Assembly (NCBI RefSeq): GCF_009707365.1
Contig: NZ_CP046122.1
Location: 3,100,001 to 3,164,000 of the forward strand
Reading direction: 5' to 3'
Source of the DNA: Microlunatus sp. Gsoil 973
Lineage (GTDB): Bacteria > Actinomycetota > Actinomycetes > Propionibacteriales > Propionibacteriaceae
Length of the DNA: 64,000 nt
Positions within the stretch are counted from its first letter, which is position 1, and each line of letters begins with the position of its first letter. Below are positions 1 to 64,000 of this stretch, in pieces. The position numbers and the translations under genes are program-made. The notes under the pieces are model-generated. The model was not told where the DNA came from, did no database searches, and saw only the letters and a program-made list of their open reading frames with translations.

Positions 1-492
1 CCCGGAGTGCACCACGACGGCGGTGTCCGGGTAGTCCTGCCGCAGCTCCTCGGCCAGCGCCAGCGTCTCATCCGCCGCCCGGTGATCCTCCAGGTCGGCG
101 ATGACGGTTGTCCCCGCGGCCCGGGCCGCAATGCAGATCACTCGGGCGTTCTCCAGCACGTCGTCACCGTCGGGTAGCTCCAGACCGATCGCCGCCGGTT
201 TGATCGACACCTCCGCCCGCGTCGCCAGCTTCTCCTTGCGCAACCGGTCCACCAGATCGAGATACCTGCGCGTCCATTGATCCGCCTGGTCGCGATCGGC
301 GGTTTCCCCCGCCAGATGTTCGAGGGTGACGGTCAGACCCTCATCGACCAACCGACGGGCTGCAGCGATCGCATCGTCCAGGTGATCGCCGGCGACGAAG
401 TTGCGGACCAGCAGATCGGTTGGCGGAAAGCCGGTGATCATCCTTCTCACCGCGTCGTTCCGGGATATGCCGAGCAGCGTTTCCCGCAGCAT
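1..492 (-). CDS. Proline dehydrogenase, monofunctional (3' end outside window)
   Basis: Reads leftward off the window edge, so only the first 164 residues are visible. They begin MLRETLLGISRND and match the N-terminal part of the PutA-type proline dehydrogenase TIM barrel, with the barrel strand VSIKPAAIGL at residues 95-104 and a following IADLEDH strand. The family is an FAD enzyme that oxidises L-proline to delta-1-pyrroline-5-carboxylate (P5C) at the membrane face. The ATG has a GGAGGG ribosome site 5-6 nt upstream. The P5C dehydrogenase partner would be expected further left. This is a second proline dehydrogenase in addition to the fused enzyme at 19821-23309. The family call is firm; the C-terminal flavin-binding half is not seen. 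Confidence 0.85.
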   Translation of the reverse strand, partial: MLRETLLGISRNDAVRRMITGFPPTDLLVRNFVAGDHLDDAIAAARRLVDEGLTVTLEHLAGETADRDQADQWTRRYLDLVDRLRKEKLATRAEVSIKPAAIGLELPDGDDVLENARVICIAARAAGTTVIADLEDHRAADETLALAEELRQDYPDTAVVVHSG

Positions 493-585
493 CCGCCCTC
501 CCTGTCCACGGGTCAGCGACCTGTTCGTCGGTTCGCAGCCACCCTAGCGACGACGGGGACATGCTTCGAGCCCCAGGTTCCGGGC

Positions 586-1440
586 TCAGGTGTGGCTGGC
601 GACGCCTGTCGAATCCACCTGGTACGAGGTGCGGGCGGTGCCGGCCTCCAGGTGCAACCGGGCGAACGCCAACGACTCGGCGAGATCGATCTCGCGCTGC
701 GCCCGGGTCGCGCTGCGCCGTGAATTGACCTCGAGCACGACGTGCCCGGAGTAGCCGGTCCCGGCCAGATACTGCAACGTCCGGTCCGCGTGCTGATCGC
801 CCCGTCCCGGCACCAGGTGCTCGTCCTTCATCGACCCGGTGCCGTCGGTCAGGTGGACGTGGCCGAGCCGGTCGCCCCAGGACTTGGCCAGCTCGAGGGA
901 CTGCTGGCCGGCGGTCGAGGCGTGGGAGAAGTCCAGGGTGAGATCGTCGTAGGCGAGTTGGGTCGGATCCCATTCAGGCAGGTAGGCCTTGAGCTCGGTG
1001 CCGCGCATCCGCCACGGATACATGTTCTCCAGACAGAACCGGACGCCGGTGCGGTCGGTCAGGTCGCGCAGTTTGGGAACGAAGTCACGCGCGTAGTCAC
1101 GCTGCCAGCGAAACGGCGGGTGCACCACGACAACGTCGGCATCAAGCTGCTTGGCTGCGGCGGCCGAGCGCTCGAGTTTGGCCCAGTTGTCGGTCCCCCA
1201 GGTGCGCTGGCTGATCAACAGGCAGGGCGCGTGGACCGAAACGACGGGGAGTTCGTGATAGTCGCGCAGCTTCTCCACGGCGTCGATGTCGGTGGAGACC
1301 GGATCGATTCCGACCATCAGTTCGATGCCGTCGTAGCCGAGCCGACCGGCGAGTTCGAAGGCACTCGACGTCGTCTCCGGATAGACCGACGACGTGGACA
1401 GCGCAATCCTGGGCGTCCGGACGTCGATGTTGTCTGTCAC
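586..1440 (-). CDS. Sugar phosphate isomerase/epimerase-like TIM barrel
   Basis: 284 residues of the AP-endonuclease-2/xylose-isomerase-like barrel family. Visible strands are IALSTSSVYPE at the N-terminus, YDGIELMVG, VVSVHAPCL, VVVHPPFRWQ, FCLENMYPW and LGHVHLTDGTG, with acidic and histidine residues at strand ends as expected for a divalent-metal site. The family isomerises or epimerises sugars or inositol derivatives; the substrate cannot be read from sequence. I chose the GTG at 1440 because the reading frame further upstream looks non-coding and the family usually begins just before the first barrel strand, although the GGAGG lies very close to this start. It lies just downstream of, and in the same direction as, a gene transcribed from the other side of 1441-1549, which is a divergent promoter region. 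Confidence 0.75.
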   Translation of the reverse strand: MTDNIDVRTPRIALSTSSVYPETTSSAFELAGRLGYDGIELMVGIDPVSTDIDAVEKLRDYHELPVVSVHAPCLLISQRTWGTDNWAKLERSAAAAKQLDADVVVVHPPFRWQRDYARDFVPKLRDLTDRTGVRFCLENMYPWRMRGTELKAYLPEWDPTQLAYDDLTLDFSHASTAGQQSLELAKSWGDRLGHVHLTDGTGSMKDEHLVPGRGDQHADRTLQYLAGTGYSGHVVLEVNSRRSATRAQREIDLAESLAFARLHLEAGTARTSYQVDSTGVASHT

Positions 1441-1549
1441 CCCTCCAATGTAGTGCGGCGCGGACAATCCAGCGTGTCGGCAGCCTCGGTAGCCACCTTC
1501 TTCGGGGTTTGCACGCAGTGTCGGCACCGTGCCGCGTAGGCTGCGCGTC

Positions 1550-2320
1550 GTGCCGGAAGTCATGATCGGTTTTCCCCGGGCCTATGCGGAGTTCCCCAAC
1601 CCGGCGGACGACACCGAAGTGTTCAAAGTCGACCTCACGTGGTTGACGTCACGGTGGGAATGCATCTTCGGTCGGGGATGCGCAGGCATCTACGCCGACC
1701 GCCCCGACGACGGCTGTTGCACCCTGGGAGCCCACTTCGCCGACCTGGACGACGAGAAGCGGGTCCGGAAGGCGGTCAAGCGTCTCACCCCGGCGCTGTG
1801 GCAGAACTACAAGGAGGGCAAGAAGAACGGCTGGGTCGAGTACGAGGACGAGTCGACGGTCAACCCGGGCGAGGAGCCGGATCGCAAGACCCGGGTCCAC
1901 AACGGCGCCTGCATCTTCCTCAATCGGCCGGGGTTCCCGGGCGGTTACGGCTGTGCGCTGCATCACCTGGCGGCCAGCGAGGGCAGGGACTTCGTCGAGA
2001 CCAAACCCGACGTCTGCTGGCAGCTGCCGATCCGGCGACAGTTCCGTGAGGTGACCAGAACCGACGGCACCGAGTACACCGAGGTGAGCATCGGTGAGTA
2101 CGGCCGCGACGGCTGGGGGCCGGGCGGTCACGATCTCGACTGGTACTGCACGGCCAACACCGAGGCGCACACCGCACCGCAGCCGGTCTACCTCAGCAAC
2201 CGGTCGGAGCTGGTTGCGTTGATGGGCGAGCAGGGCTACCGCCGGCTGGTCGAACTGTGCGAGGAGTTCGAGAGCCGGAAGGGCTCACGGCTGCAGCATC
2301 CCGCCGACCCGCCACGCTGA
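1550..2320 (+). CDS. Conserved cysteine-rich actinobacterial protein, function unknown
   Basis: About 256 residues, rich in Cys and aromatic residues. The cysteine motifs are [30 protein letters not shown] and DVCWQLP, a spacing that recalls the metal-chelating YkgJ/DUF3109 class of zinc or iron binding proteins, but I cannot assign a named family with certainty. There is no signal peptide or membrane segment. Candidate starts are GTG 1529, GTG 1550 and ATG 1562; the conserved-looking part begins at [11 protein letters not shown], so 1550 or 1562 is preferred. It is transcribed divergently from the isomerase gene. No function is proposed beyond probable metal binding. Confidence 0.7.
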
Positions 2321-2402
2321 GGCGACCACGCGGTCCAGCCGGACAGGACGATGGTCACCGGTTCGACCCCCGGATGCACCGAAGACCCCTCGATCGGGCA
2401 GC

Positions 2403-3056
2403 ATGACCCCTATGGAACTCGACCATCTCTCCTTTGCCTGCGGCCACGAGGGACTTGCCGAGACCGCCGACCGACTGGGCCGGAGTCTCGGCGCGGAATT
2501 CGTCGACGGAGGATTCCACCCGCGTTTCGGAACCCGGAACCGAATCCTGCCGCTGGCCGACGGAACCTATCTCGAGGTCGTCGAAGTTCTTGATCATCCG
2601 GCCGCCGACAAGGTGCCTTTCGGGCAAGCGGTCCGGGCTCGTTCTGAGGCCGGCGGTGGCTGGCTCGGCTGGGCGGTCCGTGTCGATGATCTTGCACCCA
2701 TCGAGAAGCGGCTTGGCCGGGCCGCCGTCCCGGGCGGGCGGCACGTGCCCAATGGCGACGAACTGACCTGGCAGCAGATCGGCATCAAGGGGCTGCAGTC
2801 CGATCCGCAACTGCCCTTCTTCCTCAAGTGGACCTCCGACATGGCGCTGCACCCGTCGAACTCGGCTTCCACCGATCCCAAGATCAAATTGCTCGGGCTG
2901 GAGATTGCCGGCGACCCGGACCGGGTCGACGACTGGTTGGGGGGTCACGCCGACACGGTGCTGACCGATTTCGAGATCAAGTGGATCGCCCCGAACGGCC
3001 AACCGGGGATCCTCGCAGCCACGTTCGCGACGCCCGAGGGCGAGGTACGCATCTAG
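2403..3056 (+). CDS. Glyoxalase-like (VOC superfamily) protein
   Basis: 217 residues that open with MELDHLSFACG, the first beta strand of a VOC fold, and continue with YLEVVEVLDHPAADKV and a second half from about residue 155. The layout and length match the Glyoxalase_3 type of protein (one long polypeptide with two paired beta-alpha-beta-beta-beta units). These bind a metal through His/Glu, but the substrate is unknown. Either ATG 2403 or ATG 2412 could be the start; I see no good ribosome site for either. It stands between the cysteine-rich gene and hisC with no operon link that I can prove. Confidence 0.75.
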   Translation: MTPMELDHLSFACGHEGLAETADRLGRSLGAEFVDGGFHPRFGTRNRILPLADGTYLEVVEVLDHPAADKVPFGQAVRARSEAGGGWLGWAVRVDDLAPIEKRLGRAAVPGGRHVPNGDELTWQQIGIKGLQSDPQLPFFLKWTSDMALHPSNSASTDPKIKLLGLEIAGDPDRVDDWLGGHADTVLTDFEIKWIAPNGQPGILAATFATPEGEVRI

Positions 3057-3094
3057 GTCCCGCGTGAGACGGGCGCAATGAGATAGTTGGCGCT

Positions 3095-4189
3095 ATGCCG
3101 ATCTCGATCCACCCCGCAGTTGCGTCGGTGCCTCCGTACAAACCGGGCAGGCCTGCGCCGGTCGGACCGGACGGGGTGTCGTACAAGCTGTCCAGCAACG
3201 AGAATCCCTATCCTCCGTTGCCGGGCGTGGTGGAGGCCACCCAGCGTGCGGTCGCGCAGATGAACCGCTATCCGGACATGGCCAACACCGAGTTGACTGC
3301 TGCACTGGCCGCCAGACACGGCATCGGTGCCGACGAAATCGCCTTCGGTACGGGTTCGGTCGCCGTGCTCTACACACTGCTGCAGGCCGTGGTCGGCGAG
3401 GGCGACGAAGTGCTCTATCCGTGGCGGTCGTTCGAGGCGTACCCGATCGCGGTGCAGTTGACCGGGGCTCGTAGTGTCCGGGTCCCGCTCGGCCCGGGTG
3501 CCGTGCATGATCTCGATGCCATGCTGTCGGCGATCACACCAGCCACCAAGGTGATCTTGGTCTGTTCGCCGAACAACCCGACCGGACCGATCGTCGATCA
3601 TGATCAACTGGCGGCCTTCGTCGGTCGGGTCCCCGAGCACATCATGATCGTCGTCGACGAGGCCTATCTCGAGTTCGCAACGGCGCCGAACCGGGTCCGC
3701 TTCACCGATCTTCGCCGACCGAACGTGGTCAGTCTGCGCACCTTCTCCAAGGCGTACGGGCTGGCCGGCTTCCGGGTCGGCTACTGCATCGCCGACCCTG
3801 TCGTCGCCGGCGCGATCCGGGCCGCGGCGACTCCTTTCGGCGTGTCCGGGCCGGCGCAGGCCGCGGCCCTGGCCTCACTGCAGGCCGAGGACCAACTGTT
3901 GGAACGGGTCAGTGAGTTGATCACGGAACGTTCGATCGTTGTGGCCGGCCTGCGTGATCTTGGATTCGACGTGCCGGACAGCCAGGCCAACTTCGTCTGG
4001 CTGCCGGCCGGTGAAAGGACCAACGCCTACGCCGAGGCGTTCGCCGCCGCTGGTCTGGCGGTCCGCGCCTTCTCCGACGAGCCCGACGCCGGTATCCGGA
4101 TCACGGTCGCGGAGCCGGATGCGAACCGGCTCGTGCTCGAGGTCGGAAAGCAGTTGGCCGTCGGGTCCCTTGGCCGGTCCGTCGGCTGA
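3095..4189 (+). CDS. hisC: Histidinol-phosphate aminotransferase
   Basis: 364-residue class II PLP aminotransferase. It converts imidazole acetol-phosphate plus glutamate to histidinol-phosphate and 2-oxoglutarate in the cytoplasm. Visible motifs are KLSSNENPYPP (residues 31-41, substrate-binding arm), SPNNPTG (159-164, PLP phosphate region), VVDEAYLEF (187-194) and the Schiff-base lysine K219 in RTFSKAYGLAGFRVGY. Length is normal. It is outside a his operon, so it may be the second copy (HisC2/PatA type) that also acts on aromatic keto acids; sequence alone cannot separate these. Start ATG 3095. Confidence 0.9.
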   Translation: MPISIHPAVASVPPYKPGRPAPVGPDGVSYKLSSNENPYPPLPGVVEATQRAVAQMNRYPDMANTELTAALAARHGIGADEIAFGTGSVAVLYTLLQAVVGEGDEVLYPWRSFEAYPIAVQLTGARSVRVPLGPGAVHDLDAMLSAITPATKVILVCSPNNPTGPIVDHDQLAAFVGRVPEHIMIVVDEAYLEFATAPNRVRFTDLRRPNVVSLRTFSKAYGLAGFRVGYCIADPVVAGAIRAAATPFGVSGPAQAAALASLQAEDQLLERVSELITERSIVVAGLRDLGFDVPDSQANFVWLPAGERTNAYAEAFAAAGLAVRAFSDEPDAGIRITVAEPDANRLVLEVGKQLAVGSLGRSVG

Positions 4190-4271
4190 ATCGACCGCCG
4201 ACCAGTCACGATTCGACACTGATGCCCGTCCGGTCTGGTCGGGTACCGCGCGAACGCCCTACGGTCGGCGT

Positions 4272-4703
4272 ATGCCCATCTCAGCCCACATCGTCGTGCA
4301 AGGTGCCGAGCGCGCGGTCGCCTTCTACTCCGCGGCATTCGGCGCGACGGAAGTCTCCCGGATCCCGATTCCGGACGGCCGTCTGATGTCGGTGACGCTG
4401 CAGCTGAACGGATCGGAGTTGCACCTGGCGGACGAGTTCGCCGAGCTCGGTGTACTCGCACCGCCCTCCATCGGTGGTACGCCGGTGGTCCTCAGCCTCG
4501 AGGTCGACGATGCGGACGCCGTGTTCGCTCGGGCGATCGCCGCCGGCGCTACGGTGCGTCAGCCGGTCTCGGACATGTTCTGGGGCGATCGACACGGACA
4601 ACTCGAGGACCCGTTCGGTCACCGATGGAACATCAGTCACCACGTTCGCGACATTCCCCAGGACGAGGTGGTGGCTGCGGCGGCGCAGCTGTTCGGAGCC
4701 TGA
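4272..4703 (+). CDS. VOC family protein, PhnB-like
   Basis: 143 residues starting MPISAHIVVQGAERAVAFY, the typical opening of PhnB/bleomycin-resistance-like VOC proteins. The second half has LSLEVDDADAVFARA and the family end motif WGDRHGQLEDPFGHRWNI at residues about 105-122. Members are small dimeric proteins of unclear enzymatic role. ATG 4272 is the only start that gives this full domain. The next gene is convergent, 9 nt away. Confidence 0.85.
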   Translation: MPISAHIVVQGAERAVAFYSAAFGATEVSRIPIPDGRLMSVTLQLNGSELHLADEFAELGVLAPPSIGGTPVVLSLEVDDADAVFARAIAAGATVRQPVSDMFWGDRHGQLEDPFGHRWNISHHVRDIPQDEVVAAAAQLFGA

Positions 4704-4712
4704 TCCGGCTGA

Positions 4713-5084
4713 TCAGTCACCCCAGTCCAGCTGGGCCTCCGGGACTCCGAGTCGCCGGCCGTGATCGACAGCCCGGGCGCGGGCCGTGTTGTCGCCGATC
4801 CGGTAGCGGAAGATCCTCTCCGGGAAGATCACGAAGTGCTCCGATGCGTTCTTGAAGTCGGCGTACCAGACGCCGGGCTCGGCGATCAGCGAATCCGCCA
4901 ACCAGGCGGCCAATCGGTCGGCGTCAGCCTCGTCGACCGCGAAGTACAGCAGCGTCCAGCGGGTCGGCTGGTCCGCGGCGGCCGAAGCGTTGTCGAAGGT
5001 GGTGATCTTGGTGACCACCAGCCGCATGCCGTCCAGTTCGGTGCCCGGGCGCAGGCTCTGGGTGATCAACACGCCGTCGTACAT
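4713..5084 (-). CDS. Conserved hypothetical protein, 123 residues
   Basis: A small soluble protein starting MYDGVLITQSLRPG. It has alternating hydrophobic strands (MRLVVTKI, WTLLYFAVDE) and the segment PGVWYADFKNASEHFVIFPERIFRYRIGD, which looks like a conserved core rather than a shadow frame. I cannot name a family with confidence. The AAGGG is 9 nt from ATG 5084 and directly abuts ATG 5093, so 5084 is preferred. It is divergent from radA. Confidence 0.65.
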   Translation of the reverse strand: MYDGVLITQSLRPGTELDGMRLVVTKITTFDNASAAADQPTRWTLLYFAVDEADADRLAAWLADSLIAEPGVWYADFKNASEHFVIFPERIFRYRIGDNTARARAVDHGRRLGVPEAQLDWGD

Positions 5085-5177
5085 GATCGTCATCCCTTCG
5101 GTCAGCGCAGCCTGGATCGAACAGCTGGTCCGAACAGTAGGCGGACCGATCCGACATCCAGCGCGTGTCCCACGAGA

Positions 5178-5200
5178 GTGTCGGACCCGCCGTCTACCTT
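5178..5200 (+). promoter_or_regulatory. RecA-NDp/PafBC-type DNA-damage promoter of radA
   Basis: The sequence GTGTCGGAC, then exactly 8 nt, then TACCTT fits the actinobacterial RecA-NDp pattern (tTGTCRgtg-N8-TAnnnT), which is known to be activated by PafBC on DNA damage. The -10 box ends at 5200, 7 nt before ATG 5207, so the mRNA would start at or next to the A of the start codon (leaderless). This explains why radA has no ribosome site. The match is by eye. Confidence 0.6.
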
Positions 5201-5206
5201 TCCGGT

Positions 5207-6715
5207 ATGGCCAAGACCAAGAACCGACCCGCCTTCTGTTGCACCGAGTGCGGCTGGACCTCTGCACGCTGGGTCGGACGCTGTGGTGAATGCCAGACCT
5301 GGGGCAGTGTGGTCGAGGAGGGCGCACCGAAGCTGACCAAGGTGCAGACCAACGTGCCCGAGTCGAAGGCCATGCCGATCGGTGAGGTCAGTGCCCGCGC
5401 GGCGACCCGCGCCAAGACCGGCGTCGGAGAGCTCGACCGGGTGCTCGGCGACGGGTTGGTTCCGGGGGCCGTCGTGCTGCTGGCCGGTGAGCCCGGCGTC
5501 GGCAAGTCGACCCTGTTGCTCGAGGTCGCCGCACGCTGGGCCAAGGCCGGCCGCCGGACGTTGTACGTCTCCGGCGAGGAGTCGGCGGCACAGGTCCGGT
5601 TGCGCGCCGGTCGGACCGATGCGCTGGCCGACGAGCTCTATCTGGCTGCCGAGACCGACCTCGGCACCGTGCTCGGGCACATCGAGGAGGTGCAGCCGTC
5701 GCTGATGGTGCTGGACTCGGTGCAGACCGTCGGTACGGCCGAGGCCGACGGTTCGCCGGGCGGGGTGACCCAGGTTCGTGAGGTGACCGGCGCACTGGTC
5801 CGGGTTGCCAAGCGGCGGGGCATGGCGGTGGTGATCGTCGGCCATGTGACCAAGGACGGCAACATCGCCGGACCGCGGCTGTTGGAGCATCTGGTCGACG
5901 TCGTGCTGGCCTTCGAGGGTGACAAGCATTCCGGTTTCCGCATGGTGCGCGCCACCAAGAACCGGTTCGGCCCCGCCGACGAGGTCGGCTGTTTCGAGAT
6001 GGCCGAGAACGGGATCGTCGAGGTCGCGGATCCGTCCGGCCTCTTCACCTCGCGGCACGACGAGCCGGTGTCCGGCACCTGTGTCACCGTGACGATGGAG
6101 GGCCGGCGGCCGCTGCTGGCCGAATTGCAGGCTCTGGTCGCTCCCAGCAACCTCCAGTCGCCACGCCGGACAACCAACGGCATCGAGTCCAGTCGGCTGG
6201 CGATGATCCTTGCCGTGGTCGAACGTCGGGCCGGGATCAGGCTCTACAACCGCGATGTCTACGCGTCCACCGTCGGCGGGGCAAGGGTCAGCGACCCCGG
6301 TGCCGACCTGGCGATCGCCGTCGCGGTTGCATCCGCGGCGATGAACAAGGCCGTGCCCCGGTCGCTGGTCGCGCTCGGTGAGATCGGGCTTGCCGGGGAG
6401 CTGCGCCGCGTGCCCGGTACCGATCGCCGCCTGATCGAAGCCGCGCGACTTGGATTCACCGAGGCCGTCGTTCCGACCGAGTCCGGGCGGGATCGGGTCG
6501 GTGGACAGGAAGCTCGCAACGGCATGACCGTCCATCGCGTCACCACGATCGGACATGCGCTGGCGGTTCTCGGGTTGTTGCCGACCGACCGCCGGACTGC
6601 CGGTGGGGAGCCGGAGGCTGCGGAGGACTCCATCGCCGACCCACCACTGCTGCGCAAGGATCGTCTGGCTCAGGTGTTGAAGGAGCTGGAGCCCCAGTTC
6701 CCGGCCACCGAGTGA
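5207..6715 (+). CDS. radA: DNA repair protein RadA (Sms)
   Basis: 502 residues. Domains in order: a four-cysteine zinc finger (C12, C15, C26, C29), a RecA-like ATPase with Walker A GEPGVGKST (94-102), the RadA-specific KNRFG motif at 251-255, and a C-terminal Lon-protease-like domain (about 290-450) that in RadA is not proteolytic. RadA is a branch-migration helicase that processes recombination intermediates with RecA. ATG 5207 directly precedes the zinc finger, and the predicted -10 box sits 7 nt upstream. disA follows after 93 nt on the same strand, a pairing seen widely in Actinobacteria and Firmicutes, where RadA is known to inhibit DisA. Confidence 0.97.
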   Translation: MAKTKNRPAFCCTECGWTSARWVGRCGECQTWGSVVEEGAPKLTKVQTNVPESKAMPIGEVSARAATRAKTGVGELDRVLGDGLVPGAVVLLAGEPGVGKSTLLLEVAARWAKAGRRTLYVSGEESAAQVRLRAGRTDALADELYLAAETDLGTVLGHIEEVQPSLMVLDSVQTVGTAEADGSPGGVTQVREVTGALVRVAKRRGMAVVIVGHVTKDGNIAGPRLLEHLVDVVLAFEGDKHSGFRMVRATKNRFGPADEVGCFEMAENGIVEVADPSGLFTSRHDEPVSGTCVTVTMEGRRPLLAELQALVAPSNLQSPRRTTNGIESSRLAMILAVVERRAGIRLYNRDVYASTVGGARVSDPGADLAIAVAVASAAMNKAVPRSLVALGEIGLAGELRRVPGTDRRLIEAARLGFTEAVVPTESGRDRVGGQEARNGMTVHRVTTIGHALAVLGLLPTDRRTAGGEPEAAEDSIADPPLLRKDRLAQVLKELEPQFPATE

Positions 6716-6808
6716 CCGCGCCGGGGTCCGCCGGGCCGTCCCGTACGATGACGCGCGGACCATCCGTCGGACGAGTCACGCTTGGGTGGCGTGCAGCGAG
6801 GTGAATCT

Positions 6809-7873
6809 GTGGCACCGGATCCGGAGCAGCGTACGCGGGAACTGGAGTATCTCGCCCGGCTCGCGCCCGGCACTGGACTCCGTGACGGGTTCGAGCGGAT
6901 CCTGCGCGGCCGAACCGGCGCCCTGGTGGTGCTGGGCGACACCAATGAGGTGATCGCGTTGTGTACCGGCGGGTTCGTCCTTGACGTGCCGTACACGCCG
7001 ACGGCGCTGCGCGAACTGGCCAAGATGGACGGCGCAATCGTGATCACCAGCGATCTGTCCCGCATCGTCCGGGCCGGAGTGCACCTGATGCCGGATCCCC
7101 AGCTGGAGACGGTGGAGACCGGCACCCGCCACCGGACCGCGGACCGGGTCTCCCGGCAGACCGGGATCCCCGTCGCCACCGTCTCAGCGTCGATGTCGAC
7201 GATCGCGCTCTTCATCGACGGTGTCCGGCGGCAACTGGAGACGTCGGAGCAGGTGCTCAGTCGGGCCAATCAGGCGGTTCAGACCTTGGAACGCTATCGG
7301 GAACGGCTCTGGCAGGTCATCGGTCGGTTGTCGGTGCTCGAAGTCGAGGATCAGGTGACGATCAAGGACCTGGCGTTGGTCGCACAACGGTTGGAGATGA
7401 TCCGCCGGCTGCAGAGCGAGATCGAGGCGTACGTGTTGGAATTGGGCACCGACGGACGGCTGCTGGCGTTGCAGTTGTCGGAGTTGGGTGCCGGGCTGGA
7501 CGAGCTTGTTGAGCTGCTTTCGATGGATTACGGCCCGTCCGACGGGACCGGTCTTGATCTTGCGGCGTTGGCCGGACTGACAACGGGCAAACTGCTGGAG
7601 ACCGGCGAGGTCGCTCGCGCACTCGGCTTCGCCAATGCGCACCTCGACACCCGGCTGAGCGCCCGCGGCTATCGGCAACTGGCGCAGATCAACCGGCTGC
7701 CGACCGCCTACGGCGCCCGACTGGTGGAGCATTTCGGAAACCTGCAGGGCATCTTCGGCGCGACCACGGCGGAGTTGCAGGAGGTCGAGGGCGTCGGCGA
7801 GAGCCGTGCCCGGTTGATCCGCGAGGGGCTGACCCGGCTGGCGGAGTCGGCCTACGCCGAACGGCTCGGCTGA
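6809..7873 (+). CDS. disA: DNA integrity scanning protein DisA, diadenylate cyclase
   Basis: 354 residues. The N-terminal DAC domain makes c-di-AMP from two ATP; its DGA motif is at 74-76 (KMDGAIVITSD) and its RHR motif at 107-109 (GTRHRTADR). A coiled helical spine follows (about 140-290), then a C-terminal helix-hairpin-helix DNA-binding domain ending in FGATTAELQEVEGVGESRAR. The protein scans DNA, and stalling on branched structures lowers c-di-AMP. I chose GTG 6809, which has GAGG 9 nt upstream and gives a length close to the mycobacterial protein; TTG 6782 and GTG 6791 are alternatives. It is downstream of radA. Confidence 0.97.
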   Translation: MAPDPEQRTRELEYLARLAPGTGLRDGFERILRGRTGALVVLGDTNEVIALCTGGFVLDVPYTPTALRELAKMDGAIVITSDLSRIVRAGVHLMPDPQLETVETGTRHRTADRVSRQTGIPVATVSASMSTIALFIDGVRRQLETSEQVLSRANQAVQTLERYRERLWQVIGRLSVLEVEDQVTIKDLALVAQRLEMIRRLQSEIEAYVLELGTDGRLLALQLSELGAGLDELVELLSMDYGPSDGTGLDLAALAGLTTGKLLETGEVARALGFANAHLDTRLSARGYRQLAQINRLPTAYGARLVEHFGNLQGIFGATTAELQEVEGVGESRARLIREGLTRLAESAYAERLG

Positions 7874-7895
7874 TCGGGCCGATCGCCGCACCGAC

Positions 7896-8807
7896 TTATT
7901 TCAAGATCAACAGGTAGTCCCGTGCCGGGGCGCCTTTGAGCCTGGAGAGCGCGTGGTAGTAGCCGGGCCGGGGTGTCTCCGGCCGGTTGGCGCACGTCTC
8001 GTCCTGGGCCGACCGCTTGCCGTTCCAGGTCACCGACCAGCCGACGCCCTCACCGGGCTCGAGCGTGGTGTCGGCCTTGTGCACAAGCCTGGTGCAGTCC
8101 TCGGTCGACCAGATGCGGTCGCTTCCGGAATAGATCCGCAGCCGGTAGTCATCGGGGTTGATCGCCAGCGAACAGGACTGGTCGGAACGGTTGACGTAGG
8201 ACACCTCAAAGGTGACCTTGGCTCCGATGTCGACGGTGTGGGTCTTGCTCTTCAGTGTCCCCGCGAGTTGGTCTGCTGTGCAGGCGGGGTCTGGCGACGC
8301 TGACGCACTCGGCTTCTTCGGCGCAGGACCGGCCGGCTTTCCGGCGTTCTTGGTTGAGCCCTTGTCGGAGCCCTTGGAATCCTTGCTCGTCGGAGTTGCC
8401 GTAGCCGAGGTCTTTGCCGGACTCTTTGCCGAGGTTCGTGCCGAGGCGGTGGCCGACGGACGCTGCGTCGAGTCGGCCGTCGGGCTGGAGCCGGTAGGCG
8501 TCTGGGTCGAACCCGGGGTCGGACTCGGCGACAGCGTCGGACTTGCGGACGGCGTTGCGGATGCCAGTGCACTGCCTGTGCCGGACCCGCTGGTCAACGC
8601 CGTGGCGGACGGTGTGGCGGACGGAGTGACGGCCGGGATCGCTGAATGGGTGGGCGGCGCGGCGGCCTGACCAGGGCTTCCGCCGAGATTGACCAGGAAG
8701 ATCAACACGATGATCAGCAGCAGCAGCATCACGCCGACCACCACGGCGCGGCGCACCCAATAGGTCTCTGCGGATTCCGGGCCGACCGGCCGCATCACCC
8801 CACCCAT
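7896..8807 (-). CDS. Membrane-anchored protein with Ser/Thr/Pro-rich stalk
   Basis: 303 residues. One transmembrane helix lies at about 21-44 (VVVGVMLLLLIIVLIFLVNL), followed by a roughly 125-residue stretch dominated by Ala, Ser, Thr, Pro and Lys, and then a compact extracellular domain from about residue 180 with two cysteines (ACTAD and DQSCSLAI) and later Cys pairs that could form disulphides. The end resembles an immunoglobulin-like fold (GAKVTFEVSYVNRSDQSC). Mycobacteria carry a membrane gene at the same place between disA and mutY, so position is conserved even though function is unknown. Convergent with disA, divergent from mutY. Confidence 0.75.
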   Translation of the reverse strand: MGGVMRPVGPESAETYWVRRAVVVGVMLLLLIIVLIFLVNLGGSPGQAAAPPTHSAIPAVTPSATPSATALTSGSGTGSALASATPSASPTLSPSPTPGSTQTPTGSSPTADSTQRPSATASARTSAKSPAKTSATATPTSKDSKGSDKGSTKNAGKPAGPAPKKPSASASPDPACTADQLAGTLKSKTHTVDIGAKVTFEVSYVNRSDQSCSLAINPDDYRLRIYSGSDRIWSTEDCTRLVHKADTTLEPGEGVGWSVTWNGKRSAQDETCANRPETPRPGYYHALSRLKGAPARDYLLILK

Positions 8808-8902
8808 GGCGCGACGATAGGCATGCCGCGCGCGCCGACCGGGTATGCCACGCCGTGGATGCCCGACGTCGGCGCGACGTTGGGGGTGATTACGGTGGCC
8901 CG

Positions 8903-9778
8903 GTGGAGTATGCGGACGTGGTGAGCAGGACGCTGCGCTGGTATCGGCACGCAGCCCGCGATCTGCCGTGGCGTCGACCGGACGCGGGTCCGTGGGCGAT
9001 CATGGTCAGCGAGTTCATGTTGCAGCAGACCCCGGTCGCCCGGGTGCTGCAGCCCTGGCAGGAGTGGATGCAACGCTGGCCCTCGCCCGTCGCTCTGGCC
9101 GAAGCGCCGGGTGGTGACGCCGTACGAGCCTGGGGACGTCTCGGCTATCCGCGCCGAGCCCTCCGCCTGCACCAGGCGGCGACCGCGATCCGCGACGATC
9201 ACGGCGGCGAGGTGCCGGATGACTATCACAGCCTGCTGGCCCTCCCGGGCGTCGGCTCGTACACCGCTGCCGCGATCGCCAGTTTCGCGTTCGGCCGCCG
9301 TCATGTCGTCCTTGACACCAACGTTCGCCGGGTGCAGGCCAGGATCGCCACCGGTGTTGAGTTTCCGCACGCCGGCCCCACTGCAGCCGAGCGTGACCTG
9401 GCCGCCCGGTTCCTGCCCGCCCGGTCCGATCGCGCCGCCCGGTGGGCGGTGGCGTCGATGGAACTCGGTGCCCTGGTATGCACCGCCCGCAGCCCGCGTT
9501 GCGATCAGTGCCCGGTGCGGACGTTGTGTGCCTGGCGGACTGCCGGGCATCCGCGGTACGCCGGCCCCCCGCGCGTCGGGCAGCGCTATCAGGGCACCGA
9601 CCGGCAGTGTCGTGGCGCGCTGCTGGCGGTTCTCCGGTCAACTGACGAGCCGGTGTCCGCCGAGGAACTCCGGCTGGCCTGGCCCGATGCCGCCCAGCGC
9701 GAGCGGGCGTTGGCGTCCTTGATCATCGACCGCCTCGTGGTGTCGCGATCCGACGACCGCTTCATGCTGCCGACCTGA
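8903..9778 (+). CDS. mutY: A/G-specific adenine glycosylase MutY
   Basis: About 291 residues. It removes adenine mispaired with 8-oxoguanine in base excision repair. Visible are the catalytic glutamate E37 in SEFMLQQTPVAR, the helix-hairpin-helix LPGVGSYTAAAIASFA (114-129), the catalytic aspartate D138 in VVLDTNVRRV, and a [4Fe-4S] cluster at C193, C200, C203, C209 (C-X6-C-X2-C-X5-C). The C-terminal MutT-like recognition domain is short, as in many actinobacterial MutY proteins. The start is uncertain: GTG 8903, 8918 and 8921 are possible and none has a strong ribosome site. Confidence 0.95.
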   Translation: MEYADVVSRTLRWYRHAARDLPWRRPDAGPWAIMVSEFMLQQTPVARVLQPWQEWMQRWPSPVALAEAPGGDAVRAWGRLGYPRRALRLHQAATAIRDDHGGEVPDDYHSLLALPGVGSYTAAAIASFAFGRRHVVLDTNVRRVQARIATGVEFPHAGPTAAERDLAARFLPARSDRAARWAVASMELGALVCTARSPRCDQCPVRTLCAWRTAGHPRYAGPPRVGQRYQGTDRQCRGALLAVLRSTDEPVSAEELRLAWPDAAQRERALASLIIDRLVVSRSDDRFMLPT

Positions 9779-9785
9779 CCCCGTT

Positions 9786-9814
9786 CCGCCCCGGGACGGC
9801 CGTGCTCGGGGCGG
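9786..9814 (+). terminator. Stem-loop after mutY
   Basis: CCGCCCCG (9786-9793) pairs perfectly with CGGGGCGG (9807-9814) across a 13-nt loop, starting 8 nt after the mutY stop. There is no T-run, which is common for terminators in high-GC Actinobacteria. Confidence 0.6.
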
Positions 9815-9830
9815 TCCGTAGTCTGATGGC

Positions 9831-10661
9831 ATGACCGTCACCGCTCCGACCATTGGTCTCCTGCACGGCGCCCAGATGCCGACCCTCGGCCTGGGCACGT
9901 CACCGATGAACGATTCCGACACCGCCGCCGCCGTCCGGGCTGCACTCGAGTCGAGTTACCGGTTGCTCGACACCGCCGAGAACTACCACAACGAGCAGGG
10001 CGTCGGTCAGGGGCTGCGGGATTCCGGCGTCCCGCGCGAGGAGGTGTTCATCACCACCAAGTTCAACAAGCGCTGGCACAGCGTCGACGGCGCGCGGCAG
10101 GCCTTCGAGAACAGCTGCCAACGGCTCGGTGTCGACTACATCGACCTGCTGTTGATCCACTGGCCGAATCCGGCGCAGGACCAGTACGTCGACGCTTGGA
10201 GGGGCCTGGCGAAACTGCTCGAGGCGGGATCGGTCCGGGCGATCGGAACCTCGAACTTCAAACCTGCGCATCTCGATCGGATCATCGACGCCACCGGAGT
10301 CGTTCCGGACGTCAACCAGATCAACCTGAACCCCTACAAGGTGCGCAGTGGCCCGGTGGGGTATCACGCCGAGCACCGGATCATCACGATGTGCTGGAGC
10401 CCGCTGAGTCCCCGAGAGCTGCTCGACGAACCGGTGATCACCGAACTGGCCGCGCGGTACCAGCGGACACCGGCCCAGATCGTGTTGCGTTGGCAGACGC
10501 AGCAGGGCTACGTCACGGTGCCGAAGTCCTCCTCACCCCAGCGGATCAAAGAGAACATCTCCATCTTCGACTTCGATCTGACCTCCGACGAGCTGGCCGC
10601 GATCAGCGGCCTCGATCGGGGCGAGGCGGCAGTCACTGATTCCGACGTCTTCGGGCACTGA
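9831..10661 (+). CDS. Aldo/keto reductase
   Basis: 276-residue AKR barrel using NADPH. The catalytic tetrad is visible: D47, Y52, K77 and H110 (in LLIHWPNP). Other family signatures are LLDTAENYHNE, IGTSNFKPAHL and the cofactor loop VPKSSSPQRIKENI near residue 233. The length is typical of the AKR5-type 2,5-diketo-gluconate reductase group, but the real substrate is unknown. ATG 9831. It stands alone behind the mutY stem-loop and converges with the DUF885 gene. Confidence 0.92.
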   Translation: MTVTAPTIGLLHGAQMPTLGLGTSPMNDSDTAAAVRAALESSYRLLDTAENYHNEQGVGQGLRDSGVPREEVFITTKFNKRWHSVDGARQAFENSCQRLGVDYIDLLLIHWPNPAQDQYVDAWRGLAKLLEAGSVRAIGTSNFKPAHLDRIIDATGVVPDVNQINLNPYKVRSGPVGYHAEHRIITMCWSPLSPRELLDEPVITELAARYQRTPAQIVLRWQTQQGYVTVPKSSSPQRIKENISIFDFDLTSDELAAISGLDRGEAAVTDSDVFGH

Positions 10662-10675
10662 CTCCGGGCCGTTGA

Positions 10676-12358
10676 TCAGCTGTCGATGAAGGGTGACGTA
10701 CCGCCTCGGGCGATGAACGCCTCGACCGCGTTGTCGATCACCGGCAACGGGACACTGCCCAGCGACAGGATCTGATCATGGAAGTGGCGGAGGTCGAAGG
10801 CTGCGCCGAGCGCCTGTTCCGCCCGCTGCCGGGCCTCGGTGATCTTGAGCATCCCCAGGTAGTATGCGGTCGCCTGCCCCGGCCAGGCGATGTAGCGGTC
10901 GACCTCGGTGACGATTTCATGATCACTGATCGCGGTGTTGTCGCGTAGATAATCCTGGGCGCGTTCCCGACTCCAGCCCAGGGCGTGCATCCCGGGATCG
11001 ATCACCAGCCGCACCGCCCGCCACATCTGGTAACTGAGCATGCCCATCATCTCGAACGGCGTTTCGTAGATCCCCATCTCGACGCCGAGCCGCTCGCTGT
11101 ACAGCCCCCACCCTTCGCCGTAGGCGGAGATGTAGACCTTCTGCCGGTATTCGGGATGCTGGGTCTGCTCCAGCGCGAACGGGATCTGGAACGCGTGACC
11201 CGGCGCCGCCTCGTGCAGGGTCAGCGCCGGGATCGAGTACAGCGGGCGGGCTGCCAGGTTGTAGGTGTTGAGGATGTAACGGTGCGGTCCGCCGCGGCCG
11301 AACGTGTAGAAAGGCGCCAGATCCGGGGGCGGCTCCTCGATGCCGAACCGCATCCGCGGCAACCGGCCGAAGTAGTGATGAGCGACCGCGTCGAATTTCT
11401 TGGCCTGCCAGGCGGCGAAGTGCAGCAGCTCGGCCGGGGTGTTTGCGTAGAACTTCGGGTCGCTCCGCATGAAGGCCAGCATGGCGTCGGCGTCGAGGAA
11501 CCCGACCGAGCCGGCGACCTCGGCCATCTCCGATCTGATCGCCGCCACGTGTTCCAGGCCGATCTGATGGATCTGCTCGGCGGTCAGCCCTGTTGTGGCG
11601 TACTCGCGCAGTTGGCAGGCGTAGAACTCCTCACCACCCGGCCCATCGATCGCTGCGATGCCGGTCGGCAGCCGAGGGAAGTACTCGTCGGTGAAGAAGT
11701 CGAGCAGTCGGCGGTACGCCGGGAGTACGTCGTCGGTGATCATTCGGCGGCCTGTGGTGATCAACCAATCACGGTCGGCGATCGATCCCGGCAGGGTGGT
11801 CAACGGCTGGAAGAAACCGGTCTCCTCCGCGGAGGATTCGGCCACCGCCCGGATGGTCGCCTCCCTGCCGATCATGGAGATCTGCGCCGGTGCGAAGCCG
11901 CGGCCGGCGCCGGCCCGCATGTTCGCGATGTTGTGTTCGACATAGCCGGGGATCTGTTGGATCCACTCGATGTAGGCCTGCACCTCGTCCACGGAGCCGA
12001 GCCGTCGGCGCGACTGCGCGCCGAGTTCCATCCAGAAACCGGAATCGGCGTTGGCCGGTCGTTCGAACATCCGATGGTCCTGCCGGCTGATCAACGTGGA
12101 GATCTGGTAGCGGTACACGTCGAAGTCCTGGGCCTGTTCGGCGGTCAGCGCCGACCTGTCGATGCCGTCCAGTTGACCATCGACCTCCCGCCAGCGGTCG
12201 AGCCGGCGCCGTTGCGCCTCCGGTCCGACGTCCGGCAGCCGCGGGGTGAGCGGTTCGTCCAGCGAATGATCGGGAAACTGCTCCTGCCGCCAGGTCCACT
12301 CCGCCTCGGCGATCTTGCAGAAGGTCTCGTACGTGGTCCTGCCGTCAAGATCACTCAC
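10676..12358 (-). CDS. DUF885 family protein (predicted zinc-type peptidase)
   Basis: 560 residues with the DUF885 hallmark LTLHEAAPGHAFQ near residue 390, where HExxPGH supplies metal ligands as in related M3/M32-like zincins, and a downstream AYGEGWGLYSE helix with a glutamate that is probably a third ligand. No signal peptide is evident, so it is probably cytoplasmic. The start GTG 12358 has GGGGAGA 4 nt upstream and overlaps the stop of the upstream carboxypeptidase gene by 8 nt, so the two are translationally coupled. Both encode peptide-degrading enzymes, which suggests a shared role in peptide use. Confidence 0.85.
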   Translation of the reverse strand: MSDLDGRTTYETFCKIAEAEWTWRQEQFPDHSLDEPLTPRLPDVGPEAQRRRLDRWREVDGQLDGIDRSALTAEQAQDFDVYRYQISTLISRQDHRMFERPANADSGFWMELGAQSRRRLGSVDEVQAYIEWIQQIPGYVEHNIANMRAGAGRGFAPAQISMIGREATIRAVAESSAEETGFFQPLTTLPGSIADRDWLITTGRRMITDDVLPAYRRLLDFFTDEYFPRLPTGIAAIDGPGGEEFYACQLREYATTGLTAEQIHQIGLEHVAAIRSEMAEVAGSVGFLDADAMLAFMRSDPKFYANTPAELLHFAAWQAKKFDAVAHHYFGRLPRMRFGIEEPPPDLAPFYTFGRGGPHRYILNTYNLAARPLYSIPALTLHEAAPGHAFQIPFALEQTQHPEYRQKVYISAYGEGWGLYSERLGVEMGIYETPFEMMGMLSYQMWRAVRLVIDPGMHALGWSRERAQDYLRDNTAISDHEIVTEVDRYIAWPGQATAYYLGMLKITEARQRAEQALGAAFDLRHFHDQILSLGSVPLPVIDNAVEAFIARGGTSPFIDS

Positions 12359-13826
12359 CGCTCTCCCCACGGACGAAGGCTGCGATGTCGGCGGATTGGA
12401 CGATCCGGGACTCCTCGTGCACGTAGGTCATGTGCCCGGCCGGATAGTACTTCCTGACGATCTTGTCGGCCACCTCGTCCGGTACGTCCAGATGATCAAG
12501 CACGTATTCGCTGGCCGAGAACGGGGTTGCCGCGTCGTAGTAGCCGAACCCGACGTAGATCCGCAGGTCCGGTTGGGCCCGCAGGGCCGCCGAAAGCTCC
12601 TCGGTCGTGGTGACCGCCCGGCCCTCGAATTCCTTGTAGGACCACGGCTGGACACGGCCGGTGAGGATCTCGTACTCGAGGTCGCTGTGGAAGTCGAGCT
12701 CGGCGCGCACGTACTGGTTGAACGCCGCCGTGTACGGGAAGAAGATGAACATGTGCGAGGGATCGGTCTCCTGCACCTCGTTGTTCAGATTGGCCGGGGC
12801 CATGGTGAACCGGGTGTCCAGGCGGCCGGTGTCCAGGCCGCGGTCCCTCAACAACTCGGCGAAGAAGTGCCTGTGCTCGATCCGGAAGCGGGCGCGTTCG
12901 ATGTAGCCGGGATCCAGCCCGATCAGCTCCGACATCTCACCGGCCAGCGCCGAGCGTTCGTCGGCGGTCAACCGCGAGCCTCGGGCCAGTGCGGGAGCGT
13001 AGGTGTCGGTGGCGAACCGTCTGGCTCGTTCGATCCGTTCCTCGACCTCGGCGACGCCCAACCCCTGGTGGTAGGCGGCAGTTGCAGCATAGGTGGGCAG
13101 GAAGTGGATGTAGGGCAGGTCGTTGCCGCGGGTGAACCGGATCGTGCCGAAATCCAGGACCGCGCTGATCAGGATGATCCCGTTCAGGGCGATGCCGTGC
13201 CGGGTGATCAGGTGTCCGGCCAGCGACGCCGCTCGCGTCGTGCCGTACGACTCGCCGGCCAGGAACTTCGGCGACAGCCAGCGCTGGTGGCGGCCGAGCC
13301 AGATTCTGATCACTTCGCCGACAAGATCACGATCCCGGGTGTAGCCGTGATACTCCTTCGGTTTGCCGCCGACGACGCTGCGGGTATAGCCGGTGGTCAT
13401 CGGATCGATCAACACCAGATCCGCGTAGCGCAGCAGGGTCTCGGTGTTGTCGGTCAACCCGTACGGCGCGGTCTGCGGGTCGTCGACGTCGCCGGCGAGC
13501 ACCCGACGGGGACCGAAGAGGCCGAGATGCAACCACACCGAACTCGATCCCGGGCCGCCGTTGAAGGCGAACACCACCGGCCTGCTGCTGTCACCGCCCT
13601 TGGCGATGTAGGAGGTCACGAACACTTCGGCCTTGGGCTTGTGTCCGGAGAACGTGTCGTCCTCCAAGTGCTCTTCGTTGATCACCATCGTGCCGGTGAT
13701 CGCCTCGTACTCCAGCTCCCAGTCGGAGCCGGTGAGGGTGTGGTTGGTAGTCACCAGGTTGTCGGTCGGTTCGGGCTTGTCGCCCGTTGCCGTGTCAGGC
13801 TTCTCGTTGGCCGTGTCGACGGTCAC
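12351..13826 (-). CDS. Serine carboxypeptidase-like protein (peptidase S10)
   Basis: 491 residues with an alpha/beta-hydrolase fold. The catalytic triad can be placed: S193 in AGESYGTTRA, Asp in GYYDAATPF near 430, and His in YPAGHMTYV near 466. The oxyanion segment NGGPGSSS is at 89-96. No signal peptide is visible, unusual for eukaryotic S10 enzymes but normal in the actinobacterial branch, so it is probably a cytoplasmic C-terminal exopeptidase. GTG 13826 has AAAGG 9-10 nt upstream. It is the first gene of a two-gene unit with the DUF885 gene. Confidence 0.9.
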   Translation of the reverse strand: MTVDTANEKPDTATGDKPEPTDNLVTTNHTLTGSDWELEYEAITGTMVINEEHLEDDTFSGHKPKAEVFVTSYIAKGGDSSRPVVFAFNGGPGSSSVWLHLGLFGPRRVLAGDVDDPQTAPYGLTDNTETLLRYADLVLIDPMTTGYTRSVVGGKPKEYHGYTRDRDLVGEVIRIWLGRHQRWLSPKFLAGESYGTTRAASLAGHLITRHGIALNGIILISAVLDFGTIRFTRGNDLPYIHFLPTYAATAAYHQGLGVAEVEERIERARRFATDTYAPALARGSRLTADERSALAGEMSELIGLDPGYIERARFRIEHRHFFAELLRDRGLDTGRLDTRFTMAPANLNNEVQETDPSHMFIFFPYTAAFNQYVRAELDFHSDLEYEILTGRVQPWSYKEFEGRAVTTTEELSAALRAQPDLRIYVGFGYYDAATPFSASEYVLDHLDVPDEVADKIVRKYYPAGHMTYVHEESRIVQSADIAAFVRGESGE

Positions 13827-13864
13827 CTATTCAATCCTTTCGATGATCAAAGAACTTGCGATGT

Positions 13865-14584
13865 TCAAAACCTTTGGTCAGGAACCTGACTCGGAGCCGG
13901 CGCGGCGTCCGGGGAGCGGGGACCGGCCCATTCGGAGCGGACATGGGCGATGTGCCGGTGCATCAGGGCCTCGGCCGCCGCACCGTCGCGAGCCTCGATC
14001 AGATCGAGGAGTTCGTGGTGCTCGGCCGCAGAGGCCCGCAACTGCCCGGACTCCAGCAGCGGAGTCAGACCGAGCAGGCGGGTCCGGGTACGGAGATCAG
14101 AGACGATGGTGCTCAACACCGGATTGTGTGCGTGCTCCAGCAGGGACAGGTGGAACACCCGATCGGCTTCGATGTACCCGACCAGATCCTCCCGCTCGAC
14201 CGCCTCGACGATCGCCTCGGCGAGCCTGCGCAGTGCGGGCAGGTCCTCGGCCGGGATCATCGGGGTGGTCTCGCCGACGACCGGCGGCTCGAGCAGTTGC
14301 CGTACTGCCGCGATCGCGTCCAGGTCCGCATCGCTGATCTCGGTGACACGGTAGCCCTTGTTGGGCAGGGCTTCGACCATGCCCTCCCGGACGAGATCGA
14401 GCATCGCCTCACGAACCGGCGTCGGGGAGACACCGAGCATGTTGCCGATCGCGGGGGCCGAGTGCACGTCTCCGGGACGCATTGCCCCGGAGACGATCGC
14501 GGCCCGTAGGGCGTTGCCGACGGAGTCGCGCAGGGACTCCCGCTTCTGGAGCCGCGCGAAGCCGGCAATCGTCCGGGAAACCAT
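13865..14584 (-). CDS. GntR/FadR-family transcriptional regulator
   Basis: 239 residues: a winged helix-turn-helix at about 16-80 (LRDSVGNALRAAIVSG, then GVSPTPVREAMLDLV) and an all-helical FCD ligand domain at about 88-215 with the metal-binding style DRVFHLSLLEHAHN and EHHELLDLIEARD. FCD regulators bind small organic acids. It is divergent from the hydroxyproline operon across 63 nt, so it is the obvious local regulator, probably a repressor relieved by hydroxyproline or a pathway intermediate. That role is inferred from position. Confidence 0.88.
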   Translation of the reverse strand: MVSRTIAGFARLQKRESLRDSVGNALRAAIVSGAMRPGDVHSAPAIGNMLGVSPTPVREAMLDLVREGMVEALPNKGYRVTEISDADLDAIAAVRQLLEPPVVGETTPMIPAEDLPALRRLAEAIVEAVEREDLVGYIEADRVFHLSLLEHAHNPVLSTIVSDLRTRTRLLGLTPLLESGQLRASAAEHHELLDLIEARDGAAAEALMHRHIAHVRSEWAGPRSPDAAPAPSQVPDQRF

Positions 14585-14647
14585 CCATCACACCTCACAT
14601 ATCCTGGTGTTTGAAGCGGCAACCGATGTGTGACATGGTACTGCCTA
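14585..14647. promoter_or_regulatory. Divergent promoter region of GntR gene and hydroxyproline operon
   Basis: 63 nt must hold the promoters of both directions. TCACAC (14588-14593) and GTGTGA (14628-14633) form an inverted pair flanking the region, a possible regulator site. The AT-rich CATATCC lies between them. No convincing ribosome site precedes the GTG 14648 start. Tentative. Confidence 0.35.
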
Positions 14648-15841
14648 GTGATCTTCACGCCGTCATCCGACGCCATCGTCGTCGGCGCCGGAATCATCGG
14701 CGCCGCGTGTGCCTATGCCCTGAGCCGGGCCGGGATGTCCGTGACGGTGATCGAAGCGCGATCCGCAGCATCGGGTACCAGCGGCCAGGGCGAAGGCAAC
14801 ATCCTCCTCTCGGACAAGGAACCGGGGCCGGAGCTCAGCCTTGGGCTGTATTCCTCGGACCGCTGGGAGCGGATCACCGACGAACTGCGCGAACATCTGC
14901 CGCGCGGCTTCCCCTCGATCGAGTACGACCGCAAGGGCGGCCTGGTCGTGGCCACAACGGACGCAGGTGTCAAGCCACTGCTTGATCTCGCGCGAACCCA
15001 ACGGCCTACCGGGGTCACCGCCGTCGAAGTTGATCACGCCGAGGCGTTACGCCTCGAACCACAGCTCAACCCGGTGATCACCGCCGCGGTCCACTACCCC
15101 CAGGACGCCCAGGTCCAGCCGGTGATTGCGACGGAGGCGTTCCTCGCCGCCGCCCGCCGACTCGGCGCCCGAACGATCTTCGGCGAAGAGGTGCTCGACG
15201 CGATCACCGCACCCGACCGCAGGATCACCGGTGTCCGAACCCTCCACAGCAGGTTTTCAGCCGGTGTGGTGATCATCGCCTGTGGTCCGTGGTCGGCCCA
15301 GGTTGCCGAGGACCTCGGCAGCTGGCTTCCGGTCCGACCGCGTCGCGGTGTCCTCCTGGTCACCACTCCCATGCCGCAGACGATCGTCCACAAGGTGTAC
15401 GACGCGGACTACGTCGCCGCGGTCGGCTCGGACGATGAAGGTCTGCAGACCTCGAGTGTCATCGAATCCACCGCCGCCGGGACCGTGCTGATCGGATCAT
15501 CCCGCCGGCAGAGCGGTTTCGACCAGTCTCTCGATCTTGCCGGCGCGCGGGAGATCGCGCGCAAGGCGATCACCATCTTTCCCTTCCTGGCCACGGCTTC
15601 GGTGATGCGCACCTACGGCGGCTTCCGACCGTTCATGCCTGATCATCTTCCGGTCATCGGGCCCGACCCCAGGATGCCCGGGCTGTGGCACGCGACCGGC
15701 CACGAAGGCGCCGGGATCGGCCTGTCGATCGGCACCGCTGATCTGATCACCAGCCTGATCACCGAGACACCCCCGCCGGTCGATCCCGCCCCGTACGCGC
15801 CGTCCCGTCTTGGGGAGCCGGCATCGGTGGGTGACCGATGA
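14648..15841 (+). CDS. FAD-dependent oxidoreductase (DAO fold), D-hydroxyproline dehydrogenase catalytic subunit
   Basis: 397 residues. The N-terminal FAD-binding motif is VVGAGIIGAACAYALS, followed by the DAO substrate domain and the C-terminal FAD segment ATGHEGAGIGLSIGTADL. By homology to the HcnC/LhpB type of subunit it oxidises cis-4-hydroxy-D-proline to delta-1-pyrroline-4-hydroxy-2-carboxylate, passing electrons to the two partner subunits encoded next. It overlaps the next gene by 4 nt. The start is taken as GTG 14648 just before the FAD motif; GTG 14630 is the alternative. Sarcosine or other D-amino acid oxidation would be the rival function, but the epimerase and deaminase in the same operon favour hydroxyproline. 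Confidence 0.85.
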   Translation: MIFTPSSDAIVVGAGIIGAACAYALSRAGMSVTVIEARSAASGTSGQGEGNILLSDKEPGPELSLGLYSSDRWERITDELREHLPRGFPSIEYDRKGGLVVATTDAGVKPLLDLARTQRPTGVTAVEVDHAEALRLEPQLNPVITAAVHYPQDAQVQPVIATEAFLAAARRLGARTIFGEEVLDAITAPDRRITGVRTLHSRFSAGVVIIACGPWSAQVAEDLGSWLPVRPRRGVLLVTTPMPQTIVHKVYDADYVAAVGSDDEGLQTSSVIESTAAGTVLIGSSRRQSGFDQSLDLAGAREIARKAITIFPFLATASVMRTYGGFRPFMPDHLPVIGPDPRMPGLWHATGHEGAGIGLSIGTADLITSLITETPPPVDPAPYAPSRLGEPASVGDR

Positions 15842-16134
15842 CCGACGCACCCGATCCGACCGAACCCCGGCTCACCGTCGACGGGACGCCGCTGGTGGCC
15901 CGCCGGGGACAGACGATCGCCGGTGCCCTGCTGACCTCCGGACGCCGCAGCTGGCGGACCACGGCACGCGACCGACGCCCGCGCGGACTCTTCTGCGGCA
16001 TCGGCGTCTGCTTCGACTGCCTGGTCACCGTCAACGGGATCCGCGACATCCGGGCCTGCCAACGCCCGGTCGTCGACGGTGACGTGATCGAGTTCCAGGA
16101 CGAGACCCTGCCCCGTTCGGTGACGAGGTCGTGA
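15838..16134 (+). CDS. [2Fe-2S] ferredoxin-like small subunit of D-hydroxyproline dehydrogenase
   Basis: 98 residues. Four cysteines in LFCGIGVCFDC and RACQRPV give the [2Fe-2S] plant-type ferredoxin pattern of HcnA and of the sarcosine oxidase SoxA N-terminus. It sits between two flavoprotein genes with ATGA overlaps on both sides, so the three are made together. Role: electron transfer inside the heteromeric dehydrogenase. The three-subunit architecture is known for Pseudomonas aeruginosa D-hydroxyproline dehydrogenase and for hydrogen cyanide synthase. Confidence 0.85.
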   Translation: MTDAPDPTEPRLTVDGTPLVARRGQTIAGALLTSGRRSWRTTARDRRPRGLFCGIGVCFDCLVTVNGIRDIRACQRPVVDGDVIEFQDETLPRSVTRS

Positions 16135-17564
16135 TGACCCGGACCGTGATCATCATCGGCGGCGGACCAGCCGGTCTTGCCGCAGCAGCCGCTGCCCTGG
16201 ACCGCGGTGCGCGGGTGACGCTGCTGGAGGCGGCAGCGCGATTGGGCGGACAGTTCTGGAGACACCCGGCCGAACGCTCGGCGACCGACACCGGCCTGCA
16301 ACATGGCTGGCAGACCTTCCTGGAACTGTCCGACCGAATCAGCAGCGACCCGTCTGCCACCGTGATCGCCGAAGCGCAGGTCTGGGCCATCGATCATGGT
16401 CAGCACGGACCGCAGGTGCAGGCAGCCGTCGGCCCCGCCGACGGGCCCGGACGTCAGATGATCACTGTCCGCGGTGACGCCCTGATCATCGCCACGGGCG
16501 CTCACGACCGCACCCTTCCTTTCCCTGGTTGGGATCTTCCGGGAGTCTTCACCGGCGGTGCCGCCCAGGCCATGGCCAAAGCAGAAGGCGTTGCCGTCGG
16601 CAAGCGCGTGGTCGTGGCCGGCGCCGGCCCGTTCCTGCTGCCGGTCGCGACCTCACTGACCGCGGCCGGGGCGAACGTGGTCGGGGTCTTCGAGTCCGCC
16701 ACGTCCCGCGCCATCGCGTCCGGTTGGTTGCCCAGGTCGCCGTGGTTGGCACCGAAGGTGCCCGAACTGGCTGGCTACCTCGGACGGCTCGCCCGCGGGA
16801 GGATCCCCTACCGAACCGGGCGGGCCATTGTCCGGGCTCACGGCGACGAGACGGTGACGGGTGTGACCGTCAGCCGGATCGACGTGAACTGGCGTCCCGT
16901 CCCGGGCACCGCCGAATACCTGGAAGCCGATGCGGTCTGCGTCACTCATGGCTTCACTCCCCGGCTCGAACTGGCGATCGCCGCCGGCTGCGTCATCAGC
17001 CCGGCCCGGTTCGTCACGGTGGACGATGCCCAGCAGACCAGCGTCACCGATGTGTACGCCGCCGGCGAGACGACCGGGATCGGCGGCTCGGATGTGGCCC
17101 TGGCCGAGGGCCGAATCGCCGGCCATGTCGCCGCCGGCGGCGCGGTGACCGATCGCGTACTGGGTCCGGCGCGGCGCCGACGCGCCACGCTGCGCCACCT
17201 GTCCGCGGCCATCCGCGACGGACACCGGATCGGCAGCAGCTGGACATCCTGGCTGACCCAGGACACGGTCATCTGCCGCTGCGAAGAGGTGCGCTACGGC
17301 CGCCTGCGATCGATCCTCGAAGCCACGGGCACCGACGGGCTCCGTCCGGCGAAGCTGACCACCCGGATCGGCCTGGGACCGTGCCAGGGCCGCGTCTGCG
17401 GCCGTACGGTCGAGGAGTTGATGTCGGGCGCCGGTGACCTGGCACGGACCGATGGCGTGATCATCGACCGCCGCCCGATAGCCGTTCCGATCCGAGTCGC
17501 AGAACTCGCCACAGAACCAGAGAAGTTATCCGAAGCCGACTATCAGCAGGAAGAGGACAGATGA
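16131..17564 (+). CDS. NAD(P)/FAD oxidoreductase with BFD-like [2Fe-2S] domain, second flavin subunit
   Basis: 477 residues. Two Rossmann motifs are seen: IIGGGPAGLAAAAAAL at the N-terminus and VVAGAGPFLLPVATSL around residue 160. A C-terminal BFD-like iron-sulphur domain holds the cysteines of VICRCEEVRYG and LGPCQGRVCG (about residues 380-425). This is the HcnB/SoxA-like subunit that accepts electrons from the DAO subunit. It overlaps both neighbours by 4 nt. The TAGETTGIGG motif near 307 is the usual FAD pyrophosphate contact. Confidence 0.87.
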   Translation: MMTRTVIIIGGGPAGLAAAAAALDRGARVTLLEAAARLGGQFWRHPAERSATDTGLQHGWQTFLELSDRISSDPSATVIAEAQVWAIDHGQHGPQVQAAVGPADGPGRQMITVRGDALIIATGAHDRTLPFPGWDLPGVFTGGAAQAMAKAEGVAVGKRVVVAGAGPFLLPVATSLTAAGANVVGVFESATSRAIASGWLPRSPWLAPKVPELAGYLGRLARGRIPYRTGRAIVRAHGDETVTGVTVSRIDVNWRPVPGTAEYLEADAVCVTHGFTPRLELAIAAGCVISPARFVTVDDAQQTSVTDVYAAGETTGIGGSDVALAEGRIAGHVAAGGAVTDRVLGPARRRRATLRHLSAAIRDGHRIGSSWTSWLTQDTVICRCEEVRYGRLRSILEATGTDGLRPAKLTTRIGLGPCQGRVCGRTVEELMSGAGDLARTDGVIIDRRPIAVPIRVAELATEPEKLSEADYQQEEDR

Positions 17565-18493
17565 GCAACCCTGATCTCGGCGGCGTGGTCGTCGCGACCG
17601 CCCTCCCCTACCGGGAGGATCCGTCGGCCCTGGCCGGACTCGCCGTGGACCACGACCGGTATGCAGAGCATTGCGACTGGTTGATCAGCAACGGCTGTCA
17701 CGGTGTCGGCCCGAATGGTTCGCTCGGCGAGTATTCGTCGTTGACCGACGACGAACGGCGTGCCGTGGTCAAGACCGCCGTCGACGCCGCGGTCGGACGC
17801 GGAATCGTGATCGCCGGCGTCCATGCACCGGGCTCCCACCTGGCCAAGCGATGGGCCGAGCTTGCGGCGGAGGACGGTGCGGACGCTGTGCTGTGCCTGC
17901 CGCCGACGATGTATCGGGCCAGCCCGTCCCAGGTGATCGACCACTACGCCGAGGTCGCCTCGGTCGGTCTGCCGGTGATGCTCTACAACAACCCGATCGA
18001 TACCAAGGTGGACCTCAAGCCCGACGTGGTCGCCGAGATCGCTCGGATCGACAACGTCGTTGCGATCAAGGAATTCTCCGGGGACGTACGGCGTGCCTTC
18101 GAGATCACCGAGCGGTGCGACGTCGACGTCATCGCCGGCGCGGACGACCTGCTCTTCGAGTATCTGATCGACGGTGCTGTGGGCTGGTTCGCCGGCTTCC
18201 CGAACGCCTTCCCCGCCGAATCGGTCGAGCTCTACAACCTCGTCCGGACCGGGCGGATCGACGAGGCCCGCGAGCTGTACCGGCACCTGGTGGCGGTGTT
18301 CCGCTGGGACTCCCGTACCGAATTCGTCCAGGCGATCAAGCTCGGGATGGACATGGTCGGCAGGTACGGCGGACCGTGCCGCCCGCCGCGCGGGCCGCTC
18401 ACCGCAGAGCACGAGGCCCAGATCCGCTCCGAGATGGAGCACGCGATCAAGGTCCTCGCCGAGCGCACCCCGACCGATCTGAAGCCGAACTGA
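17561..18493 (+). CDS. Dihydrodipicolinate synthase family: delta-1-pyrroline-4-hydroxy-2-carboxylate deaminase
   Basis: 310-residue class I aldolase barrel. Visible are GPNGSLGEYSSLTDDER near residue 50 (the substrate loop of DapA family members), YNNPIDTKVDL with the tyrosine near 140, and the Schiff-base lysine in VVAIKEFSGDVRRA near residue 170. DapA itself is not expected in this operon; between the dehydrogenase subunits and a proline racemase-family epimerase the natural role is the deaminase that turns the cyclic imine into alpha-ketoglutarate semialdehyde and ammonia. ATGA overlap with the upstream gene; 2 nt before the next. Confidence 0.82.
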   Translation: MSNPDLGGVVVATALPYREDPSALAGLAVDHDRYAEHCDWLISNGCHGVGPNGSLGEYSSLTDDERRAVVKTAVDAAVGRGIVIAGVHAPGSHLAKRWAELAAEDGADAVLCLPPTMYRASPSQVIDHYAEVASVGLPVMLYNNPIDTKVDLKPDVVAEIARIDNVVAIKEFSGDVRRAFEITERCDVDVIAGADDLLFEYLIDGAVGWFAGFPNAFPAESVELYNLVRTGRIDEARELYRHLVAVFRWDSRTEFVQAIKLGMDMVGRYGGPCRPPRGPLTAEHEAQIRSEMEHAIKVLAERTPTDLKPN

Positions 18494-18495
18494 TC

Positions 18496-19497
18496 ATGCG
18501 GTCGGCCAAGATCATCTCCTGTATCGACACCCACACCGAGGGCATGCCGACACGCGTCGTCACCGGTGGTGTCGGGACGATCCCAGGGGCGACTGCGAAC
18601 GAGCGGCGGCTCTACTTCATCGAGCATCTCGATCACCTCCGGCACTTCCTGATGGACGAGCCGCGGGGACACGGCGCGATGAGCGGAGCGATCCTGCAGC
18701 CGTCGACGAGACCCGACGCCGATTGGGGCGTCGTCTACATCGAGGTGTCCGGCTGCCTGCCGATGTGCGGGCACGGCACCATCGGCGTGGCAACAGCGCT
18801 GGTCGAGGCCGGCATGGTCGAGGTCACCGAACCGACGACGACCATCCGACTGGACACCCCGGCGGGTCTGGTGATCGCCACCGTTGCCGTGTCGGACGGT
18901 CACGCCGACTCGGTCACGATCGAGAACGTACCGGCGTTCGCCGAACGGCTGGACAGCAAGATCGACGTACCGGGCTACGGAACCGTGCCGTACTCGCTGG
19001 CCTTCGGCGGCAACTACTACGCGATGGTCAACCTCGACGATGTCGGGCTGCCGTTCGACCGCGGCCGGCAGGCCGACATCCTTTCGGCAGGTTTGGCGAT
19101 CATGGGCGCTATCAACCGGACCGACCCGCCACACCATCCCGAGATCGCCGGAGTCGATCACTGTCACCACGTCGAGTTCATCGCCCACGGTTCGGATGCC
19201 CGACACTCGCGGCACGCGATGGCGATCCATCCCGGGTGGTTCGACCGTTCACCCTGTGGCACCGGCACGTCGGCGAGGATGGCCGAGCTCTGGGCGCGCG
19301 GTGAGCTGCCGCTGCGCACCGATTTCGACAACGAGTCGTTCATCGGCGGCCACTTCATCGGGCGACTGGTCGCCGAGACCACGGTCGGCGAGCGTCGAGC
19401 AGTGGTACCGACGATCACCGGGCGGGCCTGGGTCAGTGCGCTGAGCCAGTTCCTGCTCGACCCGAGCGACCCGTTCCCAAAAGGCTTCATATTCTGA
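18496..19497 (+). CDS. Proline racemase family: 4-hydroxyproline 2-epimerase
   Basis: 333 residues. Both catalytic cysteines are present: C91 in CLPMCGHGTIG and C254 in RSPCGTGTSA. Two active-site cysteines distinguish racemases and epimerases from the dehydratase branch, which has Thr in place of the second. In this operon it should convert trans-4-hydroxy-L-proline to cis-4-hydroxy-D-proline, the substrate of the dehydrogenase. It starts 2 nt after the deaminase stop at ATG 18496. A true proline racemase is the alternative; residues that discriminate between the two were not judged here. Confidence 0.88.
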   Translation: MRSAKIISCIDTHTEGMPTRVVTGGVGTIPGATANERRLYFIEHLDHLRHFLMDEPRGHGAMSGAILQPSTRPDADWGVVYIEVSGCLPMCGHGTIGVATALVEAGMVEVTEPTTTIRLDTPAGLVIATVAVSDGHADSVTIENVPAFAERLDSKIDVPGYGTVPYSLAFGGNYYAMVNLDDVGLPFDRGRQADILSAGLAIMGAINRTDPPHHPEIAGVDHCHHVEFIAHGSDARHSRHAMAIHPGWFDRSPCGTGTSARMAELWARGELPLRTDFDNESFIGGHFIGRLVAETTVGERRAVVPTITGRAWVSALSQFLLDPSDPFPKGFIF

Positions 19498-19536
19498 GCC
19501 GACCGGCGATGCGTACGCGCCGAGGGGAGCGATCAC

Positions 19537-19752
19537 GTGCTCACCCTGCATCGGTTGCTGCTGTTGCACGAATTCCGGCTGCGCCGAACCGTGGCCGGAA
19601 CGTCGGGTCTTCACCACAGCGCGCAAGATCTCGGTCAACACGCCTGGCCTGATCGCCTGCCGCCCGCGCCCTGCGGGGCCGCGTTCGCGGCATTGGACTG
19701 GATCGTTCGGTATTGTCGAACGATCACCGTGACTTTTCCTCGCTATCGGTGA
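19537..19752 (+). pseudogene. Possible LysR-family helix-turn-helix remnant
   Basis: Starts at GTG with GAGGGGAG upstream and reads MLTLHRLLLLHEFRLRRT, which looks like the opening helix of LysR regulators (MLxxHRLRLLxELxLRGT). The next residues VAGTSGLHHSAQDLGQHA keep a faint resemblance to the LysR recognition helix (AxxLxxSxxAVSQxLA), then the similarity stops and the frame ends after 71 codons. A full LysR protein is about 300 residues, so if the resemblance is real this is a truncated relic of a regulator next to putA. It could also be chance. Confidence 0.35.
19701..19725. promoter_or_regulatory. Perfect 9-bp inverted repeat upstream of putA
   Basis: GATCGTTCG (19701-19709) and CGAACGATC (19717-19725) are exact reverse complements around a 7-nt spacer GTATTGT. 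It is about 95 nt before the putA start and has no T-run, so it looks more like a dimeric regulator site than a terminator, although it could also fold as a weak hairpin ending the hydroxyproline transcript. Confidence 0.55.
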
Positions 19753-19820
19753 GGATCGTCTGTCGCGATACTGAATCCGAGCGTCCGGAAAGACCGGTAC
19801 GTGATCGCGGAAGGTAGTGG

Positions 19821-22800
19821 ATGGGTTCACCGGCACAAGCCCCGAACGGCGTTGCGGTGGAGGAGGTACGCAGCCTCGTCGATCAATGGATCGCGGCGGC
19901 CGAGCAGTTCCCGCCGGATGCGGTCGCCCGCCGGTTGGCGGGTGTGCTGAGCGAGGACAACGGGCTGGAATTCACCGTGCGATTCGTCGATGAAGTCCTA
20001 CGACCGCAGGATCATCGGGTCGCCGCACGCGGCCTGGCCAACCTCTCCCCGATCGCGCCGCGGTTCCTGCCGCCATGGATGCGGCTGGCGATCAGAGCCG
20101 GCGGAATCGTCGGCCGGATCCTGCCGCAGCTCGTCGTCCCGATCGCCCGCCGGACGATGCGCACCATGGTCGGCCATCTCATCCTCGACGCACGGCCGGC
20201 GCAGCTCGGCAGAGCGATCGCCAAGCTACGGGCTCGCGGTGACAAGCTCAACCTCAATCTGCTCGGCGAGGCCGTCCTCGGTGATCAGGAAGCCGACCGG
20301 CGTCTGGAGGGCACCCGCGCCCTCCTCACCCGGCCCGACGTCGACTACGTCTCGATCAAGGTGTCGAGCGTAGCCAGCCAGATCATCCTGTGGTCGTTCG
20401 AGGAGACCGTCGAGAAGATCGTCGCCCGGTTGACTCCGCTGTACGAGACGGCCGCAGCATCGGACCCGCCGACCTTCATCAACCTGGACATGGAGGAGTA
20501 CCGCGATCTCGATCTGACGATCGAAGCCTTCCAGCGGCTGCTCGACCAGCCGTCCCTGATCAATTACTCCGCCGGGATCGTGCTGCAGGCCTACCTGCCC
20601 GACGCCCTGCCGGCGCTGGACCGGCTGACCGAATGGGCGATTGCGCGGCGGCGTCGCGGTGGAGCACCGATCAAGATCCGCGTGGTGAAGGGCGCCAACC
20701 TGGCGATGGAGCGGGTCGACTCGGCTGTCCACGGTTGGCCGTTGGCGACCTTCGGCAGCAAAGCCGAGACCGACGCCAACTATCTGCGCATGCTCTCCCG
20801 GGCGTTGGATCCTGTCCGGCTCGACGCCGTGCGCATCGGCATCGCCGGCCACAACCTGTTCGACATCGCCTACAGCTGGCTACTGGCCCAACAGCGCGGG
20901 GTCACCGACTCCATCGACTACGAGATGCTGCTCGGAATGGCCACGCCGCAGGCAGCGGCCGTACTGCACACGGTCGGTGATCTTCGGCTCTACACGCCGG
21001 TGGTGGACCCGCGCGAGTTCGACGTGGCGATCGCCTATCTGGTCCGCCGGTTGGAGGAGAACGCGTCGAGTGAGAACTTCATGTCGGCGGTGCACAACCT
21101 CGGCACGGACGAATCGCTGCGTGAGCGTGAATACCGCCGCTTCCTCGAGTCGCTCGACCTGCTCGACGCCGAGATCCCCGAACGGAACCGGACCCAGGAC
21201 CGTAACCGCGAACGGCTCGCCGCCATCACCGAGGATCCCCACCACGCAGGCTTCGCCAACGTCCCCGACACCGATCCCTCGCTGCCGGCCAACCGCGACT
21301 GGGCAACGGCCACCCTCAGCAGGATCAAGGAATCGACGGCCGGCGAGGACGCCATCCGCGCAGCGAAGCTGACCGAGGAAACGCAACTGGAGGATCTGTT
21401 GCGCACGCTGACCGCCGGCGCCGCCCGCTGGGCTGCGCTGCCGGATATCGAGCGGTCCGCCGTGTTGCGCAGAACCGGACACCTGCTGGCCGCCCGGCGG
21501 GACGAGCTCATCGAAGTGATGGCTGCCGAGACCGGCAAGACGATCTCCGAATCCGATCCGGAGGTGAGCGAGGCCATCGACATGGCGCACTACTACGCCG
21601 AACTCGGCCTTCAGCTCGGCCGGGTCGCCGGCGCCCGGTTCGCGCCCGCCCGGGTCACCGCAGTCACGCCGCCGTGGAACTTCCCGGTCGCCATCCCATT
21701 CGGAACGACCGCGGCACCGCTGGCCACCGGATCGGCGGTCCTGCTCAAACCGGCGCCCGAAGCACGCAGATGCAGCGCGGTGTTCGCCCACGCGTTGTGG
21801 GACGCGGGCGTGCCCCGCGACGTCCTCGCTCTGGCCGACATCGAGGAAGGAACCCTTGGCCGAGAGTTGATCGCGCATCCCGCCGTCGACCGCGTGATCC
21901 TCACCGGCTCGTACGAGACCGCGGAGATGTTCCGCAGCTTCCGCCCCGATCTACCGCTGGTCGCGGAGACCAGCGGCAAGAACGCGATGATCATCACACC
22001 GAGCGCCGATCTTGATCTTGCCGTCTCCGATCTCGTCAACAGCGCCTTCGGCCACGCCGGCCAGAAGTGTTCCGCGGCAAGCCTGGCCATCCTGGTCGGC
22101 AGTCTGCGCTCCTCCCGGCGGTTCCGCAGCCAGCTGGTCGACGCCGTCACGTCGATGCGGGTCGGCTACCCCCAGGATGCTGCCAACCGGATGGGTCCGC
22201 TGATCGGTCCCGCGCGGGGCAAGCTGCTGCACGGTCTGACAAGGCTGGACCCGGGCGAGGAGTGGCTGATCACTCCTCGGCAGCTCGACGAGTCCGGCCG
22301 GCTGTGGTCGCCGGGGGTGCGGGCCGGGGTCCGGCCGGGCTCTCAGACCCATCGCACCGAATACTTCGGTCCGGTGCTGGGCATCATGTACGCCGCGGAC
22401 CTCGACGAGGCGATCGAGTTGCAGAATGCGGTCGACTACGGGCTGACCGCCGGCCTGCACTCCCTCGATGTGTCCGAGGTGCAGACCTGGATGGAACGCG
22501 TCCAGGCGGGCAACCTCTACGTCAACCGCGGTACTACCGGGGCGATCATCCGCCGCCAGCCTTTCGGCGGCTGGAAGCGCTCCTCCGTTGGCACCGGTGC
22601 CAAGGCGGGCGGCCCGAACTACCTGGTCCGCCTCGGTCGCTGGGCAGCAGTGGAGGATGTCGATCACGAGTCGTCGGTTGATCATGCAGCGCGGACTGCC
22701 CATGGCGGAAATGCCGTCACACCGACGATGCGGTTGCAGGCGTACCTCACCGCAGCGCTCGAGGCGCTGAGTTCGGACCGGAACGCCGCCGCTTGGTTCC

Positions 22801-23309
22801 GACGCGCGGTCGACGATGACGCGCGGGTCTGGGCGGCCGAGTTCGGCGTCTCCCGGGACGTCTCCGAGCTCGGCGTCGAGCGCAACGTCTTCCGCTACCG
22901 CCCGGCCGAATGCGCCGTCCGGATCGCCGAGGGAGCGTCGTTGCGAGACGCGCTTCGTGTCATTGCGGCCGGACTGCTGAGCCGGGCGAGGTTCACCGTC
23001 TCCGCGGGTGCGCCCCTCCCGGACGCCGTCGTCGGGGCCCTCGCCGATCTCGGGATCGCCGTCCACGAACAGTCCGACGACGACTGGCAGCAGGAGCTGG
23101 CGGGCGTCACCGGCCGGGTGCGCCTCGTCGGCGCCGACGGGCGGGCTGCACTGGCTGCCGCCGGAGGGTCCCCGGAACTGGCGATCTGGGACGACCCGGT
23201 GACGGTGGCGGGACGACTGGAGCTCTTGCCCTTCCTGTTGGAACAGTCGGTCTCGGTGACCGCCCACCGATTCGGCGGATCGTCACCACTGTCGGACATC
23301 GGGATCTAG
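19821..23309 (+). CDS. putA: Bifunctional proline dehydrogenase / L-glutamate gamma-semialdehyde dehydrogenase (PutA-like)
   Basis: 1162 residues. Residues about 80-450 form the FAD proline dehydrogenase barrel (VSIKVSSVASQI, NLDMEEYRDLDLT, IRVVKGANLAMERVD, YEMLLGMA). Residues about 530-970 form an aldehyde dehydrogenase with VTPPWNFP (615-622), catalytic E716 in VAETSGKNA and nucleophile C750 in GHAGQKCSAAS. The remaining 190 residues are a C-terminal extension as in longer PutA proteins. There is no N-terminal ribbon-helix-helix, so it is not a DNA-binding trifunctional PutA. It channels proline to glutamate. Because it sits beside the hydroxyproline operon, which lacks a semialdehyde dehydrogenase, its ALDH half may also serve that pathway (inference). 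Confidence 0.93.
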   Translation: MGSPAQAPNGVAVEEVRSLVDQWIAAAEQFPPDAVARRLAGVLSEDNGLEFTVRFVDEVLRPQDHRVAARGLANLSPIAPRFLPPWMRLAIRAGGIVGRILPQLVVPIARRTMRTMVGHLILDARPAQLGRAIAKLRARGDKLNLNLLGEAVLGDQEADRRLEGTRALLTRPDVDYVSIKVSSVASQIILWSFEETVEKIVARLTPLYETAAASDPPTFINLDMEEYRDLDLTIEAFQRLLDQPSLINYSAGIVLQAYLPDALPALDRLTEWAIARRRRGGAPIKIRVVKGANLAMERVDSAVHGWPLATFGSKAETDANYLRMLSRALDPVRLDAVRIGIAGHNLFDIAYSWLLAQQRGVTDSIDYEMLLGMATPQAAAVLHTVGDLRLYTPVVDPREFDVAIAYLVRRLEENASSENFMSAVHNLGTDESLREREYRRFLESLDLLDAEIPERNRTQDRNRERLAAITEDPHHAGFANVPDTDPSLPANRDWATATLSRIKESTAGEDAIRAAKLTEETQLEDLLRTLTAGAARWAALPDIERSAVLRRTGHLLAARRDELIEVMAAETGKTISESDPEVSEAIDMAHYYAELGLQLGRVAGARFAPARVTAVTPPWNFPVAIPFGTTAAPLATGSAVLLKPAPEARRCSAVFAHALWDAGVPRDVLALADIEEGTLGRELIAHPAVDRVILTGSYETAEMFRSFRPDLPLVAETSGKNAMIITPSADLDLAVSDLVNSAFGHAGQKCSAASLAILVGSLRSSRRFRSQLVDAVTSMRVGYPQDAANRMGPLIGPARGKLLHGLTRLDPGEEWLITPRQLDESGRLWSPGVRAGVRPGSQTHRTEYFGPVLGIMYAADLDEAIELQNAVDYGLTAGLHSLDVSEVQTWMERVQAGNLYVNRGTTGAIIRRQPFGGWKRSSVGTGAKAGGPNYLVRLGRWAAVEDVDHESSVDHAARTAHGGNAVTPTMRLQAYLTAALEALSSDRNAAAWFRRAVDDDARVWAAEFGVSRDVSELGVERNVFRYRPAECAVRIAEGASLRDALRVIAAGLLSRARFTVSAGAPLPDAVVGALADLGIAVHEQSDDDWQQELAGVTGRVRLVGADGRAALAAAGGSPELAIWDDPVTVAGRLELLPFLLEQSVSVTAHRFGGSSPLSDIGI

Positions 23310-23386
23310 CTGGTTTCGGGTGCCGGCGACTCGACCTACCGATCAAGATCACCAAGATCATCCGTGGCTTGTCCGTCGCGCCGTGA

Positions 23387-23962
23387 TCAGGGAGCGGTGC
23401 GGGTACCCTCCAGCATCCCGGCCGCGAGAACGTGGCCGGCCACCGCCGCAGGTAATTGATCAACTCTTCTCAGCCCGCCGAGCCGGATCCGCGAGTCCAG
23501 TGCGTACAGGTGGAACCGGTAGCGGTGCGCACCGTGGCCCGGGATCGGCCTCGGGCCGAAGTAGCGGGCCCTGCCCGGCCGGTGGTGCAGGAAGCTGAAC
23601 CGGCGGCCGGGCACCAACTCGCCCTCGGCGAGCTCCCGGCGATCGGCGGCGAAGACCACGGCCGTGTGGATCGCCGGCTCGCGGGTCGGTGTATCCACAT
23701 CCTCGATGATCAACAGCAGCGCTTCGGTGTTCTCCGGCAACCGACCCCAGGTCAGGTGCGGCGATGTGTCGGACCCGATCAGGAAGCCGCAGCACCGGTC
23801 CGGGATCACCTCACCGTTGCCGAAGGTGTCCGATCGCAGCTCGATCGCCTGGTCGGTGATGAGCTCCTGAGCCCTGGTCACGCTGAGCGCCTCATCGGGA
23901 CGCCTGTTGCGCAGCCGCCGCCCCAGCGGGACGAAAGCGCGCTCCGCCAGCCTTTTGATCAT
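23387..23962 (-). CDS. Phosphatidylethanolamine-binding protein family (YbhB/YbcL-like)
   Basis: 191 residues with PEBP motifs: SPHLTWGRLPENTEALLLIIEDVD (centre around residue 75, the conserved DPD-like region), HTAVVF at about 99, and YFGPRPIPGHGAHRYRFHLYAL near 134, where the GPxPxxGxHRY block forms the ligand pocket. Bacterial members have no settled function. It overlaps the exporter gene by 4 nt and lies downstream of it on the same strand. It is convergent with putA. Confidence 0.85.
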   Translation of the reverse strand: MIKRLAERAFVPLGRRLRNRRPDEALSVTRAQELITDQAIELRSDTFGNGEVIPDRCCGFLIGSDTSPHLTWGRLPENTEALLLIIEDVDTPTREPAIHTAVVFAADRRELAEGELVPGRRFSFLHHRPGRARYFGPRPIPGHGAHRYRFHLYALDSRIRLGGLRRVDQLPAAVAGHVLAAGMLEGTRTAP

Positions 23963-24825
23963 CGATCACCCCTGGGACGCCGCAGCAGACTGGTCGTACC
24001 GACACTAGCCGTGATGATGCAGGCGATCGCAAGCCACTGGCCGGGTTTGAGGAACTCCCCGATCACCACCATGCCGGCCAATGCTGCGGCTGCCGGCTCG
24101 AGGCTCATCAGGACACCGAAGACGCCGCGGGGGATCCGCCGTAGCGCGTTGAGCTCGAGGCTGTACGGGATCACCGAGGACATCAGCGCGACGGTGAGCC
24201 CGATGATCAACAACTGCGGATCGAGCAGCCGCTGGCCGGCCTGCAGGATCGCTGGAACCGCGAGGCCGAGGGCGCCGACCACACTCGCCACGGCGAGTCC
24301 GGAGATTCCGGGCCAGCGCCGACCGGTCTCGGTGCTCAACAGGATGTACCCCGCCCAGCTCGTCGCCGCTGCCAACGCGAAGAGCACACCGGCAAGGTTC
24401 AGCCCGTGCGGCGCGAAACCGAGCAGAGCGACGCCGGCGCCGGCCAACACCACCAAGATCACGTCTGCCAGCCGCCGGGAGGCGACGATCGCAACGCCCA
24501 GCGGGCCGAGGAACTCGATCGTCACTGCCACGCCCAACGGAATCCGCGCCATCGCGTGGTAGATGCTGAAGTTCATGATCGCCAGACAGGCGCCGAACGC
24601 CAGCGCGACGACAAGATCGCCGCGGCTGCGACCGGACAAGCGCGGCCTGGCCACGGCCAGCAGAAGGATCGCGGTGCAGAGCAGCCGCAGCCAGACGAAC
24701 GTGGTCGGCGACAGCGCGTGGAAGAAGCTCTTGGCGATGGCCGCACCGACCTGCAGCGAGATGATGCCGGCGATGACAAGTATCGGGGCCGGGATCCTGC
24801 GCACCAGTTCGCCCGCGGCACTCAC
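23959..24825 (-). CDS. EamA/DMT-family transporter (RhtA-like exporter)
   Basis: 288 residues with about ten hydrophobic helices arranged as two EamA repeats; the second begins near LAGVLFALAAATSWAGYILL. The inner repeat junction LGPLGVAIVASRR is typical of RhtA-type threonine/homoserine exporters, so export of an amino acid or metabolite is likely, but the substrate cannot be named. The start is ATG or GTG 24825 near MSAAGELVRRIPAP. It is transcribed divergently from the amidohydrolase and coupled to the PEBP gene. Confidence 0.85.
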   Translation of the reverse strand: MSAAGELVRRIPAPILVIAGIISLQVGAAIAKSFFHALSPTTFVWLRLLCTAILLLAVARPRLSGRSRGDLVVALAFGACLAIMNFSIYHAMARIPLGVAVTIEFLGPLGVAIVASRRLADVILVVLAGAGVALLGFAPHGLNLAGVLFALAAATSWAGYILLSTETGRRWPGISGLAVASVVGALGLAVPAILQAGQRLLDPQLLIIGLTVALMSSVIPYSLELNALRRIPRGVFGVLMSLEPAAAALAGMVVIGEFLKPGQWLAIACIITASVGTTSLLRRPRGDR

Positions 24826-24891
24826 CCGTTCAGCCTAACCGCGCCCGAATCCCGGGCGACGCTCCCACAGCGGCTGTGGCAGGGTGGCCTC

Positions 24892-26118
24892 ATGCCGATG
24901 ATCAATGCCCGCAACGGGGTGACAACGTTCGGTGACTCGGATCTGACCGTGATCAACGCCCTGATCCTCGACGGCCTGGCCGACGAACCGGTCGAGGGAG
25001 GAATCCGGATCGACAACGGACGAATCACCGAGATCGGACCCGAGGTGCGGGCCGGCGATCAGGTCGTCGACGCCCGCGGCGGGACGGTGCTGCCGGGCCT
25101 GATCGACGCCCACTGTCATGCGTTCGCCACGTATCTGACCGGTAGCGGCGGTATCCCGATGACCTACGTCGGACTGATGGGCGCCCGCCGACTGACCGCC
25201 GCACTGCGCCGGGGCTTCACCACCGTCCGGGATCCCGCCGGTGGCGATCCGGCCTTCGCCCGGGCCGGCATGGAAGGGCTCTTCGCGGGCCCGCGGTACC
25301 TCTACACCGGCGCCCCGTTGAGCCAGACCGGTGGGCACGGCGATCCTCGCCCGCCGGAGAGCAGCGCCTGCCTGCACGGCAGCGAGGTCGTCGACGGTGT
25401 CGATGATCTGCGCCGCGCGACCCGGGAACGATTCCGACAGGGTGCTCACGCGATCAAGATCATGACCTCGGGTGGCGTGATCTCACCGTCGGACCCGATC
25501 GCGATCCCGCAGTACTCCGCCGATGAGATCCGTACGGTGGTCGATGAGGCCACCCGGCGAGGCAGCTATGTCATCGCTCATTCCTATTCGGCGGAATCGG
25601 TACGGCATTCGGTGATCAACGGCGTACGGAGCATCGAACACGGCAATCTGATCGACGCCGAGACCGCAGCGCTGATGGCCGAACACGGCGCGTACCTGGT
25701 GCCGACCTTGATCGCGTACGACGCCATGTCGCGTCGGGCCGCCGCACTCGGGCTGCCGCCGGTGTCGGTGGAGAAGAACGACGAGGTCCTCGGCTCCGGC
25801 CAGGAGGCCGTCGCGCTGGCCCGCGATGCCGGAGTCCGGATCGGTTTCGGCTCGGACCTGATGGGCGAACTGGAGGACGAGCAACTCGGCGGCCTGCGCC
25901 TGCAGGCCGAGGTGCTCGGGGTCCTCGAGACGATCAAGTGCGCAACAGCGACCAATGCCGAGCTGATCCAGCGCGATGATCTTGGTCGAATCGCGCCGGG
26001 CGCGGTCGGCGACATGCTGATCCTCGACGGCGACGTCCTCGCCGATCCGGCGGCGTTGTGGGACGACAGCCGACCCCGTACGGTCATCCGCTCCGGCCAG
26101 GTCCTCGTCGCCCCCTGA
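24892..26118 (+). CDS. Amidohydrolase family protein (prolidase/imidazolonepropionase-like)
   Basis: 408 residues. Metal ligands of the amidohydrolase barrel are visible: DAHCH near residue 73, the carbamylated-lysine strand HAIKIMTSGG near 185, histidines in VIAHSY and RSIEHGN, and the catalytic Asp in GFGSDLMG near 323. The closest style is the group of Xaa-Pro or Xaa-Arg dipeptidases annotated as amidohydrolases. A prolidase activity would suit the neighbouring proline genes, but this is only context. The ATG 24892 has AGGGTGG about 7 nt upstream. It is divergent from the EamA gene. Confidence 0.85.
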   Translation: MPMINARNGVTTFGDSDLTVINALILDGLADEPVEGGIRIDNGRITEIGPEVRAGDQVVDARGGTVLPGLIDAHCHAFATYLTGSGGIPMTYVGLMGARRLTAALRRGFTTVRDPAGGDPAFARAGMEGLFAGPRYLYTGAPLSQTGGHGDPRPPESSACLHGSEVVDGVDDLRRATRERFRQGAHAIKIMTSGGVISPSDPIAIPQYSADEIRTVVDEATRRGSYVIAHSYSAESVRHSVINGVRSIEHGNLIDAETAALMAEHGAYLVPTLIAYDAMSRRAAALGLPPVSVEKNDEVLGSGQEAVALARDAGVRIGFGSDLMGELEDEQLGGLRLQAEVLGVLETIKCATATNAELIQRDDLGRIAPGAVGDMLILDGDVLADPAALWDDSRPRTVIRSGQVLVAP

Positions 26119-26123
26119 CTTTG

Positions 26124-26225
26124 GCGAGGGGTCAGATAATCCCGCATTCGCGCGGCGTGTCGTCGGGCCGGAATTCCGGCCCGTGACGACACGCCGCGTA
26201 GATGCGGGATTATCTGACCCCTCGC
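26124..26225. repeat. 102-nt near-perfect palindrome (long hairpin element)
   Basis: Two arms of about 50 nt pair almost completely. The outer 24 nt of each arm (26124-26147 with 26202-26225) match exactly and include GGGGTCAGATAATCCCGC; a few mismatches and a 2-nt insertion follow, then GGCGTGTCGTC and GGGCCGG, with AATT at the centre (26172-26175). It begins 5 nt after the amidohydrolase stop and ends just before the clpC terminator. It is far larger than a terminator and is probably a REP- or MITE-like element. No second copy is seen in this window. Confidence 0.85.
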
Positions 26226-26231
26226 GGAATG

Positions 26232-26267
26232 GAAGGCCCCGCTGATGGCGACATCAGCGGGGCCTTC
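26232..26267 (-). terminator. Strong stem-loop after clpC
   Basis: GAAGGCCCCGCTGATG (26232-26247) pairs perfectly over 16 bp with CATCAGCGGGGCCTTC (26252-26267) around GCGA, a GNRA tetraloop on the plus strand (TCGC on the minus). It sits 21 nt past the clpC stop and can work in both directions, also closing the amidohydrolase transcript. Confidence 0.85.
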
Positions 26268-26287
26268 GTGCTCAGCGAGGAAGGTTC

Positions 26288-28811
26288 TTACGACGCCTGC
26301 TCGCCGCCGTCCTCATTGCCGGCACCGACGCCGACCGGGGTGTCTGGCACCTCGGCCTTGCGCGTGCCAGTGAAGGAGAACGGCAACTCCGAACCCTCCG
26401 GTGCGACATCGACGACCACGATCTCGCCGGGCTTCACCTCGTCGAAGAGGATCTTTTCGGCCAGGATGTCCTCGATGTCACGCTGCAGCGCCCGCCGCAA
26501 CGGTCGGGCGCCGAGCACCGGATCGTAGCCACGCTTGGCGATCAAGGTCTTGGCCGCCGGCGTCAGCTCGATGTCCATGTCCTTGTCCCTCAGCCGCTCC
26601 TCGATCTCGGCAACCAACAGGTCGACGATCCGCTCGATATCGGCGATCGATTGCTGGTGGAAGACGATGATCTCGTCGACGCGGTTCAGGAACTCCGGGC
26701 GGAAGTGCTGCTTGAGCTCGTCGGAGACCTTGGCCTTCATCTTCTCGTAGCTGCCCGCCGCATCGCTGCTCTGGGAGAAGCCCAGGGAAACGCTCTTGGC
26801 GATGTCGCGGGTGCCGAGGTTGGTGGTCATCACGATCACCGTGTTCTTGAAGTCGACCACCCGGCCCTGGGCGTCGGTCAGCCGGCCCTCGTCCAGGATC
26901 TGCAGCAGCGAGTTGAAGATGTCGGGATGGGCCTTCTCGATCTCGTCGAACAGCACCACGGAGAACGGCTTCCGGCGCACCTTCTCGGTGAGCTGGCCAC
27001 CCTCCTCGTAACCGACGTAGCCGGGCGGGGGAGCCGAAGAGCCGGGAGGCGGTGTGCTTCTCGGAGTACTCGCTCATGTCCAGCGTGATCATGGCGTCCT
27101 CGTCCCCGAACAGGAACTCGGTCAACACCTTGGTCAGGTACGTCTTGCCGACACCGGACGGGCCGGCGAAGATGAACGAACCGCTCGGCCGCTTGGGATC
27201 CTTCAGACCCGCACGGGTACGACGGATCGACCGGGACAGCGCCTTGACCGCATCTTCCTGGCCGATGTAGCGCTTGCCCAGCTCCTCCTCCATCTTGAGC
27301 AGCCGGCTGGACTCCTCCTCGGTCAGCTTGAAGACCGGGATGCCGGTGGTGGTGGACAGCACCTCGGCGATGATCTCCTCATCGACCTCCGCCACGGCGT
27401 CCAGGTCACCCTGCTTCCACTGCGCTTCACGCTCGGCACGGCGCGCCAGCAACTTCTTCTCGTCGTCGCGGAGTCCCGCGGCGCGTTCGAAGTCCTGGGC
27501 GTCGATCGCTGCTTCCTTCTCCAGCCGCACCGCTGCGATCTTCTCGTCGAACTCACGCAGGTCCGGCGGCGCCGTCATCCGGCGGATCCGCAACCGGGCA
27601 CCTGCCTCATCGATCAGGTCGATGGCCTTGTCCGGCAGGAACCGGTCGGAGATGTACCGGTCGGCCATCCGCGCGGCGCCGACCAGCGCCTCGTCGGTGA
27701 TGGTGATCCGGTGGTGGGCCTCGTACCGATCACGCAATCCACGCAGGATGTCGATGGTCAGCGCGATCGACGGCTCGGCCACCTGGATCGGCTGGAACCG
27801 GCGCTCCAGTGCGGCGTCCTTCTCGACGTACTTGCGGTATTCGTCGAGCGTCGTCGCACCGATGGTCTGCAGCTCGCCACGTGCCAGCATCGGCTTGAGG
27901 ATGCTGGCCGCATCGATCGCACCCTCGGCGGCACCTGCGCCCACCAGGGTGTGGATCTCGTCGATGAACAGCACGACGTCACCGCGGGTCTTGATTTCCT
28001 TCAGCACCTTGCGGAGCCGTTCCTCGAAATCACCGCGATACCGCGAGCCGGCGACGAGCGCGCCCAGATCGAGGGTGTAGATCTGCTTGTCCCGCAATGT
28101 CTCCGGAACGTCGCCGCGAACGATCGACTGCGCCAGTCCTTCGACAACTGCGGTCTTTCCGACGCCCGGATCTCCGATGAGCACCGGATTGTTCTTGGTG
28201 CGCCGGGACAGAACGGTCATAACGCGTTCGATCTCGGTTTCGCGACCGATCACCGGATCGAGTTTGTTCTCCCGCGCGGCCTGGGTCAGATTGCGGCCGA
28301 ACTGGTCGAGAACCATCGACGAGGACGGCGCATTGCCCTGTTCCGGGGCACCGGAGGTGGCCGCTTCCTTGCCGGAGAATCCGCTGAGCAACTGAAGAAC
28401 AGTGCTGCGGACCCTATTCAGGTCGGCGCCCAACTTCACCAGGACTTGGGCGGCGACTCCCTCACCCTCACGAATCAAGCCGAGCAGAATGTGCTCGGTG
28501 CCGATGTAGGAATGATTGATCTGTAGTGCTTCCCGCAGGCTCAACTCGAGGACCTTCTTGGCGCGGGGGGTGAACGGGATATGCCCGCTCGGGCTCTCGT
28601 GGCCGTGGCCGATGATCTCCTCGACCTTTTCCCGCACCGCTTCGAGCGAAATACCCATGGACTCCAGCGCCTTGGCGGCGACTCCCTCACCCTCGTGGAT
28701 GAGGCCGAGCAGGATGTGTTCGGTGCCGATGTAGTTGTGATTCAGCATCCGAGCTTCTTCTTGGGCCAGGACAACGACCCGGCGTGCCCGGTCGGTAAAA
28801 CGCTCAAACAT
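26288..28811 (-). CDS. clpC: ATP-dependent Clp protease ATPase subunit ClpC, with an apparent frameshift
   Basis: Would encode about 840 residues, the normal ClpC length, if one base is removed. Order of domains: two Clp_N repeats (residues 1-145; [10 protein letters not shown] occurs twice), first AAA+ module with Walker [14 protein letters not shown], the UVR linker (about 425-460), second AAA+ module with Walker A GPSGVGKT and DEIEKAHPD. The frame breaks after SRLFGSP: a run of five G on the plus strand (27027-27031, five C in the gene) should be four, and the reading continues cleanly in the other frame to the stop at 26288. ClpC unfolds proteins for ClpP and is essential in relatives, so a sequencing or assembly error is more likely than real inactivation. 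GAGGAG lies 7 nt from ATG 28811. Confidence 0.93.
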
Positions 28812-29588
28812 GTGCTAGCTCCTCGCTGTGATGCAACTTGACCCGGTTCCTACGGCGGCCGGCTTCCACTCATTCCTGGCAGCCAGGCCGAGGTGCCGGG
28901 TCACATCGCCTCAACTCTAGTCGCCGGAGCCGACCGACGGGCTGTTGCCATGGCAGGCCGGGTGTCATCAGAACGTCGGTCGGGCAATTCCGACCGGCCG
29001 GTCGGGCCAATGGCGATCAGTTCGGCGGCAACTGATCAACTTCTCGCGGTGGCCAACGACACGTACTGGGGAACCGATCGCGACTATCGCCGTGGGCTGA
29101 ACTGCCTAATGGCAGGGAGTTTTCGGCCCGTAGGCCGGCTTGTCGCGGCCCATCACGAGATGACGCGGGCGTGCTCGGTGATCATCATTCCCGACCGTTC
29201 GGAGGTATTCGTCGCTGCCTCGGACGCGGGTCGCCGCCGGCTCGGCGTTCGCTCTCGGCGCAACACACCAATGTCGCCTGCTGTGGGGGCGGTGCGGCCG
29301 TGGCGTGATGACCGGTGGCGTACCGCGGAGCCGACAGTCTCCGGATACGGAGACGGCCGGTGCTCGGACAGACGGTTCCGCGATACAACCGAACCTGCCG
29401 GACGCGACAATCCAGGAAAAGCGATTGCGAACAAACCGGCGGGTGATGCGATCGGCTGTTTAGCATGAATTGGGATTGTCACGCCTTGAGTTTTCCTACC
29501 GCCTTTACGCAAAGTAGCGGAAAGAATCACCAAAGTGTGCGGCCACAGCAACGGTGGCCCGTTGCAGAAAGTGCGCGCCCAGGACACA
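28812..29588. other. Gene-poor interval upstream of clpC
   Basis: About 780 nt with open frames that show no family similarity and no consistent third-position GC. It must contain the clpC promoter. Structures seen: a perfect 16-bp palindrome CCGACCGGCCGGTCGG at 28990-29005, a small hairpin CGGCC/GGCCG at 29124-29137, and CCGCCTTT pairing with AAAGTAGCGG at 29499-29520 in an AT-richer stretch near lsr2. I did not recognise a tRNA, a known riboswitch or a clear regulator box. Confidence 0.5.
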
Positions 29589-29622
29589 GAAGGTGGCGCT
29601 GCCCTCGGACAACGCCACCTTC
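29589..29622 (-). terminator. Stem-loop after lsr2
   Basis: GAAGGTGGCG (29589-29598) and CGCCACCTTC (29613-29622) form a perfect 10-bp stem with a 14-nt loop, 58 nt beyond the lsr2 stop. No T-run follows. Confidence 0.6.
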
Positions 29623-29680
29623 ATCATCGACAGTACGGGAATTGTGCAGGACGCCTGCGAACTGCGATTCCCTTCACTGG

Positions 29681-30004
29681 CTAGCCGTGCGCTTTGGCGT
29701 AAGCCTCTCGGACCTCCGCCGGAACCCGGCCACGGGACGAAACCTGATAGCCGTTTTCCTGGGCCCAGGCGCGGATTTCCGCCGATCCAGGACCCGTTGT
29801 CTGACGCGCGGAACGACGGGCCCGACGTCCGCCGGTTTTGCGCGCCGCAGCTACCCACGGCGCCAAGACGTCGCGAAGTTTGGATGCGTTGTCGCTCGAC
29901 AGGTCGATCTCATAATCGGATCCGTCCAGGCCGAAGGCAACGGTCTCGTCGGCTTCGCCCCCATCGAAATCATCTTCAAGAATGATCTGGACACGTTGTG
30001 CCAT
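29681..30004 (-). CDS. lsr2: Nucleoid-associated protein Lsr2
   Basis: 107 residues beginning MAQRVQIILEDDFDGGEADE, the diagnostic Lsr2 start. The N-terminal half dimerises; the C-terminal half carries the AT-hook-like RGR of SSRGRVPAEVREAY that inserts into the minor groove of AT-rich DNA, preceded by a basic ARKTGGRRARRSAR linker. It silences horizontally acquired AT-rich genes, as H-NS does. GGAGAGGG is 6 nt before ATG 30004. Any longer N-terminus is unlikely because the family starts here. Confidence 0.96.
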   Translation of the reverse strand: MAQRVQIILEDDFDGGEADETVAFGLDGSDYEIDLSSDNASKLRDVLAPWVAAARKTGGRRARRSARQTTGPGSAEIRAWAQENGYQVSSRGRVPAEVREAYAKAHG

Positions 30005-30130
30005 CTCTATCCCCTCTCCCCACACTGCAGTGCTGTATTTCCCCTGCGGAAGACTAGCGTATCCGTACACAAATGCGCACCTAAGGCATTTCACAATGGC
30101 GCTTAGTCACCGGCATCTCTGTGGCACGGT

Positions 30131-30139
30131 TTATCCACA
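30131..30139 (+). promoter_or_regulatory. Single consensus DnaA box in the lsr2/midA-like intergenic region
   Basis: TTATCCACA at 30131-30139 is an exact match to the classical DnaA box. It lies in the 154-bp divergent region (30005-30158) that holds the promoters of lsr2 and the methyltransferase gene. A possible lsr2 -10 box is TAGTCT on the minus strand at 30051-30056. One box does not make an origin, and it may be chance. Confidence 0.4.
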
Positions 30140-30158
30140 ACGTTGTATATCGGGCAGG

Positions 30159-31232
30159 ATGAGTCTCGTGCGTCGGCCACGGCTCCAATCTCCGTTGCTC
30201 AGCGATTCCGCTTCCGGGCCGGAGCCACAACGCAGCTGGTACGACGCCTGGCGCGACTCCGCGCTGGGTGCGGGCGGTTTCTGGCACAGCGAGCGACCGG
30301 GCGATCACTTCCGGACCGCCGCGGGCGGGACCGGGTTACTGGCACAAATGCTGCTGGCACTCATCGCGGGGTCGGAGATCTCCACGGTGGTCGATCTGGG
30401 CGCTGGCGACGGTCGGTTGTTGGCCGAGATCGGCGCGCTGGCTCCGCGGCTGCGCCTGATCGGGCTGGACGTCCGGACCGCACCACCCGGCTTGCCTCCG
30501 GCCGCGGCCTGGCTGCGCGGGCAGTGGGATGCCGGGGCGTCGCTGTGGCACCCGCTGGAGGGCGTACGTCCACCGGGCCCGCTGCGGTCGGTTGTGCGGT
30601 CGGTCGTTCCGCGGGACGGGGCGCCGATGCTGATCGTCTGCGCTGAGTGGCTGGACGAACTGCCGGCGGTGGTCGCCGTGTCGCAGCGCGCAGGCTGGCG
30701 CCAGGTCCTGGTTGACGTGAACGGGGCCGAGTCGGTGGGCGGGCCGGTGCCTGCTGCCGACGCCGCCTGGCTGGACCGTTGGTGGACCGATGGTTCCCGC
30801 GCGGAGTCGGGGTTTACCCGGGACGCCGCCTGGTCGGCCGTGATCGACTGTCTTCGTCCGTCCGGTGGCGTGGCGGTGATGATCGACTACGGCCACCGGC
30901 GCGGAGGGCGGCTGGCCGCAGGTTCACTGACCGGTTACCGGCGGGGTCGGCAGGTGTTGCCGCGCCCGTCGGCGGAGACCAACCTCACTGCCCATGTCGC
31001 GGTCGACAGTCTGCAGGCCGCCGGTGAGGCATCCGGAGCGCGTACCGAGCTGATGATCTCGCAGCGAGAAGCAGTGGACCGGCTGCTGCCGGGCCCAGGG
31101 CGTACGGAACGGTCCGACACCCTGGCCCGGCTGCAAGAGGTGAGCGAACGCCGCTTGCTGGCCGACGCGCTCGGCGATCACTGGTGGTTGGTGCAGTCTG
31201 TCGTCAGTCGCACCGAACCGCGACACGCCTAG
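30159..31232 (+). CDS. SAM-dependent methyltransferase, MidA/NDUFAF7-like (DUF185)
   Basis: 357 residues. The Rossmann SAM motif is VVDLGAGDGRLLAEIG near residue 80, with the acidic strand LRLIGLDVRT next; CAEWLDELPAVVAV near 165 and VMIDYGHRRGG near 245 are typical of the MidA family. NDUFAF7 dimethylates an arginine of the NuoD homologue NDUFS2 in mitochondrial complex I. A NuoD-like gene lies 2.1 kb downstream (33365-34549), so a modification partner is near. ATG 30159 or GTG 30168 could be the start. Its TAG stop shares the palindrome CTAG with the convergent ABC permease stop. Confidence 0.8.
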   Translation: MSLVRRPRLQSPLLSDSASGPEPQRSWYDAWRDSALGAGGFWHSERPGDHFRTAAGGTGLLAQMLLALIAGSEISTVVDLGAGDGRLLAEIGALAPRLRLIGLDVRTAPPGLPPAAAWLRGQWDAGASLWHPLEGVRPPGPLRSVVRSVVPRDGAPMLIVCAEWLDELPAVVAVSQRAGWRQVLVDVNGAESVGGPVPAADAAWLDRWWTDGSRAESGFTRDAAWSAVIDCLRPSGGVAVMIDYGHRRGGRLAAGSLTGYRRGRQVLPRPSAETNLTAHVAVDSLQAAGEASGARTELMISQREAVDRLLPGPGRTERSDTLARLQEVSERRLLADALGDHWWLVQSVVSRTEPRHA

Positions 31233-31918
31233 GGAAGAGCCCGCCGGAGGGTGAGGAACGAGGCCGCGACCAGCACAGCGATCGCAACAAGGATCCCGCC
31301 GGCCACGCTGAGCGGTGTCTGCTGGATGGCCCAATGGCCGAAGGCAGCCCAGTTGTGGGTGAACGTGATCGCCGCGGCGATGATCAGCAACACCAGAGCA
31401 ACGCCGACTCCGGCGACCAGGGCTCCGTTGATCGACCACCGTTTGTAGAGGGTCGCCAACCAGAATCCGCTGATGAAGAGCAGGAACCCGATCGACCAGA
31501 CCAGCGCGATGGTGCCGTACCAGGACTGACCCGTGACCCACGGAAGGCCGAAGACGTAGCCGTGCACGAACCAGCCGTCGGTGGCGTTCTCGATCAGGCC
31601 GAGCAGATAGAACAGCACCGCAAGCGCAAGGGTCAGCAAGCCGAAGGCGCCCGTCGTGCCGACGAAGTAGGCCCGCCGGGTGATGCTCAATCCCTGGGAG
31701 AACGGGAAGGCCAGGGTCAGCGACTGGACGCCGCCGAAAACGAAACACCACAAGCCTGCCTGCCCGGCGCCGGTGTAGAAAGGATCGCTGCCCGGGACCA
31801 GCAGCGCACCGATCAGGATCACGAACGCCAGTGCGGTCAGCAACACCATCAGCGGTACGCCGATGAACTGCCACTTGTTGAGCATCTGCATCCGTCCGAC
31901 ATTGATTGCCTGTCTCAT
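31229..31918 (-). CDS. Membrane protein, probable permease of a two-gene ABC system
   Basis: 229 residues with six hydrophobic segments (for example VPLMVLLTALAFVILIGALL, AFGLLTLALAVLFYLLGL, IALVWSIGFLLFISGFWLA). Charged loops such as GLSITRRAYF lie between helices, as in ABC-2-like permeases of the YtrC/YtrD or bacitracin-type groups. It overlaps the ATPase gene by 4 nt and is co-transcribed with it and the GntR gene. Exported substrate unknown. Confidence 0.75.
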   Translation of the reverse strand: MRQAINVGRMQMLNKWQFIGVPLMVLLTALAFVILIGALLVPGSDPFYTGAGQAGLWCFVFGGVQSLTLAFPFSQGLSITRRAYFVGTTGAFGLLTLALAVLFYLLGLIENATDGWFVHGYVFGLPWVTGQSWYGTIALVWSIGFLLFISGFWLATLYKRWSINGALVAGVGVALVLLIIAAAITFTHNWAAFGHWAIQQTPLSVAGGILVAIAVLVAASFLTLRRALP

Positions 31919-32838
31919 CGGACGACCTCCATCCTGTCCGCCCGGTCCTCGCCTGCCTGACTCCCGACCTCCGGTGTCGTCCGCCGGATGACCAACTGCT
32001 GCAGCGAGACCGGGGCAACGTCGAGTCCGAGTTCGGTCGCCTCCCGTCGCTCCAGAGCCGACAGCGGCCCCTCGACAGTGACCGAGGCGAAGGATCCGAT
32101 CGCCTCGCGGTGGATCACCTCGCGGCCACCGACGAAAGACTCCACCAGGGCCTTCGGACCGATCAGGGTGAATGCCGAACCCCGGACCTCATCCGCGTCG
32201 GCGTCCATCACGACCCGACCATGATCGAGAACGATCACGTGCTCGAGCAGATTGGAGACCTCGTCGATCAGGTGTGAGGAGAGCACGATCGTCCGCGGGA
32301 ACTCGCTGTACTCGGCGAGCAGCCGGTCGTAGAAGATCTGCCGGGCCACCGCGTCGAGCCCGAGATACGGTTCGTCGAAGAACGTGATCTCCGCTCGCGA
32401 CGCCAGGCCGATGATCACCCCTACGGCAGACGTCTGCCCGCGGGACAGCTTCTTGATCGTCCGATCCTGCGGCAGTTCGAAGTCACGGATCAGTTGATCA
32501 CACAGTTGCTGGTCCCAGTTGTGGAAGAACATCGACGCCGCCCGGAAGGCGTGCCGGGCCCGGAAGCCGTCGGGATACCTCTGCGACTCGCGGATGAAGC
32601 ACATCCGGCTGAGCACCGACGCGTTCTCGTAGGGATGTTTGCCGAAGACCCGGACCGTTCCCGAGGTCTCGAAATTCTGTGCGGTCAGGATCGACATCAG
32701 TGTCGTCTTGCCGGCGCCGTTGCGGCCGAGCAGGCCGTACAGCGTGTTCTGGCGCAAAGTCAGCGAGACGTCGTCCAGCGCGGACGTGTCCCGGTAGCGC
32801 TTCACCAGGTTGCTGACTTCGACGACCGGTGTCGTCAT
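31915..32838 (-). CDS. ABC transporter ATP-binding protein
   Basis: 307 residues. Walker A GRNGAGKTT at 38-46, Q-loop region near IRESQRYPDG, signature KLSRGQTS near 137, Walker B EITFFDEPYLGLD near 160, and the H-loop SSHLID near 196. A C-terminal extension of about 90 residues is present, as in export-type ATPases. It overlaps the GntR gene (upstream) and the permease gene (downstream) by 4 nt each, so all three are one operon of the YtrABC kind found in Gram-positive cell-envelope stress systems. Confidence 0.9.
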   Translation of the reverse strand: MTTPVVEVSNLVKRYRDTSALDDVSLTLRQNTLYGLLGRNGAGKTTLMSILTAQNFETSGTVRVFGKHPYENASVLSRMCFIRESQRYPDGFRARHAFRAASMFFHNWDQQLCDQLIRDFELPQDRTIKKLSRGQTSAVGVIIGLASRAEITFFDEPYLGLDAVARQIFYDRLLAEYSEFPRTIVLSSHLIDEVSNLLEHVIVLDHGRVVMDADADEVRGSAFTLIGPKALVESFVGGREVIHREAIGSFASVTVEGPLSALERREATELGLDVAPVSLQQLVIRRTTPEVGSQAGEDRADRMEVVR

Positions 32839-33227
32839 GATTCCACCCTTCCGCCCGGTCGACCGGCGATGGCGCCGTCGCCCCGGGTGATCAATGCGGT
32901 CACCTCGCCCGGCGAGATGCCGAGTTTTCGGGCCTCGGCCAGCATCGGCTCGAGGTAGTTCTCGACGAAGCGCGCCTTGCGCTTCGCCAAGAGGGCGTCC
33001 CGCGCCGTGGCGGCAACGAACATCCCGATTCCTCGCTTCTTGTAGAGAATTCCGTCATCGACCAGCCGGTTGATGCCCTTTGCCGCGGTCGCCGGATTGA
33101 TCCGGTGATGAGCCGCGAACTCGTTCGTCGACGGGACCTGTTCGTCGGCAGCCAGATGGCCCTCGACGATGTCGTTCTCGATCATCTCTGCGATCTGCAG
33201 GAAGATCGGACGGTCGCCCTCGATCAC
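32835..33227 (-). CDS. GntR-family regulator, YtrA subfamily
   Basis: 130 residues: a winged helix at about 8-75 (RPIFLQIAEMIENDI, VPSTNEFAAHHRINPATAAKGINRLVDDG) and a short C-terminal helical tail without a ligand domain, which defines the YtrA group. These repress their own ABC transporter operons and are released by cell-wall-active compounds in known cases. It is the first gene of the operon, and a perfect inverted repeat lies 51 nt upstream (33278-33295). Confidence 0.9.
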   Translation of the reverse strand: MIEGDRPIFLQIAEMIENDIVEGHLAADEQVPSTNEFAAHHRINPATAAKGINRLVDDGILYKKRGIGMFVAATARDALLAKRKARFVENYLEPMLAEARKLGISPGEVTALITRGDGAIAGRPGGRVES

Positions 33228-33277
33228 TCATCACCGCCTAGCTCTCGCAGCGCCGCCGGGCACGGCCTCGCTGGTTC

Positions 33278-33295
33278 GTTAGTTGTGTAACTAAC
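33278..33295 (-). promoter_or_regulatory. Probable YtrA-type operator
   Basis: GTTAGTT (33278-33284) and AACTAAC (33289-33295) are perfect inverted arms around GTGT. The AT-rich site is in the promoter region of the GntR-ABC operon, where TATGGT on the minus strand could be the -10. It is the natural binding site for the first gene product, by autoregulation known in this subfamily. Confidence 0.65.
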
Positions 33296-33364
33296 CATAG
33301 AACCGGGCCGGGTCATCCGCAAGTTGATATCGGATCATCGGACTCGACACGGCAGGATGGGACA

Positions 33365-34549
33365 GTGCCGGACCGTAACCAGCCGCCTGTCGACCAGCCG
33401 ACCCGGGTATTGATCGGGTCGCCGGCAGCAGGGATCGTGCCGGATCCACCGCCGCCCGGAGTGATCCTGTTGGATCTCGGCGCGGACCACCCCACCCGTG
33501 CCGGACTGCTCGAGCTGCGGATCTGGCCGGACGGCACTCGCGTCGGCCGGGCCGAAGTCGTTGTCGGCGCCATGCACCGGGGCGCGGAGAAGTTGTACGA
33601 GGTCCGCGATTACCGGCAGATCCTGATGCTGGCAGACCGGCACGACTGGCAGGCTCCCGCCGCCGCGGAGACGGTGATCGCCCTGGCCTGTGAGCGCCTG
33701 CTCGGGCTGGAGATTCCGGTCCGCGCCCAGTGGTTGCGTACGGTGTTGGCCGAGCACGCCCGGATCACCAGCCATCTCGGTTTCCTCGGATATCTCTGGA
33801 CACGCAATGGTCTGCAGTCACCGGTTCCGGCGTTGCGGGAGCGGTTGCGCCGGCAACTCCAGGTGCTGACCGGCAACCGGGTCCATCCGATGATCAACCG
33901 ACTGGGCGGACTCGCGGCCGATGCCGATGATCAGTGGCTCGCGGCCGAAGATCAACTAGCCCGTGACGCTCTGCCGGTCGCGGACCGGGCCGTGGAGTTG
34001 ATCACTGAGCTGGGTCCGGAGGCAGACCGGATCCCCAGGCTCGACGCGCAGCTGATCAAGGTGTACGGGGTGAGCGGCCCGGCCGCCCGGGCAGCCGGAA
34101 TCGATCTTGATCTGCGGGTACACCAGCCCTACCTCGGCTATCCGGAGCTGCGGCGGGAGTTGCGGGTCGACGCCTCGGAAGCCGTGCCTCTGAACGGTTC
34201 GGTCCGGGCCCGGTTGTGGATGTTGGCGGCAGAGATCGGCAGCAGCGTCCGGGTGATCGGCCGCTGTGTCGAACGGCTCAGTGAGCTTCCCGGACCGGTG
34301 AGCGTACGACTGGGCAAGATCGTCAAGCTTCCCGAGGGCGAGATCTACGCAGCGAGCGAGGCACCGCTGGGAACGGCGGGCTGCTACCTCGTCTCGCGCG
34401 GGGAGAAGACCCCTTGGCGGCTGAAGCTACGCACACCGAGTTTCAACAATGTCGCCGCGCTCGAAGCCCTGCTGCCCGGCTGCCCGATCGATGATCTTGA
34501 ACTGCTGATGGCGTCCTGCGGCTACGTCGTCGGAGACATCGACAAGTGA
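33365..34549 (+). CDS. Orphan NuoD-like protein (NADH dehydrogenase subunit D / NiFe-hydrogenase large subunit family)
   Basis: 394 residues, close to the length of NuoD. The family blocks are clear: MHRGAEKLYEVRDYRQILMLADRHDW around residue 69-94, the helix AEHARITSHLGFLG near 130, and the C-terminal WRLKLRTPSFNN and YVVGDIDK. The conserved residues of complex I around the quinone site are only partly kept. There is no nuo operon here, so it is a paralogue that may form part of a reduced membrane complex or an assembly factor. The MidA-like methyltransferase gene nearby could modify it. GTG 33365 start. Confidence 0.82.
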   Translation: MPDRNQPPVDQPTRVLIGSPAAGIVPDPPPPGVILLDLGADHPTRAGLLELRIWPDGTRVGRAEVVVGAMHRGAEKLYEVRDYRQILMLADRHDWQAPAAAETVIALACERLLGLEIPVRAQWLRTVLAEHARITSHLGFLGYLWTRNGLQSPVPALRERLRRQLQVLTGNRVHPMINRLGGLAADADDQWLAAEDQLARDALPVADRAVELITELGPEADRIPRLDAQLIKVYGVSGPAARAAGIDLDLRVHQPYLGYPELRRELRVDASEAVPLNGSVRARLWMLAAEIGSSVRVIGRCVERLSELPGPVSVRLGKIVKLPEGEIYAASEAPLGTAGCYLVSRGEKTPWRLKLRTPSFNNVAALEALLPGCPIDDLELLMASCGYVVGDIDK

Positions 34550-34574
34550 GTACGCCCGGGATCGGGCCCGATGT

Positions 34575-35267
34575 TCAGGCCTGCTTGCGATCCAGATCGA
34601 CCTCGTAGTTGGGCAGGGGCGACTCGACCGGCCGCATGTCGACCACGGTCGGATGGTCGGCGTCGGACCAGAGTTCCTCCGCCGCCACCTCGTTCTGTTC
34701 GCCGCGCAGATGCCGCGGCAGCTGCTGCACGTCGCCGACCGGCGCGTCGATCGCCTCGAGATCAAGGTCGGCTCGCAGCAGCTGGATCTCGGTGTCCCGG
34801 GACCGTACGGTCTCCCGCAGCCCGGCAATGGTGACATCGCGGGACTTGACCTCGCTGCGCAGCCGGGCGTTGTCGCCGGTGAGTTCGGTGACCGTGGTGT
34901 TGAGCTGACCGATCCGGATCTGCTGCTTGGACGCGCGATCGGTGGCCGCCTGGACGCGATCAGTGAGGACCTGGACCACCTCGGCGTTCCGGGTGCGCTC
35001 GGCACTGAGCGCCGAGCCGTGATCCTTGGTCAGCGCCAACAGCCTGGCCGCATGCTCACGGCGTACCTGACGAAGATGCTTGAAGGCCAGGACGACGGCA
35101 ACCGCACCGGTTGCGATGGCCAGGCCGATACCGGCCCGTACGGCCCAGACCGGCCCGACGGCGGCGGCAGCACACAGCACAGCGCCGGCGATCAGAACGA
35201 TCCGGCTTGCTCGCACCAACCGGGGCATCGGGGCATGCCGTCGCGCGGCAGGGGAAGCAGAACTCAC
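34575..35267 (-). CDS. Membrane-anchored coiled-coil protein
   Basis: 230 residues. Two hydrophobic segments at about 22-60 (IVLIAGAVLCAAAAV, GIGLAIATGAVAVVLAF) are followed by a long coiled coil at about 65-165 rich in Arg, Glu, Leu, Val and Thr, and an acidic tail. I recognise no enzymatic domain. It is in the same place as the membrane gene at the end of the mycobacterial folate operon. Starts at GTG 35267 or ATG 35228. Topology, not function, is what can be said. Confidence 0.7.
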   Translation of the reverse strand: MSSASPAARRHAPMPRLVRASRIVLIAGAVLCAAAAVGPVWAVRAGIGLAIATGAVAVVLAFKHLRQVRREHAARLLALTKDHGSALSAERTRNAEVVQVLTDRVQAATDRASKQQIRIGQLNTTVTELTGDNARLRSEVKSRDVTIAGLRETVRSRDTEIQLLRADLDLEAIDAPVGDVQQLPRHLRGEQNEVAAEELWSDADHPTVVDMRPVESPLPNYEVDLDRKQA

Positions 35268-35318
35268 GGGGGAGAATCTAGTCGGCCGGGACCGGACGTT
35301 CGGCGACCGGCACGCGGG

Positions 35319-35864
35319 TCAGCCGCGATCCTTGTCCTGATTCGTTTTCGGGTCGTCCGGTGGCACCAGACAGGCGCGTTCGACGCGCAGCGAGGCAAGC
35401 ATGATCGCGATGCCGCCGATGATCGCCACGGCCGAACGGATCACCCGCTCGCGTGGTGCATCGGTCTGTACGTCGGCGACGAACCGGATGGCGAACCCGA
35501 AGTAGCCGCCGGCCATCAGCGCGCCGACCACTGCCCCGGCCTTGCCCAGCGCCAGCCAAGCGACCGCCTGCCGGTCCGGGATCCGCAGCCGATTGACCTG
35601 CAGGCGCAGATGCAGCACGTAGGCGATGCAGACCAGGACGGCGGCAGCCGCCAGCAGAGTGATCGGTCCCGACCAGGCGACGCGGACCGGTACACCGTCG
35701 CGTCCTGTCACCGCGGCGACGGTCCATCCGACCAGCGCCCCGATCAGCCCGACGACGATCAGGACGGTCGGTCGGGTGCGCCGCAGATTGCCCTGCGGTT
35801 CCTGATCACCGCCGTCGGGGCCGTCACCGCCGGGCTCGTCCGGTCCGCCGGTCGGGTCGTGCAA
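35319..35864 (-). CDS. DUF3180 membrane protein
   Basis: 181 residues. Gly/Asp/Pro-rich leader of about 28 residues, then four hydrophobic helices (VLIVVGLIGALVGW, ITLLAAAAVLVCIAYVL, AVVGALMAGGYFGFA, AVAIIGGIAIMLA). This matches DUF3180, which follows folK in Actinobacteria; function unknown. Stop-to-start distance after folK is 20 nt. The start (TTG 35864) is uncertain because no separate ribosome site is seen. Confidence 0.8.
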   Translation of the reverse strand: MHDPTGGPDEPGGDGPDGGDQEPQGNLRRTRPTVLIVVGLIGALVGWTVAAVTGRDGVPVRVAWSGPITLLAAAAVLVCIAYVLHLRLQVNRLRIPDRQAVAWLALGKAGAVVGALMAGGYFGFAIRFVADVQTDAPRERVIRSAVAIIGGIAIMLASLRVERACLVPPDDPKTNQDKDRG

Positions 35865-35884
35865 CTCCGGAAGGTCGCGCAGGG

Positions 35885-36445
35885 TCAGTCACCCTCGATG
35901 ATCAGATCGTCGCGCTTGGTGACTCCCTCACCGCCGACCGTATCCAGCAGCGGTGCGATCGCGCCGTGTCCGGGCAGCTCGGCCGACGGATCGATCTCGG
36001 CCCAGGGAACCAGGACGAAACCGCGCTCGTGGGCGCGTGGATGGGGCAGGGTGAGGTCGGCCTGGGTGGTCTCGGTGTTGCCGACCATCACCAGGTCGAC
36101 GTCCAGGGTCCGGGAGGCGTGCGGCTCGGGACGTTCGCGGCCGAAGGCGTCCTCGATCGCCTGGGCGCGCTCCAGCAGCGTCCGCGGCTCCAGGGTGCTC
36201 TCGCCGACGATGACGATGTTGAGGAACTGGGGACTGCCGTCGGCCATGGCGACCGGGTCGGTCTCGTACACCGAGGAGACGTCCACGACGATCACGTCCG
36301 GGGTGTCGCGGATCGCGTCCACCGCACCCTGGAGGTTGGCCAGCCGATCACCGAGGTTGGATCCCACGGAGAAGACCACCTTCCGCAGGGGTTTCATTCC
36401 GCTGAGTGTGTCGGCATCAATCGCGTGAGGATTCGGGCTAGTCAC
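35885..36445 (-). CDS. folK: 2-amino-4-hydroxy-6-hydroxymethyldihydropteridine pyrophosphokinase
   Basis: 186 residues. HPPK motifs: VVFSVGSNLGDR (22-33), FLNIVIVG (about 73), RTLDVDLVMVG (111-121) and LPHPRAHERGFVLVPWAEI (132-150). It transfers pyrophosphate from ATP to hydroxymethyldihydropterin before condensation with p-aminobenzoate. Overlaps folB by 8 nt, the usual order in Actinobacteria. A short N-terminal extension before MKPLRKVV is possible, so the true start may be the internal Met. Confidence 0.95.
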   Translation of the reverse strand: MTSPNPHAIDADTLSGMKPLRKVVFSVGSNLGDRLANLQGAVDAIRDTPDVIVVDVSSVYETDPVAMADGSPQFLNIVIVGESTLEPRTLLERAQAIEDAFGRERPEPHASRTLDVDLVMVGNTETTQADLTLPHPRAHERGFVLVPWAEIDPSAELPGHGAIAPLLDTVGGEGVTKRDDLIIEGD

Positions 36446-36881
36446 GGGTTCGGCTCCTTGTCAGCGTCACGGCCACATCGGCCACATCGGCGTTGATCGG
36501 CGCCTCGGGTTTGTGCACGGTGACCTCCACCGTGTGCACCCGCGGTGACGCCAGGCAGCTATCAGCTATTCGTCCGGCCAGTGCTTCGATCAGGTTCAAC
36601 GGATCGGATTCGATGTCGGCGACCACTGCCGCGCTGAGCGCGCCGTAATCCAGCGTGTCGCCGAGGTCATCGCTGCCGGCAGCCGCGGAAAGATCGAGCC
36701 AACAGACCACGTCGACGACGAATCGCTGACCCTGCTCGCGCTCGAAATCGAAGACACCGTGATGACCGAAACCGGAGATGCCACGCAGACTGATCCGGTC
36801 CCGGACTGTGCCGGCTGCGGCCGTGTCCGATCCGGCGGAGTCCTCCGCAGGCTTCGTTGCTACGTTGGGATTACCTGCCAC
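36438..36881 (-). CDS. folB: Dihydroneopterin aldolase
   Basis: 147 residues: DRISLRGISGFGHHGVFDFEREQGQRFVVDV is the family opening (substrate Glu in FEREQGQRF), then DYGALSAAVV, NLIEALAGRIADSC and VTVHKPEAPI. It converts dihydroneopterin to hydroxymethyldihydropterin and glycolaldehyde. The first 27 residues are a nonconserved Ala/Thr/Asp leader. GTG 36881 follows GGAGGAGG. 132 nt separate it from folP. Confidence 0.95.
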   Translation of the reverse strand: MAGNPNVATKPAEDSAGSDTAAAGTVRDRISLRGISGFGHHGVFDFEREQGQRFVVDVVCWLDLSAAAGSDDLGDTLDYGALSAAVVADIESDPLNLIEALAGRIADSCLASPRVHTVEVTVHKPEAPINADVADVAVTLTRSRTRD

Positions 36882-37013
36882 GTCACCTCCTCCGCTCGCG
36901 GTGTCAGCCTAGTCAGTCGGTCCCAACAGGCACCCGGGGAGTCTTGCACAGCCCGGCGACGGCTTCGAACCCGTGCCGCGATGCGGGCGTGGCTCGCGCG
37001 GTGGATCTGGCGG

Positions 37014-37898
37014 CTAGGAGCTGTTCGATTCGGGCGAGCGACGGAGCCGTTCGACGACAGCTACAGCGTCCCGGCTGGGTCGTACGGTGTGCACCCGGAC
37101 CGCCCAGAAGTCGTGCAGCGCCGCCCAGCCGGTGAGCACCGCGGTGGCGTCGTCGCGGCCAAGCGGCGGACGAGGGCTGCCGTCGGGATCGGCGAGCAGG
37201 GTTCCGAGGAAGCGCTTCCGGGAGGCGGCGAAGAGCAACGGCCGGCCGAGTTCGTGCAGCACGTCGAGGTGTTGCAGCAGCTCCCAGTTGTGGTCGCCGG
37301 TCTTGGCGAAACCGAATCCGGGATCCAGCACCAACCGGTCGGAGCGGATGCCGGCAGCCAGGGCCCGGTCGGCGAGCCTGGCCAGTTCCTCGCGTACCTC
37401 GCTGACCACGTTGCGGTAGTTGGCCTTGGACTGCATGTCGACCGAGTGCCCGCGCCAGTGCATCTGGACGTAGGCACACCCGAGCTCGGCCGCGACCGGG
37501 ATCATTGCCGGATCGGCCTGGCCGCCCGAGACGTCGTTGATCAGCCGAGCCCCGGCCTGGTACGCCTGCTGCGCGGTGCGTGCCCGCATGGTGTCCACGC
37601 TGATCGCGGTCCGGCCCTCGCGGATCGCCGGTTCATCGGCCAGGTCGCGGATGACCGGGATCGTTCGGCGGAGTTCCTCCTCCGGATCGACCCGGGACGC
37701 GCCCGGGCGGGTCGACTCCCCGCCGATGTCGAGGATGTCAGCACCCTCGGCGATCAGTTCCTGTCCGTGGCGTACAGCTGCGTCGTGGTCGAAGAACGAG
37801 CCGCCGTCGGAGAACGAATCGGGCGTCACGTTGATCACGCCCATCACCAGCGTTCGTCCGGGTGCCGGCAGCCCGGCAACCACCGGCAGTTCAGTCAC
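37014..37898 (-). CDS. folP: Dihydropteroate synthase
   Basis: 294 residues. TIM barrel motifs: VMGVINVTPDSFSDGG (18-33), ILDIGGESTRPGA (55-67), the DTMR strand near 100, LINDVSGG near 119, LVLDPGFGFAKTGDHN near 192 and LFAASRKRFLG near 222. It joins p-aminobenzoate to the pterin; sulfonamides inhibit it. GTG 37898. Although it is in the folate operon, the upstream folE is 1.13 kb away across a repeat array. Confidence 0.96.
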   Translation of the reverse strand: MTELPVVAGLPAPGRTLVMGVINVTPDSFSDGGSFFDHDAAVRHGQELIAEGADILDIGGESTRPGASRVDPEEELRRTIPVIRDLADEPAIREGRTAISVDTMRARTAQQAYQAGARLINDVSGGQADPAMIPVAAELGCAYVQMHWRGHSVDMQSKANYRNVVSEVREELARLADRALAAGIRSDRLVLDPGFGFAKTGDHNWELLQHLDVLHELGRPLLFAASRKRFLGTLLADPDGSPRPPLGRDDATAVLTGWAALHDFWAVRVHTVRPSRDAVAVVERLRRSPESNSS

Positions 37899-38099
37899 GC
37901 CGTCACCCTAGTGCCCCGTCGCCCGCTCTGCCCGCGGGTGTTTGCGCGCCGACCCGGCGTCCCATGGCGCGGCATGCCCGGCCGCGCGTGCCCTGGCCGG
38001 GCATGGTCGAGCCGGCTCTGGCTCGTTGCCGCACCAGTTACTCGATCCCGCGACCTCTACTCGGCCCCGCACCCGCTGCCGTCCCCCACTGGCCTGTTG

Positions 38100-38199
38100 C
38101 CGCACCGGTTCCTCGATCCCGCGACCTTTACTCGGCCCCGCACCCGCTGCAGCTGTAGCGAGACCGAGTACGTGGTGCGCGATCGAGGAACTGGTGCGG
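38100..38199. repeat. Palindrome copy 1
   Basis: 100 nt. Comparing the left arm 38100-38149 with the reverse complement of 38150-38199, 38 of 50 positions agree, with an 11-base exact block GTTCCTCGATC and the block TACTCGG. Confidence 0.85.
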
Positions 38200-38212
38200 G
38201 GCCGAGGAACTG

Positions 38213-38290
38213 GTGCGGGCGAACTGCCCGCGGCCCAGGTGCGGGCGAACTGCCCGCGGCCCAGGTGCGGGCGAACTGCCCGCGGCCCAC
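38213..38290. repeat. 26-bp direct repeat, three copies
   Basis: The unit starts GTGCGGGCGAACTG and is present at 38213, 38239 and 38265 with virtually no change. It lies inside the first linker of the palindrome array and is found only there, suggesting recent slippage expansion. Confidence 0.85.
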
Positions 38291-38344
38291 GAACCGGGGT
38301 GCCCGCGGCCGCCGTGGACGCGGTCCTGCCCCTCTGGCTCGTTG

Positions 38345-38444
38345 CCGCACCATTTGCTCGATCCCGCGACCTCTACTCGGCTCCACACCCGCTGCAGCTG
38401 TAGCGAGACCGAGTACGTGGTGCGCGATCGAGGAACTGGTGCGG
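38345..38444. repeat. Palindrome copy 2
   Basis: 100 nt, same arms as copy 1 with CATTTGCTCGATC in the left arm; right arm ends GAGGAACTGGTGCGG. Confidence 0.85.
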
Positions 38445-38589
38445 CGCCGAGGAACTGGTGCGGGCCAACTGCTGCGCGACCGAGGAACTGGTGTGGCGCT
38501 GAGGAAGTGGTGCGGGCGAACTGCTGCGCGGCCCACGAACAGGGTGCCCGCGGCCCCGTGGACGCGGCCCTGCCCCCTCTGGCTCGTTG

Positions 38590-38689
38590 TCGCACCAGTT
38601 GCTCGATCCCGCAACCTTTACTCGGCCGCGCACCCGCTGCAGCTGTAGCGAGAACGAGTACGTGGTGCGCGATCGAGGAACTGGTGCGG
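38590..38689. repeat. Palindrome copy 3
   Basis: 100 nt; starts CGCACCAGTTGCTCGATC after a T and ends GAACTGGTGCGG. Copies 3 and 4 are nearly identical to each other, including most of their linkers. Confidence 0.85.
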
Positions 38690-38783
38690 CGCCGAACAAG
38701 TGGTGCGGACCAACTGCTGCGCGGCCCACGAACCAGGGTGCCCGCGGCCCCGTGGACGCGGCCCTGCCCCCTCTGGCTCGTTG

Positions 38784-38883
38784 TCGCACCAGTTGCTCGA
38801 TCCCGCAACCTTTACTCGGCCGCGCACCCGCTGCAGCTGTAGCGAGACCGAGTACGTGGTGCGCGATCGAGGAACTGGTGCGG
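38784..38883. repeat. Palindrome copy 4
   Basis: 100 nt, nearly identical to copy 3; the preceding linker is 51 nt shorter than the other two. Confidence 0.85.
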
Positions 38884-39031
38884 CGCCGAACAAGTGGTGC
38901 GGACCAACTGCTGCGCGATCGAGCAAGTAGTGCGGTGCGGACCAACTGCTGCGCGATCGAGCAAGTGATGCGGCGCCGAACAAGTGGTGCGGGCGAAATG
39001 CTGCGCGCCGGGCGGCGTACAGACCGACAGG

Positions 39032-39667
39032 TCAGGAGGTGATCAGGCTCATCGCCTCGGCGCGGGTGACCGGGTCGCGCATACCGCCACGGACGGCGCT
39101 GGTGACGGTCTTCGACCCTGGCTTCTTCACACCGCGCATGATCATGCACTGATGCTCGCATTCCAGTACGACGATCACCCCGCGCGGACTGAGGGTCGCG
39201 ACCAGTTCCTCGGCGATCTGCGTGGTCAGCCGCTCCTGTACCTGCGGCCGCTTGGCATACACGTCGACCAACCGAGCCAGCTTGGACAAACCGGTGATCC
39301 GGCCGTGCTCGCCGGGGATGTAGCCAACGTGGGCGACGCCGGTGAACGGCAGCAGGTGGTGTTCGCAAATGCTCCACACCTCGATGTCCTTGACCAGCAC
39401 CAGCTCGTCGTGGCCGAGGTCGAAGGTGGTGGCAAGCACATCGGAAGGTTCCTGGTGCAGTCCGGCCAGGATCTCGGCGTACGCCTTGGCGACCCGTTCC
39501 GGTGTCTTCCGCAGCCCGTCGCGGTCCGGGTCCTCGCCGATGCCGATCAGCAGCTCGCGGACCGCCCGAACGATCCGATCATGATCGAACTTGTTCGAGT
39601 TGCCCGGTCCCAGCAGGGCGCCGTTGGAGGACGGCTCATGGCCGTTGCCCCGCGCGTCGGTGACCAC
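39032..39667 (-). CDS. folE: GTP cyclohydrolase I
   Basis: 211 residues. Family motifs are [34 protein letters not shown], the zinc cysteine in [20 protein letters not shown], and the second zinc cysteine in [10 protein letters not shown] near residue 180. It opens the GTP ring to form dihydroneopterin triphosphate, the first step of folate synthesis. The GTG 39667 start lies 5 nt after the ftsH stop, so they are coupled. The first 25 residues are not conserved. The downstream array separates it from folP. Confidence 0.95.
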
Positions 39668-39672
39668 GGCCG

Positions 39673-42006
39673 CTAGTTGCCGTTGCTGTTCGGGCCGTCC
39701 TGCGGCCGGCGGAACTGATCGTCGGGATCCTGCTGCTGACCCGGATACTGCTGGGTCTGCGGCCCCGACTGCTGACCGTACGGCCCGTACTGACCCTGAC
39801 CGTCCTGACCCTGACCGTGCTGACCCTGACCCTGCTGGCCCTGACCGTACTGGCCCTGGCCGTACTGATCCTGGCCGTACTGGTCCTGGTAGCCGTACGG
39901 GCCCTGGCCGTAGCCGCCGTGGCTGTGATCGCCCGGGCGGACCGGATCGCCGGACGGACCGGCCGGAATGTCCGGGCCGGGCTGTCCCGGGCCGGGATGA
40001 TGCCCCGGACCACCCCCGGGCAGGACCGGTGGGTTGGGCTGGTGACCCGGCGGTACGCCGTCGACTCCCGGTCCGACGGGGATGCCGACCTGCTGACCGT
40101 TCGGGTTCGGCGGCGGCTTCACCGGCGGCAGGTTGGACGGCTTGCGGGTCGGTGAACCGGTCCACGGCGGCCGCGCGGGACGTACCTTCAGCGGCTTGAA
40201 GACCTCGGCCACCTCACGCTTGTCCAGCGTCTCTCGCTCGAACAGGGCCCGAACCAGGCTGTCCAGCACCTCGCGATTCTCGTGCAGGATGTCGAAGGCC
40301 TCCTGGTGGGCGTTGTTGATCAACAGCGCCACCTCGGAGTCGACCACACCGGCAACCTCTTCGGAGTAGTCGCGACCGTGGCCGTAGTCCCGACCAAGGA
40401 ACGGCTCGGAGTTGTCGGAGCCGTACTTGACCGCACCCAAACGCTCGGTCATGCCGTACTGGGTGACCATGGCGCGGGCCAGGTTGGAAGCCTTCTCGAT
40501 GTCGTTGGACGCGCCGGTCGTCGGGTTGTGCAGGACGAGCTCTTCGGCAGCCCGGCCGCCCATCATGTAGGCCAGCTGGTCGAGCAGTTCGGCGCGGGAG
40601 TTGGAGTACTTGTCCTGTTCCGGCAACACCATGGTGTAGCCGAGCGCCCGGCCACGCGGCAGGATCGTGACCTTCTGCACCGGGTCGGTGCCCGGCAGCG
40701 CGGCAGCCACCAGGGCGTGCCCGCCCTCGTGGTAGGCGGTGATCAGCTTCTCCTTCTCGTCCATCAACCGGCTGCGCTTCTGCGGGCCGGCGACGACGCG
40801 GTCGATCGCCTCGTCGAGGAAGCCGTTGGTGATCACCGAGACGTTGGAACGGGCGGTCAGCAGGGCGGCCTCGTTGAGGACGTTGGCCAGGTCCGCACCG
40901 GTGAATCCGGGCGTCCGGCGAGCGACCGTCGCCAGATCGACAGTGGGGTCGATCGGCTTGCCCTGGGCGTGCACCCGCAGGATCTCGTAGCGGCCCTTGA
41001 GGTCTGGTGCCTCGACCGAGATCTGCCGGTCAAACCGGCCCGGGCGCAGCAGGGCGGGGTCAAGCACATCGGGACGGTTGGTCGCGGCGATCAGGATCAC
41101 TCCGCCGCGAACGTCGAAGCCATCCATCTCGACCAGCAACTGGTTCAGGGTCTGCTCACGCTCGTCGTGGCCGCCGCCCATTCCGGCGCCACGGTGTCGG
41201 CCGACCGCGTCGATCTCGTCGATGAAGACGATGGCCGGCGCGTTCTCCTTGGCCTGCTCGAACAGGTCGCGCACCCGGGAGGCACCGACACCGACGAACA
41301 TCTCGACGAAGTCGGAGCCCGAGATCGAGTAGAACGGCACCCCGGCCTCGCCGGCGACGGCGCGGGCCAGCAACGTCTTACCGGTACCGGGCGGCCCGTA
41401 GAGCAGAACGCCCTTGGGGATCTTCGCTCCGACCGCCTGGAACTTGGCGGGTTCGGCAAGGAACTCCTTGATCTCCTCCAGTTCCTCGATCGCCTCGTCC
41501 ACACCCGCGACGTCACCGAAGGTCGTCTTCGGGGTGTCCTTGTTGGCAATCTTGGCGCGGGACTTGCCGAACTGCATGACCCGGCCGCCGCCGCCCTGGA
41601 CGGAGTTGATGAAGAAGAAGAACAGCACGCCAAGTAACAGGAACGGAATCAGCGTTCCCAACATGGTGGAGAAGAAGCCAGGTGTCGGGTTCTTGCCGAT
41701 CCAGCTGTCCAGCGTGTTGTTGTCGATCCGCTTCTGGAGATCGGAGGCCAGTTGGGTTCCCTGGTCGCCCACCCAGACCGCTTCGATCTTCTCGCCGTTC
41801 TCCTTGGTGATCTGGATCTTCTGGTCACCGTCGATCAGCTGCACCTCTTTGAGGTGCTCGGTGCCCTGGATCACGGAGATCGCCTGGGAGGTCGGGACCT
41901 GCCTGTAGCCGTCGCTGCGGTTCACCAGTTCGACGATCACCGCGATCGCGACGATGGCGATGACGAACCACAGCAAGGGGCCCCGAAAGATGCGCTTGAC
42001 GTTCAT
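39673..42006 (-). CDS. ftsH: ATP-dependent zinc metalloprotease FtsH
   Basis: 777 residues. Two membrane helices (about 10-27 and 117-135) flank a short external domain; the AAA+ module has Walker A GPPGTGKT (204-211) and the SRH region; the metalloprotease has HEGGH (426-430). A C-terminal tail from about 630 is Pro/Gly-rich and ends in tandem GYGQ/GQ repeats rich in Gln, Tyr and Gly, which is absent from model FtsH proteins. It degrades membrane and regulatory proteins. ATG 42006; precedes folE by a few nucleotides. Confidence 0.97.
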
Positions 42007-42299
42007 GACCTGCCTTGAAGGTTCCTATTCGGGCGTGCGGGTCGAACCGAAGACTGAAGAATTATCCGACCGTACACGCGCCTAAGGCTAGCCACCGAAT
42101 CCAACTCGGTTCTCGTCCGTCTCGGTGGCGCTGCGGCGATCCGGTCTCGGCGCTCGCTTTGCGGGGACAATCCCTGCACGCCTTGCCGCGGGTACGTCCC
42201 CGGATCTCGAGACGGCGGCCGCTCCGCAGGCTTCTGCGACGACGCGGCCGAGGGGCTCCGTCGATCGACGCACCCAGGAGGCCGGGGCCGCGAGATTGC
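42007..42299. other. Upstream region of ftsH
   Basis: About 290 nt of GC-rich DNA with no credible gene. It must hold the ftsH promoter if transcription does not come through from hpt; I see no clear promoter. Confidence 0.4.
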
Positions 42300-42475
42300 A
42301 CCACGTGTTACCGAATCAACGGGCCCAAGTGCCTTGAGGCGCGGAACGGCGCCACGTGGTACGAAATCAACGCTTCCGCCGCGGAGCCCCGAAACGGTGC
42401 CACGTGTTACGCAATCGACGACCCCAAGCGCCTCGAGCCCCGAAACGGCGCCCCGTGTTACCAAGTCGACCACCG
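42300..42475. repeat. Four-copy 51/48-bp imperfect tandem repeat between hpt and ftsH
   Basis: Copies start at 42301, 42352, 42400 and 42451. Each opens with CCACGTGTTACGxAATC-like DNA (the last has CCCCGTG) and continues with CCCAAGCGCCTCGAGCCCC and GAAACGGCG. The periods of 51, 48 and 51 are multiples of three, but frames in both strands are equally open and none resembles a protein. The CGTG..CGC.ATCGA core is similar to the right arm of the 38-kb palindromes. Confidence 0.8.
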
Positions 42476-42538
42476 GAGCAGGGGACGGGGATGTCACGGG
42501 CGGGCGACGAGCGGCTCCCAGGGCGCCGCCGATGCTGC

Positions 42539-43090
42539 TCAGCTGTAGATGTGCGGTGAGAGGGTACCGACCGAGGTCAGGTTGCGGTAGCGGCCGTCGT
42601 AGTCCAGGCCGTAACCGACGACGAACTCGTTGGGGATGTCGAAGCCGACCCAACGCACATCCACGTCGCTCTTGATCGCCTCCGGCTTGCGGAACATCGT
42701 CATGATGTTCAGGCTCGCCGGGTCCCGGGAACGCAGGTTGCTGATCAGATAGGACAGGGTCAGCCCGGTGTCGATGATGTCCTCCACGACCAGAACGTGG
42801 CGGTCGGAGATGTTGGTGTTGAGGTCCTTGAGGATCCGCACCACACCCGAGGACTGGGTGCCCGACCCGTAGGACGAGATCGCCATCCAGTCCATCTCGC
42901 AGTGGATGGTCAGCGCACGGGACAGGTCGGCCATCACCATCACCGCGCCGCTCAGTACGCCCACCAACAGCAGATCCTTGCCGGCGTACTCCGCGTCGAT
43001 CTCGGCGGCCAACTCCGCCAGTCGCCCCGAGAGATCTTCGGGGGTGTACAGGACCTTGGTCAGTTCGTCGCCGGCGTCTGCGGAATCCAC
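42539..43090 (-). CDS. hpt: Hypoxanthine phosphoribosyltransferase
   Basis: 183 residues with the PRPP motif VVEDIIDTGLTL (101-112), the N-terminal LVGVLSGAVM (42-51), and the base-contact segment WVGFDIPNEFVVGYGLDYDGRYRNL (about 146-170). It salvages hypoxanthine and guanine to IMP and GMP. GTG 43090. Upstream of ftsH in the same direction, with the tandem repeat region in between. Confidence 0.95.
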   Translation of the reverse strand: MDSADAGDELTKVLYTPEDLSGRLAELAAEIDAEYAGKDLLLVGVLSGAVMVMADLSRALTIHCEMDWMAISSYGSGTQSSGVVRILKDLNTNISDRHVLVVEDIIDTGLTLSYLISNLRSRDPASLNIMTMFRKPEAIKSDVDVRWVGFDIPNEFVVGYGLDYDGRYRNLTSVGTLSPHIYS

Positions 43091-43219
43091 GGGACCAGAG
43101 CGTACGCGACCGCCCGGGCCTCATGCACTTCTGCCGTCCAGCGGCTCTCAACCGGCCGATTCCGGCAGCCACACGAAAAATGGGCGGCAGAAATACTCAC
43201 TCCTGGCTAGTCTCCGGCC

Positions 43220-43960
43220 GTGACTGAGGACCCTTTCGGTGACTCGCGCCTGGTCGGTCTGTACGACCAGGACAATCCCGGCGGCGCCGACCACGACTTC
43301 TATCGGAGGTTGGCCGACGAGAACGGCGCCGAGACGATCGTCGATCTCGGCTGCGGCACGGGCCTGTTGACCGTAACGCTCGCCGGTCAGGGCCGCGCGG
43401 TGATCGGCGTGGATCCGTCGAGGACGATGCTCGACTTCGCTCGGCAACGCGACCACGCGGGGTCGGTGACCTGGGCCGACGGTGACTCCTCGGCGTTGCC
43501 CACAGCGCTGGCCGGGCGTCCGGCCGATCTCGTGGTGATGACCGGCAACACCGCCCAGCACATCTTGGGAGCGGCCTGGCCCCGGACGCTGCACGACATC
43601 CACGACGCGCTCCGACCCGGCGGGCTGGTCGCGTTCGAGAGCCGCAATCCGGACAACCGTGCCTGGGAGTCCTGGTCCGCCGGAGACCGGAGCACCCGGG
43701 ACACACCCCATGGGCGGCTGACCGAGTGGTTGGAGGTCACGTCGGTCGCGCCGGACGAAGTCACCTTCGCGGCACACAACCTGTTCGAGGACACCGGGGA
43801 GGACGCCGTCTACCCGACGACACTCGCCTTCCGCACCGCCGCGGAGCTGACCGCTCAGTTGTCCGAGGCCGGGCTGACCGTACGGTCGATCCACGGCGGC
43901 TGGTCGGATGAGCCGGTCACACCGGCGAGCCGCGTCCTGGTGGTCACCGCCGAGCGCTGA
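43220..43960 (+). CDS. Class I SAM-dependent methyltransferase
   Basis: 246 residues. SAM motif I VDLGCGTGLLTVTL (41-54), acidic strand VIGVDPS, motif VVMTGNTAQHIL near 110 and RPGGLVAFESRN near 136. It resembles small-molecule methyltransferases (UbiE/TehB style), but the acceptor is unknown. GTG 43220; 129 nt from the divergent hpt start. Convergent with tilS, with 3 nt between stop codons. Confidence 0.85.
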   Translation: MTEDPFGDSRLVGLYDQDNPGGADHDFYRRLADENGAETIVDLGCGTGLLTVTLAGQGRAVIGVDPSRTMLDFARQRDHAGSVTWADGDSSALPTALAGRPADLVVMTGNTAQHILGAAWPRTLHDIHDALRPGGLVAFESRNPDNRAWESWSAGDRSTRDTPHGRLTEWLEVTSVAPDEVTFAAHNLFEDTGEDAVYPTTLAFRTAAELTAQLSEAGLTVRSIHGGWSDEPVTPASRVLVVTAER

Positions 43961-43963
43961 TGC

Positions 43964-44926
43964 CTACGGCCCGGCCCTTCGGCGGACCGCCATCAGACTG
44001 CCGTCGCCGCGCCGGACCGCGAGGCCGGCGAGCTGCACCTCGCCCTGGCCGTGCCAGTCGGTGATCAGGGCTTCGACCGCCTTGACCCGGTCGTACGGCG
44101 TCTGGTGCGCGCCCGAGGTGGTGAGCCAGGCCTTGAGCGCCCGGCCGCGCAGCGCAGGATCCGCCCCGGCCAGTACGGCGCAGTCCAGATCAGTCCCCCG
44201 CTGGGCGACGGCCAACAGATCCCGCGCGAGCCGGTCCAGCAGATCGGCGTCGGCGCGAACCAGCTCGGCAGTCCGAGCGAGAGCCTCCGCCACACCGGGA
44301 CCGACCTCGGCCTCCAACACGGGCAGCACCCGTTCCCGGATCCGGGACCTGGTGAACCGGGGATCGGCGTTGTGCGGATCGTCCCAGGCGTCCAGCCCGA
44401 GTTCGACACAGGCGGCGCGGGTCCGTTCCCGACGGACGGCCAACAACGGTCGCAGACGGTGCCCGGAGCGTACGGACATCCCGGCGATCGACCTGGGGCC
44501 GGACCCCCGGACCAGCCCCAACAGCACGGTCTCCGCCTGATCATCCAGCGTGTGACCGAGGACGAGATCAGCGTCCCGGCGCCGCGCTTCCCGTTCGAGG
44601 ACGGCATAGCGGGCCGTCCGGGCGTCCGCCTCGGGACCGGCACCGGTGCGGACCGATACCCGGCTGATCACGACGTCGTCGTAACCGAGCCCGGCCAGCT
44701 GATCACCGACGATCGCGGCCTGCTTCGCCGAACCGGGCTGCAGACCATGATCAACAACGGTCGCGGCGTACCGAACCCCCTCGGCACGGCAGACGTGAGC
44801 CACGGCGAACGCCAGCGCCAACGAGTCGGCGCCGCCGGAGACGCCGACCACCATCGGCCGGCCGGCGACCGCCCGAACCGCCTGGACGATCTCCAGGGTC
44901 GCCGGCGCCAATGCCTTGTATGCCAT
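43964..44926 (-). CDS. tilS: tRNA(Ile)-lysidine synthetase
   Basis: 320 residues. N-terminal PP-loop ATPase with SGGADS (30-35), then LGHTLDDQAETVLLGLVRGSG near 122, the metal-linked core of TilS; the C-terminal part is shorter than in E. coli, as in most Actinobacteria. It modifies C34 of the CAU anticodon so that tRNA reads AUA as Ile. ATG 44926. It lies downstream of the DUF2342 gene with 19 nt between. Confidence 0.95.
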   Translation of the reverse strand: MAYKALAPATLEIVQAVRAVAGRPMVVGVSGGADSLALAFAVAHVCRAEGVRYAATVVDHGLQPGSAKQAAIVGDQLAGLGYDDVVISRVSVRTGAGPEADARTARYAVLEREARRRDADLVLGHTLDDQAETVLLGLVRGSGPRSIAGMSVRSGHRLRPLLAVRRERTRAACVELGLDAWDDPHNADPRFTRSRIRERVLPVLEAEVGPGVAEALARTAELVRADADLLDRLARDLLAVAQRGTDLDCAVLAGADPALRGRALKAWLTTSGAHQTPYDRVKAVEALITDWHGQGEVQLAGLAVRRGDGSLMAVRRRAGP

Positions 44927-44945
44927 CCGGATGTGCCATCCGGTC

Positions 44946-46019
44946 TCAGGCGATGCTGTGGTTCCTGGCGACCCAGAGGTCGGGGTCGGCGATCTCGGAG
45001 GGAGTGGGCAGCGCCTCGGGGCTGGTCCAGACCTTGTTGAAACCGTCCATCCCGACCTGAGAGATCACCTGGTTGCAGAACCGGGCGCCGTCGCGGTACT
45101 GCCGCATCTTGGCGTCCAGACCGAGCAGTTTGCGGACGAAGCGATCAAGACCCTGGGACTGGCGGCGGACGTCGAAGCGCTTCCGGATGGTGTCGATGGT
45201 GCTGATCACGTCCGGGTTGACGCTGTCCATGACGACATCGGCGTGGCCCTCGAGCAGACTCATCACGGCGGTGATGCGCTCCACGGTTGCTCGCTGGCCG
45301 GGGGTCTGCACCAGATCGACGATCGAGAACTCCCGATTGCCTCGGATCGACTCCCCCACCGTGGCCACGGCGTTCTTGATCATCTCCAGCAGCGCGCCCG
45401 GATCAAGATCGGTGGCGTTGACGATCTCCTCCACCTGGGAATTGAGATAGTCCCGAAGCCACGGCACCGCCGTGAACTGCACGCGATGGGTCTCCTCGTG
45501 CAGGCAGACCCAGAGCCGGAAGTCCGTCGGATCGAGTTCGAGTTCCCGCTCGACCATCACGACATTGGGTGCCACCAGCAGCAGCCGCCCACCGGGTTCG
45601 TCCACGGCGCCGGTGTAGAACGGGTCGAACTGGCCGAGGATCTTCGGCGCCAGATAGCTGAGCAGGGCGCCGACCTCCGCACCGCTCACCCGGGCGGTGA
45701 CCGCCTGCATCTGACCGCCGGCCCTGCCGGTCGCCGCGATCTTGGCAGCCGCCTTGGTGGTCAACGGCTCCATGATCGTCTTGAAGGCATCGGCGTTGGC
45801 CTGGATCCAGCCGGGCCGGTCGACCACCAGCACCGGCGCGGTGGCCCGCGGCACGGTCAGACCCGTGACGTCCTGGACGTACACCTCCGCCCGCTGCGCC
45901 GCATCACGCAACTCCGCGACGGCCGACAGAGCGCCTTCCATCGATATCTCCGGCCCGGGTTTGACCAGCTTCCGCGCCGTGCTGACCGCGACGTTCCAGT
46001 CGACCATCGTCGTACTCAT
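44946..46019 (-). CDS. Zincin-like metallopeptidase, DUF2342
   Basis: 357 residues. The zinc motif HEETH is at 174-178 (LHEETHRVQF), followed by LLEGHADVVMDSVNP near 262, where the Glu/Asp residues probably complete the site. Annotated in databases as coenzyme F420 biosynthesis-associated protein, but the name comes from a chromosomal linkage and function is unproved. ATG 46019. Order tilS-DUF2342-dacB is conserved in mycobacteria; here three extra genes lie between DUF2342 and dacB. Confidence 0.87.
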   Translation of the reverse strand: MSTTMVDWNVAVSTARKLVKPGPEISMEGALSAVAELRDAAQRAEVYVQDVTGLTVPRATAPVLVVDRPGWIQANADAFKTIMEPLTTKAAAKIAATGRAGGQMQAVTARVSGAEVGALLSYLAPKILGQFDPFYTGAVDEPGGRLLLVAPNVVMVERELELDPTDFRLWVCLHEETHRVQFTAVPWLRDYLNSQVEEIVNATDLDPGALLEMIKNAVATVGESIRGNREFSIVDLVQTPGQRATVERITAVMSLLEGHADVVMDSVNPDVISTIDTIRKRFDVRRQSQGLDRFVRKLLGLDAKMRQYRDGARFCNQVISQVGMDGFNKVWTSPEALPTPSEIADPDLWVARNHSIA

Positions 46020-46111
46020 GTAGTGAACTCTATGCGCGCCGCCGGCCGGCCCTGGGTTCCCCGGCACCCTGAACCGTCCCGGAACTCCACACCCGGCCGG
46101 CCGCCGGAGGA

Positions 46112-46756
46112 TCAGCCGTAGGTCGGCTTCTGCGGCCACCCTTCGGGGGAATCCTCCCAATCCTCCTGGCGCCCGTACGGAGCGATGTCGAGAATGTTGT
46201 GGGAGAACATCAGCCGATCCACGCCGCGCGAGACCGTGTTCCAGGTGCGGTAGATGTCCTCCCCGTCGCGGAGGAAGACACTCAGCATGAAGCCGACCAC
46301 ACCGGAGTCCTGATAGAAGGACGTGCCCCGCGAGGACACGAACGGCATCGTCCATCCTTCCCGGCTCTTGATCTCCTGGATCTGCTCGATCGGCATCTCG
46401 GAGATGTTCGCCCAACTGACGCCATCGCCGGCCAGGTTGTCGAGGTTGACGACGTTACGGCTGAACGCTGTGCAGCCGGGACAGAAGTTGCCCGGCCCGA
46501 CGTCCATGAACTGGTAGGTGACCAGCTGGTGGTTGTCCCCGAACAGTTCCAACAGCGTCACCGGACCGTCCGGACCGGTGAACTCGTAGTTACCGAATCG
46601 CATGGCCGGCATCCGGCGTCGCCTGGCAGCCAGTGCGTCCAGGGAGCGTGTCGCCTCCTTCTCGAGCAGCATCAGGTCGTCGCGGGCCTGTTGCCATTCG
46701 TCTCGGGAGACCACCGGCGGCAATGCCGGTGCGGCGGAGCGGGTCGTGGTTGTCAT
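46112..46756 (-). CDS. DUF899 family thioredoxin-like protein
   Basis: 214 residues. The family core is VTYQFMDVGPGNFCPGCTAF near residue 82-101, with a CxxC (CPGC) in thioredoxin position, and ends MFSHNILDIAPYGRQEDWEDSP. DUF899 proteins are predicted disulphide or dithiol proteins of unknown role. ATG 46756 has AAAGG 9 nt upstream. It is downstream of the SRPBCC/ArsR genes, 35 nt from the SRPBCC stop, and so probably belongs to the same transcription unit. Confidence 0.85.
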   Translation of the reverse strand: MTTTTRSAAPALPPVVSRDEWQQARDDLMLLEKEATRSLDALAARRRRMPAMRFGNYEFTGPDGPVTLLELFGDNHQLVTYQFMDVGPGNFCPGCTAFSRNVVNLDNLAGDGVSWANISEMPIEQIQEIKSREGWTMPFVSSRGTSFYQDSGVVGFMLSVFLRDGEDIYRTWNTVSRGVDRLMFSHNILDIAPYGRQEDWEDSPEGWPQKPTYG

Positions 46757-46791
46757 GATCAGGAGCCTTTCATCGGGTCGAGTCGTGATGA

Positions 46792-47262
46792 TCACGAAAG
46801 TTGTTCGACAAGTCGGTCTATGGTTCGGAGCCAGCCAGGTCTGATGCCGACGGAGATCCACTGCTCGGCCACGGATTCCGGCAACGTCGGCGGCAGATGG
46901 AGATGGAAGATCATTTCGGTTCCGCCGTCGCCAAGATCATTCAGGAGTACGGTGACCAGCGGGCTCGAGGCGGGATCGTCGGCCGGGAATCCCCAGCTGA
47001 ACACGAGCTTCTCCGGCCGGACGATCTCGTGATAGATCCCGCCCGACACGTGACTGGACCCTGTGTCGTCCTCGATCACCCGCACCTGGAAGCGGCCGCC
47101 GGGCCGAACGTCCATGATCAGATCCGGAACCGGTGCCATCGAGCGGTACGGCCCGAGCCACCATTGCAGGTGATCAGGATCGGTCCAACTGGTGAAGACC
47201 AGGTCCCGGGGTGCCTGGAAGATCCTGGTGATGGTGAACTGGCGGTCGACCTGCCTGATCAT
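46792..47262 (-). CDS. SRPBCC/AHSA1 domain protein
   Basis: 156 residues of the START-like fold: TITRIFQAPRDLVFTSWTDPDHLQWWLGP, then RPGGRFQVRVIEDD, IVRPEKLVFSWGF and a C-terminal helix GWLRTIDRLVEQL. AHSA1-like proteins bind hydrophobic ligands and are often paired with ArsR regulators, as here; overlap with the regulator is 4 nt (ATGA). Ligand unknown. Confidence 0.88.
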   Translation of the reverse strand: MIRQVDRQFTITRIFQAPRDLVFTSWTDPDHLQWWLGPYRSMAPVPDLIMDVRPGGRFQVRVIEDDTGSSHVSGGIYHEIVRPEKLVFSWGFPADDPASSPLVTVLLNDLGDGGTEMIFHLHLPPTLPESVAEQWISVGIRPGWLRTIDRLVEQLS

Positions 47263-47624
47263 GGCTTCGCATCCCCGGCGTCGGATGGGTCGGCCTGCAG
47301 GTGCCGCAGGTGTTCTTCGAGGCGGTCGAAGCTCTCCTCGAAGAAGCGTCGGTACTGCTGCAGCCAAGCCTCGGCGTCCTGCAACGGGGCTGGATTCAGC
47401 GCGCATGGCCGGGTCTGCGCCTCTCGGCGTTTGGTCACCAGACCGGCGGTCTGGAGCACCTTCAGATGCTTGGAGATCGCCGGAAGGCTCAGCGAATGCG
47501 GTGCGGCGAGTTCGTTGACGGTCGCCTCACCCTGTGTGAGCCGGGCCAGGATCGACCGACGGGTCGGGTCGGCGAGCGCTGAAAAGGTCCGGCTCAGCGT
47601 GTCGGGGTCGTCAGTGACTGTCAT
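47259..47624 (-). CDS. ArsR-family transcriptional regulator
   Basis: 121 residues with the winged helix DPTRRSILARLTQGEATVNEL and SLPAISKHLKVLQTAGLV (about 20-70). There are no paired cysteines for metals, which fits the SRPBCC-linked subgroup rather than metal sensors. ATG 47624. An AT-rich near-palindrome TTAGTTAATTAG at about 47639-47650 lies just upstream and may be its operator. Confidence 0.9.
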   Translation of the reverse strand: MTVTDDPDTLSRTFSALADPTRRSILARLTQGEATVNELAAPHSLSLPAISKHLKVLQTAGLVTKRREAQTRPCALNPAPLQDAEAWLQQYRRFFEESFDRLEEHLRHLQADPSDAGDAKP

Positions 47625-47710
47625 CGCATACTTTCCGCCTTAGTTAATTAGCCGCTCGGTAAAGTAGACCCCCTGCCAGGAACGTTGTCAAGAGCCGGAA
47701 ATGGGTCCGG

Positions 47711-49159
47711 TCAGGAGGTGCACCCGCAGGAGGCGACCGCTGCAGCGGCCCGATCGAGCCAGACGACCGCGCTGTAGTCGTTCCTCGCCCCGTTGACGAC
47801 GAAGGCGAAGATCAGCAGTTCGCCGTCGCGGGTGTAGCTGTAGCCGGCCAACGAATGGACGCCCGTGAGCGTTCCGGTCTTGGCCCGGACCAAGCCCCGA
47901 CCGACCTCGGCACGGCTCTCGTCGAAGCGGTAGTGCAGGCTGCCCTCGACCCCGGCGACCGGCAGTCCGGTGAACACCGGCGCCAGTGCGGGCTGGTCGC
48001 CGGCGATGCCGAGGCGTAGCACCTTGACCAGGGTTTGGGCCGGGATCCGGCCGTCGCGGGACAGCCCGCTGCCGTCGTAGATCCTGGTGCCGGGCGCCCA
48101 GGCGCCGAGCATGCTGAGCACCTTCTTGATCGAATTCACCGCATCGGTGATCGTCCCGGGTTTGCCGTCGGCGACCGCGACCTGGCGGGCGATCACCTCC
48201 GCGGCGTCGTTGTCGCTGGCCATCAGCAGTTTCTCGACGATCGTGCTCAGCGGCAGCGAATCGATGCCGGCGAGCTCGTCGGCCGTGGCCGGCGCCTTGG
48301 CCGGTTCGATCGAGGTGATCTTGATGCCGCGCTTGCGCAGCAGCGCGGCGAAATCGTCGGCGGCGGATTCGGCCGGGTCCGACTGCCGTGGTCCCTCCGA
48401 CCCGTACAACCGGCCCTCGTTGGCCCAGAGGGCGGTGGTCCGGGTGACCACCGTCGTGTAGTTCGACGGCCAGGTCGGATTCCACGCCGGGCCGCGGAAC
48501 AGGGAGGCGTCGTAGCCGAGCCGGACCCGGGTGAGGTCGTCTGCCTTCAACTGCTTCGCGGTCGACGTAGCCAGCGCCTCAAGCGACGCCTGACCGGGTT
48601 CGACGGCCTGTTTCCGGGTGACGGTCAGATACGGGTCACCGCCGCCGACAAGATCGACCTGATTGATCTTCTTGCCGTGCCGGGTGGTCGACGCGTCGAC
48701 CACCGAGGTGCGGAACCGGTGTTGGGGGCCGAGCAGTTTCAGCGCGGCGGAGGTGGTCAGCAGTTTGGTGACCGAGGCCGGGATCAGGGCGGTGTCTGCG
48801 TCATGGTTGTAGAGCAGCTTCCCGGTCTGCGCCGACATCACGGCTGCCGAGATCCGTGCGCCCTTGACCTGGCCCGCGGAGGCGACCCTGGTGGCAATCT
48901 CCCCGGGGTCGCTGGCGGCCGGCGGCCCCGCCTGGGCAAGTACCGGGGCGATCGATGTCTCCGGTTCGGGCGTCGGCGACGGGACCGCGATCGACCCGAC
49001 CGGGGTCGGTACGGTACGGCTAGGGGTACTGGGTGCCGCGCTGCGCGCCCGGGACGACGCGGCGGTGTCCAGGCGGACGACGCCGAACCCGGCCAGTGCG
49101 GCAACGACAACCGCCGCGGCGGCTGCGCCACCAACCACCTTGACCCGCCGAGCGGCCAC
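47711..49159 (-). CDS. dacB: D-alanyl-D-alanine carboxypeptidase/endopeptidase (PBP4, S13)
   Basis: 482 residues. Signal anchor at 5-30 ([21 protein letters not shown]), a Pro/Thr linker, then the penicillin-binding S13 domain with S129-x-x-K132 (ASVTKLLTT), SDN motif near 355 (MASDNDAAE) and KTG near 440 ([10 protein letters not shown]). It trims peptidoglycan peptides outside the membrane. GTG 49159 follows AGCGAGG by 6-7 nt; longer upstream frames are not needed because the hydrophobic segment begins here. Divergent from ppa. Confidence 0.93.
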
Positions 49160-49335
49160 TCGATCCTCGCTTCTACCCCGTGCTACGTGAGAGTGCTCAC
49201 AGTAATCGTCCGGCCGGCCGTCAACAGCGCAAGGTTGGGGACCGTTTGGCGATACTCTCAGCAGTGCCGCAACACCAGGCGCCACAAGCGCACCGTGACG
49301 GCAACTGCGCAAGCGACAGAAAGGCCCGTGGATCC

Positions 49336-49881
49336 GTGACCGAAATCAATCCGGGAGCAGCACCCTCCGTTCCGACCAAGCCGCTCAGCGGTCTGACCTT
49401 CGATGTCACCGTGGAAATCCCCAAGGGTCAGAAGAACAAGTACGAGGTCGACCACGAAACCGGGCGGATCAGGCTGGACCGGACGCTGTTCACCTCCACC
49501 CAGTATCCGGCCGACTACGGCTTCATCGAGGGCACCCTCGGCCAGGACGGTGACCCGTTGGACGCGCTGGTGCTGGTCTCCGAACCGACCTTCCCGGGTT
49601 GCTTGATCAAGTGCCGCGCGATCGCCATGTTCCGAATGAAGGACGAGAAGGGCGCCGACGACAAGGTGCTCTGCGTTCCGGCCGGCGACCAGCGACGTGA
49701 TCATCTGCGCGACGTCACCGATGTCCGCCAATACCAGTTGTTGGAGATCGAGCACTTCTTCTCGGTCTACAAGGATCTCGAGCCGGGCAAGTCGGTCGAA
49801 GGGGCCAGCTGGACCGGTGTCGAGGATGCCGAGGCCGAGGTCAGGGCCAGCTTCGAGCGTCTGACGACGTCGGAGCACTGA
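49336..49881 (+). CDS. ppa: Inorganic pyrophosphatase (soluble, family I)
   Basis: 181 residues. Motifs: [37 protein letters not shown], and the acidic metal site [12 protein letters not shown] near residue 78, then [16 protein letters not shown]. It hydrolyses pyrophosphate and drives biosynthetic reactions. GTG 49336. It has a short Pro/Thr-containing N-terminal extension of about 18 residues compared with the usual family start. Divergent from dacB, matching mycobacteria. Confidence 0.96.
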
Positions 49882-49935
49882 CTCGGGTATCCCACATTGG
49901 TCACCGCCAGCCGCGGCTGTTGACCGGACACGACG

Positions 49936-50934
49936 ATGCCACAGTATTTGATCTTGATAACTCCGGCCGCGAACCGGGTGTTCGCCGGGCAGGCTGCCGG
50001 ACTGACCGCGACCGAGCTGGAGATCTGCGCCGGTACGGACCGTGCGGCGGTCTCCGGTGTGCAGTCGCTGGCCGGGGTGGACTATGTCGGGTTCGAAACG
50101 TCCGATTTCGCGGCGATCGCCCGGAGCGTGGCGGGATTGTCGTCTGCCTACGCCCTGTTCGAGCAGGTCGGTGAGCTGCTGCGGCCGGTCGAATTGGTCA
50201 ATTCCGATCGGTTCAGCGACGACCTGGTGACAATTCCGAAATACCAGGGGAAGACCAACGAGCAGTTCACCAGGATGCTGGTCAATGTGACCGCGGCCTC
50301 GATGTCGCGGTCACCCACCGGCCCGATCACCCTGCTCGATCCGTTGGCCGGTCGGGGCACCACCCTGAGCGTCGGTCTGACGCTCGGCTACGACGTCGCC
50401 GGGGTCGAGTCCGAGGTGAAGGCGGTCGAGGCGTACGCGGCGTTCCTGAAGACCTACCTGCGGCGGAAGCGACTGAAGCACAAGGCAGGCATCGACCCGG
50501 TCCGCCGCGAGGGGCGCAGTCTCGGCCGCCGGCTGCAGGTCGAGGTCACCCCGGAGGCCGGTGGGCGCCCGCAGCAGTTGACGGTGTTCACCGGGGACAC
50601 CCGGCAGTCCGCAGCATTGTTCGGGAAACGCCGGTTCGATCTCGTCGTGGCCGATGCGCCGTACGGCGTGGTGCACGGCAGCTCGGCACCTGGTCGACGA
50701 GACCGCTCACCCGCCGCGCTGCTCGCCGATGCCCTGCCGGTCTGGGCCGGCCAGTTGAAACCGGGTGGCGCGCTCGGGATCAGCTGGAACACCTACGGGC
50801 TGACCAGGGAGGAACTGGCTGCCATTGCCACCACGGCAGGGCTCGAGCCGCTCGACGACGGCCCGTACCTGCGGCTGGGACACCGGGTCGATTCGGCGAT
50901 CTACCGCGACGTCTTCATCGCGCGCCGATCATGA
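49936..50934 (+). CDS. Trm11/TrmG10-like SAM-dependent methyltransferase
   Basis: 332 residues. The N-terminal domain is not strongly conserved. The methyltransferase has LLDPLAGRGTTLSVGLTLGYDVAGVE (motif I, about 135-160) and the catalytic tetrapeptide DAPYG near 237 in VVADAPYGVVHGS, the equivalent of N/DPPY in N2-guanine and other exocyclic amine methyltransferases. Hence a tRNA guanosine modifier is likely. The DAPY tetrapeptide replaces DPPY, which is a known variant. ATG 49936. Convergent with the esterase gene. Confidence 0.8.
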   Translation: MPQYLILITPAANRVFAGQAAGLTATELEICAGTDRAAVSGVQSLAGVDYVGFETSDFAAIARSVAGLSSAYALFEQVGELLRPVELVNSDRFSDDLVTIPKYQGKTNEQFTRMLVNVTAASMSRSPTGPITLLDPLAGRGTTLSVGLTLGYDVAGVESEVKAVEAYAAFLKTYLRRKRLKHKAGIDPVRREGRSLGRRLQVEVTPEAGGRPQQLTVFTGDTRQSAALFGKRRFDLVVADAPYGVVHGSSAPGRRDRSPAALLADALPVWAGQLKPGGALGISWNTYGLTREELAAIATTAGLEPLDDGPYLRLGHRVDSAIYRDVFIARRS

Positions 50935-50968
50935 TCACGTAGTCCGGCCCGGCGACAACCGGGCGCGG

Positions 50969-51976
50969 TCAGGCGGCGAACAGCTTGCCGAACCAGTCCA
51001 GCCGTTGCGCGGTCTGGTAGTCCGCACCGCCCTCGTGGTCGTTGTGGCTGTAGACGTTGATCGCCTTGTCCGGATGATCATCACCGGCCTCGCCGTAGAA
51101 GTTGTACGCGGCGTAGACGGTCGAGGGTGGGCAGGTCTGGTCCATCAGGCCGACGGAGAACAGCGCCGGCGCCTTGGCCCGCTTGCCGAGGTTGACGCCG
51201 TCGAAGTAGGACAGCGTCCGGTACGCCGTCGGAACCTGATCGCGCCACCCGGCCAGATAACGGGTGATCTCGTGGTAGGGATCCCGATCGGTGATCTGCA
51301 ACGCCCGCTCGAAATGGCAGAGGAAGGGCACGTCGGGCGCGCAGCCGGCAAGATCAATTCCGGCGTACGGCGCGAGCCCGGCAGCGGCGATCGACAGTCC
51401 CCCGCCTTGGCTGCCACCGGTCACCGCGATGCGGGTCGGGTCGGTCAGCGGGTTGTTGCGCACCGCCTCCAGGCACCGGACGGTGTCGGTGAACAGGCGA
51501 CGGTAGTAGTAGGCCCTCGGGTCGGTGAGTCCGGCGGTCATGAAGCCGGGCGTGTGATGGTGTCCGGCCTCCGGTGCCAGGTCGGGGGTTGATTCATAAC
51601 CGCCGGAGTTCCAACCCTGTCCACGGGTGTCCATGATCACGTGGGCCCAGCCTGCGGCGGCGAACAGTTGGCGGGAGAACGGCAGGCCGCGCCCACCGGA
51701 GTAGCCGAGGAACTCGACCACGGTCGGCAGCGGGCCGGCGGCGTCGGCCGGTGTCGTCATCCAGCCCTTGACGCGGGTCCCGCCGAAGCCGGAGAAGGTC
51801 ACGTCGTAGGTGTCGAACACCGGCGTACCGGTTTCGATCTTCACGAACGACGGGTCGAGGTCGAATTGCGCCGCCTCGGACAGTGTGGAGGTCCAGAACT
51901 GGTCGAAATCCTCCGGTTCGGCCACCGTCGGCCGATAGGTCTGCAACTCATCGAGACCAAGATCAAACATCGCCAT
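50969..51976 (-). CDS. Acetyl xylan esterase / cephalosporin-C deacetylase family
   Basis: 335 residues of the AXE1 alpha/beta hydrolase family. Nucleophile S189 in VTGGSQGGGLS, Asp in GLMDQTCPPS near 275, and His in SHNDHEGG near 308; oxyanion region EFLGYSGGRGLP near 90-99. These deacetylate short acetylated sugars or antibiotics. ATG 51976 (or 51970). No secretion signal, so it acts in the cytoplasm on imported sugars. Confidence 0.9.
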   Translation of the reverse strand: MAMFDLGLDELQTYRPTVAEPEDFDQFWTSTLSEAAQFDLDPSFVKIETGTPVFDTYDVTFSGFGGTRVKGWMTTPADAAGPLPTVVEFLGYSGGRGLPFSRQLFAAAGWAHVIMDTRGQGWNSGGYESTPDLAPEAGHHHTPGFMTAGLTDPRAYYYRRLFTDTVRCLEAVRNNPLTDPTRIAVTGGSQGGGLSIAAAGLAPYAGIDLAGCAPDVPFLCHFERALQITDRDPYHEITRYLAGWRDQVPTAYRTLSYFDGVNLGKRAKAPALFSVGLMDQTCPPSTVYAAYNFYGEAGDDHPDKAINVYSHNDHEGGADYQTAQRLDWFGKLFAA

Positions 51977-52106
51977 GGACGGCCAGTGTAGGACCCGAGT
52001 CGTGACGTTGATCACGGACGTCTGAACAATGGACGTGCAATTCGGAGCAGTTTTCTCGTTTTCCTGCCGGGCGGTCGACGGTCCCGTAGCATCGAACGCA
52101 TCCAGA

Positions 52107-52152
52107 CAAGTCGGGGGACTTGAGCAAGTTGTCTGTGACTGCGTTCTACAGT
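52107..52152 (+). promoter_or_regulatory. Candidate promoter region of the polysaccharide cluster
   Basis: CAAGTC (52107-52112) and GACTTG (52117-52122) form an inverted pair with 4 nt between. TTGTCTGTG (52129-52137), 9 nt, TACAGT (52147-52152) resembles a RecA-NDp promoter with one extra base, or a -35/-10 pair with a short 12-nt spacing. The first gene starts at 52265, so a leader of about 100 nt would follow. Tentative. Confidence 0.35.
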
Positions 52153-52264
52153 GCGCGACATTTCGCAGCCGAGGCTGCGGAGTCGAGTTCGTCGAATCAG
52201 CACCCCTGCCCGACCTCGTCTGTCCTGGTCACATCATGGTTCGGCTCTATCGGGGGAAAGTTCT

Positions 52265-53341
52265 GTGAACCAACGTCTTCGCGCCGCCGTCGTGGGTGCC
52301 GGCTATTGGGGTCCCAATCTGGCACGCAACCTACACGCCAGTCCCGATTGGGAGCTGGCGACGATCTGCGATCTGGATCCCGCCCGCGCTCAGCGTGTCG
52401 CCGACCGGCTCGGCGGGGTGTCGATCACCCAGGATCTTGATCAGGTGCTCGCCGATCCGAGCATCGACGCTGTCGCCATCGCCACACCGGCGCGCACCCA
52501 TCATCCGATCGTGCTGGCGGCGTTGCGGGCCGGCAAGCACGTGATGGTGGAGAAGCCGCTGGCCGACGACCGCAACAACGGACTGGAAATGGTCCGTGAA
52601 GCCCAACAGCGGGGCCTGGTCCTGATGGCCGACCACACCTACTGCTACACGCCCGCGGTCCTCAAGATCAGGGAACTGATCCAGGAGGGCATGCTCGGCG
52701 ACATCCTGTTCGTGGACAGCGTGCGGATCAATCTCGGCCTGATCCAGCCCGACGTCGACGTCTTCTGGGATCTCGCCCCGCACGACCTGTCCATCCTCGA
52801 TTTCGTCCTGCCCGGCGGGCTGGACGCGGCCACCGTCGCTGCACACGGGGCCGACCCGTTGCGTACCGGCAAATCCTGTGTCGGTTATCTGAACCTGCCG
52901 CTGGCCGGGGGCGCCATGGCGCATATCAACGTCAACTGGCTGAGCCCGACCAAGATCCGGCAGATGGTCATCGGTGGCACCCGGCGGACGCTGGTCTGGG
53001 ACGACCTCAACCCACAGCAGCGGCTCAGCGTCTACGACCGCGGCGTCGATCTCGCGCTGCAGTCCAAGGGATCGGCGGACAGCACCGCGTCCAACGTCTC
53101 CTACCGGCTCGGCGACACCTGGGCACCCGCGCTGCAGGAGACGGAGGCCCTGGGCAGTGTCGTGACCGAGCTCGCCGACTCCATCCGGGAGGGCCGCGAG
53201 GCCCGCACCAGCGGCACCTCCGGACTGCGGGTGCTTTCGGTGCTTGAGGCAGCCTCCGCCAGCCTGCGCTGCTCCGGAGCACCCTCCCCCATCGCCGCCA
53301 CCGAGATCACCGAACCGACCCTCGCAGGAGCAACCGCATGA
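52265..53341 (+). CDS. Gfo/Idh/MocA family oxidoreductase
   Basis: 358 residues. NAD motif AAVVGAGYWGPNLARN (7-22), the EKPLADD signature near 96 (lysine of the EKP motif is catalytic) and the C-terminal domain APHDLSILDFVL near 178. Members oxidise or reduce sugar-linked carbons, for example the 3-position of UDP-GlcNAcA in WlbA. First gene of the coupled cluster; overlaps the next by 4 nt. GTG 52265 follows GGGGGAAAG. Confidence 0.9.
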   Translation: MNQRLRAAVVGAGYWGPNLARNLHASPDWELATICDLDPARAQRVADRLGGVSITQDLDQVLADPSIDAVAIATPARTHHPIVLAALRAGKHVMVEKPLADDRNNGLEMVREAQQRGLVLMADHTYCYTPAVLKIRELIQEGMLGDILFVDSVRINLGLIQPDVDVFWDLAPHDLSILDFVLPGGLDAATVAAHGADPLRTGKSCVGYLNLPLAGGAMAHINVNWLSPTKIRQMVIGGTRRTLVWDDLNPQQRLSVYDRGVDLALQSKGSADSTASNVSYRLGDTWAPALQETEALGSVVTELADSIREGREARTSGTSGLRVLSVLEAASASLRCSGAPSPIAATEITEPTLAGATA

Positions 53342-54333
53342 GCCGCCTCGAAGGCAGCAACGTCCTGGTCACCGGCGGCGCCGGCACCATCGGATCCACC
53401 CTGGTCGACCAGTTGCTCCAGGCCGGCGTCGGCAGCATCGACGTGATCGACAACCTGGTCCGTGGACGCCAGGCCAACCTGGACGACGCGTTGGCTTCGG
53501 GCAGGGCCACCCTGCACCGGGCCGACATCCGCGACCGTGACCTGGTCCACGACCTGACCAAGGGCAAGGATCTCGTCTTCCACCAGGCGGCCATCCGGAT
53601 CACCCAGTGCGCGGAGGAACCGCGGCTGGCACTCGAGGTGCTCGTCGACGGCACGTTCAACGTGGTCGAAGCGGCCGCGGAGCACAAGGTCGACAAGCTG
53701 GTCGCCGCCTCCAGTGCCTCGGTGTACGGGATGGCCGAGGAGTTCCCGACCACCGAACGTCACCACCACCACAACAACGACACCCTGTACGGCGCGGCGA
53801 AGTCGTTCAACGAGGGACTGATCCGCAGCTTCCGGGCGATGAAGGGCTTGGACTACGTGGTGCTGCGGTACTTCAACGTGTACGGGCCGCGGATGGACGT
53901 CCACGGCCTCTACACCGAGGTGTTGGTGCGGTGGATGGAGCGAATCGCCGACGGCAAGCCGCCGCTGATCTTTGGCGACGGACAGCAGACCATGGACTTC
54001 GTCTGCGTACCGGACATCGCCCGGGCCAACGTGCTCGCGGCACAGGCCGACATCGTCGAGGGTGTCTACAACATCGCCAGCGGTGAGGAGACCAGCCTGC
54101 TCGGGCTGGCCGAAGCTCTGGTGACGGTGATGGGTTCCGACCTCGGTGTCGAGTTCGGCCCGGAACGTGCGGTGAACAACGTCGTACGCCGGCTGGCCGA
54201 CACGTCCGCCGCGAAACGGGATCTCGGCTTCGAGGCGACCATCGGGCTGAAGGATGGGCTGGCGCGACTCGTCGAATGGTGGCTGCCGTTGCGCGAGGAG
54301 ATCGCCGCCCAGCGCAAGGTGGTGGCTGCATGA
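53338..54333 (+). CDS. NAD-dependent epimerase/dehydratase (nucleotide sugar)
   Basis: 331 residues, extended SDR: VLVTGGAGTIGSTLVDQL (9-26), YGAAKSFNEG supplies Tyr/Lys near 150, RYFNVYGPRMDVHG near 180, FGDGQQTMDFVCVPDIA near 213. It is the GalE/WbpP group by overall style. The sequence SASVYGMAEEF supplies the catalytic serine/threonine region. Likely a 4-epimerase or dehydratase preparing the sugar for the aminotransferases. ATG overlaps the previous stop. Confidence 0.9.
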   Translation: MSRLEGSNVLVTGGAGTIGSTLVDQLLQAGVGSIDVIDNLVRGRQANLDDALASGRATLHRADIRDRDLVHDLTKGKDLVFHQAAIRITQCAEEPRLALEVLVDGTFNVVEAAAEHKVDKLVAASSASVYGMAEEFPTTERHHHHNNDTLYGAAKSFNEGLIRSFRAMKGLDYVVLRYFNVYGPRMDVHGLYTEVLVRWMERIADGKPPLIFGDGQQTMDFVCVPDIARANVLAAQADIVEGVYNIASGEETSLLGLAEALVTVMGSDLGVEFGPERAVNNVVRRLADTSAAKRDLGFEATIGLKDGLARLVEWWLPLREEIAAQRKVVAA

Positions 54334-55490
54334 CCGCGCCGACCGCCACGCCCTCGCGGATCAACGTGATGAAACCGTGGTTGGGCGAGGAGGAGATCAC
54401 CGCTGTCACCGAAGTGCTGCAGTCCGGCTGGGTCGCCCAAGGACCCCGGGTCGCCGCCTTCGAGACAGCCTTTGCCGAGGCGATGCGGGCGACTGAGGCG
54501 GTGGCCGTGTCCAACTGCACGACGGCGCTGCACCTGGCGCTCGTCGTCGCGGGGATCGGCGAGGGTGACGACGTCGTCGTACCGTCGTTCTCCTTCATAG
54601 CAACGGCGAACGCGCCCACCTATGTCGGAGCCCGGCCGGTCTTCGCCGATGTTGATCAGACCACCGGGAACGTGACCGCCGAAACACTGGAGGCGGCTCT
54701 CACACCGGCCACCCGGGCAGTGATCATCGTGGATCAGGGCGGGATCCCTGTTGATCTTGATCCGATCCGTGCACTGTGCGATCCCCGCGGGATCGTGGTG
54801 ATCGAGGATGCCGCGTGCGGCGCCGGGTCGACGTACCGGGGCCGCCCGGTGGGCGCGGGAGCAGAGATCGCCGCCTGGTCGTTCCATCCGCGCAAGATCC
54901 TGACCACCGGTGAGGGCGGGATGCTCACCACCAGCCACCCGGAGTGGGCGATCCGCGCGAGGCGGCTGCGCGAACACGCGATGAGCATCTCTGCCGCCGA
55001 CCGGCATGCGAGTCTGGTCAGCCCGCCGGAGGAGTTCGGCGAGGTCGGCTTCAACTTCCGGATGACCGACCTGCAGGCCGCCGTCGGGCTGGTCCAACTG
55101 GACAGGCTTGCCGAGGTGGTTGCGCGGCGGCGCGAGAATGCGGCGTACTACCGCAACGCGTTGGCCGATCTGGCCGGCATCCGCCTGGTCGATGATCCGG
55201 CCTGGGGCACGGCCAACTTCCAGTCGCTGTGGCTCGAGGTCGGCCCGGAGTATCCGCACGATCGCGAAGGACTGCTGGTCGCTCTCGCCCAGGCGGGAAT
55301 CTCGGCCCGGCGCGGCATCATGGCCGCGCACCGGCAACCGGCCTATCGGGGGCGGGACACCGGTCGGGTGCCGCTGAGCGTCACCGAGCGACTGAACGAC
55401 AACACACTGATCCTGCCGCTGTACCACCAGATCACGCAGGACGAGTTGGACCGGGTGACGACGGTCATCCGCGGAGCCGGGACGGACTGA
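54330..55490 (+). CDS. DegT/DnrJ/EryC1/StrS aminotransferase 1
   Basis: 386 residues. PLP fold type I with GWVAQGPRVAAFE, VSNCTTALHLAL near 63, VIEDAACGAGSTY near 157 and the Schiff-base lysine in FHPRKILTTGEGG near 190. These transfer an amino group to a keto sugar nucleotide. Coupled by ATGA to the epimerase. It differs from the second DegT gene in sequence and length, so each may serve a different carbon or substrate. Confidence 0.92.
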   Translation: MTAPTATPSRINVMKPWLGEEEITAVTEVLQSGWVAQGPRVAAFETAFAEAMRATEAVAVSNCTTALHLALVVAGIGEGDDVVVPSFSFIATANAPTYVGARPVFADVDQTTGNVTAETLEAALTPATRAVIIVDQGGIPVDLDPIRALCDPRGIVVIEDAACGAGSTYRGRPVGAGAEIAAWSFHPRKILTTGEGGMLTTSHPEWAIRARRLREHAMSISAADRHASLVSPPEEFGEVGFNFRMTDLQAAVGLVQLDRLAEVVARRRENAAYYRNALADLAGIRLVDDPAWGTANFQSLWLEVGPEYPHDREGLLVALAQAGISARRGIMAAHRQPAYRGRDTGRVPLSVTERLNDNTLILPLYHQITQDELDRVTTVIRGAGTD

Positions 55491-55492
55491 TC

Positions 55493-56131
55493 GTGGCGGT
55501 ACTGCTGGTGGGGGTCAGCGGCTTGGCGCGGGAGGTGCTCCCGGTACTCCGGGAGAGTGGTCGCGAGGTTCTCGGGGTGCTCGACGACCGGTACGAGGTG
55601 CTGGCGCCGACGATGTCCGGCGTTCCGGTTCTGGGCAACGTCGACGACGTCGCACGGTATCCCGGAGCTGAGGTGCTCGTCTGCGTCGGTTCCGGTGCAG
55701 CGCGGGCAGCGATCGTCGACCGGATGCGGATCGATCCCGGGCGCTATGTGTCGGTGATCGATCCGACGGTACGCAATCCGGCCGGCTGCCCCGTCGGCGA
55801 AGGCTCGATCCTCCTCGCCGGCGTCACGCTCACGGCCGATGTCACGGTGGGTGCGCATGTCGTCGCCATGCCGGGGGTCACCGTCCCGCACGACTGCGTC
55901 GTCGAGGACTTCGCGACCTTGGCGTCCGGGGTGTCACTCGGCGGCGGGGTTCGGGTCGGACGGGCCGCCTACCTGGGCATGAACGCGGCAGTGTTGCCCG
56001 GCAGCAAGATCGGCGCGAACGCCACCGTCGGGATGGGCGCGGCGGTGCTGAGCGACGTGCCGCAAGGACAGACCTGGGCCGGGGTTCCGGCCGAACACTT
56101 GGCCCGCAACAGTTCGGGGGTTAGCTCGTGA
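55493..56131 (+). CDS. PglD-like sugar O/N-acetyltransferase (hexapeptide repeat)
   Basis: 212 residues. N-terminal Rossmann-like PglD_N domain (VLLVGVSGLAREVLPVLRES; the usual GxGGxA reads GVSGLA), then a left-handed beta helix from about 95 with hexad repeats (VGEGSILLAGVTLTADVTVGAHV) and a C-terminal helix. It acetylates an amino sugar nucleotide made by the neighbouring aminotransferase, as PglD does for bacillosamine. GTG 55493. The cluster therefore has all parts for an N-acetylated amino sugar. Confidence 0.88.
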   Translation: MAVLLVGVSGLAREVLPVLRESGREVLGVLDDRYEVLAPTMSGVPVLGNVDDVARYPGAEVLVCVGSGAARAAIVDRMRIDPGRYVSVIDPTVRNPAGCPVGEGSILLAGVTLTADVTVGAHVVAMPGVTVPHDCVVEDFATLASGVSLGGGVRVGRAAYLGMNAAVLPGSKIGANATVGMGAAVLSDVPQGQTWAGVPAEHLARNSSGVSS

Positions 56132-57231
56132 AGGTTCCATTTCTTGATCTGCCGGCGCAACAGGCCGAGATCGTCGACGAAGTGCTGCCCGTTTGGCGGC
56201 GGCAGTTCGAGTCGGCGGCATTCATCGGCGGGCCGGAGGTCGCGGCATTCGAGGCCGAATACGCCGACTACATCGGCGTCGGGCACTGCATCGGCGTCGG
56301 TAACGGAACTGATGCGATCGAGATTGCCCTTCGAGCCGCCGGCATCGCCGCGGGTGACGAGGTGATCCTGCCCGCGAACACGTTCATCGCGACGGCCGAG
56401 GCGGTCTCGCGGATCGGTGCTGTCCCGGTGCTGGTCGATGTCGATGACGACTACCTGCTGATCGACCCGTCGGCTGTGGAAGCAGCGGTGACGCCGCGGA
56501 CCCGAGCGATCATCCCGGTTCACATCTTCGGCCAGACGGCTGCGGTCGAGGAGCTGGAGCCGATCGCGGCCAAGCATGATCTGGTGATCATCGAGGATGC
56601 GGCGCAGTCGCAGGGCGCCTCGTCGTCGCATGGTCGGGCCGGTGCGCTCGGGCGGATCGCCGCGACCAGCTTCTACCCCGGGAAGAACCTCGGCGCCGCG
56701 GGCGACGGGGGCGCGGTGCTCACCGACGACGCCGAACTCGCAGACTTCGCACGGAACGTGTCCGCGCACGGGTCGTCGGTCCGCTACGTCCATGATCGAA
56801 TCGGCTTCAATTCCCGCCTGGATGCCATCCAGGCCACTGAGCTGCGCGCCAAGCTGCGCCGCTTGGACAAGTGGAACGGCGCGCGGCGAGCGGCCGCCGA
56901 CTTCTACGCCGAGTTGCTTGAGAACGTCCAGGGTGTTCGGGTGCCGATGACCCGACCCGGAAACGAGGACGTCTGGCACCTCTATGTGGTTCGGGTCGAG
57001 GAGCGCGACCGGGTGCTGGCGGAGATGGCTGCCGATGGGATCGGAGTCGCCATCCACTACCCCACTCCGGTCCACCTGACTGCTGCCTACGCGGGTCTCG
57101 GCCGCCGCCGTGGAGAGTTCCCGGTCGCCGAGGCGGCCGCGGAGCGGATCCTGTCGCTGCCGATGTTTCCGCATCTCACCGAAGCGCAGCAGGAAGGCAC
57201 CGTTGCTGCACTGGCCGCAGCGGTTCGATAG
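56128..57231 (+). CDS. DegT/DnrJ/EryC1/StrS aminotransferase 2
   Basis: 367 residues with the FdtB/QdtB-type start VPFLDLPAQQ, VGNGTDAIEIALRA near 60, VIEDAAQSQGAS near 157 and the PLP lysine in FYPGKNLGAAGDGG near 187. QdtB-type enzymes make 3-amino-3,6-dideoxy sugars; WlbE-type enzymes make 3-amino uronates. GTG 56128 overlaps the acetyltransferase by 4 nt. The 11-nt gap to the next gene keeps it in the same operon. Confidence 0.92.
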   Translation: MKVPFLDLPAQQAEIVDEVLPVWRRQFESAAFIGGPEVAAFEAEYADYIGVGHCIGVGNGTDAIEIALRAAGIAAGDEVILPANTFIATAEAVSRIGAVPVLVDVDDDYLLIDPSAVEAAVTPRTRAIIPVHIFGQTAAVEELEPIAAKHDLVIIEDAAQSQGASSSHGRAGALGRIAATSFYPGKNLGAAGDGGAVLTDDAELADFARNVSAHGSSVRYVHDRIGFNSRLDAIQATELRAKLRRLDKWNGARRAAADFYAELLENVQGVRVPMTRPGNEDVWHLYVVRVEERDRVLAEMAADGIGVAIHYPTPVHLTAAYAGLGRRRGEFPVAEAAAERILSLPMFPHLTEAQQEGTVAALAAAVR

Positions 57232-57242
57232 GCGATCCTCCG

Positions 57243-58361
57243 GTGAACACTCCCACAGCCGTGCGAGTGCCGGCTCGCAGCCGGCACCAACGGCGTCCGC
57301 CGATGCAGGTGACCTTGCCGAAGCCGCTCAGATCCCGGCCGCTGGTTTCGGTCGTCGTCCCTTGTTACAACTACGGGCACTACCTTCCCCAGGCGGTCGA
57401 CAGCATCCTGAGTCAGCAAGGTGTCGATCTGGAGGTGATCATCGTTGATGATCAATCGACCGACGGATCGGAGCTTGTCGCCGCCGAGCTGGCCGCCGGG
57501 AATCCCTGCGTACGAGTGATTCGCAACGAGGTCAACAAGCGGCACATCGCGACGTACAACACCGGTCTCGCCGAGATCACCGGTGACTACGTTGTGCTCC
57601 TCTCCGCCGATGACATGCTTGCCGAAGGGGCGCTCGCCCGGGCGACTGCATTGATGGAGCAGTATCCCAGCGTCGGCCTCGTGTACGGCTACTGCCCAGA
57701 CTTCACCGACGTGCCCGAGCCCTCGAACCCGGCCAGGACCTGGAGTGTCTGGAACGGCATCGACTGGCTTCGCGCGGTCGCCCATCGCGGCGATAACGTC
57801 GTGATCAACCCCGAGGTCGTGATGCGTGCCTCGGTGATGAAGGACCTCGTCGGCTACGACCCGGCATTCCCGCACGCCGCCGATCTCCTGCTCTGGCTGC
57901 AGTCCGCCGCGATCTCCGACATCGGCCGGGTGAACGGAGTGCAGGCCTACTACCGTACGCACGCCAAGCAGATGCATGTCACCGACTATGCGGGCACCCT
58001 CACCGATATGCGCGAGCGGGCCGCGCTCTATCGCGCGTTCTTCACCGATGAGGGTCGTGGAGCACAGCTTCCGGGCGCCCACCGGATGCTCCGGAATGCG
58101 TTGCGAGCCACCGCGAAGGAAGCAGTGTGGTGCGCAGTGCTTGCCCGGATCGCCGACGACACCGTGGGTGGGTCGGACAGTGACGCGTTCCGAGAGTTTG
58201 CGCTGGCGAACTACCCGAAGATCCGGCAGACCATTCTGTGGCGTGATCTTGAAAGGCGCCGAACGGGACGGACGCCGATCATCCCTGACAGACAGCTCCG
58301 TTTTGCCTATCGCGCGAAATGGGCCGTCAAGTGGCGCATCTGGCGTCGGTGGGGGCTGTGA
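57243..58361 (+). CDS. Family 2 glycosyltransferase 1
   Basis: 372 residues. GT-A domain: VSVVVPCYNYGHYLPQAVDSI (about 35-55), VIIVDDQSTDGS (about 67), and the DXD-like SADDM near 120. The N-terminal about 30 residues are basic and unstructured; the C-terminal about 120 residues are helical. No transmembrane segment. It probably adds a sugar to a lipid-linked glycan at the cytoplasmic face. Paralogous to the gene at 59917-61104. Confidence 0.9.
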   Translation: MNTPTAVRVPARSRHQRRPPMQVTLPKPLRSRPLVSVVVPCYNYGHYLPQAVDSILSQQGVDLEVIIVDDQSTDGSELVAAELAAGNPCVRVIRNEVNKRHIATYNTGLAEITGDYVVLLSADDMLAEGALARATALMEQYPSVGLVYGYCPDFTDVPEPSNPARTWSVWNGIDWLRAVAHRGDNVVINPEVVMRASVMKDLVGYDPAFPHAADLLLWLQSAAISDIGRVNGVQAYYRTHAKQMHVTDYAGTLTDMRERAALYRAFFTDEGRGAQLPGAHRMLRNALRATAKEAVWCAVLARIADDTVGGSDSDAFREFALANYPKIRQTILWRDLERRRTGRTPIIPDRQLRFAYRAKWAVKWRIWRRWGL

Positions 58362-59920
58362 TGGCCGCGGAACCCGTGGTCACGGCCCGGACCACAGCGC
58401 GCGCGGCGGGATGGAGTGGCATCAGCACGATCGTGCTGCGGCTCGGAGGACTTGCCGTCGGTGTCGTGATCGCGCGCATCCTGACCCCTGAGCAATTCGG
58501 TGTCTATGCCGTCGCGCTGACTGTCCAGTCGATCTTGATGACGGTGGCCGATCTTGGTCTGTCCGCCGAGTTGATCAAGAGCTCCGACCCAGAGCGCAAG
58601 GCTCCGACCGTTGCGACCCTCGGCCTGGTCATCGGCGCCCTGCTCACGCTCGGGACCGTGATCACCGCGTCCACGGTCGCGGATCTGCTGGGCAGCCCGG
58701 CAGCTGCGCCGGCGATCATGGTGCTCGCCTTCACCCTGCTGTTGGGCGGCGCGGGCGTGGTGCCGTATGCGTACCTGCAGCGCCGGTTCCAGCAACGCGA
58801 GCTGTTCCTCGTCTCAGTTGTCGATTTCGTCATCTCCACCGGTGTCACGCTGGTCCTGATCGCCGCAGGATGGGGAGTATTGGGTCTGGCCGTCGGGCGG
58901 CTCACCGCACAGACAGCAAGCACAACGCTGCAGTTCGTCCTCGCCAAGACGCCGCCGCGGTTCCGCATCGACCGACAGGTCGTCCGTCCGGTGCTGGCGT
59001 TCGGGCTTCCGATTGCAGGGGCGAACCTGTTGTCCTGGGCATTGCTCAATGTGGACAACGTCGTGATCGCGCGGATAGCCGGTCCAACGGCGCTGGGTTT
59101 CTACGTACTTGCGTTCAACATCTCGAACTGGCCGATGAACGCCCTGTCGCAGATGGTGCGTTCGGTGTCATTGCCCTACTTCGCCCGGGTGGACGACCGG
59201 GCCCCCGATGCGGTACCCCGCCTCGTCGCCGTCGCCTGGGCCGGCGCGCTCCCGGCGGGTGCCCTGCTGGCAGTGCTCAGCGCCTCGGTCATCCAGTTCG
59301 TCTACGGAGCCAAGTGGCTCCCTGCCGCCCCCGTGCTTGCGGCGCTGGGCATCTTCGGTGGTCTCCGGGTGGTGTTCGACATCTTCGCCGGATTCCTCTA
59401 CGCCCGGGGCAGGTCCCGCCCGGTCCTGTGGGTGCAATTGGTGTGGTTCGTGGCCATCGTGATCGGAATGATCGTGGCGACCAGGGCCTACGGGATTGTG
59501 GGTGCCGGCTGGGTGCACGTGGTCGTCGCGGTCGTCGTGATCTTGCCCGCGTATGTGGTCGCCCTGAAGGCGGCGGGCGTGCGGTTGGCCTCCATCGTGC
59601 GCGAAGCCTGGCTGCCGACTGTTGCGGCCGGAGTGGCGTCGGTCGCCGCCGCACTCGTCGCATACGCACTCGACGGAGCCCTGCTCAAACTCATCGCCGG
59701 AGGACTGGCCGCCGGCATCGTCTACCTGGCACTGATGGGTCGCTGGATCGCGTCCGGGCTGCGTGCGCTGCGCCGCGGCCCGATCGACGACGCCGGAGAC
59801 GTCACCCTGATCACCACCGAGCTTGAGCAGCCCAACCCCGCTTCCGACGACCGAACAGCCGACGACCAGACAACCGACGACCAGACAACCGACGACCAAC
59901 CAGTCAGGAAGTCCGCATGA
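58361..59920 (+). CDS. Wzx-type polysaccharide flippase (MOP superfamily)
   Basis: 519 residues with about 12-14 membrane helices. The N-terminal half matches Polysaccharide_synt family members (GVVIARILTPEQFGVYAVAL, GLSAELIKSSDPERKAPTVA). It should move an undecaprenyl-linked repeat unit across the membrane. The stop of the upstream gene and this ATG overlap (TGATG). A unique hydrophilic tail at the C-terminus has a fivefold-residue repeat DDQTT encoded by 15-nt units at 59846-59905. Confidence 0.9.
   Translation: MAAEPVVTARTTARAAGWSGISTIVLRLGGLAVGVVIARILTPEQFGVYAVALTVQSILMTVADLGLSAELIKSSDPERKAPTVATLGLVIGALLTLGTVITASTVADLLGSPAAAPAIMVLAFTLLLGGAGVVPYAYLQRRFQQRELFLVSVVDFVISTGVTLVLIAAGWGVLGLAVGRLTAQTASTTLQFVLAKTPPRFRIDRQVVRPVLAFGLPIAGANLLSWALLNVDNVVIARIAGPTALGFYVLAFNISNWPMNALSQMVRSVSLPYFARVDDRAPDAVPRLVAVAWAGALPAGALLAVLSASVIQFVYGAKWLPAAPVLAALGIFGGLRVVFDIFAGFLYARGRSRPVLWVQLVWFVAIVIGMIVATRAYGIVGAGWVHVVVAVVVILPAYVVALKAAGVRLASIVREAWLPTVAAGVASVAAALVAYALDGALLKLIAGGLAAGIVYLALMGRWIASGLRALRRGPIDDAGDVTLITTELEQPNPASDDRTADDQTTDDQTTDDQPVRKSA
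59846..59905 (+). repeat. 15-nt coding repeat, four copies, in the flippase tail
   Basis: Units start GACGACC at 59846, 59861, 59876 and 59891; the middle two are identical (GACGACCAGACAACC). They encode DDRTA, DDQTT, DDQTT, DDQPV, an acidic tail facing the cytoplasm if topology is normal. Confidence 0.85.
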
Positions 59921-61104
59921 TCAACCTGGCCGGCACTGATCGACGGCTCAACACGATCCGCTATGCACCGCACACGGCGATTGCCTCCGACAGCCTCCCG
60001 ACGGTGACCGTGGTGATCACCTGTTACAACTACGCCCGCTACCTGCCGGAAGCCGTGCAGAGTGTGCTCGACCAGACCGGCGTCACCGCGAACGTGCTGA
60101 TCGTGGATGACGCGTCGACGGACGACAGCCTTGCCGTCGGCCGAGCCATCGCCGCAGCCGATGCCCGAGTCCGGGTAATCGCCAACGAGCACAACCTCGG
60201 CGCCGTCGGAGCGTTCAATCGCGGTCTCGAGGAAGCCACCGGGGAATTCCTTGTCCGGCTGGATGCGGACGACCTGCTGACCTCTGGCTCACTCTCCCGA
60301 GCAGTAACGGTCATGTCGACCTTCCCGGACGTGGCACTCGTGTACGGCCATCCGTTGCACTTCTCCGGGGAACGGCCCCCGGCTCGAACAACCCCCAGCT
60401 GGTGGGATGTCTGGTCCGGGACCGAGTGGCTGGCCGCACGCTGTCTGGACGGGACGAATGTGATCACCTCGCCTGAGGTCGTCATGCGCCGAAGCGTGAT
60501 CACCCGAGTGGGCGGCATGCGACCGTTGGCCCATACCCACGACATGGAGCTCTGGTTGCGGATCGCCGCCCACGCCGACGTCGCCTACATCGGCGGTGTC
60601 GACCAGGCCTGGCACCGTGAGCACTCGGCCAGTCTGTCGACGAAGGCAGAGCATCCGCTGATCATCCTGGCCGAGCTGCGGGCAGCCTTCGACGAGTTGT
60701 TCGCCGGACTCGGCCGTGATTATCCGAACGGCGCAGAACTCCATCGCAGCGCGCGGCGTGCCGTGTCCATGCAGGCGCTCGTCGAGGCGAGCAGGTTGCT
60801 TGATCGCGGCCGGCACACCGACCTTGTCGAGGACCTCGCGTCGTTCGCACTACGGGCCGACCCGAAGATTGTCCGCAGCCGACATTGGCGACACTTCGAA
60901 GCCAGCAGGAACCGGAAACTCCCGCCGACGCTGGTTGCGGCAGGCGGCACACTTCCGCGGCTGAAGCGCCGATTGCGGGAACACAGCAGAGTTCAGCGCT
61001 GGCATAGAACCGGTGTCTACGAACGGCTCATAATCACCAACTCGATCCCTTCGAGCCGACGGTCAGATCAGGCAAACCCCGAAACGAAGGTTTTTACGTC
61101 ATGA
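59917..61104 (+). CDS. Family 2 glycosyltransferase 2
   Basis: 395 residues. TVTVVITCYNYARYLPEAV (29-47), VLIVDDASTDDS and the acidic LDADDLL near 109. Same layout as glycosyltransferase 1, including the MRRSVI and HTHDMELWL segments in the middle, so the two look like an old tandem duplication now separated by the flippase. 4-nt overlap with the flippase and with the next gene. Confidence 0.9.
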   Translation: MINLAGTDRRLNTIRYAPHTAIASDSLPTVTVVITCYNYARYLPEAVQSVLDQTGVTANVLIVDDASTDDSLAVGRAIAAADARVRVIANEHNLGAVGAFNRGLEEATGEFLVRLDADDLLTSGSLSRAVTVMSTFPDVALVYGHPLHFSGERPPARTTPSWWDVWSGTEWLAARCLDGTNVITSPEVVMRRSVITRVGGMRPLAHTHDMELWLRIAAHADVAYIGGVDQAWHREHSASLSTKAEHPLIILAELRAAFDELFAGLGRDYPNGAELHRSARRAVSMQALVEASRLLDRGRHTDLVEDLASFALRADPKIVRSRHWRHFEASRNRKLPPTLVAAGGTLPRLKRRLREHSRVQRWHRTGVYERLIITNSIPSSRRSDQANPETKVFTS

Positions 61105-62396
61105 GCGCACGCAAAGGACTCGACGGCCGGATAGCAAAGATCGGTCACCGACTGCATCAGGCGGGCGCCGTCCTCGTCAACCAGGGACCACGCGCGGTGG
61201 CCCAACGCGTCGCCAGGATCGCGTACAAGAAGCTGGATGCGGCCAGCCTTGGCGAGCCGCTGCTGGACGGCGACATCGCCGACTCGACCCAACTCGACCT
61301 CCCACGCCCCGAGATCAGTCCGGCGCGCTCCCAACGACTCCGGATCGGTTGGGTAACGGTGCCTCCCGCGGCCGGGTCGGGAGGACACACGACCTTATTC
61401 CGGGTGGTCGAGGCAGTTGAGCAGGCCGGCCACGAGTGCGTACTCTTCCTCTACGACCGCTACGGCGGGGATGTCTCTGCCCACGAGCGGGTCGTTCGCC
61501 AATGGTGGCCCAATCTGCGCGCAGAGATCCGAGACGCTGCAGACGGAATCAGCGGAGTCGACGCCTGCGTCGCGTCCTCCTGGGACAGTGCACACGTCCT
61601 GGCCGTCCGCGGCTCTGAGCCGATGCACCGGATGTACTTCATCCAGGACTACGAGCCGTACTTCTACGCCCACGGATCGATGTACGCATTGGCAGAAGAC
61701 AGCTACCGGTTCGGATTCCGCTGCATCGCCCTCGGGGAGATGGTGGCGCGGCTGCTCCGGCACGAGATAGGTATCAAGCCTGACGTCACCGAATTCGGCT
61801 GCGACACCTCGGTGTACCGGCTGCTCAACGATCGCAAGCGATCCGGCGTCGTGCTGTACGCCCGGCCGGAGGTGCCACGCCGCGGATATTGGTTGGCCCG
61901 GCTTGCGCTGCAGCGCTTCCACGAGATGCATCCAGACATCGAGATCCACATCTATGGGGAGCGAGTATCCGGGCTTTCGTTCCCGACGACACAACACGGA
62001 AGGCTCACTCCGGCGGAACTCAACGAGTTGTACAACTCGAGCATCGCGGGATTGGCGATGTCGTTCACCAACATCTCGTTGGTCGCCGAGGAGATGTTGG
62101 CGGCGGGCGCCATCCCGGTGGTCAACGACTCGGTGCACTCCCGCGCTGACCTGGTCAACCAACACGTGGCCTGGGCAACGCCAACACCACAAGGGATCGC
62201 GGCCGCACTGAGCGCAGCGGTCTCGAACCCGGATGTGGGCGCGACGGCGCGGTCGGCCGCTGAATCAGTCCGGCAGTTCGGCTGGACCAGGGCTCAAGCA
62301 GACGTCGTTCGGATCATCGAGGACGAGGTGTACGGCGATCTTCGTGCCGTCCCGGCGCAACGAGCTGACGCATTCGCGTCGGAAGGACTCTCATGA
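61101..62396 (+). CDS. WsaF-like glycosyltransferase (GT-B, rhamnosyltransferase family)
   Basis: 431 residues. IGWVTVPPAAGSGGHTTLFRVVEAVE near 82-105 and FIQDYEPYFYAHGSMYALAEDSYRFGF near 177-203 are distinctive for the WsaF/RgpF-like rhamnosyltransferases; a second Rossmann domain follows with AEEMLAAGAIPVV near 330. WsaF adds L-rhamnose in S-layer glycan assembly, so a rhamnose-containing polymer is possible. The first 80 residues are a basic and helical extension. ATGA overlaps both sides. Confidence 0.85.
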   Translation: MSARKGLDGRIAKIGHRLHQAGAVLVNQGPRAVAQRVARIAYKKLDAASLGEPLLDGDIADSTQLDLPRPEISPARSQRLRIGWVTVPPAAGSGGHTTLFRVVEAVEQAGHECVLFLYDRYGGDVSAHERVVRQWWPNLRAEIRDAADGISGVDACVASSWDSAHVLAVRGSEPMHRMYFIQDYEPYFYAHGSMYALAEDSYRFGFRCIALGEMVARLLRHEIGIKPDVTEFGCDTSVYRLLNDRKRSGVVLYARPEVPRRGYWLARLALQRFHEMHPDIEIHIYGERVSGLSFPTTQHGRLTPAELNELYNSSIAGLAMSFTNISLVAEEMLAAGAIPVVNDSVHSRADLVNQHVAWATPTPQGIAAALSAAVSNPDVGATARSAAESVRQFGWTRAQADVVRIIEDEVYGDLRAVPAQRADAFASEGLS

Positions 62397-63952
62397 GGAC
62401 GAATTTCCATCACTTGCTGGCACAGGCTGCAGTCGCGACTCCGCAGGCGTCCGCGCTCACCTACCGTGGCCAGACGATCAGCTACGCCGAAACCTGGCGG
62501 CAGGCCCAATCCGCGGCGGCGCAGCTGCAGCGGATCGGCGTCCTGCGCGGCGACCGGATCGCCGTCTACCTGGAGAAGCGGATCGAGACGGTGGCAGCGT
62601 TCTTCGCTGCGTCGATCGCCGGGGCGATGTTCGTCCCGGTCAATCACGTTCTGAAGCCGTTGCAGGTGCGACACATCCTCGCCGACAGTGGTGCCAAGGT
62701 GTTGATCACGTCCGCGGATCGGCTGGCCCAGTTGGCACCCACTCTGCGTGAGGCTTCGGTACAAGACGTGGTTGTAGTGGGTAAGCCCGGCGACACAACC
62801 GCTGGGTGTCGGATGCACAGCTGGGAGGACGGCCAGCTAGCAGCCGACGGCGCCGAAACGCCGCCCGGACTCGTCGACATCGATCCGGCCGCAATCCTCT
62901 ACACGTCCGGGTCGACGGGGAAACCGAAGGGCGTTGTGCTCAGCCACCGGAACCTCATCGTCGGTGCCGAGAGCGTGAGCAGCTATCTGGAGAACACGAG
63001 TGAGGACGTCATCCTCAGCGTTCTGCCATTGAGTTTCGACGCCGGCCTGAGCCAGGTGACCACGGCCTTCTCGGTCGGAGCACACGTGATCTTGATGAAC
63101 TACCTCCTGCCGAGGGAAGTTCCGAACTTGTGTGAGAAGTACGGCGTCACGGGGCTGACCTGTGTCCCTCCGCTCTGGCTCCAACTGGTGGAGACCCAGT
63201 GGCCGGCGACCGCCGCGACAACCCTGCGCTACTTCGCCAACACGGGTGGGCGGATGCCGCGAACCACGCTCAACAGACTGCGCGGCATCTTCCCCCAGGC
63301 CAAGCCCTTCCTGATGTACGGACTGACCGAGGCGTTCCGTTCCACCTACCTCGATCCGGACGAGATCGACCGGCGACCTGATTCGATCGGCAAGGCAATT
63401 CCCAATGCAGAGATCCTCGTCCTGCGGCCCGACGGCACACGCTGTGCGCCGGGTGAGGAGGGCGAACTCGTCCATCGCGGTGCACTGGTCGGACTGGGCT
63501 ATTGGAACGACCCCGTCCGCACCGCGGAGCGGTACCGACTGGTCAAGCATCCCGACCAGGACTGGCGTACCCCGGAGATGGCCGTGTGGTCGGGAGACAC
63601 TGTTGTCGCGGACGATGAGGGATTCCTCTACTTCGTCGGTCGCAGGGACGAGATGATCAAGACATCCGGCTATCGGGTGAGCCCGACCGAGATCGAGGAG
63701 GCAGCGTATGCCACCGGCCAGGTGCGTGATGTCGTCGCCTTCGGGGTACCCGACCCGACCTTGGGTCAGCGGGTCGTACTGGTGGCCACGCCGACCGCCT
63801 CCGAGTTGGACGTCGACGCCTTGATCACCGCCATGCGCCAGGCGTTGCCGCTGTACATGGTGCCGTCACAGGTTGAGGTCCGCCATGAGCTGCCCCGGTC
63901 GCCCAACGGCAAGTTCGACCGGAAACTGATCACCGCGGAGGTGTCGGGATGA
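62393..63952 (+). CDS. AMP-dependent acyl/aminoacyl ligase, exosortase A-type associated family style
   Basis: 519 residues of the ANL superfamily. Core motifs: YTSGSTGKPKG (170-180), YGLTEAFRST near 310, FVGRRDEMIKTSGYR near 418-433, and the C-terminal catalytic lysine in SPNGKFDRKLI near 507. The N-terminal AVYLEKRIETVAAFF and VPVNHVLKPLQVRHILADS resemble the TIGR03098 ligase that pairs with a PLP decarboxylase in exosortase A clusters. It probably activates an acyl or amino acid group attached to a carrier or glycan. 4-nt overlap with both neighbours. Confidence 0.87.
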   Translation: MRTNFHHLLAQAAVATPQASALTYRGQTISYAETWRQAQSAAAQLQRIGVLRGDRIAVYLEKRIETVAAFFAASIAGAMFVPVNHVLKPLQVRHILADSGAKVLITSADRLAQLAPTLREASVQDVVVVGKPGDTTAGCRMHSWEDGQLAADGAETPPGLVDIDPAAILYTSGSTGKPKGVVLSHRNLIVGAESVSSYLENTSEDVILSVLPLSFDAGLSQVTTAFSVGAHVILMNYLLPREVPNLCEKYGVTGLTCVPPLWLQLVETQWPATAATTLRYFANTGGRMPRTTLNRLRGIFPQAKPFLMYGLTEAFRSTYLDPDEIDRRPDSIGKAIPNAEILVLRPDGTRCAPGEEGELVHRGALVGLGYWNDPVRTAERYRLVKHPDQDWRTPEMAVWSGDTVVADDEGFLYFVGRRDEMIKTSGYRVSPTEIEEAAYATGQVRDVVAFGVPDPTLGQRVVLVATPTASELDVDALITAMRQALPLYMVPSQVEVRHELPRSPNGKFDRKLITAEVSG

Positions 63953-64000
63953 GGCCGCAAGATCACCGCGATCCGTTCGGCACGCTCGACGGGGAACTGC
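63949..64000 (+). CDS. Start of next gene, cut by right edge (PLP decarboxylase?)
   Basis: ATG 63949 overlaps the ligase stop (ATGA) and opens 17 codons: MRPQDHRDPFGTLDGEL. In exosortase A-type clusters this gene position is taken by a pyridoxal-dependent decarboxylase, whose N-terminus is similar in style; this is a guess from context, since no domain is visible. Confidence 0.5.
   Translation, partial: MRPQDHRDPFGTLDGEL

Follow-up and report, generated by a model that had tools for sequence, protein, structure and literature searches.

Arrays known as BIMEs, in which alternately oriented palindromic units are joined by linkers, occur in enterobacteria. In the REP literature, every RAYT gene is said to lie between two inverted REPs (PMC2817692, which also names the BIMEs), and REPINs are described as hairpin-forming doublets (PMC3116915). 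The winged helix of AbiEi-family proteins is described as binding inverted repeats, four sites at once in one studied case (PMC7319586).

Here we analyzed the window, a stretch of 64,000 nucleotides from the genome of Microlunatus sp. Gsoil 973, in which an array of palindromes lies between folE and folP. The organization here is similar to that of REP/RAYT systems (REPtrons) and REPINs, with many extragenic palindromes, hairpins formed by inverted pairs, more than one family in a genome, each with a gene between two copies, and mosaic arrays (PMC2817692, PMC3116915, PMC3733652). However, the partner here combines an AbiEi-type region with a nuclease-like C-terminus, whereas theirs is an HUH tyrosine transposase, and each arm here contains a 19-20-nt tandem module without a conserved GTAG at the ends. 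The system was not placed in REP/RAYT because the organization agrees but the enzyme does not. BIMEs likewise have alternately oriented palindromic units and linkers, whereas the units here are 19 nt long and number up to 12 per arm in the host-genome stretches examined; for a sequence relation to REPs, the GTAG check was the comparison made here. With the AbiEi antitoxins of type IV toxin-antitoxin systems, the partner has in common an N-terminal winged helix and upstream inverted repeats, but it has an extra C-terminal nuclease-like region, and its repeats lie on both sides and throughout the genome. It also resembles DUF559/REase_MTES_1575/Vsr-like nucleases and EDxHD homing endonucleases, enzymes akin to Vsr, in the matches of its distant homologues and in an E..D..ExDG..K pattern; unlike them, the close family stays below the Pfam cut-offs and its genes are bracketed by palindromes. 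No intron, intein or defined homing site was seen at the partner genes. Among the matches listed in a literature search, which excluded most subscription journals and bioRxiv preprints, no paper linked DUF559 or AbiEi proteins with dispersed palindromes. On balance, we think it probable that the array belongs, as a single locus, to a family of extragenic palindromes spread through the genome and tied to a resident gene of AbiEi-type and nuclease-like character, similar to REP/RAYT in plan and built around an unrelated enzyme.

Results

An array of inverted 19-nt units between folE and folP

Four palindromes of 100 nt were found at 38100, 38345, 38590 and 38784, with spacings of 245, 245 and 194 nt, as a sequence-only reading of this DNA had claimed, and re-computed arm pairing (38, 35, 37 and 38 of 50 positions in the four copies) reproduced its value of 38 for copy 1. 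At least 30 paired positions were present in only one of the 62,751 other 100-nt frames of the window, and that frame had 38. The linkers, earlier noted as repeated, were duplicated together with the palindrome copies (Table 1). The copies are indeed placed as exact 100-nt frames, but this length is not the natural unit, as the array is built of 19-nt units. The plus unit of the array family reads CGCACCA..TT..TCG.... and is arranged head to tail up to a 22-nt palindromic centre, CGCACC.GCTGCAGC.GGTGCG, beyond which the units are inverted; each copy has about two plus units, the centre, and three or more minus units. The last plus start and the first minus start are 45 nt apart, or 45 nt plus a multiple of 19 because some unit is too diverged to be called.

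Table 1 Coordinates of the array, its parts and the genes discussed with it (window positions unless a genome is named)
Feature	Position	Strand	Remark
Whole palindrome array	38018..39010	no strand	between folE and folP
Partial leading copy, left arm only	38018..38079	+	left arm of copy 1 repeated at 71 nt
Element 1	38101..38217	no strand	two + units, 22-nt centre at 38139, three - units
Element 2	38346..38462	no strand	two + units, centre at 38384, three - units
Element 3	38591..38707	no strand	two + units, centre at 38629, three - units
Element 4	38785..38901	no strand	two + units, centre at 38823, three - units
Further degenerate - units, 38-nt period	38902..39010	-	array end 21 nt from folE stop (39032, minus strand)
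Linker with three exact 26-nt tandem copies	38212..38289	no strand	
folE, GTP cyclohydrolase I, start approximate	39032..39667	-	upstream neighbour of array
folP, dihydropteroate synthase	37014..37898	-	downstream neighbour of array
Second own-genome partner gene (L033)	G000 3464726-3465604		bracketed by arrays of the window's family

The proposal that the array splits two neighbouring genes was borne out, as five other lineages have only about 30-75 nt between the aligned ends of folE and folP, and the gap here is thus expanded. In M. endophyticus, a nuclease-like gene (L041 3763-4686) lies in the folE-folP gap at the position of the window's array. Both of its flanks have a common repeat (score 37), which by eye is built on CTCGCTTCC; no palindrome in these flanks reached the scan threshold. 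With a gene and its own repeats in M. endophyticus and an array of a different family here, the folE-folP site has therefore been occupied by two such systems in related lineages. The array here could conceivably derive from a lost gene.

Elsewhere in the window, a separate tandem repeat with a 51-nt period (CCACGTGTTACGCAATCAACG..., 42301-42461) lies in the ftsH-hpt gap and may represent another repeat family. The 3' part of ftsH (39785-39912) contains 15-nt tandem repeats that encode a Gly/Gln/Tyr-rich tail.

Related elements in the host genome and in relatives

A search of the host genome (G000, one contig of 4.91 Mb) for further copies found about 50 clusters. A 148-nt query gave 91 BLAST matches and the profile at least 213 matches, both strands counted; copy numbers from the profile searches are lower bounds because scoring was confined to the best-ranked 150 or 41 candidates in each genome. 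Results showed 82 elements in 52 clusters, located in 48 stretches of the genome, and overlap between a cluster and a predicted gene never exceeded 60 nt (genes were called with a codon-usage script written for the analysis, no annotation pipeline being used). The flanking gene pair was convergent for 16 clusters, tandem for 28 and divergent for 8; the background of 308 adjacent gene pairs in those stretches comprised 55 convergent, 195 tandem and 58 divergent pairs. At least 49 clusters are of the array type, as three of the 52 were single hairpins of a second family. This family, recovered with a profile built from relatives, comprises at least 28 single 74-bp hairpins in the host genome, mostly with another centre, of the GTGTACAC type. 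Arrays and single hairpins alike are palindromes in many copies, nearly all of them extragenic, a property by which a REPtron is recognized.

In 39 relatives, BLAST with the 148-nt query gave only two matches of 29-30 nt. The profile search, extended to related Propionibacteriaceae as had been suggested, detected hairpins with the same frame (CGCACC, about 19 nt, CGCACC, centre, then mirrored) in members of the same genus and in one other genus of the family. Each genome had its own version of the filler sequence, similar among its hairpins and unlike that of other genomes. One genome (G158) had one palindrome at no fewer than seven places, plus one 29-nt match; two of the seven bracketed a nuclease-like gene, and the other five had no homologue within 1.5 kb. 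In a genome of another family (G060), a palindrome occurred at 28 or more places, two of them bracketing the gene (best 40 of 58 candidates scored), and at no place in a congener.

Partner genes encode proteins with an AbiEi-type N-terminus and a nuclease-like C-terminus

In both G000 and G006, one gene was found enclosed by a pair of hairpins separated by 1.1 kb, and its product of about 300 aa has an AbiEi-type winged helix at the N-terminus and a PD-(D/E)XK/Vsr-like resemblance at the C-terminus. Such genes lay between two repeat copies at 4662282 and 3464726 of G000, 1317710 of G006, 1105872 and 3768301 of G003, and 341972 and 2471907 of G127. A third, distant homologue in the host genome (L275, 2262950-2263651) had a third repeat type, GAGGGGTCA..., on both flanks (score 52.5).

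Pfam AbiEi_4 was matched by 29 of 38 members at E ≤ 0.01, and PADLOC AbiEi models matched all four proteins (best E per protein 9.4e-18 to 7.7e-15), spanning roughly the N-terminal 200 residues. Matches of the close family to DUF559 were weak (best E 0.017, below the Pfam cut-off; 5 of 38 members at E ≤ 1). Three of eight distant homologues scanned passed the DUF559 or REase_MTES_1575 cut-offs, namely L284 (MTES_1575 42.1 bits, cut-off 38.2; DUF559 29.2, cut-off 20.6), L270 and L283 (both DUF559); L276, L280 and L286 matched neither. Across 75 full-length homologues, D147, E191, S192, R195, Q209, E234, G237, K240, Y241 and R261 were invariant, and D223 and D236 were conserved at 99%. The conserved acidic and lysine residues of the PD-(D/E)XK/DUF559 type are present (E191, D223, E234, D236, K240) and may be catalytic. 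A single-sequence AlphaFold2 model was unusable (pLDDT 37.6). No NCBIfam model matched any of the 38 members, and no homologue of the protein was found in viral contigs or in a PDB sequence search. The order was represented by 147 genomes, of which 117 contained the protein family at E ≤ 1e-20. Neighbouring genes, inspected by eye at L210 and L178 only, were rpoC-like upstream and enzyme- or transporter-like downstream, with no AbiEii-like gene noticed.

In four of six genomes, dispersed palindromes match the flanks of individual genes

Flanks of 300 nt were compared at each locus against a threshold of 22, the 99th percentile of 300 cross-locus pairs (mean 10.9, maximum 23.5). A common repeat on both flanks was found in 57 of 79 close homologues, comprising 12 of 14 in genomes first selected for hairpins and 45 of 65 in protein-match loci. 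With a further 16 of 20, the protein-picked loci totalled 61 of 85 (40 loci were the next rows of the ranked protein-match list, and the 20 later loci were chosen to reach other families). By family, the protein-picked loci with shared flanks were 43 of 54 (f1), 9 of 21 (f2), 7 of 7 (f3) and 2 of 3 (f4); the 24 loci below the threshold were most frequent in f2. Distant homologues had a shared flank repeat in 6 of 14 cases. Three of 96 loci (L278, L285, L297), with no tblastn hit at 1e-4 or no 150-nt flanks, were dropped from the homologue flank test. As a control, 52 genes of the window not adjoining the array were compared in this way, and none had shared flanks. In a stringent control of 356 genes from hairpin-selected stretches of G000 and G006, four passed, and the set's three nuclease-type genes were all among these four. 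At the third-family loci (L370-L376), the gene-side palindromes were often shorter (26-66 nt) and near perfect, on both sides in all seven.

Dispersed palindromes were then scored against the flanks of homologues in the same genome. In G000, all 26 single hairpins were assigned to gene 1 and all 47 array clusters to gene 2 (the second partner gene in Table 1), including the window array, which scored 49.5 against the flanks of gene 2 and 10.5 and 10.0 against the other two own-genome genes. The array count is 47 of 47 because three array rows assigned to gene 1 (L022, L025, L168) are single-type hairpins. All 23 palindromes of G006 were assigned (20 and 3 to two genes), as were all five of G003 (4 and 1 to two genes) and both of G127 (one per gene). 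The test failed in two of six genomes: in G012 (M. endophyticus), 11 of 12 dispersed hairpins matched no gene flank tested, and in G019, none of five palindromes was matched. The cross-genome null had a mean of 10.9, 95% at 18.5, 99% at 33.5 and a maximum of 39.5, being broad because neighbouring species have the CGCACC frame in common; within genomes, runner-up genes scored at most 14.5 in the rows listed. Palindromes flanking a gene or fragment at L210, L033, L178, L252, L248 and L227 were left out of this test, and L139 was added by hand.

In M. endophyticus, none of the genes tested was an intact cognate of the dispersed hairpins. A C-terminal piece of a decayed nuclease-like gene (L274 1349-1668) was located there, with a hairpin of the dispersed type 78 nt away. 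The dispersed palindromes of G019 (L254-L258) have a 20-nt frame with CGCACC and match no nuclease-like gene flank tested.

Beside close homologues, 73 palindromes of at least 44 nt were collected and examined at lags of 14-28, and shuffling supported a direct repeat within the palindrome in 51 of them (p ≤ 0.1). Of these 51, 39 had their best lag at 19 nt and a further 10 at 20 nt (together 49). The 19-20-nt period is common although most palindrome sequences vary between loci.

Alternative explanations for the palindromes

One alternative is that the palindromes serve the host as bidirectional terminators or mRNA 3'-end hairpins and that nuclease-like genes are bracketed by chance. Single hairpins argue for it by their location, since in G000 the nearby 3' gene ends were 7-55 nt away in 31 of 35 measurements and many hairpins lay between convergent genes (10 convergent, 15 tandem, 2 divergent and 1 inside a predicted ORF among 28 in G000; 13 convergent, 9 tandem and 3 divergent among 25 in G006, two overlapping a predicted ORF; the three within ORFs were kept in the counts). 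Their arms also covary, with 84.4% paired versus 76.6% when shuffled, a value reached by none of 500 shuffles, and double changes occurred in 20 of 35 pairs. RNA folding, as had been suggested for the region, gave stable structures, with z of -2.8 to -9.3 for four array pieces; three single hairpins had z of -5.4 to -14.5. However, in arrays, arm-to-arm covariation was absent (73.0% paired versus 74.6% shuffled, 997 of 1000 shuffles at least as high; 59 oriented elements, 56 distinct, after 21 of the 82 proved unorientable and 2 single-unit elements were left out), and the array units retain the motif rather than the pairing. A hairpin directly after stops with covarying arms, as expected of a terminator, was found only among the single hairpins. 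For 66 single hairpins from three genomes, the 25 nt outward of the hairpin were checked on all 132 sides, and none contained TTTT. Further, 8 of the 52 clusters lie between divergent genes, the filler is homogenized per genome and differs between species, and the flanks of nuclease-like genes have one family in common whereas those of ordinary genes do not. The role in ending transcription that had been envisaged is thus plausible for the single hairpins, located after stops with covarying arms, but fits poorly with the lack of TTTT and with the arrays. As an account of the whole system we regard termination as unlikely. The preference of the palindromes for 3' ends could reflect tolerance, selection for termination, or both.

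An RNA-hairpin reading of the arrays was tried and rejected. Active avoidance of pairing was indicated by the raw set (73.8% paired versus 77.6% shuffled, all 500 shuffles at least as high; centre mismatch in 39 of 42), much of the signal having come from mixing two orientations of an asymmetric ancestor; in oriented arrays, covariation is absent and avoidance at most weak. The strand of the mismatch was independent of gene direction (among tandem contexts, 10 agreed and 23 were opposite). Rfam gave only two chance microRNA matches, far below the gathering score.

A second alternative, which we rate slightly lower than termination, takes the AbiEi-like protein as a type IV antitoxin-like regulator and the palindromes as operators at its own promoter and in a regulon. 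AbiEi-family proteins autoregulate through inverted repeats according to PMC7319586 and PMC11062541. The PADLOC matches and the palindromes upstream of the partner gene agree with this. Against it, copies also lie downstream of the gene, many dispersed copies are at 3' ends rather than promoters, and the near-invariant nuclease-like residues would be unnecessary for an operator system.

A classic REP/REPIN system moved by a RAYT (HUH/Y1 transposase) would explain extragenic palindromes in inverted doublets and a gene bracketed as PMC2817692 describes for RAYTs. It is nevertheless highly improbable, as Y1_Tnp (PF01797) was absent from all 21 genomes (5 of 14 control genomes match) and, of the aligned elements, a single core among 44 and a single base element among 24 had GTAG or CTAC in the first or last 8 nt. 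The earlier statement that REP does not fit consequently holds for the RAYT-linked form and not for the organization, which is REP-like. Least credible of all is an assembly or amplification artefact of one locus, for which the sequence-only reading had required that further copies and related elements be absent: other copies exist, as this genome, assembled into one contig, has 49 clusters of the array type and 28 single hairpins, all at different loci, and relatives have the same frame.

Discussion

Of the roles offered earlier for the array, a self-propagating palindromic element is the one we favour, with about 50 clusters and a cognate gene between two copies. The pairing of repeats with genes and their dispersal are, as read from the sequences, very likely to be real, and we put the chance that the protein drives propagation at about even. 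At the sequence level, the partnership of repeat and enzyme is seen in several families of one bacterial order.

Under the favoured reading of a palindrome family tied to its resident gene, the winged helix would bind a short motif (CGCACC here) repeated every 19-20 bp with inverted symmetry. Several subunits would assemble on one palindrome, each arm of which offers at least two motifs spaced by 19-20 bp, and the C-terminal domain would nick or cut there. Repair or copying to or from other palindromes would then spread and homogenize the family. In the window's species, units would subsequently have expanded in 19-nt tandem steps, and whole elements would have been duplicated with their linkers to give the folE-folP array. 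Cutting and repair copying would account for the likeness within genomes, the dispersal, and the expansion of units by slippage.

It is conceivable, though we hold the chance to be a little short of even, that these elements form an unrecognized selfish class in which an AbiEi-nuclease reads inverted motifs of 19-20 bp and copies its own palindromes by cutting and repair. Such a class would have evolved independently of REP/RAYT, would extend over four sampled families of one actinobacterial order, and would involve co-evolution of motif and protein, with several non-cross-reacting pairs per genome.

For the family, these results mean that a common group of proteins gains a concrete DNA partner, different from gene to gene, and that dozens of natural protein-motif pairs become available for learning a recognition code. 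The apparently independent pairing of palindrome and enzyme can be compared with REP/RAYT, and it offers a direct test case of whether a nuclease, not a transposase, can spread short bacterial repeats.
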